Shown in pieces: positions 1-41,287 of a stretch of DNA of 41,287 nt. Source of the DNA: Candidatus Aminicenantota bacterium. Lineage in GTDB: Bacteria > Acidobacteriota > Aminicenantia > JAMOAD01. Both the position numbers and the translations under genes were made by a program. The stretch spans positions 1 to 41,287 of the forward strand of contig JAMOVU010000080.1 in the NCBI GenBank assembly GCA_027067555.1. The letters run 5' to 3'. Position 1 is the stretch's first letter. Each line of letters begins with the position of its first letter. The notes below the pieces were generated by a model. It was not told the origin of the DNA. It ran no database searches and saw nothing but the letters and a program-made list of their open reading frames with translations.

Positions 1-2040
1 CTTTTTCATAAGCTTAAATATCTCTTTATACTTACCATCAATGTGCTTATGAATCCACTCTACTTCTTCGGCAACTTTTCTCTTCTGATGGGAAAGTTTT
101 CCGAAAACATGGGGTTCTCCCGGCATTACAACAAACTTAACCTCTTTGCCAAGCTGCTCCATTGTCCTGTAAAATTCCCAACCTTGTTCTGTAGGAACAT
201 TTGTATCCTTATCCCCAAAGAAAATCAACACAGGAGTGTTTACCTTTTTTAATTTAAAAAGAGGAGATTTTTTTATATACAGGTTCAAATCCTCATAATA
301 CGGTTTTCCGAAATATAAATTATCAAACTGAACTCCAAACTTGCAATTGCCCCAATCTGAAATCCAGTTAACATCACCGGCTCCCGGAATTGCAAATTTA
401 AAATCTCTTTCCAAAATAGTGGCTATTGTAAGAATAGCACCATTACTCCATCCCATAACTCCCAGATTTTTCTCATCCACATTATAATTTTTAAGCACAT
501 AATCAAGTCCGGAAAGTATATCCGGAACCTCCAATTCATAGTACCTTCCAACAATGGATTCTGCAAATTCAAGGCCATAGTTTGAACCACCCCAATAATT
601 CACGAATAATGTAAAAAAGCCATCTCCGGAAAGAGCTTGAGGATAATATCCCCAGGAGTTTCTAAAAGAATCCTTTGTATATGCATAGGGGCCTCCATGA
701 AAAGTTAATACCAGCGGATATTTTTTATTGGGATCATAGTTTGCGGGGAAAACCAATATTCCTTCAACCTCTCTGTTATTCTCAGACTTATAGTGAAGGA
801 TTTCCCTTTTACCCAATTTCACATTTTTTATCCATTTATTGGGAAGATAAAGCTTCTTAGGATTCTTAAATTTCCCGCTTTTTGTGATTTCTGCAATATA
901 AACTTTGTGCGGTTTGTCCATTCTTGATGCAATAAAGAGAAGCTTTTTACCATCCGGTGAAATTGTAAAATAATCTATGTTTTTCCATATTCCATCCTTA
1001 ATCACTATTCTCTTTTTAACATCAAAAGATTTGTTAACATGAAGTATCACAGGATAATTCCAAACCCCTTTTGCCAGCATGGTGAATATTTTTCCATTCT
1101 TAAAGTAAACACTCTTTGAATAAAAACCGCCAAGGCCCCAATCCCAGTTTAACTCTATCTTTTTAATTTTGTTCTCCTTTACAAAGTACGCATAAAGGAG
1201 AGGATAACCGGGACCTCTTTTTTCCTCATAATTTGATTTGTTTTCCTTCATTAAAATAATATTCTCTTTTATCCAATCAAAGTCATAGGGCTGAAAAAAC
1301 TTATCCTCTTTAAAAACTTGCTTCGTATCTCCAGTCTTTATATTATAAATAAAATATTTCTGATAATACCTTGCATCAACAGTATACTTTGGAGAGTCAA
1401 TTTCAGAGGTTAAAACAAAGTTTCCGGATGGAGAAATTACAAATTCACCTATTCTGCTTTTATTATAACTAATCCTTTTGCATTTTTTTGTCTTAATATT
1501 GAGAGAAAATAATCTTACAGGATAAAATTCCTTAATATCTTCAACCACAAAAGCAGTATCCTTTTCCCTCTTTTTCTTTCGCTCGAGAAATCCCTTTTTC
1601 TCTCTTGCCGTGAATATAATAGTTGAATTATCTTTCCATTTGAAAGAATTTATACCTTCCGAATAATTACTAACTTTAATAGGATCTCCCCCGGGAAGTT
1701 CAATCATAAAAATTTCACTCTTCTTATTTCTTGTTGAGATAAATGCTATTTTACTTGAATCAGGAGAAATCTGGGGAGAAAAATTACTCCCTTTTCTTGT
1801 AAGCTGAATAATCTTTTTAAAATCCGGAGTTGCATAAAAGACTTGTGTAACCCATCTATCCTTCTTTTTATCGGCATACCTTTTTGTAAACACAACAAAA
1901 GTTCCATTAGGAGCATACTTCAAATCAGAAATAGTCTGATACTTAAAAATATCGCTATATTTGAAAACATTGGAAGCAAATAAAAAACTACCAATTATAA
2001 AGACACATAAAATAAGGATAAAAAACTTTTTTCTATTCAT
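1..2040 (-). CDS. S9 family (prolyl oligopeptidase-like) secreted peptidase, C-terminus cut by window edge
   Basis: Reverse-strand open frame from ATG at 2040 (MNRKKFFILILCVFIIGSFLFA signal peptide; preceded by AAAGGAGG) to the window edge. Contains beta-propeller-like N-terminal repeats (ISPDSSKIAFIST) and a hydrolase domain with LTFHGGPYAYT, GWSNGAILT and PGEPHVF. Not in the ORF track because it is open at the edge. Confidence 0.9.
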   Translation of the reverse strand, partial: MNRKKFFILILCVFIIGSFLFASNVFKYSDIFKYQTISDLKYAPNGTFVVFTKRYADKKKDRWVTQVFYATPDFKKIIQLTRKGSNFSPQISPDSSKIAFISTRNKKSEIFMIELPGGDPIKVSNYSEGINSFKWKDNSTIIFTAREKKGFLERKKKREKDTAFVVEDIKEFYPVRLFSLNIKTKKCKRISYNKSRIGEFVISPSGNFVLTSEIDSPKYTVDARYYQKYFIYNIKTGDTKQVFKEDKFFQPYDFDWIKENIILMKENKSNYEEKRGPGYPLLYAYFVKENKIKKIELNWDWGLGGFYSKSVYFKNGKIFTMLAKGVWNYPVILHVNKSFDVKKRIVIKDGIWKNIDYFTISPDGKKLLFIASRMDKPHKVYIAEITKSGKFKNPKKLYLPNKWIKNVKLGKREILHYKSENNREVEGILVFPANYDPNKKYPLVLTFHGGPYAYTKDSFRNSWGYYPQALSGDGFFTLFVNYWGGSNYGLEFAESIVGRYYELEVPDILSGLDYVLKNYNVDEKNLGVMGWSNGAILTIATILERDFKFAIPGAGDVNWISDWGNCKFGVQFDNLYFGKPYYEDLNLYIKKSPLFKLKKVNTPVLIFFGDKDTNVPTEQGWEFYRTMEQLGKEVKFVVMPGEPHVFGKLSHQKRKVAEEVEWIHKHIDGKYKEIFKLMKK

Positions 2041-2051
2041 TTTTTCCTCCT

Positions 2052-2945
2052 TTATTTAATGCTTTTTAAAACAGATTTTGCAATCCGGGCATTTTTACTG
2101 TCAGGATCCATCTCAATGAATTTTGTAAGATACTCTTTTGCTTTTTGCATATCCCCCAGGCCAAGATATATAATTCCCAATTGATAATAGGCATCAGAAT
2201 AATTGGGGTCTAATTCTATTACCTTTTCCATAATCTTTTTTGCACTCTTATTATCACCCAAATTTATATAACAAACCCCGAAATTATAATAAGTATCAGC
2301 ATCACTATCTCCTTTTTCCACTGCTTTTTTATAATACTCAATAGCTTTGGAAAAATCACCTTTTTTTGCGTAAAGGGTCCCCAGTTTTTGCAATGAGAAT
2401 GTAAAATCAGGCTTTACTTCAAGAGATTTCTGGTAATATTCTATTGCCTTATCCGTATTCTTTAATCTTTCATAGCTTAAAGCAATGTAAAAATAATAAA
2501 CAGGATTTTTAGGCTCTTTTTCCTTTAATTTTGTAAATTTTTCAATAGCATCCTTATATTTCCCATTTTCGAAAGTATCCAAAGCTTTTTTCACTTCATT
2601 TTCAGGTAAAGCAGCTTCTTCCACTGGTTCAAGAGAAGTACTTACATTAACCGTTTCCGAAATTCCGACTCTAACAACCCTTCTTTTGGGCAAAAACCCC
2701 TTTTTCTCATAGGTAATTGAGTATACTCCCGGCTGAAGTCCACTTTTGTAAAAGCTTCCTTTTTTATCTGTAAAAACAGTATACTTAAGATTCTTAACTT
2801 TAAGAGACTCTATAGTAATTTTAACTTTTTCTATTTTCTTACCACTTTTTGAATCTGAGATCTCACCTCTAACAGCACTTAAAACTCCTCCGAATAAAAT
2901 TCCACTAATTATAAATAATAAAAAGAAAAGATTTGCTTTTCTCAT
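2052..2945 (-). CDS. Carboxypeptidase-regulatory-like plus TPR repeat protein
   Basis: Signal peptide, CarboxypepD_reg-like segment (VRGEISDSKSGKKIEKVKITIES...GVYSITYEKKGF), then TPR repeats (YYFYIALSYERLKNTDKAIEYYQKSLEVKPD). Confidence 0.85.
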   Translation of the reverse strand: MRKANLFFLLFIISGILFGGVLSAVRGEISDSKSGKKIEKVKITIESLKVKNLKYTVFTDKKGSFYKSGLQPGVYSITYEKKGFLPKRRVVRVGISETVNVSTSLEPVEEAALPENEVKKALDTFENGKYKDAIEKFTKLKEKEPKNPVYYFYIALSYERLKNTDKAIEYYQKSLEVKPDFTFSLQKLGTLYAKKGDFSKAIEYYKKAVEKGDSDADTYYNFGVCYINLGDNKSAKKIMEKVIELDPNYSDAYYQLGIIYLGLGDMQKAKEYLTKFIEMDPDSKNARIAKSVLKSIK

Positions 2946-4846
2946 TTTACCTCCTTTTTCTCTTTTATTTTTTTTGCTCTATTCCAATAAATGCGCGCTT
3001 TATCCCTTTCTCCGAGAGAATAATAAATAGCGCCGAGTTTATTGTTTATATCAACAGTGTCTCCATATTTTCTGAGTTTTTCAAAAAAGAGAGCAGCTTT
3101 TTTTAAATGATTTAATTTTAAATAAGAATTAGCTAAAAGAGCGAGAGAAGGATAATCTTTTTTACCTTTTTTTTCAAAGAGCTCAATAACTTTTTTATAA
3201 TTCCCTGATAAATAATAAGCTTTACCATAAACGGCAGACATTCCTTCTGTTCTAAATTCAGGCGGTATTTTTTCTAAAATAGAAATTGCCTTTTTAACTT
3301 CCTTATTATTAAGATACTCTTCTCCCAAAAAAAACATATATTTAAAAAGATTAAAATCTTTGTCATCCTTTTCAAATATCAGCGGTTTTTTATTTACATA
3401 CGGGATCACGGCAAAATCCTTAGAACTAAATTCTGCTTTACCGCTCAAAACCTTTACATAATACCCTCCCCATTGAAAACTTTTAAGTGGTGTTTTAAAC
3501 ATATAATAATTGTTTCCCAATCTTTCAACAGATAAATTAAAATTCTTTTTATTGTCTTTATTAATAAGGGTAACAAAGGGTTTGTTCCTTGATTTAACAA
3601 TACCGATGAGTTCATCCTCCTTTGAGAAAATCATCCGAGGATCTGCAACAATTTTCAAATCTTCAAATTGGTATGGAGAGAGGCCCTTTCTCTTAAAAAC
3701 ATATTTAAAGCCCAAGCAAAAAATGGGCTCTCCTTGATTAACAACTCCTTCTTTACTGAGATACTCTTTTGAAGTTTCATTATAAAATAACACTTTTACT
3801 TTAATCTTTTCTTTTGGAATAATTGGAACAAAACCGCTAAAAATAATCCCTTTTTCATCTATGTCCTGTTTTCTCTTTGAATTTACTTTTAGATTAATCT
3901 TATTGGTTTTTTCTAATAACAATTTTCCTTTTAAGCTTTCCACTCTTACTATGATTTGAAGTTTTGCAAAATAGGAGTTTTCATCCATCCTTTTAAAACC
4001 AATATGATCCGGAATAATTGAATAACTTATAAAATCAAATCCTGCTTTTTCATTTTTAGAAAAGTGAAATTTTCCAAAAATTTCTTTAAAACTATACTCT
4101 ACTTCCACAATTCCGCTTTGAGGAGCAAAAATAGAGAGATAAGATTTATTAACTTTTTCCTCAGGAATCGAGAATATTTTAGCTATTACCCTACCGGAAG
4201 AACTATTGGGGATATTGTAAAGAGGAGAACCCTCCATTGGAATTACAGATAGACTTGCCTGTGCCAATTCAGGAAAATCCATCTTTACCAACCTGAAAGC
4301 TTCCTGTCTTGATTTTGCATGATTAATAAATGATGGGGTCAAGAGATCAAAAGTACTTTGTACCCCCGGGTAAAAAAGTTTATAATCCCCCATATCAGAT
4401 GGCTTATAAAATAATATATTCATAAAGGGAGGAAGCCCTGTTTTAGGATCATCATTTTTGTAAATCCACAATTCACAGGAAACTATTTTTTCATATCCTC
4501 TGTATCTTTTTACTTCCAATGGTTTTCCCAGATAAATATAAATTCTCCCTCTATCAGAATTAATTCCACCTAACCTATCTTTTGCATATCTTACTCTCTT
4601 AAAATACTCCTCTTTGTATTCATTTACAATAGTTTCAGGATTTGGATCTCTCGCTTTCCAGAAATATTCGATAAATTTCCTTTTTTCTTCTTCTGTTTTT
4701 AGGGATTTATAAACTTTTATTTCTGCCTTTGTGATAATAGGTTTTACACTTTCAAGCCATTTATCCTTTGAATAAAGAAGACTTATAAAAAAAATTAAGA
4801 TTATAAAGACTAATAATTTTCGCTGTTTCATTAAAAAGAATACCAT
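2942..4846 (-). CDS. GWxTD domain-containing protein with C-terminal TPR-like repeats
   Basis: FIEYFWKARDPNPETIVNEYKEEYFKRVRYAKDRLG...SDRGRIYIYLGKP matches the GWxTD-domain pattern; overlaps the downstream TPR gene by 4 nt. Confidence 0.8.
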   Translation of the reverse strand: MVFFLMKQRKLLVFIILIFFISLLYSKDKWLESVKPIITKAEIKVYKSLKTEEEKRKFIEYFWKARDPNPETIVNEYKEEYFKRVRYAKDRLGGINSDRGRIYIYLGKPLEVKRYRGYEKIVSCELWIYKNDDPKTGLPPFMNILFYKPSDMGDYKLFYPGVQSTFDLLTPSFINHAKSRQEAFRLVKMDFPELAQASLSVIPMEGSPLYNIPNSSSGRVIAKIFSIPEEKVNKSYLSIFAPQSGIVEVEYSFKEIFGKFHFSKNEKAGFDFISYSIIPDHIGFKRMDENSYFAKLQIIVRVESLKGKLLLEKTNKINLKVNSKRKQDIDEKGIIFSGFVPIIPKEKIKVKVLFYNETSKEYLSKEGVVNQGEPIFCLGFKYVFKRKGLSPYQFEDLKIVADPRMIFSKEDELIGIVKSRNKPFVTLINKDNKKNFNLSVERLGNNYYMFKTPLKSFQWGGYYVKVLSGKAEFSSKDFAVIPYVNKKPLIFEKDDKDFNLFKYMFFLGEEYLNNKEVKKAISILEKIPPEFRTEGMSAVYGKAYYLSGNYKKVIELFEKKGKKDYPSLALLANSYLKLNHLKKAALFFEKLRKYGDTVDINNKLGAIYYSLGERDKARIYWNRAKKIKEKKEVK

Positions 4847-4851
4847 AAAAT

Positions 4852-4886
4852 AAAAAGCAGGAGAAGGTCGCCCTTCTCCTGCTTTT
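4852..4886 (-). terminator. Intrinsic terminator downstream of the TonB-dependent receptor gene (symmetric A/T flanks, could act on both strands)
   Basis: Perfect 11-bp stem GCAGGAGAAGG-tcgc-CCTTCTCCTGC flanked by A5 and T4. Confidence 0.85.
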
Positions 4887-4903
4887 ATTTGTTATTATTT
4901 TTT

Positions 4904-7576
4904 TTAGAAGAAGAATCTGATTCCTGCTCTGAACCCTCGTGGATAGTTTAATCCTGTTACATTTTCAAAGTTTGGACCTGCAACAGTGTAAACTCTTGTA
5001 GCAACACCGGTATTGAATACATTAAATATATCAACAATAAGTCCTGCTCTGAAGTTCTCTCCGAATCTGAATATCTTTTCTATTCTTAAATCAAGATTTT
5101 TCTGAGTGGGCAATCTTCTTGAGCCTCTTGGTTCTGTAAAAATATATCTACCGCCCTGGTTTAAGTAAACTCTCAATCTTCGCGTATAAGTATTACCCGA
5201 AATATACGAGAAGTAGAAATTAAAGCTAATATCAAGAGGTAAAATCACAGTTCCCTGTAATTTTAACATGTGTGTGGGATCATAGGTAAGATGTCCTTCT
5301 GCATTAATCTGATAGTTAGGATCTTTAAAAACACTTGATTGTCCAACATTTGATCCTGTACCACCCCAGAAATTATTATCATAATTACCAGTAGCTTTTC
5401 CATATACATACGATGCCAACAACTGCCACCTATTGGAAAATCTTTTGTTCAAAACCACTTCAAAACCATCATATTCCCTATAAGGTGTAAAACCCACTAC
5501 TGGATATGCTCCTTTTTTGGGGTTTGTAATTATGTATTTATCAGATCCAGGATTTGTTTCATTCCAAACTGTATATTCCTGTCCATTATAGGGATCCGTT
5601 ACCGTGGTTTGGGTAAATATTCCTGTATAGTTTACAGCATCAATAAGATCCTTATTTTCTCTATGGATATAAGTTAAGCTTATGGAAACATCTTTCATAA
5701 TTTCTCTTTCAAGACCAACTGTGTACTGATTCATGTAGGGGTGTTTTATATTTTCATCAATTGAATATGTTTGCTCGTAGGGCCATCTAAGTAATTCTAT
5801 TAATTGACCGTATTGGGGAACATAATATAAGACAAAGTCAGAGTGATTGGGATCAAGATTGTAAAAGTAAGCGGAAAAGATACCTTCGTAAAATTTTCCA
5901 TAATGAGCTTTTAATGCTGTTGAGTGATCTCCAAAAACATCGTATGTAATACCAATTCTCGGAGCAACACCTGTGGGTTTGTATACAGTTTTATCAATAT
6001 GCTTTAAATATCCTCTGTATACATTAACTCTAACACCAGGGTTAATAGTCAAATTATCAGTTACACTCCATGAATCCTGAGCATAGAAGGATACTCTTGA
6101 AGTATCAGCATCTATATCATATCCTTCATAACCATAAGCAAGATATGGTTGACCATTGTAATCTGCATAAGCAATACCACCACCATTATACCCGAATCTG
6201 TTTCTTGTCCAGTTTTTCTCAATTTCAACACCAAATTTGAAATCATGGGAGCCTTTAATAAAATCATCAGCATGGTGAGATACTGAAGCATTAACCTGAT
6301 AATGCGATCTATCAGCCAAGAAATAGTATGTAGCATTAACAGTTCTCATACCAGTTGCCACATCAATGTGTCCTGATAGGTCTCTTCCTCCCTCAGGCTC
6401 AAGATAATAGTATCCTACATATCCTGCAAACTTTGTTTCCATAAAGGTATTATCAGAGAAAATGTGCAAATAACTAAAATTCCAAACTTTTTCAGGAGAT
6501 GTTTGAGTAACAGTTGCTTCAGGGCTTGTGAGTGCCCCGGCACCCCTGTTTATTCCATCATAATGATCATATTCAAAGAAAGCCTGTAATCTGTTATCCC
6601 TGTTCGGCTGATAGGTTAATTTTATAAAGCTTCTCGGCTGTTTATAATCAACCGGCTCAGGAAAACCAGCAGGATATCTTTTAGTTCTATAATACTGCAA
6701 ACCTAAGAAGAACCAAAGTTTATCTTTTATAATAGGACCACCTAAATGAAAGTTAGCATCTATAAAACCTCTTTTTGCAGGCTGAAGATCCGGGTCATCA
6801 CTATTAGAACCATTCCATGAATCGCTCTGGTATAAAAGTTCAAAATGCCCTTTGAATTCATTTCCTCCTGATTTTGTAACAGTGTTAAGAATAGCACCGG
6901 TAAAACCTCCGTACTCTGCAGGAAGTCCTACTCCCATTACTTTTGCCTCTTCGATCACATTATAATCAAGAAAGACCCACGCGGTTCCTCCTTCCGGGTC
7001 AGATACATCAACACCATCCACCTGATAAGAAACTCCTGAATATGCAGCTCCTCCGAATGCACTACTATTATTTACACCGGGAGCCAGGTTAACAATATTT
7101 GTTACAAATTGGCTATTTGGAATATTCTGCAACAATTCCTTCGTCAAGTTTGTAGATGCGGTCGAAGAATCCTTAACATCAACCAATGGTGGCTTGGCAA
7201 TTACCTCAATTGACTCTTTTAATTCTCCAATCGTTAGCTTCAAATCAACAGTTAAAGTCATCCCAACATGTAATCTCATCCCGCTTCTTTTCGCAGGAGT
7301 AAAACCTTCAAGAGAAGCTTCCACATCATACTCTCCCGGAGGAAGAGCAACAAACCTGAATTTCCCTTCATTGTTTGTAATTGTGGTAAGTTTACCCTGA
7401 ACTAAAGCTTTTGAAGTAATAGTTACAGTAGCACCCGGTACAGCTTTTCCTTCCTGATCAACTACTTTTCCCTGAATAGCACCGGTTTCTCTTGATTGTG
7501 AAAAAACAAAAGCTGAAACGAATAGGAAAGCTATTGCTAAAACCAATAGCTTTCTTGCAGTTTTATGCATAAACAC
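4904..7576 (-). CDS. TonB-dependent receptor (CarboxypepD_reg-like N-terminus, plug and beta-barrel)
   Basis: Signal peptide; IQGKVVDQEGKAVPGATVTITS; plug motifs (YQVDGVDVSDPEGGTAW, YGGFTGAILNTVTKSGGNEFKG); C-terminal ...GFRAGIRFFF barrel end. Confidence 0.92.
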   Translation of the reverse strand: MFMHKTARKLLVLAIAFLFVSAFVFSQSRETGAIQGKVVDQEGKAVPGATVTITSKALVQGKLTTITNNEGKFRFVALPPGEYDVEASLEGFTPAKRSGMRLHVGMTLTVDLKLTIGELKESIEVIAKPPLVDVKDSSTASTNLTKELLQNIPNSQFVTNIVNLAPGVNNSSAFGGAAYSGVSYQVDGVDVSDPEGGTAWVFLDYNVIEEAKVMGVGLPAEYGGFTGAILNTVTKSGGNEFKGHFELLYQSDSWNGSNSDDPDLQPAKRGFIDANFHLGGPIIKDKLWFFLGLQYYRTKRYPAGFPEPVDYKQPRSFIKLTYQPNRDNRLQAFFEYDHYDGINRGAGALTSPEATVTQTSPEKVWNFSYLHIFSDNTFMETKFAGYVGYYYLEPEGGRDLSGHIDVATGMRTVNATYYFLADRSHYQVNASVSHHADDFIKGSHDFKFGVEIEKNWTRNRFGYNGGGIAYADYNGQPYLAYGYEGYDIDADTSRVSFYAQDSWSVTDNLTINPGVRVNVYRGYLKHIDKTVYKPTGVAPRIGITYDVFGDHSTALKAHYGKFYEGIFSAYFYNLDPNHSDFVLYYVPQYGQLIELLRWPYEQTYSIDENIKHPYMNQYTVGLEREIMKDVSISLTYIHRENKDLIDAVNYTGIFTQTTVTDPYNGQEYTVWNETNPGSDKYIITNPKKGAYPVVGFTPYREYDGFEVVLNKRFSNRWQLLASYVYGKATGNYDNNFWGGTGSNVGQSSVFKDPNYQINAEGHLTYDPTHMLKLQGTVILPLDISFNFYFSYISGNTYTRRLRVYLNQGGRYIFTEPRGSRRLPTQKNLDLRIEKIFRFGENFRAGLIVDIFNVFNTGVATRVYTVAGPNFENVTGLNYPRGFRAGIRFFF

Positions 7577-7678
7577 CTCCTTTTAAAATTCCTCCGAAAA
7601 AAAGAAGTTCAAATTTTGTTCCAAATTGAAAATCATTATTTAATAAAGCTAAAGAGAAAAACGCACCACAAAAAATCC

Positions 7679-7701
7679 AAAAAATTGGATATTTAATCCA
7701 A
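7679..7701 (-). terminator. Weak intrinsic terminator after the sulfatase-TPR gene
   Basis: Minus strand reads TTGGATTAAATATCCAATTTTTT: 6-bp stem followed by T6, immediately after the stop codon of 7711..10020. Confidence 0.5.
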
Positions 7702-7710
7702 AATATTGAA

Positions 7711-10020
7711 TTATTTTGTCTTTAATTTACTTAAGAGATTTTTCCCCTCTTTATAATATTTTTCAGAATTTATCTTATCCCCTAACAATGAATATATATC
7801 CGAAAGTATATAATAACCGAATACAGTATACTTATTATACGGCTTTATTTCTATTCCTTTCTTGCAAAGAGTGATGGCCCGTTGAAGATCATTTCTCGTA
7901 TCAAGCAAATATTTTGCTATCATAAAATAAGGAATATTAAAATCCGGATTAACTTCAATCGTTTTTGAGTAATATTTAACAGCTTCATTATTTTCACCAA
8001 TTTCCCTCAAATTCTCAGCTAAATTATAGTACGCTTTAAAATTTTCCGGATTGTTTTTTATCTCTTTCTTATAGTATTCAATTGCCTTTTCTATATTTCC
8101 CTCTTTTTCCGCTATTTGAGCAAGATTATAATAAATTTCTTTCCCCTCCGGGGAAATTTTGGATGCTTTTAACAAAAATTTTCTGGCTTTATTAAATTCT
8201 TTCTTTACTATTAAAATTTCAGCCACTTTATTCATTGCCTCAGAATTTTTCGGATCTAAGCTTAGTGCTTTTTGATACATTTTAAGAGCATTATCATAAT
8301 CACCTTTTATCAACTTAATTTTCCCCAATTCCATGTAAAGAGCATAGTCTGTTGGAAACCTTTTAATAAAATCAGCTGCGGTCTTCTCAGCTTCATCAAA
8401 TTTTTCAAGTCCCACCAGACAATTAATAATATTTATTGTAGCGAAATTATAATCAGGTTTTCTTTTTAAAACTTCATAAAAACTTTCCATAGCTTTTTCA
8501 AACTCTCTCTCTCTGTAATACAGATTACCCAAAAGCATATAAGCGTCCACTATCTCCGGATCTGTTTTTAAGATATTTTTTACAGTATCTATCGCTTCTT
8601 TATATTTTTTCTCCTTCATCAACCTTTTGCTTTTTAGCAAGCTATTATAGATTTTTATCTTATCTTTAGGATCAGGTAAATTATTCTTCTGCGAAGTATC
8701 CACAAAGGTAGAAATATATCCAAGAGCCGCTAATTTTCTCATCTCCTCTCTATTCAAGCTTTTATTCTCAAGAACATTCAAAGAATTCTTTGATTTTTCT
8801 TTAATAAACTTTTCAATCATTTTTCTCAACTTTTTTCTTATTCTTGTCTTGTACAGACTTATGTTTTTTCTCTCTCTTTCGTCTTTACTTAAATCATAAA
8901 GTTCATCTTTCGGAGCCAGAATATACTTGTAATTTTTATAATAGATAGCTTTGAGCTCAGACCAACCATAGTGAAATCTCGGATAAAAAGTTTCTGTATA
9001 TGCAAGCTCAGGGAAGGATGAGCTTTTTCCAAAAAGAAGACCTAAAACAGATTTTCCCTGTATTTCCCTATCTTTCTTTATCCCAAGCGCATCAAGAATT
9101 GTTGGAGTAACATCAACCAATTCAACTACTTGATCTATCCTGTGTTTTTTAAATTTAAAAGGAGCTCTAATTATAAATGGAACCCATACAGTGGGATCAT
9201 ACAAGAAAAAACCATGGGTTTTTTCTCCATGCTGGCCAAGGCTTTCCCCATGATCCGCAACAACTATAATTAATGATTTGTTATATAATCCCTCTCTTTT
9301 TAAATAATCAAAGAATAAACCCAGTTGATAATCAGTATATTCAACCTCACCCCTGTAAGGTTGGTCAAAAAATTTTTCCTTATAAGGAGGAGGCGGATCA
9401 TAAGGAGTATGAGGATCATAAAGATGTATCCAGGCAAAAAATTTATTATTCTTTTTTTTAGAAATCCATGCTTCTGCTTCCTTTAAAACTTCATCAGCTC
9501 GTTTTTGTATTTTACTCAAAGAAACACTCTTATACTTTGTCATATCAAAGCTATCTTCGTAATAATCAAAGCCCTGATTAAGCCCCCACTTTGAATGCAA
9601 AACATAAGCAGCAATAAAAGCAGCAGTGCTAAAACCATTCTTTTTTAAAATTTCACTTATTAAAGTTAATTTTTCGGGAACAATAAACCCTCCGTTATCC
9701 CTGACTTTATGATAGAGAGGATATGTCCCCGATAAAATTGTCGTGTGAGAAGGAAGGGTTAAAGGTGTTTGAGTTATACACTTTTTAAAATATGCACCTT
9801 CTTTTGCCAACTCATCCAAATTCGGAGTATTTGCTTTTCCTCTTCCATATATGCTAACATGACTTGCTCTAAGAGTATCTATGGTAATTAAAATAATATT
9901 CAAATTTCTAAGCTTTTTTCTCTTAAGCTTATAATCAATACTATCATACACAAAAAGGTAAAAGATTCCGCCAATAAGGGCCAGAACTAAAATGATGAAT
10001 CCTATATTTTTTCTCTTCAT
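7711..10020 (-). CDS. Membrane-anchored sulfatase/alkaline phosphatase-superfamily protein fused to TPR repeats
   Basis: N-terminal TM; NIILITIDTLRASHVSIYGRGKANTPNLDELAKEG...TLPSHTTILSGTYP...VVADHGESLGQHGE, typical sulfatase; C-terminal TPRs. Confidence 0.92.
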   Translation of the reverse strand: MKRKNIGFIILVLALIGGIFYLFVYDSIDYKLKRKKLRNLNIILITIDTLRASHVSIYGRGKANTPNLDELAKEGAYFKKCITQTPLTLPSHTTILSGTYPLYHKVRDNGGFIVPEKLTLISEILKKNGFSTAAFIAAYVLHSKWGLNQGFDYYEDSFDMTKYKSVSLSKIQKRADEVLKEAEAWISKKKNNKFFAWIHLYDPHTPYDPPPPYKEKFFDQPYRGEVEYTDYQLGLFFDYLKREGLYNKSLIIVVADHGESLGQHGEKTHGFFLYDPTVWVPFIIRAPFKFKKHRIDQVVELVDVTPTILDALGIKKDREIQGKSVLGLLFGKSSSFPELAYTETFYPRFHYGWSELKAIYYKNYKYILAPKDELYDLSKDERERKNISLYKTRIRKKLRKMIEKFIKEKSKNSLNVLENKSLNREEMRKLAALGYISTFVDTSQKNNLPDPKDKIKIYNSLLKSKRLMKEKKYKEAIDTVKNILKTDPEIVDAYMLLGNLYYREREFEKAMESFYEVLKRKPDYNFATINIINCLVGLEKFDEAEKTAADFIKRFPTDYALYMELGKIKLIKGDYDNALKMYQKALSLDPKNSEAMNKVAEILIVKKEFNKARKFLLKASKISPEGKEIYYNLAQIAEKEGNIEKAIEYYKKEIKNNPENFKAYYNLAENLREIGENNEAVKYYSKTIEVNPDFNIPYFMIAKYLLDTRNDLQRAITLCKKGIEIKPYNKYTVFGYYILSDIYSLLGDKINSEKYYKEGKNLLSKLKTK

Positions 10021-10038
10021 AAATACCTCTAAATATTA

Positions 10039-10067
10039 ATTTTAGCACTGCATCTTTTTCATGACAA
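10039..10067 (-). promoter_or_regulatory. Sigma70-like promoter for the sulfatase-TPR gene
   Basis: Minus strand TTGTCA-17 nt-TAAAAT about 20 nt upstream of the ATG at 10020. Confidence 0.6.
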
Positions 10068-10575
10068 GGGATCCTCATTCATCAAAATCGCACCCTAAAC
10101 ATCGAATTGAAAAAGCCACATAAGACCCACAACGACAATAAGCTTCCGAGCTTTTTCTGTCTTTTTGTCCTGTCTTAAAAACAAATCCATAATCATTTAC
10201 AACCAAAACCTCATTAAATCAAATGATTTTTTTCTGTTCATTAACAAGTCATCTTCAATTTGTTGTAGATACTACCAGAACAAAGTGGGAACCTGCCTTG
10301 GCATGCGAGGGTTTTACACAGTTTTCGGAATGTGTCAAGTATTGCAAGGAGTGATCACGATAAGCAACAATTTATATAACTCTGACTATTACGAATGCTT
10401 TTAATTTTGAACTATGAATCCATTATTAATACACAGTTTGTTACCATAAAAATGACAATAATCACTTGCTACGAACTTCTTTAGAAAGTTGTAAATCTTC
10501 ACAAAAAATAAATAGGTCCACTTAATAGCTATTACAACCATTACAAAACACTCATAATTTTATATCTTATTTAAC

Positions 10576-11019
10576 TTAAAGAAATCTTACAAACTTCAAA
10601 TTTCCTTTTTTATTTTTTTTCATAATGCAATTATTTCTCCAATCCTTTTTCTTATAGCATGCTGAAACAATCCTGAGAATACTTCCCGCCTCTCCATCAC
10701 CTTTTATTATCTTGCCCCTTATATTAAATACATCTCTGAAATTTCTTATCTCATCTTTTGTCATTCCTGGGGTTACTACAAAAATTTTATTCTCTTTATC
10801 TTTTAGTGAATATAAATATTTACCTGAAGGGCACGAGCCGCATATGTTTAAATTATAGATAAATACTACCTCCTTTGCCTCTTTAAACTCACGAGCTACA
10901 GAATAACTTATGTTGCCTATTTTAAAGCAATTTCTATTCATATATAAAAACGCCGAGCACATAATAATTATAAATAAGCCCCCTAACAATAAAAAATTAC
11001 TCACTCTATTCTTACTCAT
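10576..11019 (-). CDS. Membrane-anchored thioredoxin-like/CxxC protein (cassette 1, gene 3)
   Basis: MSKNRVSNFLLLGGLFIIIMCSAFLY TM anchor, then VVFIYNLNICGSCPSGKYLYSL with CGSC. The ORF track starts at 11070, but ATG 11019 overlaps the stop of the upstream gene (GATGAGTAA) and looks like the natural coupled start. Confidence 0.6.
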   Translation of the reverse strand: MSKNRVSNFLLLGGLFIIIMCSAFLYMNRNCFKIGNISYSVAREFKEAKEVVFIYNLNICGSCPSGKYLYSLKDKENKIFVVTPGMTKDEIRNFRDVFNIRGKIIKGDGEAGSILRIVSACYKKKDWRNNCIMKKNKKGNLKFVRFL

Positions 11020-12064
11020 CCTTAATATACACTTTATAAACATTATTTTCCAATTTCTCCCCTCTAACATTCTCTCCTGTTGATTGTCCTAACAGATAGA
11101 ACACTAAATTCTTTCCCTCTTTTTCAATAACAAAATCATACCACCTCATATATTTAAAAAATTTATTGTTATAATAATGATTTAGAATATTACCTCTTTT
11201 ATCTATCTCAAGTATCTCAAGACGAGGCATACCTAAAAGAACAAATATCCTTTCTTTGTAAACCTTCGCTGATTTTATTAGATGTGCCGGCCACAAGAAT
11301 CCAGGTTTTTTTGGAGCTTTTTTATCCCATTCTTTGAATCTATCAAGAAGAGGATATTTTATTTTGCCTTTAGAAATCAAATTAAGATTATAATCAAATT
11401 CATAAAGACCATTCCAATTTTCAGGTATATAATAAATTTTATCTTTAACAAGAACAACATTACTCCCAAATCTTAACACCCTGATTTTACTTTTATCTAA
11501 ATCATTATCACAATAATACCGCAATATCTTACCTGTCATATCCATCTTTATGATTATCGGATATCTGCCTTTATATATATCTACAAACGCACAATATATA
11601 TTATCTTTATAAAAAGTAAATTTTTTAAAGTGAACAAAACTCTTTATTCTTTTAACGAATTTAATATTATCATCAAAAACATCAAAAGCAGAGTAATGTT
11701 TAAGGAACATCCTTTTCTTATAAAATTCAATCCATAAAGGAAAATGAAAATCACCCGGACCTTTTCCAATACTTTTATACATTCTTAAAAAGCCCCCGCT
11801 CTTATCAAAAATAACAATTTTATGTCCCATGTGATCAATAATATAAAATTTATTATTGTACAATGCAATGCAAATAGGGTATTTCATAAAAGCTTCTGGT
11901 CTTTCCCTATCGAGTTTGAATTTCTTATCCACTTTCAAATATTTCCACTCTTTTTTAGATTCATAGCTTTTTTGAAGCTTAAGTTTAAATTCAAACAGTT
12001 TATCATAAGCAAATAATCTATTGATAAAAAAAAATAAAAACAGTATCAATACTGTTTTTTTCAT
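11012..12064 (-). CDS. Secreted 6-bladed beta-propeller-like protein (cassette 1, gene 2)
   Basis: Signal peptide MKKTVLILFLFFFINRLFA; repeated blade-like strands (FYIIDHMGHKIVIFDKSGGFLRMYKSIGKGPGDFHFPLWI), the G-K-G-PG-F-P pattern typical of NHL/6-bladed propellers. Confidence 0.7.
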   Translation of the reverse strand: MKKTVLILFLFFFINRLFAYDKLFEFKLKLQKSYESKKEWKYLKVDKKFKLDRERPEAFMKYPICIALYNNKFYIIDHMGHKIVIFDKSGGFLRMYKSIGKGPGDFHFPLWIEFYKKRMFLKHYSAFDVFDDNIKFVKRIKSFVHFKKFTFYKDNIYCAFVDIYKGRYPIIIKMDMTGKILRYYCDNDLDKSKIRVLRFGSNVVLVKDKIYYIPENWNGLYEFDYNLNLISKGKIKYPLLDRFKEWDKKAPKKPGFLWPAHLIKSAKVYKERIFVLLGMPRLEILEIDKRGNILNHYYNNKFFKYMRWYDFVIEKEGKNLVFYLLGQSTGENVRGEKLENNVYKVYIKDE

Positions 12065-12086
12065 ATCTTTCCTCCTATATTTGAAA

Positions 12087-12112
12087 GAGCCGTAGCTGTA
12101 TAGCTACGGCTC
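12087..12112 (-). promoter_or_regulatory. Intercistronic perfect hairpin between peptide and propeller genes (cassette 1)
   Basis: GAGCCGTAGCT-gtat-AGCTACGGCTC, perfect 11-bp stem without a long T-tract. Confidence 0.8.
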
Positions 12113-12134
12113 ACTTCATTTTACATTATTAATC

Positions 12135-12377
12135 TTAGTTTGCTGCAGGACAAGAAATTATAGGTCCGGACTTACAATAGATATCACAACTATCCGATGT
12201 TCCAGGTTCTCCGCATGAAGCCGCTCCTCTACATGATGTCAAAGAACTACATCCTAAATCACCACTACCTGCATTCATCATCGCCTTAACTTTAATAGTC
12301 ATTGTAACAATTGCTATTATCCCTAATAATATAATTAAAGCTATTGCTATTTTTTTCTTACCTCTTTTCTTTAACAT
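12135..12377 (-). CDS. Short secreted Cys-rich peptide (80 aa, 6 Cys; cassette 1, gene 1)
   Basis: Strong SD (AAAGGAGGTAAGGTT-ATG), Lys-rich start plus TM/signal MLKKRGKKKIAIALIILLGIIAIVTMTIKVKA, then GDLGCSSLTSCRGAASCGEPGTSDSCDIYCKSGPIISCPAAN. Confidence 0.7.
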   Translation of the reverse strand: MLKKRGKKKIAIALIILLGIIAIVTMTIKVKAMMNAGSGDLGCSSLTSCRGAASCGEPGTSDSCDIYCKSGPIISCPAAN

Positions 12378-12380
12378 AAC

Positions 12381-12443
12381 CTTACCTCCTTTTTTAAAAC
12401 TTTTTTTGATTAGATAAGCTTTTCAGCTTCACAGGAGGTAGGG
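12381..12443 (-). promoter_or_regulatory. Candidate anti-SD/SD sequestering helix upstream of the cassette 1 peptide gene
   Basis: Minus strand CCCTACCTCCT (12443-12433) can pair with the gene's own SD AGGAGGTAAG (12390-12381), 8 contiguous bp across a 42-nt loop; conserved in cassette 2. Confidence 0.55.
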
Positions 12444-12454
12444 TCATGGTGGTT

Positions 12455-12652
12455 TTAATCTGTTATTGCAAAACTTTTCATATATGCATTTTCTATAGGG
12501 AAATATGAGTATGTGTGTGTGTGTGACAAAGCACTCAACCACAAGCCGGATATGTCTTGTCCTAAAATAAGATTCAAAGCCATTAAGTCTTTGTGAGAGT
12601 TGTCCTCTATTAAAATATCCTTTGCTCCACTTTTTCTTTCAAAGCTTATCAT
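12455..12652 (-). CDS. Candidate leader ORF (65 aa) of cassette 1
   Basis: ATG lies about 24 nt downstream of the -10 box. N-terminus MISFERKSG and C-terminus K-FAITD are shared with the cassette 2 leader ORF; the middle contains a CA-repeat-encoded HTHT. Confidence 0.35.
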   Translation of the reverse strand: MISFERKSGAKDILIEDNSHKDLMALNLILGQDISGLWLSALSHTHTYSYFPIENAYMKSFAITD

Positions 12653-12675
12653 ACTCTTTCCCGCCTTAATGTTTC

Positions 12676-12704
12676 AATATATGAAACCATAGCAGGTTTG
12701 TCAA
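12676..12704 (-). promoter_or_regulatory. Sigma70 promoter of cassette 1
   Basis: Minus strand TTGACA-17 nt-TATATT; same spacing and near-identical sequence in cassette 2. Confidence 0.8.
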
Positions 12705-13009
12705 GCTTTTTTGAAATTTTAAATTCTTAAAAATATCAGCACAGATTTCTATAAAAACTACCGTTTCGATAACCGCTTTTATTGTGAAAGGTTTCAGTAA
12801 AAAAATAAATTTGGAATAACTAAATATATGATAAATTTTTTACAATAATAAAATCTCATTAAAAACTAAGCTACTCTTAACCTTCAAGACTCAAACAGCT
12901 TAAAGCTGTGTCCCGTCCTAAAAAAACTGTTCAGCCGTTCGGCTCTTCTGTGGATTTTACTTATCTGCTATGGCGGATCTCCTCACCACAGGAGAATCTC
13001 CGCTATCGC

Positions 13010-13516
13010 TTATTTTCTACAGTTATCATCACAAGCCTTTAATATATTATAAGCTTTGTAGTAAAATGATAACAAAAATTTCTTCAAATATTCTTTTTCA
13101 GCGGGAACTCCGGGAAGGATAAAATATACTATTCCTCTTTCGTCAACTCCGTAAATCGTAGGAGAGTAAATAGGTAAAAATTTACGGTATTTCTTTGACA
13201 TTGGCTCAAGTTCAAACTTTGCTCCGGTGATTTCTCTCAGTTCCTTCTCATTTCCAAGTTCTCTTTCTGAAACTATTCCTCTTACTACAAAATAATCGGG
13301 TAGCTCATTTAAAACATCTATTACACGCAAACAATCATGACAATTCCTCTTTGAAAAAAACATGTAGATGTAAAAGACAGGATTATTCGATTCCTTACGT
13401 TTTACAGTTTTTTTTACCGGAAAGTGTTGAAGTATCGGCTCTCTGCTATTTTTGTAAATAATACTTGAAAGAAATAAAATCCCTACAAGTAAAGTTCCTA
13501 TTATATAGTTTTTCAT
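13010..13516 (-). CDS. Membrane-anchored thioredoxin-like protein with CxxC (cassette 2, gene 3)
   Basis: N-terminal TM; FYIYMFFSKRNCHDCLRVIDVLNELPDYFVVRGIV with CHDC after a beta strand; IYGVDERGIVYFILPG. Confidence 0.7.
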   Translation of the reverse strand: MKNYIIGTLLVGILFLSSIIYKNSREPILQHFPVKKTVKRKESNNPVFYIYMFFSKRNCHDCLRVIDVLNELPDYFVVRGIVSERELGNEKELREITGAKFELEPMSKKYRKFLPIYSPTIYGVDERGIVYFILPGVPAEKEYLKKFLLSFYYKAYNILKACDDNCRK

Positions 13517-13519
13517 TTT

Positions 13520-14620
13520 TTACTTACCCTCATCAATCATTTTAAATTTGAGAATCTTAAATTTCAGATCATCAAACTTATAGGTTTCAGATTGTAAAAC
13601 ATATAAAATTTTCTCCTTACGTTTATAATAAAAAAGAGGATTCCTATCGCTTCTTACCAAAATAGTTTCACTAATTAATGCACCCCTCTTATCATATACA
13701 TGCAAGTAATATGCTTTATTATCTTTTCGTTTATTAAAAAAAGAAAAAATCACCCCTATTTTATTTTTCTCCACAAAAAATATTCGGTTAACATAGGATT
13801 TTTGATACAAATAATCAGCAGCTTCTTTTAGTTTTCTCATTCTTATTAATTTTTTCAATTTCGTCGAAAACACAGGTTTAATGAACTTACTGCTTCTCCC
13901 TTTAATAATAGAAATATTGTTTTTATTTATTACTACCAATCTTAAATTAACGACAGGACATTGGACAAAACTTCCGTCAAAATAATCTCCCAAAATGGCA
14001 GGAGAAATTTTGATAAGGTCATTTACTAAAAATTTGGAATATTCTTTGTCTGTTTTTGATTCGTAAAGGAACCTGGAAGGAAGTAAAAAATTAAATTTTT
14101 GTTTACTTAAATCGTACAATGCGAGGGAATAATAAACTCTTTTATTGTCTTTAATCTTATACATTACACCTGAAATAACTAAATTATTATCATCTATAAT
14201 CTTCATATCGGAAACAAAAAAAGGTAATGACGAGTTTTTTACAAAATGAATACTTCCTTTTTCTTTAACAAAATGCAATAATTTTCTCCTTCTAAAATCA
14301 TAAACAATAATTTCATTTTTCCTTCCTGTTATTAGAGAAGGTGAAACAAATTCACCCGGCCCTAAACCTTTCCTTCCAAACTTTTTAAGAAAATTTCCTT
14401 TTTTATTATAAATTTTTATATCTAACGCACCTTTATCAATTAGAAAAATATCCTCCACTCTATCAACAAATAATGCGGTAGGTTTTAAAATAAAATTATT
14501 ATTATGTTTAAGATAAAACATTTCTATTTTTTTTATATTAAAACTATGTAAATTAACTACAAAAATTTGTAGGGATAAAACAAATATCATAAATATAAAT
14601 TTATAAGTTTTCCACATCAT
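13520..14620 (-). CDS. Secreted 6-bladed beta-propeller-like protein (cassette 2, gene 2)
   Basis: Signal peptide; TALFVDRVEDIFLIDKGALDIKIYNKKGNFLKKFGRKGLGPGEFVSPSLITG propeller blade motif; same position and size as the cassette 1 homologue. Confidence 0.75.
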   Translation of the reverse strand: MMWKTYKFIFMIFVLSLQIFVVNLHSFNIKKIEMFYLKHNNNFILKPTALFVDRVEDIFLIDKGALDIKIYNKKGNFLKKFGRKGLGPGEFVSPSLITGRKNEIIVYDFRRRKLLHFVKEKGSIHFVKNSSLPFFVSDMKIIDDNNLVISGVMYKIKDNKRVYYSLALYDLSKQKFNFLLPSRFLYESKTDKEYSKFLVNDLIKISPAILGDYFDGSFVQCPVVNLRLVVINKNNISIIKGRSSKFIKPVFSTKLKKLIRMRKLKEAADYLYQKSYVNRIFFVEKNKIGVIFSFFNKRKDNKAYYLHVYDKRGALISETILVRSDRNPLFYYKRKEKILYVLQSETYKFDDLKFKILKFKMIDEGK

Positions 14621-14648
14621 TTTTTCTCCTTGTTAATTAATTAAAGAT

Positions 14649-14675
14649 GGCAAGGAGCTTTAACAGCTCCTTGCC
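14649..14675 (-). promoter_or_regulatory. Intercistronic perfect hairpin between peptide and propeller genes (cassette 2)
   Basis: GGCAAGGAGCT-ttaac-AGCTCCTTGCC, perfect 11-bp stem; sequence unrelated to the hairpin at 12087 but same position and stem length. Confidence 0.8.
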
Positions 14676-14688
14676 TTAACAGCTATTT

Positions 14689-14898
14689 CTATGGAGTTAC
14701 AATTATACAATCAATTTTCCAATCAGTTGCACAATCATATCTATTTTCACCAAAGATATATACTAATGCACCATCCCATCCGTTATCATCTGCCCATACA
14801 GGGGTTTGTATAAAATTCGCAACAGAAAAGAAAACACCCATTGCCATTAAAACTATCATTAACCCCACAATAATTTTTTTACCTATTTTTTTCAACAT
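14689..14898 (-). CDS. Short secreted Cys-containing peptide (69 aa, 2 Cys; cassette 2, gene 1)
   Basis: SD AGGAGGTAAG; MLKKIGKKIIVGLMIVLMAMGVFFSVANFIQTPVWA leader, similar to MLKKRGKKKIAIALIIL in cassette 1; mature part DDNGWDGALVYIFGENRYDCATDWKIDCIIVTP. Confidence 0.65.
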   Translation of the reverse strand: MLKKIGKKIIVGLMIVLMAMGVFFSVANFIQTPVWADDNGWDGALVYIFGENRYDCATDWKIDCIIVTP

Positions 14899-14901
14899 TT
14901 T

Positions 14902-14968
14902 CTTACCTCCTATCTTAATTTTTTTCTTTTTTTGATTAAATAAATTCCCCGCTTCACAGGAGGTAGGG
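14902..14968 (-). promoter_or_regulatory. Candidate anti-SD/SD sequestering helix upstream of the cassette 2 peptide gene
   Basis: Minus strand CCCTACCTCCT (14968-14958) complementary to AGGAGGTAAG (14911-14902); 46-nt loop of mostly different sequence from copy 1. Confidence 0.55.
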
Positions 14969-14979
14969 TCATGGTGGCT

Positions 14980-15237
14980 TTAATCTGTTATTGCAAAATC
15001 TTTCATATATGCACTTTTTCTGGAGAAATGTGAGAATTGTGTGTGCGTGTGTGTGTGTGTGTGTGTGAAATAGTCGAAGGTTGAAAGTAGAAAGTCGAAA
15101 GAAGCCATTAAGCTTAAAGCTTCAAAGCTTTTCAGACAGCTCTTTCGGCTTAAAGCTATCAAAGCAATTAAGCTTTTACGAGATTTAATCTGTCCTAAAA
15201 TACCCTTTTCGCCACTTTTTCTTTCAAAGCTTATCAT
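14980..15237 (-). CDS. Candidate leader ORF (85 aa) of cassette 2 with CA dinucleotide microsatellite
   Basis: MISFERKSG...HTHTHTHTHT...KDFAITD; start and stop at equivalent positions to copy 1. Confidence 0.35.
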   Translation of the reverse strand: MISFERKSGEKGILGQIKSRKSLIALIALSRKSCLKSFEALSLMASFDFLLSTFDYFTHTHTHTHTQFSHFSRKSAYMKDFAITD

Positions 15238-15260
15238 ACTCTTTCCCGCCTTAATGTTTC

Positions 15261-15289
15261 AATATATGAAATAATAGCAGGTTTGTCAA
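15261..15289 (-). promoter_or_regulatory. Sigma70 promoter of cassette 2
   Basis: Minus strand TTGACA-17 nt-TATATT. Confidence 0.8.
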
Positions 15290-15501
15290 GCTTTTTTGAA
15301 ATTTTATATTTTCACCATCTTTATATTATTCAAATCATATCATAGCTGTTCGTCTTGAAAAGGCAATTCATGAATTGCTTCCACGGTAGCCACTACCGCA
15401 CATTGCTAAAATCAGTTCAGAAGTTTACCCCCTCCCGAGTGTCTTGCCTTGAATGCTCAATGGTTTTTAATCCATCACTTATTCGAGTTTTTAGGTTTTC
15501 T

Positions 15502-16554
15502 TCAGTTGCTTTTTTGATAATTTTTCCCGGAAAATTCTATAATCAAATTCTTAAACGTCAGTTGCAAGAGAATGTTAAATAGCTCTCCAAAACCAAGCTC
15601 TGCTTTTTCAATTAGTTCATCAATACTTATCATTCTGTCTCCTGGAATCAAATCAAGAACTTTCCTCTCTTTTTCAGAAAGTATAATTTCCTCTTCCACA
15701 AATTTCACTTTTCCCTTATAGTATGGTAATTCAAGTATATCATCAGGGGATAAAATTAAGTTTGCTCCGTTTTTTATCAAAGTGTTAGTACCTAAAGAAT
15801 TTTCTGAATCAATGTTGCCCGGAATAGCCCCCACATCCCTGCCTTCTTCAAGAGCAAGCATAGCAGTTATTAAAGAACCACTTCTCTCCTTAGCCTCAAT
15901 TACAAGAGTAAACATGGATAACCCTGCAATAATTCTATTCCTGATAGGAAAATTTGAAGGGTGAGTCACTGTAAGAGGAGAAAATTCTGATATTACACAT
16001 CCATTCTCAATTATCTCTCTAAAAAGTTTCTTATTCCTTGCAGGATAAACCTTTGTCAAGCTACTGCCCAAAACAGCAACAGTCTTTCCATATGATAAAG
16101 CTCCTTTATGTGCATAAGTATCTATCCCGTTTGCCATGCCACTTACTATTACAAGACCTTTTTTTGAAAGATAGTTGGAAAAAAAAGTAGCTTGTTTAAT
16201 CCCATAAGAAGTGGGCTTCCTTGTCCCAACTATGCTAATTAACGGTTTTCTTAAAACCGACATATCCCCTTTATAAAACAAAACAAGAGGAGGAGCATAG
16301 ATATTTTTTAAATTTTCAGGATAATTATCATCTGTGATATAAATAGTTTTTACTGAGTTATCTTCAAGAAGTTTTTTTAATTTACTATATTCTTCTTTTG
16401 CAAAAGTCTTTATTCTTTGTTCTTTTAAAGGATTTTCTATCTCAAAATCTTCTTTTCCTTTTAATACATTTATTTTTACTTTTTCCAAAAGTTTCAAATC
16501 TTTTGGAAAAATTGTTTGAACAAATAAAAGTTTCTCTTTTAATGAAAAATTCAA
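15502..16554 (-). CDS. dprA: DNA-processing protein DprA (Smf)
   Basis: PLISIVGTRKPTSYG, VIVSGMANGIDTYAHKGAL, AVLGSSLTKVYPARNKKL, SEFSPLTVTHPSNFPIRNRIIAGLS. Confidence 0.95.
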   Translation of the reverse strand: MNFSLKEKLLFVQTIFPKDLKLLEKVKINVLKGKEDFEIENPLKEQRIKTFAKEEYSKLKKLLEDNSVKTIYITDDNYPENLKNIYAPPLVLFYKGDMSVLRKPLISIVGTRKPTSYGIKQATFFSNYLSKKGLVIVSGMANGIDTYAHKGALSYGKTVAVLGSSLTKVYPARNKKLFREIIENGCVISEFSPLTVTHPSNFPIRNRIIAGLSMFTLVIEAKERSGSLITAMLALEEGRDVGAIPGNIDSENSLGTNTLIKNGANLILSPDDILELPYYKGKVKFVEEEIILSEKERKVLDLIPGDRMISIDELIEKAELGFGELFNILLQLTFKNLIIEFSGKNYQKSN

Positions 16555-17429
16555 TCTTCCTTATTAGGAAGTAACAAAATAGGTATTTGAGACCGTGAAA
16601 CGATTTTTTCCGCTACACTTCCCATAAAGAATTTTGACAATCCCGATCGCGAATGAGTAGCTGTTATTATAAGATCGCTTTTTTTCTTTTTAGCATAATC
16701 CACTATTGCATCAGCCGCATCTATGGCTTTCACAATATTATACCTGGCTTTTGCTTTTACATCTTTTAAAGAATTATCCAACTTCTTTGAAATCTTTTGC
16801 ACTAATTTTTCCAATGTTTCAAAGGGAAACTCATACTCATAAAGTTCCATCACATGCAAAACATCAATCATGCTATCAAACTTTCTTGCTAAAACTTCCG
16901 CCCAGGCTAACTCTGTTTCCATTATAGGTTCCAAATCAACAGGAACAAGCATGTCTGAAAACTCCATTGTTCTCTTTTTTTTGGAGGAAAGAAATATAGG
17001 TTTTTTACAGTGATGAATTAATCGATTTGTAGTGCTTCCGAGCAATAATCTTTCCCAAAGCGGGTGACTTTTCTTTCCTATGAAAATCATGTCTATCTTA
17101 TTTTTTTCAGCACTCTCTATTATTTTCTCATAAGCTGCACCATCACTAATTATAATATCATCAAAACTTATCTTTTTTCTCTTTTCAATTGCCCTAATTT
17201 TTCTCACAGCAGCCTTATTTATTCTCATAAAATTGAGCTCCATCTCTTTTGAATCAACAAAAGCATCATCATAAATTAAAGGTGGTAGATTTGGTATTAC
17301 ATGAATAGCATAAAGCTTAGCATCAAAATTTTTCTTAAAGAAAAGTGCATAATCAAGCGCACTTAAGGATTCTCTGCTAAAATCCGTCGCCCACAAAATC
17401 TTTTTAATTCTTAATTTTTTCTTCATCAT
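16551..17429 (-). CDS. Universal stress protein, two tandem UspA domains
   Basis: KILWATDFSRESLSALDYAL...MIFIGKKSHPLWERLLLGSTTNRLIHHCKKPIFL and DLIITATHSRSGLSKFFMGSVAEKIVSRSQIPILLLP. Confidence 0.93.
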   Translation of the reverse strand: MMKKKLRIKKILWATDFSRESLSALDYALFFKKNFDAKLYAIHVIPNLPPLIYDDAFVDSKEMELNFMRINKAAVRKIRAIEKRKKISFDDIIISDGAAYEKIIESAEKNKIDMIFIGKKSHPLWERLLLGSTTNRLIHHCKKPIFLSSKKKRTMEFSDMLVPVDLEPIMETELAWAEVLARKFDSMIDVLHVMELYEYEFPFETLEKLVQKISKKLDNSLKDVKAKARYNIVKAIDAADAIVDYAKKKKSDLIITATHSRSGLSKFFMGSVAEKIVSRSQIPILLLPNKED

Positions 17430-17438
17430 AGCCTCCCA

Positions 17439-18188
17439 TTATTGCACTATCTCAAAGATAGCTTCAATATTACAAAATTTCACCATATCTCCGTTTTTTA
17501 ATTTATAGGGGATATTCTCTTTTAACTTCTCTCCATTTAAAAAAGTCCCATTTAACACACCTAACTCCTCTTTTATAAAAAATTCATTTTGATCATAAAA
17601 TATTACTGCATGTTTTCTTGATATGTACTTTCCCTTATCTTCAGCGGAAAGATCTATATCAGGTACATAGTTCATAGATAAAACTTTTCTTCCTATTGTA
17701 TTCACCACATTCTTAATAGGAACTTTTCTGTTTGATGGCACAATTCTTAAGAATGCTTTAACATGTGGAGGAAGTTCTTTTCTATCCTTTGTCTCCAATT
17801 TATCTGTCTCAATTTTAGGTAATTTTAAATTTTTAAATAATGTTTCAAGAGAAAATAATCTTTCGGAATACTTCTTTAAAATTGAAAGGGAAATTTCCGG
17901 ATCTTTAATAATTATTTCATTTAATATTTGAGGAGGAAGCTCAACAACTCTTGTATTATCCTCTTCTACAAAAGCAGTATAAAAACGAGGGGTATTGATT
18001 AAAGTGGAAGGAACTCCTATTATATCTCCCTTTTTAGCCTCATCAACAAGAATATAATTATCATCCTTAAACCTTTTCAACAAAATAGTTCCTGATTGAA
18101 TCACATAAGCCCCTTTTGCAGGATCACCTTCCTTAAAAAGTATCTCTCCTTTATTAAGAATTTTTGTTAACTTTTGCCACTTTGTCAT
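17439..18188 (-). CDS. Cyclic nucleotide-binding-like plus FHA domain protein
   Basis: N-terminal KGEILFKEGDPAKGAYVIQSGTILLKR (cNMP-binding fold); C-terminal YISRKHAVIFYDQNEFFIKEELGVLNGTFLNGEKL (FHA). Confidence 0.88.
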   Translation of the reverse strand: MTKWQKLTKILNKGEILFKEGDPAKGAYVIQSGTILLKRFKDDNYILVDEAKKGDIIGVPSTLINTPRFYTAFVEEDNTRVVELPPQILNEIIIKDPEISLSILKKYSERLFSLETLFKNLKLPKIETDKLETKDRKELPPHVKAFLRIVPSNRKVPIKNVVNTIGRKVLSMNYVPDIDLSAEDKGKYISRKHAVIFYDQNEFFIKEELGVLNGTFLNGEKLKENIPYKLKNGDMVKFCNIEAIFEIVQ

Positions 18189-18892
18189 TGGATTAAAAAT
18201 TGGATATTAACTCTTCTGTTTTTACTCCTATGCTCAGGAGTATCATTGGGGAATAAAGGTCTTGTATCCGCAAACCCTTCAGCTCTAAATCTCTTTGAAT
18301 TCAACTTTCCTGTTTCAATAAAAAACCTAACAACCGACCCTGCTCGCGCAGAAGAAAGTTCCCAGTTTGAGGGATATTTATCACTCTTAATCGGAAGATT
18401 ATCAGTATGTCCTTCAACAACTATCTCATAGGGAGAACTTTTTATTATCGGTATTAATTTTTTAAACAATCTCTTTGCAGGCTCTTTAAGTTTTGCTTCT
18501 CCCGGATCAAACATTACAGAACCCTTTATCTGTAAGAGCACACCTCTGTCATTCTTTATAACGGAAACTTCGCCTTCAAGATTTTCCTGAGCAATAGCTT
18601 GTTCAAGTAAATTCAAGAGAGCCTCCTTTTTCTTTTCTCTTGCAGCCTCCGCACTTCCCATTAAATCAATAGGTGTTTTCTGCCCAAGCCGGGTTAAAAT
18701 AACCTTTTCAGTCTGCACACCAAATGCTTTTTCCACAGAGCCTAATAATTCTTTAAATTTTTGAATATCCATATTTGAAAAAGACAAAAGCATAATAAAA
18801 AAGGTTAGAAGAAGACTCATCATATCCCCAAAAGTAACGACCCAACCGGGTACACCCTTTGGACATTCACATTTTTTCTCTTCGTCTCCCAT
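18185..18892 (-). CDS. motB: MotB-like stator protein (OmpA/MotB)
   Basis: PGWVVTFGDMMSLLLTFFIMLLSFSNMD plug/TM; C-terminal VVEGHTDNLPIKSDKYPSNWELSSARAGSVVRFFIE. Confidence 0.92.
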   Translation of the reverse strand: MGDEEKKCECPKGVPGWVVTFGDMMSLLLTFFIMLLSFSNMDIQKFKELLGSVEKAFGVQTEKVILTRLGQKTPIDLMGSAEAAREKKKEALLNLLEQAIAQENLEGEVSVIKNDRGVLLQIKGSVMFDPGEAKLKEPAKRLFKKLIPIIKSSPYEIVVEGHTDNLPIKSDKYPSNWELSSARAGSVVRFFIETGKLNSKRFRAEGFADTRPLFPNDTPEHRSKNRRVNIQFLIQ

Positions 18893-19674
18893 TATTTACC
18901 TTTTTTTCTCTTTTGTGCCTCTTCAACTTTTGCTCTTGATTTGGGATCAAGAAATGAGGCTAATTTTTCCTGGACCACAGCGGGGTGATCACCCTGAGCT
19001 ATTGAAAGAATACCCTGAATTATCAGTCTTTTTTGTAAACTCTCTAAATTTCCATATATTTTTAATTTGTTTGCTAATGGTAAGAACAAAGCATTTGCTA
19101 AAAGAGCTCCATAAAGAGTTGTTAAAATAGCAACAGCCATACCGGGTCCGATAGCTTTAGGGTCATCCATTTTGGTTAACATAGCAACAAGCCCGATAAG
19201 TGTACCTATCATTCCAAAAGCAGGTGCACTATCACCAAGCTCCTCAAGCATTGATCTTCCTGCATCATGCCTCTCTTCCATTGAACTTAATTCTATTTTT
19301 AAAATTGACTCTATCAATTCAGGCTCAACACCGTCTATTGCCAGCTGAATTCCTTTTTTCAAAAAAGGATGGTCTATTTTCACCTTTTCAAGACCCAATA
19401 TTCCACTTTTTTTCGCTTCAACTGCAAGGGAAATAATATCATCTATGAGTTTTTCCGTAGGCTCTACCTTGTTGAAGATAGCTTTCATCATTACCCCTAT
19501 CATCCCTGTCAATTTATTCATTGGAAATTTCATAAAGAGAGCCCCAAAAGCACCTCCGAAAACAATCATCACAGAACCAACATCTATATATGCTGAAAGA
19601 CCCGCACCCGAGGCTATTGCAAAAATAACTAACCCCCATGCCATTACCAAACCGATAACAGATGCTATATCCAT
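18892..19674 (-). CDS. motA: MotA-like stator protein
   Basis: DIASVIGLVMAWGLVIFAI...DVGSVMIVFGGAFGALFM...GDSAPAFGMIGTLIGLVAML; stop overlaps the motB start by 1 nt. Confidence 0.92.
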   Translation of the reverse strand: MDIASVIGLVMAWGLVIFAIASGAGLSAYIDVGSVMIVFGGAFGALFMKFPMNKLTGMIGVMMKAIFNKVEPTEKLIDDIISLAVEAKKSGILGLEKVKIDHPFLKKGIQLAIDGVEPELIESILKIELSSMEERHDAGRSMLEELGDSAPAFGMIGTLIGLVAMLTKMDDPKAIGPGMAVAILTTLYGALLANALFLPLANKLKIYGNLESLQKRLIIQGILSIAQGDHPAVVQEKLASFLDPKSRAKVEEAQKRKKGK

Positions 19675-19745
19675 TTTATCTCTCCTTTATTAATTTTATA
19701 TTGAACAAAATAATAAGGGTTTTGTCAAGGCTTACATTATTATGT

Positions 19746-21167
19746 TTATCCGTTAGCATCCTCAACTATCTCTTCTATCTCGGAACCTATTATTTTTTCT
19801 CTCCTTTTTATAACAGGAACCTGCCAGCTACCTTTTAAATATAAAACAAACATAAAAGCGGCCACAAAAATGTTAGAAGATAACATCCCTAACCAAACTC
19901 CATAGTGCCCCAGGTTAAATTTCAAAGCAAGAAGCCACACCAATGGTAATCTTACTATCCAAATCCTTAAAAGAGAAGTAATCATTACAGGCATTGTATG
20001 CCCCGAACCTTGAAATGCCCCAGCATAAATTCTGAAAATAGCAAAGAAAATCACAGAAGGTGCAACTATATAAAACATCTTTGCCCCTATTTCCTGAACA
20101 AGTGTATCTCCGGGGATAAAAAAAATCATTATATATTTTCCATAATAAGCAATCAAAATCATAGCCGGGATTAAAAAGCCCAAAATTATTTTTAAACCTA
20201 AAAAGACGGATTCCCTGGCTCTCTTTATTTTATCAGCACCTAAACTCTGTCCCACGATAGTCGTAATTGCAGATGAAATCCCAAGAGCAGGAAGCATAAA
20301 GAGGTGAACCATCCTAAATCCGATTCCTGCAGCTGCAACAACTGCACTTCCCAATGTATTAATCACCCCCTGAATAATAATAAAACCAACGGAGGATCCG
20401 GACATTCCCAATGAAGCGGGAAGGCCAACTTTAACAATTTTTTTAAAAATTTCCATATCAGGTTTTAAACATTCAAGAGTTAACTTAATCCCCTTCGTAC
20501 CTTTAAATAATTCATAAAGGCCTATAACAGAAGCTATTGCTCTGCTAATAATTGTTGCAATAGCAGCACCCAAAACCCCAAGAGCGGGAAAACCCAACCA
20601 ACCGAAAATCATAATCGGGTCAAGAATTAAATTAATTCCCACTGTAATAGCCTGGACTTTCAAAGGAGATATTGTATCCCCATAGCCATTTAGAACCCCC
20701 TGATAAATAAAAAATGGAACAGATGTTACGAGACCCAATAGCATTGCTCTAAAATATGTAAGAGTAGGTAAAAAAGCATCCTTAGGCGTTCTCAAAAGCT
20801 TTAAAAGAGGAGATGAGAAAAGATATCCTATAACACTCAAGAAAAATATCAAAATTAATAGGAAAAGTAAAAGATGTCCTGCAACCTGTCTTGCTTTTTT
20901 ATCTTCCTTTGCACCCGTATATTGTGCTACAAGAGAAGTACCGGCCATAGACATTCCCATTGCAAAAGAAATAATAAAAAAGATTAATTGAAATGAAATG
21001 AAAGGAGCTGCTAACTGAACCCTCCCTAATTTTCCAAGCCAGTAGGCATCTATTAGATTATAAAAAGTTTGAATAACTGAAGACAGAGCAAGTGGCCATC
21101 CTAAAAAAAGAATAGCTTTAAGTAGATTGCCCTCTAATATTTTATCTGACAGATCTTTTTGTTTCAT
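19746..21167 (-). CDS. MATE family efflux transporter
   Basis: 12-TM protein; LFLGWPLALSSVIQTFYNLIDAYWLGKLG, VAQYTGAKEDKKARQVAGHLL, VGQSLGADKIKRARESV. Confidence 0.93.
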   Translation of the reverse strand: MKQKDLSDKILEGNLLKAILFLGWPLALSSVIQTFYNLIDAYWLGKLGRVQLAAPFISFQLIFFIISFAMGMSMAGTSLVAQYTGAKEDKKARQVAGHLLLFLLILIFFLSVIGYLFSSPLLKLLRTPKDAFLPTLTYFRAMLLGLVTSVPFFIYQGVLNGYGDTISPLKVQAITVGINLILDPIMIFGWLGFPALGVLGAAIATIISRAIASVIGLYELFKGTKGIKLTLECLKPDMEIFKKIVKVGLPASLGMSGSSVGFIIIQGVINTLGSAVVAAAGIGFRMVHLFMLPALGISSAITTIVGQSLGADKIKRARESVFLGLKIILGFLIPAMILIAYYGKYIMIFFIPGDTLVQEIGAKMFYIVAPSVIFFAIFRIYAGAFQGSGHTMPVMITSLLRIWIVRLPLVWLLALKFNLGHYGVWLGMLSSNIFVAAFMFVLYLKGSWQVPVIKRREKIIGSEIEEIVEDANG

Positions 21168-21183
21168 TCAGAATTAAAAAAAG

Positions 21184-21256
21184 TGACCCGTGCAGGGATC
21201 GAACCTGCGACCCTCTGATTAAGAGTCAGATGCTCTACCAGCTGAGCTAACGGGCC
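21184..21256 (-). tRNA. tRNA-Lys (anticodon CTT)
   Basis: GGCCCGTTAGCTCAGCTGGTAGAGCATCTGACTCTTAATCAGAGGGTCGCAGGTTCGATCCCTGCACGGGTCA; cloverleaf stems fold by eye. Confidence 0.95.
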
Positions 21257-21267
21257 ACCACTCTAAA

Positions 21268-21341
21268 CACGCCCGGCAGGACTCGAACCTGCAGCCTGCG
21301 GATTCGAAGTCCGACGCTCTGTCCAGTTGAGCTACGGGCGC
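21268..21341 (-). tRNA. tRNA-Arg (anticodon TCG)
   Basis: GCGCCCGTAGCTCAACTGGACAGAGCGTCGGACTTCGAATCCGCAGGCTGCAGGTTCGAGTCCTGCCGGGCGTG; anticodon loop CTTCGAA. Confidence 0.95.
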
Positions 21342-21580
21342 ATTGAAAAAGTTCTCAATTTTATAACATTTACAAAATTTTTTCAATACTACCTTAATCT
21401 TCGGTTATTGAAAGTAAAAACATACTCCAGTAATAAAACCCCAAAAATGTCGTTTTCCCGACTTTATTGTAAGAATTAATTCTTACTTTACAAAAGAGAA
21501 TTAGAAGGTTAAATGATTTCCCATGTGGTATGGAATTTGATGCTTCTTTATTTTAATCAAAAAACGTCGGAGAGAAAAAA

Positions 21581-22249
21581 ATGAAAAAAATTAATTTTAT
21601 TTTAATTTTAATTTTTCTAACTTCCGCTTTCATCTTCTCCAAAAGCATAACAATTATATCTCCTTCAAAAAATACTACCTGGTATATCGGTGATTCTTAC
21701 AAAATTACTTGGAGAGCATACAAAATCCCCAAATCGGAGATATTAAAAGTTGAAATCCTAAAAAATAATTTTCCCGTTTATCAAAAACTTACATCAAACA
21801 AGAGATTCTATTATCTCACTATCCCCTCAAATTTCACAAGTGGACAATACAGAATAAGAATGAGTACAAAAGATAAAAAGATTACAAGTCTCAGTTATCC
21901 ATTTACAATCACTCGCTCTTCAAATCCAAGAGAAATTACAGTAATAAGCCCAAACGGAGGAGAAGTACTTTATAAAAACAACTTTTACAGAATAAAATGG
22001 AAATCCAACAGACTACAAGGAAACGTCAGGATAGCCCTTTATAAAAACGGAGCATTCTTAGGATATATAGCATCAAACCAACAAAAAAACGGCTCTTTTC
22101 TATGGAGAGCCCATGTACTGGGAAATGGATTTAAAATAAAAATTGACTCCACTGCAAATCATTCAATTTTCGACTTTAGCGATTCTCCCTTTTCCATTGT
22201 TAAAAAAGATCCGAGACTGATAAAGCCAAGAACAAATATTAAACATTAA
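21581..22249 (+). CDS. Secreted protein with two Kre9/KNH (Ser-Thr-rich GPI-anchored-type) Ig-like repeats
   Basis: Signal peptide; ITIISPSKNTTWYIGDSYKITWRA and ITVISPNGGEVLYKNNFYRIKWKS, two copies of the typical motif. Confidence 0.7.
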   Translation: MKKINFILILIFLTSAFIFSKSITIISPSKNTTWYIGDSYKITWRAYKIPKSEILKVEILKNNFPVYQKLTSNKRFYYLTIPSNFTSGQYRIRMSTKDKKITSLSYPFTITRSSNPREITVISPNGGEVLYKNNFYRIKWKSNRLQGNVRIALYKNGAFLGYIASNQQKNGSFLWRAHVLGNGFKIKIDSTANHSIFDFSDSPFSIVKKDPRLIKPRTNIKH

Positions 22250-22553
22250 AAAATATCTATAAATAGAATATTTAAGTATGTTTTAGAAGACTATTTTCAA
22301 AATTTCTTTAGTAAGAGATTCTCTCTTAAGTAAAATGTTTTACTTTATTCCAACAAACAATTAATTTTCCAAAATAATAGAAACCTCATTAATTTTAGTT
22401 TTTTTATAAGGAGAAAGTTTTAAAATAAATGTACTATCAAATTAATAAAAATTTAAAAAAATGTTTCTTTTCTTTTTAGATTTAGAATTCCTCTATGGAA
22501 AATAAGCCAACAGGGTTGTATAATAAGTTTTAAAAAAACTAAAAGGAGTTGCT

Positions 22554-25028
22554 TTGAAACACCTTACAATTAAAGGAGCAAACCAGAATAATTTAAAAAA
22601 CATTTCACTTAAAATACCTAAAAATACATTCATAGTAATAACAGGTGTTTCAGGCTCGGGAAAGTCTTCCCTTGCTTATGATACAATTTTTTCCGAAGGC
22701 GAGAGAAGATACCTTTCCACTCTTTCCCTTTATGCAAGACAATTTTTAAAACAAATAGAAAGAGCTGATGTGGAAAGCATTCAAGGGCTCTCTCCTACAA
22801 TTTCAGTTGAGCAAAAAACAATTGCCCCTAATCCAAGATCCACTGTTGGATCTGTCTCGGAAATTTACGATTATTTAAGGCTTCTTTTCGCAAAGATTGG
22901 AGATGTCCATTGCCCTGTTTGTGGTGAAAAAATCAATAAAACATCTGAAAAGGAGCTCTTTGATTTTATATTAAGGAATTACTCTCAGCAAAAAATAAGA
23001 ATTCTCGCTCCTATGATAATAGGAAGAAAAGGCGAGTTTGGCAAACTATTTGAAAAATTAAGAAAAGAGGGCTACACAAGAGTAAAGATAGATAGCGAAT
23101 GGATTGAGCTTGAGGATGTTGAAAAACTTAATAAAAATTATGAGCACAACATTAGTGTTTTAATTGATTCTATAAAGGTCACAAAAGATAAGGAAAATAG
23201 AATAAGAAAAGCTCTTCAGATAGCAACAGAGCTCACATCCAACAGAGTTTCCATTGAATATAATAATAAAGAGGAGATTTTTACAACAGAATACTTTTGT
23301 CCTAAATGCGGAATATCAGTGAAAACACCGGAGCCAAGAGATTTTTCCTATAACTCTCCCTATGGCTACTGTCCTGTCTGTAAAGGTTTAGGCTTTATTA
23401 TCAGAGAAGGAAGAGGAGATAGTTTTGAGGTTAAAGGTGTTTGTCCTGCATGCAAAGGGGACAGACTTAACAAAAACTCATTAAATATAAAAATCAATGG
23501 TAAAAACATTGCATACTATAGTAAAATCTCTATAGGAAAGCTAAGAGAAAAAATCAACTCATTAAATTTTGAGGGTAAGAAAAAAGAAATAGCGGAAAAA
23601 ATATTATCCGAGCTAAAGACGAAATTTGAAATAATGAAAAAGCTTTCCCTTGATTATCTCACACTCTTCCGACCTGTTTATTCCCTCTCGGGGGGAGAGG
23701 CTCAAAGGATAAGACTCGCCTCACAATTGGGACTGAATCTCAGAGGTGTTATTTATATTTTGGATGAACCGAGTATAGGGCTTCACCCCTATGATCACAA
23801 AAAGCTTTTATCAGTATTAAAAGAATTAAAAGAAAAGAAAAATACAATTATCGTCGTGGAACACGATGAAGAAACCATAAGAAATGCAGAGTATATAGTG
23901 GATATGGGACCGGGAGGAGGAGAAAAAGGTGGGAAGATATTATTTTCCGGATATTTGAATGATTTTTTAAAATCTGAAACTTTAACTTCAAAATACATAA
24001 GAAGAGAAAAATCCCCCTATCTAAAAAAGGAGAAAGAGTTTAAACCTAACGAGTGGATAATTATAAAGGGAGCGAAAGCACATAATTTGAAAAATATTAA
24101 TGTAAAAATTCCTCTGGGAGCAATAGTCTCAATTACAGGGGTTTCGGGCTCTGGCAAATCCTCTTTGATTTTTGATGTGCTCTATAAAAACTACTTAAAG
24201 TTTAAGAAAAAACAGGACTTCATAGATTGTGATGAAATAATAGGTCTGGAAAATATAAAAAGGATGCTATCCGTAGATCAATCCCCAATAGGGAAAAACA
24301 TAAGATCAACCCCTGCTACTTACACGGGAGTTTTTGAAGATATAAGAAAATTGTTTGCTATGCTCCCGGAATCAAGAGTTAGAGGTTATGACTCCTCTTT
24401 TTTCTCCTATAATGTATCAAAAGTCAGATGTGGGAAATGTGATGGAAAAGGATTAATAAAAATAGAGCTTGGACTTTTACCTCCTGTGTATGTAAAGTGT
24501 GAAGAATGTAATGGAAACAGATTTTCCGGAGAAATATTATCAATTAAATATAAAAATAAAAGCATAAGCGATATACTCGATTTTACAGTGGAAGAGGCAC
24601 TTGAACATTTTAAGAATATCCCATCCATAAAGAGAAAATTAAGTTTTCTAAATGAGATTGGAATGGGCTATATAAAATTGGGACAACCTACACCAAAACT
24701 TTCGGGAGGTGAATCCCAAAGAATAAAACTTGCCAAAGAATTGGGGAAAAATACAAAAGAGAAAATTGTTTATCTTCTTGATGAACCAAGTGTGGGGTTG
24801 CATTTTGATGATGTGAAAAAATTGTTAAAAACTTTAAGGAAATTCACAGAAAGAGGGGATACTGTCATTATAATTGAACATAATCCGGATATTATTTATA
24901 GTTCGGATTATGTAATAGATTTAGGACCGGAAGGGGGTGATAATGGTGGTTACCTTGTAGCAGAGGGAACTCCGGAAGAAATAATAAAAAACCCGGATTC
25001 AAAGACTTTAAAAAATTATACTCTTTAA
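22554..25028 (+). CDS. uvrA: Excinuclease ABC subunit UvrA (compact, 824 aa)
   Basis: GVSGSGKSSLAYDTIFSEGERRYLSTLSLYARQFL, CPVCGEKI and CxxC zinc modules, duplicated SGGEAQRIRLA/SGGESQRIKLA signatures. Confidence 0.97.
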   Translation: MKHLTIKGANQNNLKNISLKIPKNTFIVITGVSGSGKSSLAYDTIFSEGERRYLSTLSLYARQFLKQIERADVESIQGLSPTISVEQKTIAPNPRSTVGSVSEIYDYLRLLFAKIGDVHCPVCGEKINKTSEKELFDFILRNYSQQKIRILAPMIIGRKGEFGKLFEKLRKEGYTRVKIDSEWIELEDVEKLNKNYEHNISVLIDSIKVTKDKENRIRKALQIATELTSNRVSIEYNNKEEIFTTEYFCPKCGISVKTPEPRDFSYNSPYGYCPVCKGLGFIIREGRGDSFEVKGVCPACKGDRLNKNSLNIKINGKNIAYYSKISIGKLREKINSLNFEGKKKEIAEKILSELKTKFEIMKKLSLDYLTLFRPVYSLSGGEAQRIRLASQLGLNLRGVIYILDEPSIGLHPYDHKKLLSVLKELKEKKNTIIVVEHDEETIRNAEYIVDMGPGGGEKGGKILFSGYLNDFLKSETLTSKYIRREKSPYLKKEKEFKPNEWIIIKGAKAHNLKNINVKIPLGAIVSITGVSGSGKSSLIFDVLYKNYLKFKKKQDFIDCDEIIGLENIKRMLSVDQSPIGKNIRSTPATYTGVFEDIRKLFAMLPESRVRGYDSSFFSYNVSKVRCGKCDGKGLIKIELGLLPPVYVKCEECNGNRFSGEILSIKYKNKSISDILDFTVEEALEHFKNIPSIKRKLSFLNEIGMGYIKLGQPTPKLSGGESQRIKLAKELGKNTKEKIVYLLDEPSVGLHFDDVKKLLKTLRKFTERGDTVIIIEHNPDIIYSSDYVIDLGPEGGDNGGYLVAEGTPEEIIKNPDSKTLKNYTL

Positions 25029-25080
25029 AAAGTTTGGCATATTTTATTGACTTTAAAAAAATTTACAATTATATTAAAGA

Positions 25081-26157
25081 ATGAAAAGGATAGAATTTGT
25101 CTTATTAATTTTTACTTTGTTGGTTTCATTTTTAACAGCTGCTGAAAACGAATTTCATCTTACAAAAAAAGTGGCTCTTTCTCTTTCAAAACTACCCCTA
25201 AAGTGCATCCATAAAGAATTTCCCAATAAACCATCCCATGTGATAAATGGGCCGGAGGATGTTCTCTCTCCAAAACAAATGCATCCTGCGTTTTACGGTT
25301 GTTTTGATTGGCATTCATCGGTTCACGGGCATTGGATGTTGGTAAAACTATTAAAAAAATTCCCTGACTTAGAAAATAGTGAAAAAATAATAAAATCTTT
25401 AAATTTGAGCTTTACGGAAAGCAATATTAAAAAGGAAGTTGATTACCTGAATCAAAAAAACAGAAAATCCTTTGAGAGAATGTACGGCTGGGCATGGCTG
25501 CTGAAATTGGCTGAGGAGCTCCATACCTGGAATAGTCCCTTGGGTAAAAAATGGGGGAAAATCATAAAACCACTTGAAAATAAGATAGTGGAAAGATATT
25601 TGAACTTTTTACCCAAACTTACCTATCCAATAAGAACAGGAGTTCACCCGAACACTGCCTTTGCCCTTGCTTTCGGATTGGATTATGCTCGAGCAATTAA
25701 AGACAAAAAGCTTGAGAATCTTATTCTAAAAAAAGCAAAATCTTTTTACCTTTCGGATAAAAACTGCCCTGCCAATTGGGAGCCCGGAGGAGAGGACTTT
25801 TTCTCTCCCTGTCTTATGGAAGCTGATTTAATGAGAAGGGTATTGGATAAAAAAAGTTTTGAAAAATGGCTCAAGGATTTTCTACCAAATCTTAAAAATT
25901 CAAATCTCTTAAAACCAGCTATTGTCTCAGATAGATCTGATCCCAAGATAGTTCACCTTGATGGCCTTAATTTAAGCAGGGCATGGTGCCTTATAGGGAT
26001 AAAAAAGGCTCTGCCTCCCAACAATGCTGTTATTCCTGTATTAAAAAAATCAATCAATGCTCACTTCAAAGCATCTTTAAACTATATTACAAGCGGAGAA
26101 TATGGCGGAGAGCATTGGCTTGCATCTTTTGCAATTTATGCTCTATCCGTTCAATAA
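25081..26157 (+). CDS. DUF2891 family secreted protein
   Basis: HPAFYGCFDWHSSVHGHWMLVKLLKKFP and GGEDFFSPCLMEADLMRRVL match the DUF2891 pattern. Confidence 0.85.
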   Translation: MKRIEFVLLIFTLLVSFLTAAENEFHLTKKVALSLSKLPLKCIHKEFPNKPSHVINGPEDVLSPKQMHPAFYGCFDWHSSVHGHWMLVKLLKKFPDLENSEKIIKSLNLSFTESNIKKEVDYLNQKNRKSFERMYGWAWLLKLAEELHTWNSPLGKKWGKIIKPLENKIVERYLNFLPKLTYPIRTGVHPNTAFALAFGLDYARAIKDKKLENLILKKAKSFYLSDKNCPANWEPGGEDFFSPCLMEADLMRRVLDKKSFEKWLKDFLPNLKNSNLLKPAIVSDRSDPKIVHLDGLNLSRAWCLIGIKKALPPNNAVIPVLKKSINAHFKASLNYITSGEYGGEHWLASFAIYALSVQ

Positions 26158-26470
26158 TCGCTTTTACTTAATACTTATTTTATAGTATTCCTTTTATCTT
26201 AATCTTCCCTGCTTGAATGTTCTATTTCATCATTAAATATTATTCATTCTCATTTAAAAAGACAAGATCTCACATACATATTCCAAATCCAACAGCTATC
26301 ACTAATTTATTATTTTTTTGAACATAGCGGAAATACAAAGGACTCTTATTTTGAATGACTATCCTGTTTTATTTTCTTTGAGAAAATTATTTAAAGAAAT
26401 GATAAACTTGACATATTCCCTCAATTTTCTCATTTTATTATATGTTTGTACTCTGTAATAAGGAGGGGGG

Positions 26471-27469
26471 ATGGAGAAAAAGAGGCTTTATGTTTTCAGC
26501 TCGGGAGAGATTAAGAGAAAGCAGAATACTGTATTTTTTGAAACAAAGGATGGGAAAAAGAAATTTCTGCCTGTTGAAAATATTTCCGAGATACTGCTAT
26601 TCGGAGAGATTAGTATTAATAAAAAAGCACTTGAATTTTTCACGCAAAATGAGATTATCCTTCACTTTTTCAATCATTATGATTATTACATAGGCTCATA
26701 CTATCCCCGTGAGCATTATAACTCAGGTTATATGATTTTAAAGCAAGCTGAATTTTACAATGATGAGAAAAAAAGGCTTGAACTTGCAAAAGAGTTTGTA
26801 AAAGGAGCTGCTGAAAATTCCCTTAAAAATCTTAAATACTACTACAACAGAGGAGCTGATCTGGAAGAGAATATTAAAAACACAAAAGAGCTTAAAACCA
26901 TGCTTGATAAAGTATCCTCAGTTTCAGAACTTATGGCTCTTGAAGGAAATATTAAGGATATTTACTATAAATCATTTGACAAGATAATCAATAACCCTGA
27001 CTTTTTGTTTGAAAAGAGAAGCAGAAAACCTCCCCGCAACTTTATTAATTCAATGATAAGCTTTATAAACACCCTTGTTTACACAGAAGTTCTCTCCCGC
27101 ATATACAGAACCCATCTTGACCCGCGAATCGGATACCTTCATACGACCAACTTCAGAAGATTTTCCCTTAACCTTGATGTAGCCGAAATCTTCAAGCCTC
27201 TCATAGGAGACAGGTTAATCTTTTCCCTTATTAACAGAGGTGTTATAAAAAAGAGTGATTTTGACACACGCTCGGGGGGAATAAGATTTAAAGAAAATGC
27301 GATGAAAGAGATAGTGAAAAGGTATGATGAAAAGTTAAACACCACAATTAAGCTTAAAAATCTCAAAAGAAAGGTATCATACGGAAGGCTCATTCTTCTT
27401 GAGCTTTACAAACTTGAAAAACATCTTATCGGAGAAAAACCCTACCAGCCTTTTGTGGCTGAATGGTAA
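26471..27469 (+). CDS. cas1: CRISPR-associated endonuclease Cas1 (type I-B-like)
   Basis: RLYVFSSGEIKRKQNTVFFETKDGKKKFLPVENISEILLFGEISINKKALEFF...MALEGNIKDIYYKSFDKI...RTHLDPRIGYLHTTNFRRFSLNLDVAEIFKPLIGDRLIF. Confidence 0.96.
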   Translation: MEKKRLYVFSSGEIKRKQNTVFFETKDGKKKFLPVENISEILLFGEISINKKALEFFTQNEIILHFFNHYDYYIGSYYPREHYNSGYMILKQAEFYNDEKKRLELAKEFVKGAAENSLKNLKYYYNRGADLEENIKNTKELKTMLDKVSSVSELMALEGNIKDIYYKSFDKIINNPDFLFEKRSRKPPRNFINSMISFINTLVYTEVLSRIYRTHLDPRIGYLHTTNFRRFSLNLDVAEIFKPLIGDRLIFSLINRGVIKKSDFDTRSGGIRFKENAMKEIVKRYDEKLNTTIKLKNLKRKVSYGRLILLELYKLEKHLIGEKPYQPFVAEW

Positions 27470-27704
27470 AGTAGCAGGAGCATATTCACAAAAATCAATA
27501 TTATTCCGAAATGATTTAATAACAGAGTCAAAGTTATTCTCTAAAAAAAGTGGACAAAGTCAGAAGTATTCACTAAAAATAGTAAATTTATTTTTCAATA
27601 GAGCTTGTCTGATTTATTGTGAAAGCATAGTGAAAATATAAATTAAGATGTAAGCTTTGATAAATTTAAAAAAGGTAGATTTCTCTATCGCATGGAATAA
27701 AAAT

Positions 27705-27781
27705 GCATCCCCGTACAGCAACTCCCCGCTGCCGAGGATACCCATGGTGTATCGGGGGGGAGACCCACACCATGAATATCC
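27705..27781 (-). ncRNA. Candidate double-hairpin small RNA, copy A
   Basis: Minus strand: CATGGTGT-[16-nt loop GGGTCTCCCCCCCGAT]-ACACCATG (8 bp perfect), then GTATCC...GGATGC hairpin with CGGGGAG in its apical region, complementary to CTCCCC in loop 1. Preceded by TTGACA-17-TATATT. Confidence 0.6.
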
Positions 27782-27787
27782 ATTATT

Positions 27788-27816
27788 AATATACGGAAAA
27801 AGTGAAAAAATGTCAA
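27788..27816 (-). promoter_or_regulatory. Sigma70 promoter of RNA A
   Basis: Minus strand TTGACATTTTTTCACTTTTTCCGTATATT (TTGACA-17-TATATT). Confidence 0.75.
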
Positions 27817-27957
27817 CAACCAATAAGCACAAAGCTGGTCCAGTCGACCAGAGCCGGCAATCCAAAGCAGTAGAGATTCTTGAATGACCTTTTAGGTTTT
27901 ATTCAGTGCATCACACAAAAAGCTAACATGAGTTTTCAAATGAAAAATTACAGCCTT

Positions 27958-28761
27958 TCAATAGTTTTTAATAAGTTTTAAAAGATTTTCTTTGGTTATT
28001 AAACTAATTTCCGAAGTATCCTCAATAAAAGGATGGATTTCATTGATAATACTTTTCCATTCAAGTTCTTTTATTTTATCTGATAAGACAGCTTTCCAGT
28101 TGTTAGGTCCTATCTTTTTGCTATAATTAAACTGGATCAATGCATTGTTAAGAAATCTGAAATTGGGTATAACCCTTTCATTATTTGTAAGATACCAGAA
28201 CAAATCATAAATATCCCTACCCTTTGTGTATTCTCTGGTTAAAATCGCATTGAGCTTTCCTGCAAAAAGAGTACTTAGCTCATAGTGTTTAAGGTTTAAA
28301 AGAAAGTATTTTCTTATTATTGTATTCTCAACAATATAACCTTCCGGAGGATTATAATCAACCTCCACTTTTATTGAAATAATTTCATTTTTGTGAGAGG
28401 AAATGTTTAATTCATAAAGAAGGCCCTTAAACTTGAAAAAAACACTTTTGATATTTCCTATTGTTTTTATTTTATACTCAATATCATAAGTTTCAAGTTC
28501 AAATTTCGCGGAAATTTTCCTTACGATTTTTTCAAATTCCGGTTTCTCTCCATTAATAACGGCAAAATCAAGATCTTCCGAAAAACGCTTTAATGAATAG
28601 AGAAATCTGAGAGCTGTCCCCCCAAGGAATGCAATACTGTGAAATACCCCCATCTCCTGCAAATATTTTAAAATCTTTGCTTGAAGATATTCTCTCAATA
28701 CCAACCTCTTTTTAACAGGTTCATTAATTTTCGAAAGTATCTCTTTCAACTCTTCTTTCAT
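27958..28761 (-). CDS. Nucleotidyltransferase toxin, AbiEii family (type IV TA)
   Basis: VFHSIAFLGGTALRFLYSLKRFSEDLDFAVI nucleotidyltransferase motif; AGKLNAILTREYTKGRDIYDLFWYL; overlaps the AbiEi gene. Confidence 0.92.
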   Translation of the reverse strand: MKEELKEILSKINEPVKKRLVLREYLQAKILKYLQEMGVFHSIAFLGGTALRFLYSLKRFSEDLDFAVINGEKPEFEKIVRKISAKFELETYDIEYKIKTIGNIKSVFFKFKGLLYELNISSHKNEIISIKVEVDYNPPEGYIVENTIIRKYFLLNLKHYELSTLFAGKLNAILTREYTKGRDIYDLFWYLTNNERVIPNFRFLNNALIQFNYSKKIGPNNWKAVLSDKIKELEWKSIINEIHPFIEDTSEISLITKENLLKLIKNY

Positions 28762-29360
28762 TTGTAAATCTCCTCAATCATAGATACTGCTTTTGCAATT
28801 TTTCTCTTTCCTGTGCTAATCGCATAATCTTTTAATTTTTCCATATCAATTGTTTCAAGGTTTTGAAGCCTCAACTCTTTAATATAATTTTCGCTTGTAT
28901 CATTCAGATAAAAAAGATCTATCAATGCTTTTTCCCTCTCAGCAACAAAGACTTTCTCTCCTTCTATGTCTATTTTCTTATATCCGAAAAAAAGAGGTTT
29001 TTTTATGTGTCTGTAGATAAACACTCCCAATTGATTTTTAATTATTTGCGGTCGAGCAGTCGTAACACTCATAATAGTTGGTACATACTCCGGTATAAGT
29101 GAATAGTGGGAAAGAGCTGACTCAAGGGAAACATAAGAAGGGAAATTAATGGTGTTTCCAATTAAAAATTGAGAAGGGAATTTATCGGTATAAGGTTTGT
29201 TAATTACATAGTAGCCTCTTTTTAGCTTTATGAGTTTTCCTTGCTCAACCCACCTTGAAAGCTGCACTCTCAAGTAAACAGGATTCTCAATAGTGGCTAA
29301 AAATCCTGTTGTAATTATAGGATTATCTTTTGCAATTCTTAAAAGCTCATCCCATTTCAT
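28758..29360 (-). CDS. AbiEi-family antitoxin/transcriptional regulator (type IV TA)
   Basis: wHTH N-terminus (TTGFLATIENPVYLRVQLSRWVEQGKLIKLKRGYYVI); FPSYVSLESALSHYSLIPEYVPTIMSVTTARP; VFVAEREKALIDLFYL. Confidence 0.92.
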   Translation of the reverse strand: MKWDELLRIAKDNPIITTGFLATIENPVYLRVQLSRWVEQGKLIKLKRGYYVINKPYTDKFPSQFLIGNTINFPSYVSLESALSHYSLIPEYVPTIMSVTTARPQIIKNQLGVFIYRHIKKPLFFGYKKIDIEGEKVFVAEREKALIDLFYLNDTSENYIKELRLQNLETIDMEKLKDYAISTGKRKIAKAVSMIEEIYK

Positions 29361-29453
29361 TTCAAAATCTTATCATACATGATAATATATTGCAATAATA
29401 TTGCTCTAAAATCAACTTCGGGGAAAAAAACATTAAACTAAATGCTCTTCCAG

Positions 29454-29491
29454 CTTTTCGCAGAGCTGGGCAGTAGCCCCGAGCCGAAAAG
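29454..29491. ncRNA. Candidate strong nested hairpin, GC-rich island (element C)
   Basis: CTTTTCG-caga-GCT-GGGC-agta-GCCC-cg-AGC-CGAAAAG; 7+3+4 bp nested stem in otherwise very AT-rich DNA. Confidence 0.45.
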
Positions 29492-29628
29492 GGCCGACAG
29501 CTTTTTTAAACTTACCTTGGACATTAGGGTGAAAAATTGTAAAAAAGACGCTTTTTTCCTGAACAATTTTTCCTTGATTTTTTTCAAGATAATTCTTTTA
29601 ATCATAACAACACCCTGCTATTTTTTTG

Positions 29629-29666
29629 TTCTAACGGAAAAACATCCAAATATTTTTCCGTTAGAA
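29629..29666. repeat. Perfect 14-bp inverted repeat
   Basis: TTCTAACGGAAAAA-catccaaata-TTTTTCCGTTAGAA. Confidence 0.9.
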
Positions 29667-29850
29667 TATGATTTAGTACCTACAAACGCGGATGTCAAAT
29701 TTTCGAAAATTTCAAGCTTTTAATCCCCTAAATGTCAAAGTGAAGCGGAGATCCGCCGTGGTTTTCCCTGTCATTCCCGGTCTGAATAAAAAAACCAATA
29801 TGTTCTAAAATCATTGAGATTCAAAATTTTGTCATACATATTAAATCCCA

Positions 29851-29901
29851 AATAACGAATTATTGTTATTAATATAAAGCAAATAACATTATATTGTTAT
29901 T
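29851..29901. promoter_or_regulatory. Two direct copies of an imperfect palindrome (operator-like), 31 bp apart
   Basis: AATAACGAATTATTGTTATT (29851-29870) and AATAACATTATATTGTTATT (29882-29901). Confidence 0.5.
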
Positions 29902-30107
29902 TTGTCACACTATTTTAGGACAAGATAAAAAAAAGCTTCGATGCTTTGAGGCTTTAAGCTCAAAGACTTTTTTATTCTTTTTCTTTCGACTTTTATTAAA
30001 AAGATATAAATTTTCTTTGAAAAACCCCCCCTCAAATCGCAAAATACGACCCCTTGTTTTCATCCATTTTTTTACCCTTTTTAGGGCTAATTTTACACCT
30101 TTAAATC

Positions 30108-30136
30108 TTGACATTTTTTTAATTTTTCCGTATATT
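30108..30136 (+). promoter_or_regulatory. Sigma70 promoter of RNA B
   Basis: TTGACATTTTTTTAATTTTTCCGTATATT (TTGACA-17-TATATT), nearly identical to the RNA A promoter. Confidence 0.75.
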
Positions 30137-30142
30137 AGTAAT

Positions 30143-30215
30143 GTCCGTTGTGGAGTCGGCCTTCCCCCGTTAACTCCACAAGGATATCTTCCGTCGGGAA
30201 GGGACAGGAAGATAA
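30143..30215 (+). ncRNA. Candidate double-hairpin small RNA, copy B
   Basis: TTGTGGAGT-[16-nt loop CGGCCTTCCCCCGTTA]-ACTCCACAA (9 bp), then TATCTTCC-[GTCGGGAAGGGACA]-GGAAGATA (8 bp). Loop 1 CCTTCCC is complementary to loop 2 GGGAAGG. Confidence 0.65.
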
Positions 30216-30533
30216 CTCTTCTTTTATTTTCCCTTTTTCTCATAAATTAACCTCCCATCTTCTCTGTTTTTCCCAATCTCATTAATAGAAATCTTAAACA
30301 TTGTAATTATTCTCATCTGTTCCTTATCAATTAACACAAAAGAACTATATTTCCTTCATCACTTATAAACCCACCAATAACTTTATATACTCTGCCATCA
30401 TCCCATATCTCAAACGGGTTTTTTAAAGATTCCAAAAATTCAATCCTTTGTAAAGCAGTAGAAAGGACAAAGTACAAAGTATAAAGTTTTTTTTTATTCT
30501 TTCGACTTTTAACTTTTGACTTTAGACTGTCTC

Positions 30534-33500
30534 GTTTCAATCCTTTATAAGTAATATATAAATAATGATTTTAAAAAGAATATGCAAGCAATAATAATTC
30601 GTTTCAATCCTTTATAAGTAATATATAAATAAGTGATGGAACATTTTTTAGAGGAGCTTTGTCGAAGTTTCAATCCTTTATAAGTAATATATAAATTAAT
30701 TATCAGCAAATTGAGATAATAACATACCAGTGTTTCAATCCTTTATAAGTAAGATATAAACAAAGTAGGCAATATTTCCGTAATTTATAATATTAGTTTC
30801 AATCCTTTATAAGTAAGATATAAACAAGACTACTCATTTTTTCCTCCGCTACCTTGAAAGGGTTTCAATCCTTTATAAGTAAGATATAAACTGTGAATTC
30901 CGGGAAATATGCAAAGCAGATGGAAGTTTCAATCCTTTATAAGTAAGATATAAACTGCACGAAACTTAGATGAAAATGATCGAACTTTTGTGTTTCAATC
31001 CTTTATAAGTAATATATAAATAAGATATTCCGGATTCAATTTGTATTGTAATTTCTAGTTTCAATCCTTTATAAGTAAGATATAAACTTCCGATGTAGAA
31101 GCGACAGCGTCAAGCTTTTATTAGTTTCAATCCTTTATAAGTAAGATATAAACGAAGTAGGTCCGAATGCTTCCGTTTCTGCAACAGTGTTTCAATCCTT
31201 TATAAGTAAGATATAAACTCCTGTAAAGTTCCAGAGCTATCATAAAGTTTTGCTGTTTCAATCCTTTATAAGTAAGATATAAACCCTTTCATAACCACCT
31301 CCTCATAAGTTTTTCAATCTTGTTTCAATCCTTTATAAGTAAGATATAAACAGAATTACATGAATATGTGTTTGTTGAAGGTATAGGGTTTCAATCCTTT
31401 ATAAGTAAGATATAAACAACACTCAGGTCATGATTGACTTGGATGGCAGAGCAAGTTTCAATCCTTTATAAGTAAGATATAAACGTTCAAAGATTTTTTT
31501 CTTTTCTACTGGATTAATTTTGTTTCAATCCTTTATAAGTAAGATATAAACTCTGACATCAATTTTCTTTGCAACCTCTTCCGGAAGTTTCAATCCTTTA
31601 TAAGTAAGATATAAACGTCAAATCTGTCGTATAACCTGTTGTTGCTGTCCCGTGTTTCAATCCTTTATAAGTAAGATATAAACGGGAGGAGTGCAACGCT
31701 CCTCCCTTTTTTTTTACTCGTTTCAATCCTTTATAAGTAAGATATAAACCTGCCCAGATTTAGATGGTATCATTACCATCTCTTGTTTCAATCCTTTATA
31801 AGTAAGATATAAACATGTTAAGAAAAGAGGGGGTATCTTTCAAGGTAGAGTTTCAATCCTTTATAAGTAAGATATAAACATTGCAAAAGCTATGGCAATG
31901 CAGTGGGGAAGAGCTTGTTTCAATCCTTTATAAGTAAGATATAAACGATTGACTTACCAAATTGTTAAAGAGCCGTAGTCCGGTTTCAATCCTTTATAAG
32001 TAAGATATAAACCATACGCCACGCCAGTTGCTATTTACAATCAAAAAGAGTTTCAATCCTTTATAAGTAAGATATAAACGACCAGAAGGTTAAAACTTTA
32101 TACTAAAGTATACCAGTTTCAATCCTTTATAAGTAAGATATAAACCGATATGGCTTGTGTCAAAAAAACGACAGAAACGAGTTTCAATCCTTTATAAGTA
32201 AGATATAAACACCTTTTGTAAACACGATGCCGAAAAAAAATATGTTGTTTCAATCCTTTATAAGTAAGATATAAACCGCATTCTTCGCCATCCAGCTTTT
32301 TATATTTATCTAGTTTCAATCCTTTATAAGTAAGATATAAACGTCAATGTGGTTATTGACAATCATTGTATGTGTTTTGGTTTCAATCCTTTATAAGTAA
32401 GATATAAACTCAAACTTGCTTCCGGTTTTAATTCTTTATTGTTTAGTTTCAATCCTTTATAAGTAAGATATAAACTTGTCACCCCCATATAAGCGATGAT
32501 TTCATATTTTGGTTTCAATCCTTTATAAGTAAGATATAAACAATATTTCCCTGCTACATGTTTCATGTCAAAACTCAGTTTCAATCCTTTATAAGTAAGA
32601 TATAAACGAAAAAATAGAAAATGAGATACCGGAAGTAAAAGAGTTTCAATCCTTTATAAGTAAGATATAAACCTTCTTCCTTCATCTACCATCTTTTTTC
32701 ACCTCACTGTTTCAATCCTTTATAAGTAAGATATAAACGGATCAATCAGGAAGGGAAAAAAGAAAAAGGAATGGTGTTTCAATCCTTTATAAGTAAGATA
32801 TAAACTTATCACTTCTCCCTCTCTTACTTCAAATGTTACTTGTTTCAATCCTTTATAAGTAAGATATAAACTAATAATTTTCCTGCTCCTCTAAAACCTT
32901 GAAAGATGTTTCAATCCTTTATAAGTAAGATATAAACGGTTTTTATCTTTTAATACTTCCTCTGCAAGCATAAGTTTCAATCCTTTATAAGTAAGATATA
33001 AACTTATAGCAACATAAGTTTCTCAGATAGACTAAGGGATAGTTTCAATCCTTTATAAGTAAGATATAAACACCCCTTTTATTGGTATTTTTATTATAGG
33101 ATTAATATCGTTTCAATCCTTTATAAGTAAGATATAAACTAATCATGAAAAATATTTAAGATGGGGACCTACAAAGTTTCAATCCTTTATAAGTAAGATA
33201 TAAACATCATTATTTTGCGGTAAGGAATATGATGGAGAAGGAGTTTCAATCCTTTATAAGTAAGATATAAACACGAGGGGAGTTGAAATTGAAGGATAGA
33301 GGGTTACGTTTCAATCCTTTATAAGTAAGATATAAACTACTTCTTTTACATTTGTAGTCTTTCCTCCGCCTGTGTTTCAATCCTTTATAAGTAAGATATA
33401 AACTGCAACTTCAAGCCCTCTTGTTTTTACATCTCGGAGTTTCAATCCTTTATAAGTAAGATATAAACTAAACTGTCCTGTTATTTCAAAACCATTTTTC

Positions 33501-35981
33501 TTCAGTTTCAATCCTTTATAAGTAAGATATAAACGCATCTTATACTTATTCAGATTTAGCAAGCGATACAAGTTTCAATCCTTTATAAGTAAGATATAAA
33601 CTGAAAAATACGAAGTTGTTATGAACATTGAGGAAAGTTTCAATCCTTTATAAGTAAGATATAAACAGGCTGGACAATAGGGGCTGCAATAGGAAAAGGA
33701 AGTTTCAATCCTTTATAAGTAAGATATAAACCCCCCACCGTATATCCAATTACATTCCCGGTGCTTTGTTTCAATCCTTTATAAGTAAGATATAAACAAA
33801 CATCTTCTTTTTCTATCATTTTATATCCTCATATGTTTCAATCCTTTATAAGTAAGATATAAACATTCTTTTGATGCCTTAGAAGAGGCGGAGAAAGAAT
33901 AGTTTCAATCCTTTATAAGTAAGATATAAACGGATGCGCAGCTTCAGGCGGTTTTAAAAAGTACGGGGTTTCAATCCTTTATAAGTAAGATATAAACAAA
34001 TTCCTGTTCCACTTGTGTCTGCTGAACTGCCGTGTTTCAATCCTTTATAAGTAAGATATAAACAAGGCGGTTGCTCGGTATGTGATACTTGCCAGCAATG
34101 TGTTTCAATCCTTTATAAGTAAGATATAAACACCTTTTTCGCCTCTCTTAACTGCTTTGTATAAGCCAGTTTCAATCCTTTATAAGTAAGATATAAACTC
34201 TTTTAAAGCTATCAACCTTTGGACTTTCAATAGTTTGTTTCAATCCTTTATAAGTAAGATATAAACAGGAAGCGGAAAAGTAGAAAAAATATCCGGAGCA
34301 TGTTTCAATCCTTTATAAGTAAGATATAAACAGAGTTTACGGTGGTAAAGAGTTTTTTGATGTATAGTTTCAATCCTTTATAAGTAAGATATAAACGGGG
34401 AAAGAGGTGGTTCCGCCACCTCTCCCCTGTGAAGTTTCAATCCTTTATAAGTAAGATATAAACTGTTATTGTTGGTTCTGCAAGCGAAAATGGATTGAGT
34501 TTCAATCCTTTATAAGTAAGATATAAACACTTTTAAATAAGGAGGTGTTTTATGCCACTAAAAATGTTTCAATCCTTTATAAGTAAGATATAAACGTGTA
34601 ATGTCCCAGCATCAGTATCGCCTGTATTTCCAGTTTCAATCCTTTATAAGTAAGATATAAACGGTTGCAACCTTTTTGACAACCGAATACTTGAAAAAGA
34701 GTTTCAATCCTTTATAAGTAAGATATAAACAACTTCATTTATTCTATCTATTACTTTCATTTATTCGTTTCAATCCTTTATAAGTAAGATATAAACGATT
34801 ATTATAAAATGATTAGTGGTTTTAGAAAATATTAGTTTCAATCCTTTATAAGTAAGATATAAACGCAAAATCTCTTGTATCATATCAAGCGGGATTAAAT
34901 GTTTCAATCCTTTATAAGTAAGATATAAACAGCTCAGAGCCAGCAAGAATAAAAGACCTAAAAGAGTTTCAATCCTTTATAAGTAAGATATAAACGGTGC
35001 TTCCGGAAGGATGTCTATATCAATTTCCTCGTTTCAATCCTTTATAAGTAAGATATAAACCATGCTTGGCCTCATCAACAGCAAGCGTTGACGAGTTTCA
35101 ATCCTTTATAAGTAAGATATAAACGGACTTGGAAAAGTTATGATAAATAAAAAATACAGCCGTTTCAATCCTTTATAAGTAAGATATAAACGATGCTTTT
35201 TCTAACCTTTTTCTGATTTTGTCTAATTGTTTCAATCCTTTATAAGTAAGATATAAACTTTTTCTTTTGCCAACCATTCTCAATAGCTGACATGTTTCAA
35301 TCCTTTATAAGTAAGATATAAACGTAAAAGCAATTCCGGATTTTTTAGACAATGAGCCGGGTTTCAATCCTTTATAAGTAAGATATAAACGGCTTGCTAT
35401 GACACGAAAACAAAAGAAACGAAAGGTTTCAATCCTTTATAAGTAAGATATAAACAACTTCTGGAGCCGGAATTTCTCCAAATTTATCAATGTTTCAATC
35501 CTTTATAAGTAAGATATAAACTTTTCATCAGCAAGTTTTCTGAAATTTTGAGCTATAGTTTCAATCCTTTATAAGTAAGATATAAACTATCCTATGCTCT
35601 CCACCTTTAAAAATCTTTGCCCTGGTTTCAATCCTTTATAAGTAAGATATAAACGAGGAATGAGAAATCGTTTCTCGACCACCGGACTCTGTTTCAATCC
35701 TTTATAAGTAAGATATAAACTTTGTTTCGAAGTCGATAAATATACTATTATAAGCAGTTTCAATCCTTTATAAGTAAGATATAAACGAATGAGAAAAACT
35801 TCTCAAATTTCAGAGAAAAACGTTTCAATCCTTTATAAGTAAGATATAAACCAAAAAAGAAAGGGGTTAGCAGAACAAAAGTAGATTGTTTCAATCCTTT
35901 ATAAGTAAGATATAAACTTTGCAGATGTTAAATTATATCCGCCATAATCATCTTTCAATCCTTTATAAGTAAGATATAAAC
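30534..35981 (-). CRISPR. Type I-B CRISPR array, 83 repeats / 82 spacers by manual count, transcribed right-to-left
   Basis: 30-bp repeat, plus strand GTTTCAATCCTTTATAAGTAAGATATAAAC (crRNA sense GTTTATATCTTACTTATAAAGGATTGAAAC, ends in the ATTGAAAC 5' handle). Unit length 64-68 bp. Repeat variants concentrate at the left (trailer) end; leader promoter on the right. Confidence 0.98.
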
Positions 35982-36140
35982 ACATTTATTCCCTTTTATT
36001 CAAAGGCTTTGTGTCTTTTGGCAAATTGTCAAAGATCTATGTTTAACAAATTAAAATAAGACTTTTTTCCTTTAATGTCAATGGTTTTTCTATTCTGTCT
36101 AACCCATTAGAATTTTACACTATCTCAGGTTGACTTAAAA
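35982..36140 (-). promoter_or_regulatory. CRISPR leader with promoter (36053-36081)
   Basis: Minus strand TTGACATTAAAGGAAAAAAGTCTTATTTT (TTGACA-17-TATTTT), AT-rich, directly upstream of the canonical-repeat end of the array. Confidence 0.8.
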
Positions 36141-36404
36141 TCAAAGGATGTTATCAGGGCTCTGCTTTTCTTTGCCCATTACCTCTCTTTCATAGTATTT
36201 AAGTGTTCTGAATTTGTAGAACAGGATTGAATCCTCATCCTTTTTTATTATTTTTGAAAGCTCTGTTTTAAGTTTAACAAGCTTTGCCTTTGTAATCTCC
36301 CCTTCAAAAACCGAATTTTGAACCCAGTTAAGATACTTTCTACACACTTTTAAAACCTTAGCCACCCTCTTCTCTTTAATATCATAAACAAGAATAACAA
36401 ACAT
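36141..36404 (-). CDS. cas2: CRISPR-associated endoribonuclease Cas2
   Basis: MFVILVYDIKEKRVAKVLKVCRKYLNWVQNSVFEGEITKAKLVKLKTEL. Confidence 0.96.
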   Translation of the reverse strand: MFVILVYDIKEKRVAKVLKVCRKYLNWVQNSVFEGEITKAKLVKLKTELSKIIKKDEDSILFYKFRTLKYYEREVMGKEKQSPDNIL

Positions 36405-36492
36405 ATTTTAGAATAACATAAACTTTTTAATTTTCAAAAAACTATTTACTTTTTTAAAGTATTATGTTATAAAAAATGATAAAGGGGTTTTT

Positions 36493-36537
36493 ATGAAAAT
36501 ATTTGTTGTAAAATTATTCTTTAGCGGGGGAAAATGA
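36493..36537 (+). CDS. Candidate 14-aa upstream ORF (MKIFVVKLFFSGGK*) overlapping the cas8b start
   Basis: AAAGGGG SD-like sequence then ATG; its TGA overlaps the cas8b ATG (ATGA). Confidence 0.3.
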   Translation: MKIFVVKLFFSGGK

Positions 36538-38360
36538 TTGAAGGAGTTTATAGGATAGGAAAAGTTTTGCCAGAAAAGGATTTTTTGGAAGAGTTTATTG
36601 ATAATCCCGGTGATAATATAAAGAATGTATTTAAAATTGTAATTGATATAAATGATAAAAATAGCCCAAAGTATAAAGGTATTAAATATGAGGAGTATGA
36701 TTCTTCAAAAAAGTTAAAATATTTTTATAAAAGAGGTTCTGCAAATGGACCCGACAAAACACCTACTTCAAAAATCACACAAATAGAAAAAACTTTTAAT
36801 AATAAAATTAAAAATGTTTTTGATAAATATTTAAAAGGAAATGAGCAGTTCTTAAGTAATGATGAGAAAATATTTATTTCTAATCTTCACAATTTAATAA
36901 GCAAAGAATATGATAATATTCAAAATGACTTAAAAGATTTTGCTAAAACAAATGGATTTTTGAGAAATGACAACGAATTTTATGAGCCTTCTATTATTAC
37001 TTTTGTATTTAAAGAGAATGGGACAGAGTATTATATAGGAGATTCGGATTTATTTGTAAATGTCTTTAAAAACAATGAAAAGGAAGCATATAAAAGCTTT
37101 TATAATAAATTTAATACGGAAAGTAGATCAAAAAACAAATACTGTTATATTTGCGAAAAGGAAGCAAATGAAGTATGGGGATTTGTAAATACTTATAATT
37201 TTTATACAGCAGATAAAGAAAGTTATGTTGCAGGAGGATTTAAACAAGAATTTATGTGGAAAAATTATCCTGTATGTTCTGAATGTGCAAAAGTGCTTGA
37301 AAGAGGAAAAAAGTATATAAATGAAAATCTTTCGTATAAATTTTGTGGCTTTAACTATTTGCTTGTTCCTGAACTGTTAATTAATAATGAGGATCTGTTA
37401 AGACAACTTTTAAATACTTTAATCAAATACAAGGATTTTTCTTTATCTGAAACTAAATCCACATTAATTGAAAAAGTTGAAGAGAGAACTTTAAGAGTTT
37501 TGAGTAGAGTAAACAATCAAATAAATTTTAACTTTTTATTTTATGAGAAATCAAATTCTGCCTTTAAGATTTTGCTTTATCTAAGGGAAATTGCCCCTAC
37601 AAGATTGAAATTTTTAATTGATTCAAAAGATGCTGTAGATAATACTGAAAGAAAATTTAAAATTTTTCAGGAGATAAAAACAAAAAAAGATACAATTAAT
37701 TTTAATTTTTCTTTCACTTTTATAAGAGATTTTTTCCCAAATTCGAAAAGAGATGGTAAATTTGATAATTATTTTCTTTCAATATTAAATAATATTTTTA
37801 TTGGCAAAAGTATATCTTTGGATTTTTTAGTACACAGGTTTATGGAAAAAATTAGGTCAGAATTTTTAAATGATAACTGGATTGAACCTTGGATTTTAAA
37901 ATCGTACAAGATACTAATATATCTGGAAGAAATTAAGTTATTAGATAGAAGGAGGAATAAAATGAAAAATTATCAAAATAATTATGAAGAGTTTTTTAAA
38001 GAGAATCCTATTTTTGATGATGAAACTAAAAAAGCCTTATTTTTAGAAGGAGTTTTAGCACAGAAGCTTTTGAATATACAATATCAGGAAAGAAATGCGA
38101 CACCATTTAGGAGCAGACTTAATGGATTAAAGATTGATGAAAAAGTGGCTAAAAGACTGCTTCCGGAAATTATTAACAAGTTGGAGGAATATAATAAAAA
38201 TTATTATAAAGAATTAGAGGAAAGAATAGGAGAATATTTGTTAAATTCTGATTTTAAAAAATATTCTATTGATGAGATGAGTTATTATTTTACACTCGGT
38301 ATGGTATTGGCTAAATATTTTAAATTTGATAAAGAAGAAAAAGAGGAAAAGGAGGTGTAA
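36534..38360 (+). CDS. cas8b: Type I-B Cascade large subunit Cas8b/Csh1
   Basis: 608 aa with Zn-finger CYICEKEANEVWGF...YPVCSECAKVLERG; immediately followed by Csh2-type cas7. Confidence 0.88.
   Translation: MIEGVYRIGKVLPEKDFLEEFIDNPGDNIKNVFKIVIDINDKNSPKYKGIKYEEYDSSKKLKYFYKRGSANGPDKTPTSKITQIEKTFNNKIKNVFDKYLKGNEQFLSNDEKIFISNLHNLISKEYDNIQNDLKDFAKTNGFLRNDNEFYEPSIITFVFKENGTEYYIGDSDLFVNVFKNNEKEAYKSFYNKFNTESRSKNKYCYICEKEANEVWGFVNTYNFYTADKESYVAGGFKQEFMWKNYPVCSECAKVLERGKKYINENLSYKFCGFNYLLVPELLINNEDLLRQLLNTLIKYKDFSLSETKSTLIEKVEERTLRVLSRVNNQINFNFLFYEKSNSAFKILLYLREIAPTRLKFLIDSKDAVDNTERKFKIFQEIKTKKDTINFNFSFTFIRDFFPNSKRDGKFDNYFLSILNNIFIGKSISLDFLVHRFMEKIRSEFLNDNWIEPWILKSYKILIYLEEIKLLDRRRNKMKNYQNNYEEFFKENPIFDDETKKALFLEGVLAQKLLNIQYQERNATPFRSRLNGLKIDEKVAKRLLPEIINKLEEYNKNYYKELEERIGEYLLNSDFKKYSIDEMSYYFTLGMVLAKYFKFDKEEKEEKEV
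37962..38360 (+). CDS. cas11b: Internal in-frame Cas11b small subunit (132 aa) translated from within cas8b
   Basis: AAGGAGG (37949-37955), 6-nt spacer, ATG at 37962, in frame with cas8b (offset 1428 nt = 476 codons). The encoded C-terminal segment MKNYQNNYEEFFKENP... looks alpha-helical. Confidence 0.7.
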   Translation: MKNYQNNYEEFFKENPIFDDETKKALFLEGVLAQKLLNIQYQERNATPFRSRLNGLKIDEKVAKRLLPEIINKLEEYNKNYYKELEERIGEYLLNSDFKKYSIDEMSYYFTLGMVLAKYFKFDKEEKEEKEV

Positions 38361-38362
38361 TT

Positions 38363-39262
38363 ATGTGTATAAAAAAAAGAATTGAACTTTTATTTTGTTA
38401 TGATGTTAAAGATGCCAATCCAAACGGTGATCCTTTGGATGAAAACAAACCGAGAATTGATGAAGAAACAAAAATTAATATTGTAACCGATGTTAGATTA
38501 AAAAGAACCATCAGAGATTATCTATATGAATACAAAGGGTACAATGGACATAATGGAAAAGACATTTTTGTAAGAGAGATTTTTATTGATGATGACCCAA
38601 CCAAAGGTATTCAAGATGGTAAAACAAGAGCTAAAGATTATAATAATAATGCAGAAAATGTATTAAGAGAATGTATTGATATTAGATTATTTGGTGGAGT
38701 TATCCCCTTAGATAAAGATTCCATTACATATACAGGTCCAGTTCAATTTAAAATGGGGCGTTCCCTACATAAAGTTGAGTTAAAACATATTAAGGGAACG
38801 GGTGCTTTTGCTTCAAAAGCTGGTGCAAAACAGGCAACATTTAGAGAAGAGTATATTCTCCCTTATTCTTTCATCTGCTTTCACGGAGTAATCAATGAAA
38901 CAGCAGCAAAACATACAAAATTAACTGATGATGATGTTAAGGAATTATTAGAAGCAATGTGGAATGGAACAAAAAATCTTATAAGTCGTTCTAAGTTCGG
39001 ACAAATGCCAAGATTTTTATTAAAAGTTACCTATAAAGAGCCGGGATTTTTTATTGGCGATTTGGATAAAAAAATAAAACTTACAAGTTATGAAAATGAT
39101 TTTAGCATAAGAAATGTAAAAGATTTTAAATTGGATATTGAAGAACTAAAAAAATCATTTGAAGAAAATAAAGAGAAAATAGAATCCATAGAATACAAAA
39201 TTGATAATAATTTATGTATAGTCAATGACATCCCAGAAAATTGGGAACAATTGCAAATTTAA
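38363..39262 (+). CDS. cas7: Type I-B Cas7 (Csh2)
   Basis: LLFCYDVKDANPNGDPLDENKPRIDEETKINIVTDVRLKRTIRDYL...DIRLFGGVIPL...TGPVQFKMGRSLH. Confidence 0.97.
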   Translation: MCIKKRIELLFCYDVKDANPNGDPLDENKPRIDEETKINIVTDVRLKRTIRDYLYEYKGYNGHNGKDIFVREIFIDDDPTKGIQDGKTRAKDYNNNAENVLRECIDIRLFGGVIPLDKDSITYTGPVQFKMGRSLHKVELKHIKGTGAFASKAGAKQATFREEYILPYSFICFHGVINETAAKHTKLTDDDVKELLEAMWNGTKNLISRSKFGQMPRFLLKVTYKEPGFFIGDLDKKIKLTSYENDFSIRNVKDFKLDIEELKKSFEENKEKIESIEYKIDNNLCIVNDIPENWEQLQI

Positions 39263-39277
39263 CTATGAGGGATTAAT

Positions 39278-40018
39278 ATGAAAATAGTTGTGTTTGATAT
39301 ATGGGGTGATTTAGCACATTTTAGACTCCCATATACTACAAGTTCTCCTCTAACTTTCCCTGTTCCGCCGAAGACTGCTTTATATGGAATTATTGGAGCT
39401 ATTTTAGGGTATGATAAGAATAATTATTTAAAGAAATTCCAGAATGAAAATTGGAAATTTGCAGTTAGTGTTAAAAATAAAATATCTACAATAAGAATAC
39501 CCGAAAATCTTATTAATACAAAAGCTGTTAAAATGTTTGCCCGTATGCCAAAAGGTAAATCATGCAGAACACAGATAAATTTTGAATTTATAAAAAATCC
39601 ATATTTTAGGATATATGTTACATCCTTAAATGAAACTAAATTAAATGAATTGGAAACATTATTGAAAGAGCATAAATCTAACTATACTGTATCATTTGGA
39701 ATATCTGAATGCCTTGCAAACTTTCTTTATATTGGTTCATATGAGGCGCAAGAAAAGCAAAATGATAATTTTGTTGAAATAAATACTATTGTCCCCTTGA
39801 AGTATATTAATAATTCTTCGCAAATTAATTTCTTAATTGAAGGGAGAAAGTATCTTAGAATTCATATGCCAACAGAAATGAAACCAGATAGGGAATTGGT
39901 GGAAAGTGAAGATTTTATTTTAGAAGCGAATGCTAATCCTATAAGTGTCAAATCTATAGAATATCTTAAATTGAATAATTTAAAGGAAAATAGGGAAGAA
40001 AATATCATAATGTTTTAA
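39278..40018 (+). CDS. cas5: Type I-B Cas5
   Basis: VFDIWGDLAHFRLPYTTSSPLTFPVPPKTALYGIIGAILG. Confidence 0.95.
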   Translation: MKIVVFDIWGDLAHFRLPYTTSSPLTFPVPPKTALYGIIGAILGYDKNNYLKKFQNENWKFAVSVKNKISTIRIPENLINTKAVKMFARMPKGKSCRTQINFEFIKNPYFRIYVTSLNETKLNELETLLKEHKSNYTVSFGISECLANFLYIGSYEAQEKQNDNFVEINTIVPLKYINNSSQINFLIEGRKYLRIHMPTEMKPDRELVESEDFILEANANPISVKSIEYLKLNNLKENREENIIMF

Positions 40019-40020
40019 AG

Positions 40021-41287
40021 ATGATGGCTTGTTTATCCCACCCTGACAAAAGTCTTTTAAAACATCTTAATAATGTAAAAGAATTAGGGATTAGTATTTT
40101 TAAAAATAAAAATGGCATTTTACAAAATTTTAATAATAAATTTTTATTAAAACTTTTAGAAGTATCACTTTTCTATCATGATTTTGGAAAGGCTACAAAA
40201 TTTTTTCAGGAATATCTTGAATCTTCCATAAAAAATAAAGAATACCAGGGAAATTCAGATTTAACTCAACATGCTTTAATATCAGCGTGTATAAGTGCAT
40301 ACAAAATAAACAAAAATCTAAAAGCAAGCGATAATTCTTTGCTTTTTAATCTGCTTGTTTTTTTAATAGTCCGGAAACATCATGGAAATTTTGAAAACCT
40401 TGATGAAATGGTCGTTGTGAGCAAGAATAGATGGAATATTCTTAAAAAGCAATGGAATAATATTACTTGTGAGTTTAAAAAAGAGATTGAAAATATTTTA
40501 TTTGATGATATTAAGGAATTTATTGAGGAGAATTTACTGTGGGATACAGGTTCTGTAATAGGAAAGATAGATAATTATTTGCTTTTAAATTTTTTATTTT
40601 CTATTTTGACTTACTCCGATAAAACCGAAGTCATAATTGGAACAAACTTAGAGAATGTTGAATTACCCGAAAGTATTGAGAAACTTGTTGATAATTATAA
40701 GAAAAAAGTATTTAAAAATTCTGAAGAATCAGAGTTAAACAGGTTAAGAGAAAATGCGTATAAAGTTTCACTGGAAAATTTATTAAGCCAATATGAAAAC
40801 GGAAACATATTTTCTTTAAATCTTCCGACAGGCTCCGGAAAAACATTAACAGTTTTAAATCTTGCATTTAATTTATTTAAAAAAGACAAGAGTCTGAAAA
40901 GAGTTATTTATGCTTTACCCTTCACATCTATTGTAGATCAAACGGAGAAAGTAATTAAAGATATTTTTGAAAAGGATGTGGATAGTGCGGATAAGTATAT
41001 GATTATTCATCATCACCTGGCTGAGGTAAAAATAAAAAACAATGAAAACTATGTTGAAGGAGATAAAGCGGAATTTTTAATTGAGAATTGGGACAAACCA
41101 TTGGTTTTGACAACATTCTGGCAATTGTTTAACTCAATTATTACAAATAAAAATTCTCAGCTGAGAAAATTTCATAACCTCACAAATTCAATAATTATTC
41201 TGGATGAAGTTCAAACAATTCCATATAAATACTGGATTCTTACCAATGAGGTTTTTAAAAAGATGTGTGAAATGTTTAATATTAAAA
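40021..41287 (+). CDS. cas3: Cas3 HD-nuclease/helicase, C-terminus cut by window edge
   Basis: Open frame from ATG 40021: MMACLSHPDKSLLKHLNN...LEVSLFYHDFGKATKFFQEYL (HD), FSLNLPTGSGKTLTVLNLAF (Walker A), IIILDEVQTIP (DExx). Confidence 0.95.
   Translation, partial: MMACLSHPDKSLLKHLNNVKELGISIFKNKNGILQNFNNKFLLKLLEVSLFYHDFGKATKFFQEYLESSIKNKEYQGNSDLTQHALISACISAYKINKNLKASDNSLLFNLLVFLIVRKHHGNFENLDEMVVVSKNRWNILKKQWNNITCEFKKEIENILFDDIKEFIEENLLWDTGSVIGKIDNYLLLNFLFSILTYSDKTEVIIGTNLENVELPESIEKLVDNYKKKVFKNSEESELNRLRENAYKVSLENLLSQYENGNIFSLNLPTGSGKTLTVLNLAFNLFKKDKSLKRVIYALPFTSIVDQTEKVIKDIFEKDVDSADKYMIIHHHLAEVKIKNNENYVEGDKAEFLIENWDKPLVLTTFWQLFNSIITNKNSQLRKFHNLTNSIIILDEVQTIPYKYWILTNEVFKKMCEMFNIK

Follow-up and report, generated by a model that had tools for sequence, protein, structure and literature searches.

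Tract-bearing leaders that mask Shine-Dalgarno sequences, a probable phase-variable translational switch of peptide/beta-propeller cassettes in Aminicenantia

Genetic organization of the locus

The window, which denotes here the whole stretch of 41,287 nucleotides that was analysed, carries two consecutive cassettes on its minus strand. Each is composed of a promoter, a leader and the genes coding for a small peptide, a 6-bladed beta-propeller and a small thioredoxin-like protein (Table 1). The leader comprises ORF1 and, past the ORF1 stop codon, the conserved block CCACCATGACCCTACCTCCTGTGAAGC. Neither the peptides nor ORF1 are given a name by Pfam or NCBIfam. DUF5128 beta-propeller matches number 19 in the genome of the window (G000), 27 in G001 (same genus, Candidatus Aminicenantes JALVQI01), 24 in G004 (same family, other genus, JAMOUT01), two in G002 and none in G003.

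Elsewhere in the window, positions 26471-40018 resemble by eye a CRISPR-Cas locus with cas1-/cas2-like genes, a putative array place at 30.3-36.1 kb, where long ORFs are lacking, and cas genes at 36.5-40 kb that look like subtype I-B, also judged by eye. The gene pair at 27958-29360 looks by eye like AbiEi/AbiEii, and a similar pair is found among the G001 cassettes (L129:5124-6525).

Table 1. Features of the two cassettes, in coordinates of the window.
Feature	Position	Strand	Remarks
Cassette 1 promoter TTGACA-17-TATATT	12676..12704	-	11/12 consensus matches; kept upstream of other complete leader copies
Cassette 1 ORF1 (leader ORF), 65 aa, MISFERKSG...FAITD, then stop	12455..12652	-	frame A stop, TAA
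Cassette 1 (CA)7 tract within ORF1	12512..12525	-	from sequence; length varies among copies
Cassette 1 ORF2, MTLPPVKLKSLSNQKKF, then stop; without SD	12394..12447	-	ATG overlaps ORF1 frame C stop (ATGA); ends 16 nt before peptide start
Cassette 1 antisense arm CAUGACC.UACCUCCU	12433..12448	-	includes anti-SD TACCTCCT at 12440-12433
Cassette 1 masked initiation region AGGAGGUA.GGUUAUG (SD + AUG)	12375..12390	-	SD AGGAGGTA at 12390-12383
Cassette 1 peptide gene, 80 aa, Cys-rich, probably exported	12135..12377	-	homologue behind a leader in G001 (L129:11509)
Cassette 1 6-bladed beta-propeller, DUF5128-like	11012..12064	-	weak Pfam match, below cut-off
Cassette 1 small thioredoxin-like protein, inferred from context	10576..11022	-	position and CxxC motif; no Pfam match above cut-off
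Cassette 2 promoter TTGACA-17-TATATT	15261..15289	-	from sequence
Cassette 2 ORF1, 85 aa	14980..15237	-	frame A stop
Cassette 2 (CA)10 tract within ORF1	15048..15067	-	from sequence
Cassette 2 ORF2, MTLPPVKRGIYLIKKRKKLR, then stop	14910..14972	-	TAG stop overlaps SD
Cassette 2 anti-SD UACCUCCUGU	14956..14965	-	TACCTCCT part at 14965-14958
Cassette 2 masked SD AUAGGAGGUA	14904..14913	-	AGGAGGTA part at 14911-14904
Cassette 2 peptide gene, 69 aa, probably exported	14689..14898	-	from sequence
Cassette 2 6-bladed beta-propeller (DUF5128)	13520..14620	-	Pfam PF17170, E 6e-10, over cut-off
Cassette 2 thioredoxin/glutaredoxin-like protein	13010..13516	-	weak Pfam match, below cut-off

Masking of the peptide gene initiation region

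The first-pass annotation of this DNA had claimed that the leader carries an anti-Shine-Dalgarno sequence (TACCTCCT) complementary to the SD of the peptide gene (AGGAGGTA). The complementarity, its coordinates and the leader ORF are borne out in both cassettes, as are the loops of 42 nt (cassette 1) and 46 nt (cassette 2) that had been reported between the two elements. The distance of 11 nt given from the ORF1 stop to the anti-SD is actually 14 nt when counted to TACCTCCT, and it is the same in the two cassettes, as had been stated. The helix of cassette 1 is larger than previously described. CAUGACC also pairs with GGUUAUG and the start codon is therefore masked too. In cassette 2 the helix grows in the opposite direction (UACCUCCUGU/AUAGGAGGUA). 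The duplex of the leader with the region from SD to AUG has energies of -24.0 kcal/mol (cassette 1) and -17.0 kcal/mol (cassette 2), neither of which is reached by any of 1000 dinucleotide shuffles (0/1000). The predicted probability that the SD is paired is 1.00 in the window cassettes versus a mean of 0.63 in 90 other SD-bearing genes, about one tenth of which are at 0.95 or above; note that this region is over-represented among the loci that supplied the background genes, three or more of which are themselves leader-controlled. The whole 145-nt stretch of cassette 2 folds ordinarily (z -0.19), the SD helix alone being unusual. The SD helix was also considered as an intrinsic terminator, a reading that was rejected because the helix ends on the AUG and no T run follows.

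The strength of the SD/AUG helix and the conservation of an A-rich element in its loop (GATTTAATCAAAAAAA) are also what would be expected of an RNA thermometer or ligand sensor, in which heat melts the SD helix or a ligand binds it and the ORFs are accidental. Such a device is very improbable here: the Rfam search of the window yielded two tRNAs only and no match to a riboswitch or leader family, and the open ORF1, its tract and the start/stop overlaps (see below) would be left unexplained. As a separate observation, the conserved loop (GATTTAATCAAAAAAA) has a TTTAAT that is the complement of the ATTAAA at the ORF1 stop, at 12400-12470 and in homologous leaders, and the two could form, together with the SD helix, a pseudoknot or an alternative fold.

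Copies of the leader and conservation of the pairing

The conserved block is present seven times in G000: twice in the window, twice on contig C135 and once each on C11, C23 and C155. The number of cassettes is probably underestimated because the last three contigs end inside leaders. The G000 block has no true match among 142 other genomes of the class; near matches (L072-L081) were dismissed as chance resemblance of unrelated sequence, several lying plainly inside genes. Peptide genes of the same type are preceded by homologous leaders in G001 (five copies) and G004 (one copy), which brings the total to 13 copies in three species.

Copies lacking complementarity to the downstream SD, which would argue against its relevance, were not encountered: 13 out of 13 keep it. 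The pairing differs between species in sequence and in position, being TACCTCC/GGAGGTA in G000, ACCTCCGTA/TACGGAGGT in G001, where it extends up to ACCTCCGTAAT against ATTACGGAGGT, and ACCTCCGT/ACGGAGGT in G004. At the corresponding place G000 has CCACC, which breaks the fit, and TACCTCC found further on pairs instead with GGAGGTA; most G000 copies pair over the AUG of the peptide gene as well. Dinucleotide shuffles match the pairing at most 6 times in 1000 for 11 of the 13 copies (0/1000 for six of the seven in G000, up to 5/1000 for four of the five in G001, and 6/1000 in G004). In the other two, C11 of G000 and C92 of G001, the pairing has decayed and the shuffle test is non-significant. 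SD pairing is predicted at 0.99-1.00 in 12 copies and at 0.80 in one, versus the background mean of 0.63. Two-sided changes are seen at one pair in G000 (G-C in C155 versus T-A in C80, the window contig) and at one pair in G001 (T-A in C92 versus G-C in its paralogues). These changes were read copy by copy and not by column because C92 of G001 has its SD wrongly placed in the MAFFT alignment. Since copies within a species are not independent, weight is put on the presence in three species and on the positional shift. Judged from these sequences, the pairing itself is what is conserved, and the leader has the attributes of SD sequestration, namely a complementarity to the SD of the next gene that exceeds chance and is maintained.

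The G000 leaders are ~87-93% identical and the genes behind them differ. Their identity ahead of unrelated peptides is consistent with a mobile or recombining repeat devoid of regulatory role, the conservation of the block reflecting recent duplication or gene conversion; contigs that break in leaders and the dispersed repeat that forms the middle of ORF1 point the same way. Duplication leaves unexplained, however, that anti-SDs of different sequence and position pair with the SD in G001 and G004, and a leader without function has only a slight probability.

ORF1, its dinucleotide tract and reading frames

In each of the nine complete copies no stop interrupts ORF1 between its ATG and the tract, whereas stops are present in the other frames (in cassette 1, frame 0 is open and the other two have 8 and 1 stops). 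Its middle region (GCTTTAAGCCC..GAGCTGCC..GAGGCTT) is a dispersed repeat in these genomes (L087-L091, L095, L097-L099). That ORF1 might code for a conserved protein was rejected on account of this repeat and of the variable C-terminal frame. The tract follows the middle region and is (CA)n of 14-24 nt in G000, (CA)n of 6-32 nt in G001 and (CT)10 in G004, its length variation being seen solely among paralogues, with each genome represented by one MAG consensus assembly. Two G001 copies have a tract of 6 nt and therefore little slippage is expected there.

The variable tract length causes copies to end ORF1 in different frames. Behind the tract, frame B ends well upstream, frame A at the conserved TAA and frame C 11 nt beyond A. 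The nine complete copies are at present in frame A (five, including both window cassettes), B (three) and C (one). Frame usage in these sequences looks random; absence of selection on frame fits as well.

When the genomes were searched with (C[A/T])9, G000 gave ten tracts, G001 and G004 three each, and G002 and G003 none. All these 16 tracts of at least 18 nt are within the leaders described here or within a sister class. Such tracts occur also in 16 other genomes of the class, where the 9 loci examined represent other settings and not such leaders. The sister leader class, MAGLKGTNGFT(LS)n, is found on C25, C30 and C76 of G000 and on C30 and C59 of G004 (L241-L245) and has a short ORF (MAGLKGTNGFTLSLS...) with (CT)n close to its start, so placed that tract length sets an immediate TAA versus a longer ORF.

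ORF2 and predicted opening of the SD helix

The ATG of a second short ORF, ORF2, overlaps the frame C stop of ORF1 in 12 of the 13 copies (ATGA, TAATG, TGATG). ORF2 has no SD of its own and is 12-23 codons long (7 in G004). It ends within -29 to +7 of the peptide start in 12 copies: at +7 in all five G001 copies despite in-frame indels, and between -29 and +3 in G000. Its end in G004 is far upstream of the peptide gene. Chance would place ORF2 in this way with a probability of 0.03-0.17 per copy, which is only moderately unlikely, and paralogues are not independent. The changes in ORF2 among C135a, C23 and C155 are all synonymous, but at two variable sites only, and the ratio in G001 is near even. 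ORF2 is probably translated, by re-initiation.

The effect of a terminating ribosome was modelled by masking 10 nt past the stop codon, a footprint assumed from general knowledge, followed by folding of the RNA for SD accessibility. The predicted accessibility in the free RNA is 0.00-0.22. For G000, the frame C stop alone opens the SD (0.37-0.77). Frames A and C both open it in G001 and G004 (0.58-0.84) save for one copy, C219 of G001 (0.03), and the frame B stop never does so. The first-pass annotation had proposed that a ribosome finishing the leader ORF could open or close the SD helix. The proposal holds in kind, sequestration being backed by 13 copies from three species, and fails at the stop that had been named: the frame A stop of the window cassettes frees at most the AUG, the predicted SD accessibility being 0.00. 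According to the mask model, the stop that opens the SD lies in another frame, is reached by an altered (CA)n and overlaps the ORF2 start. Neither the role of the tract nor ORF2 had been considered in that annotation. On these results the earlier interpretation is partly supported, with control probably exerted at the repeat tract and where ORF1 meets ORF2, not at the frame A stop alone.

Proposed mechanism

The leader is probably a phase-variable translational switch, a proposal built on the complementarity, the tract, the frames and the start/stop overlaps present in its sequence. A single transcript, if initiated at the promoter, would carry ORF1, the SD-less ORF2 and the peptide gene. Tract length would set the frame after the tract and hence the position at which ribosomes translating ORF1 stop. 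The SD would stay hidden when no ribosome gets to the ORF1/ORF2 junction. If ORF1 ends at the junction, a ribosome terminating there would displace the anti-SD arm and re-initiate on ORF2, and the ORF2 ribosome may then proceed to the peptide gene by termination and a further re-initiation. Slippage of the tract in the population would raise or lower individual cassettes in individual cells. The broader proposal that, in this uncultured phylum, cassettes for secreted peptides and beta-propellers throughout the genome undergo independent phase variation through dinucleotide slippage, SD/AUG unmasking and a two-step re-initiation relay is evenly balanced between being right and wrong.

The leader might also work with no phase variation at all, by translational coupling or attenuation of the ordinary kind: translation of ORF1/ORF2 would uncover the sequestered SD, possibly upon a signal, and the tract would be carried along passively in a recombining leader. 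Sequestration and overlapping ORF starts and stops hold without the tract, and two G001 copies are nearly tract-less with a long open ORF1 in frame A. The two leader classes, however, have different dinucleotides at one and the same place, and all long tracts of the three genomes are confined to leaders. In addition, the C-terminal frame differs among copies, which makes a stalling peptide unlikely. Such a scheme without phase variation is rather unlikely, its probability being well below that of a phase-variable switch.

Relation to known systems

In the translation attenuation systems of ermC and cat-86 a leader ORF precedes a helix that hides the SD, and the position of the ribosome opens this helix. 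The leaders described here likewise have an ORF upstream of a helix hiding a downstream SD. In ermC and cat-86 stalling is drug-induced and occurs at fixed codons, whereas the frame at the end of ORF1 varies by copy. Conserved stalling codons of the ermC type are absent, frame and residues at the C-terminus differing among leader copies, and a fixed stalling peptide is unlikely because of this difference in frame. Overlap of a stop codon with a start codon (ATGA, TAATG) is a means of translational coupling. Overlaps of this type link ORF1 in frame C to ORF2, and ORF2 to the peptide gene in G001 (ATGNNTAA) and in C135b of G000, with the particularity that the ORF1/ORF2 junction is used in only one of the three frames set by the tract.

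Among described systems, the pil1 leader of Streptococcus gallolyticus comes closest; its mode of action would here be transferred to translation initiation. In pil1, GCAGA repeats in the leader peptide bring the stop codon to a terminator (PMC3894217). In pil1 and pil3, tandem repeats of a leader ORF shift frame and stop, and a ribosome near the hairpin opens it, turning surface genes on (PMC3894217). The leaders studied here share the tandem repeat inside a leader ORF, whose repeat number shifts the stop relative to a regulatory hairpin. They have no intrinsic transcription terminator before the first gene, and feature CA or CT, a helix masking SD/AUG and the intervening ORF2 in place of GCAGA and a transcription terminator. 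They also differ in their phylum and in their number, 13 across three genomes. The literature search, with subscription papers mostly outside it, retrieved no such case for Aminicenantes and pil1 alone as a case of repeats in a leader peptide.

If the proposed switch is true, it would represent phase variation at translation initiation through a leader-ORF relay, with many cassettes per genome and outside host-associated bacteria. The peptide/beta-propeller cassettes would then be surface or secreted traits switched by single Aminicenantes cells. A tract in a leader ORF with an anti-SD at its end provides a signature for the search of other genomes.

In other cassettes (L088, L092, L131, L132, L146) no anti-SD was found. 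Their peptides combine a Cys/Gly-rich core (CGCGCYYxxxGGSS) with a leader of the double-glycine type (MKKLKLTKLSRKELEKIRGG); the one peptide tested had no Pfam match. These Cys/Gly-rich peptides possibly form an undescribed family of exported peptides.
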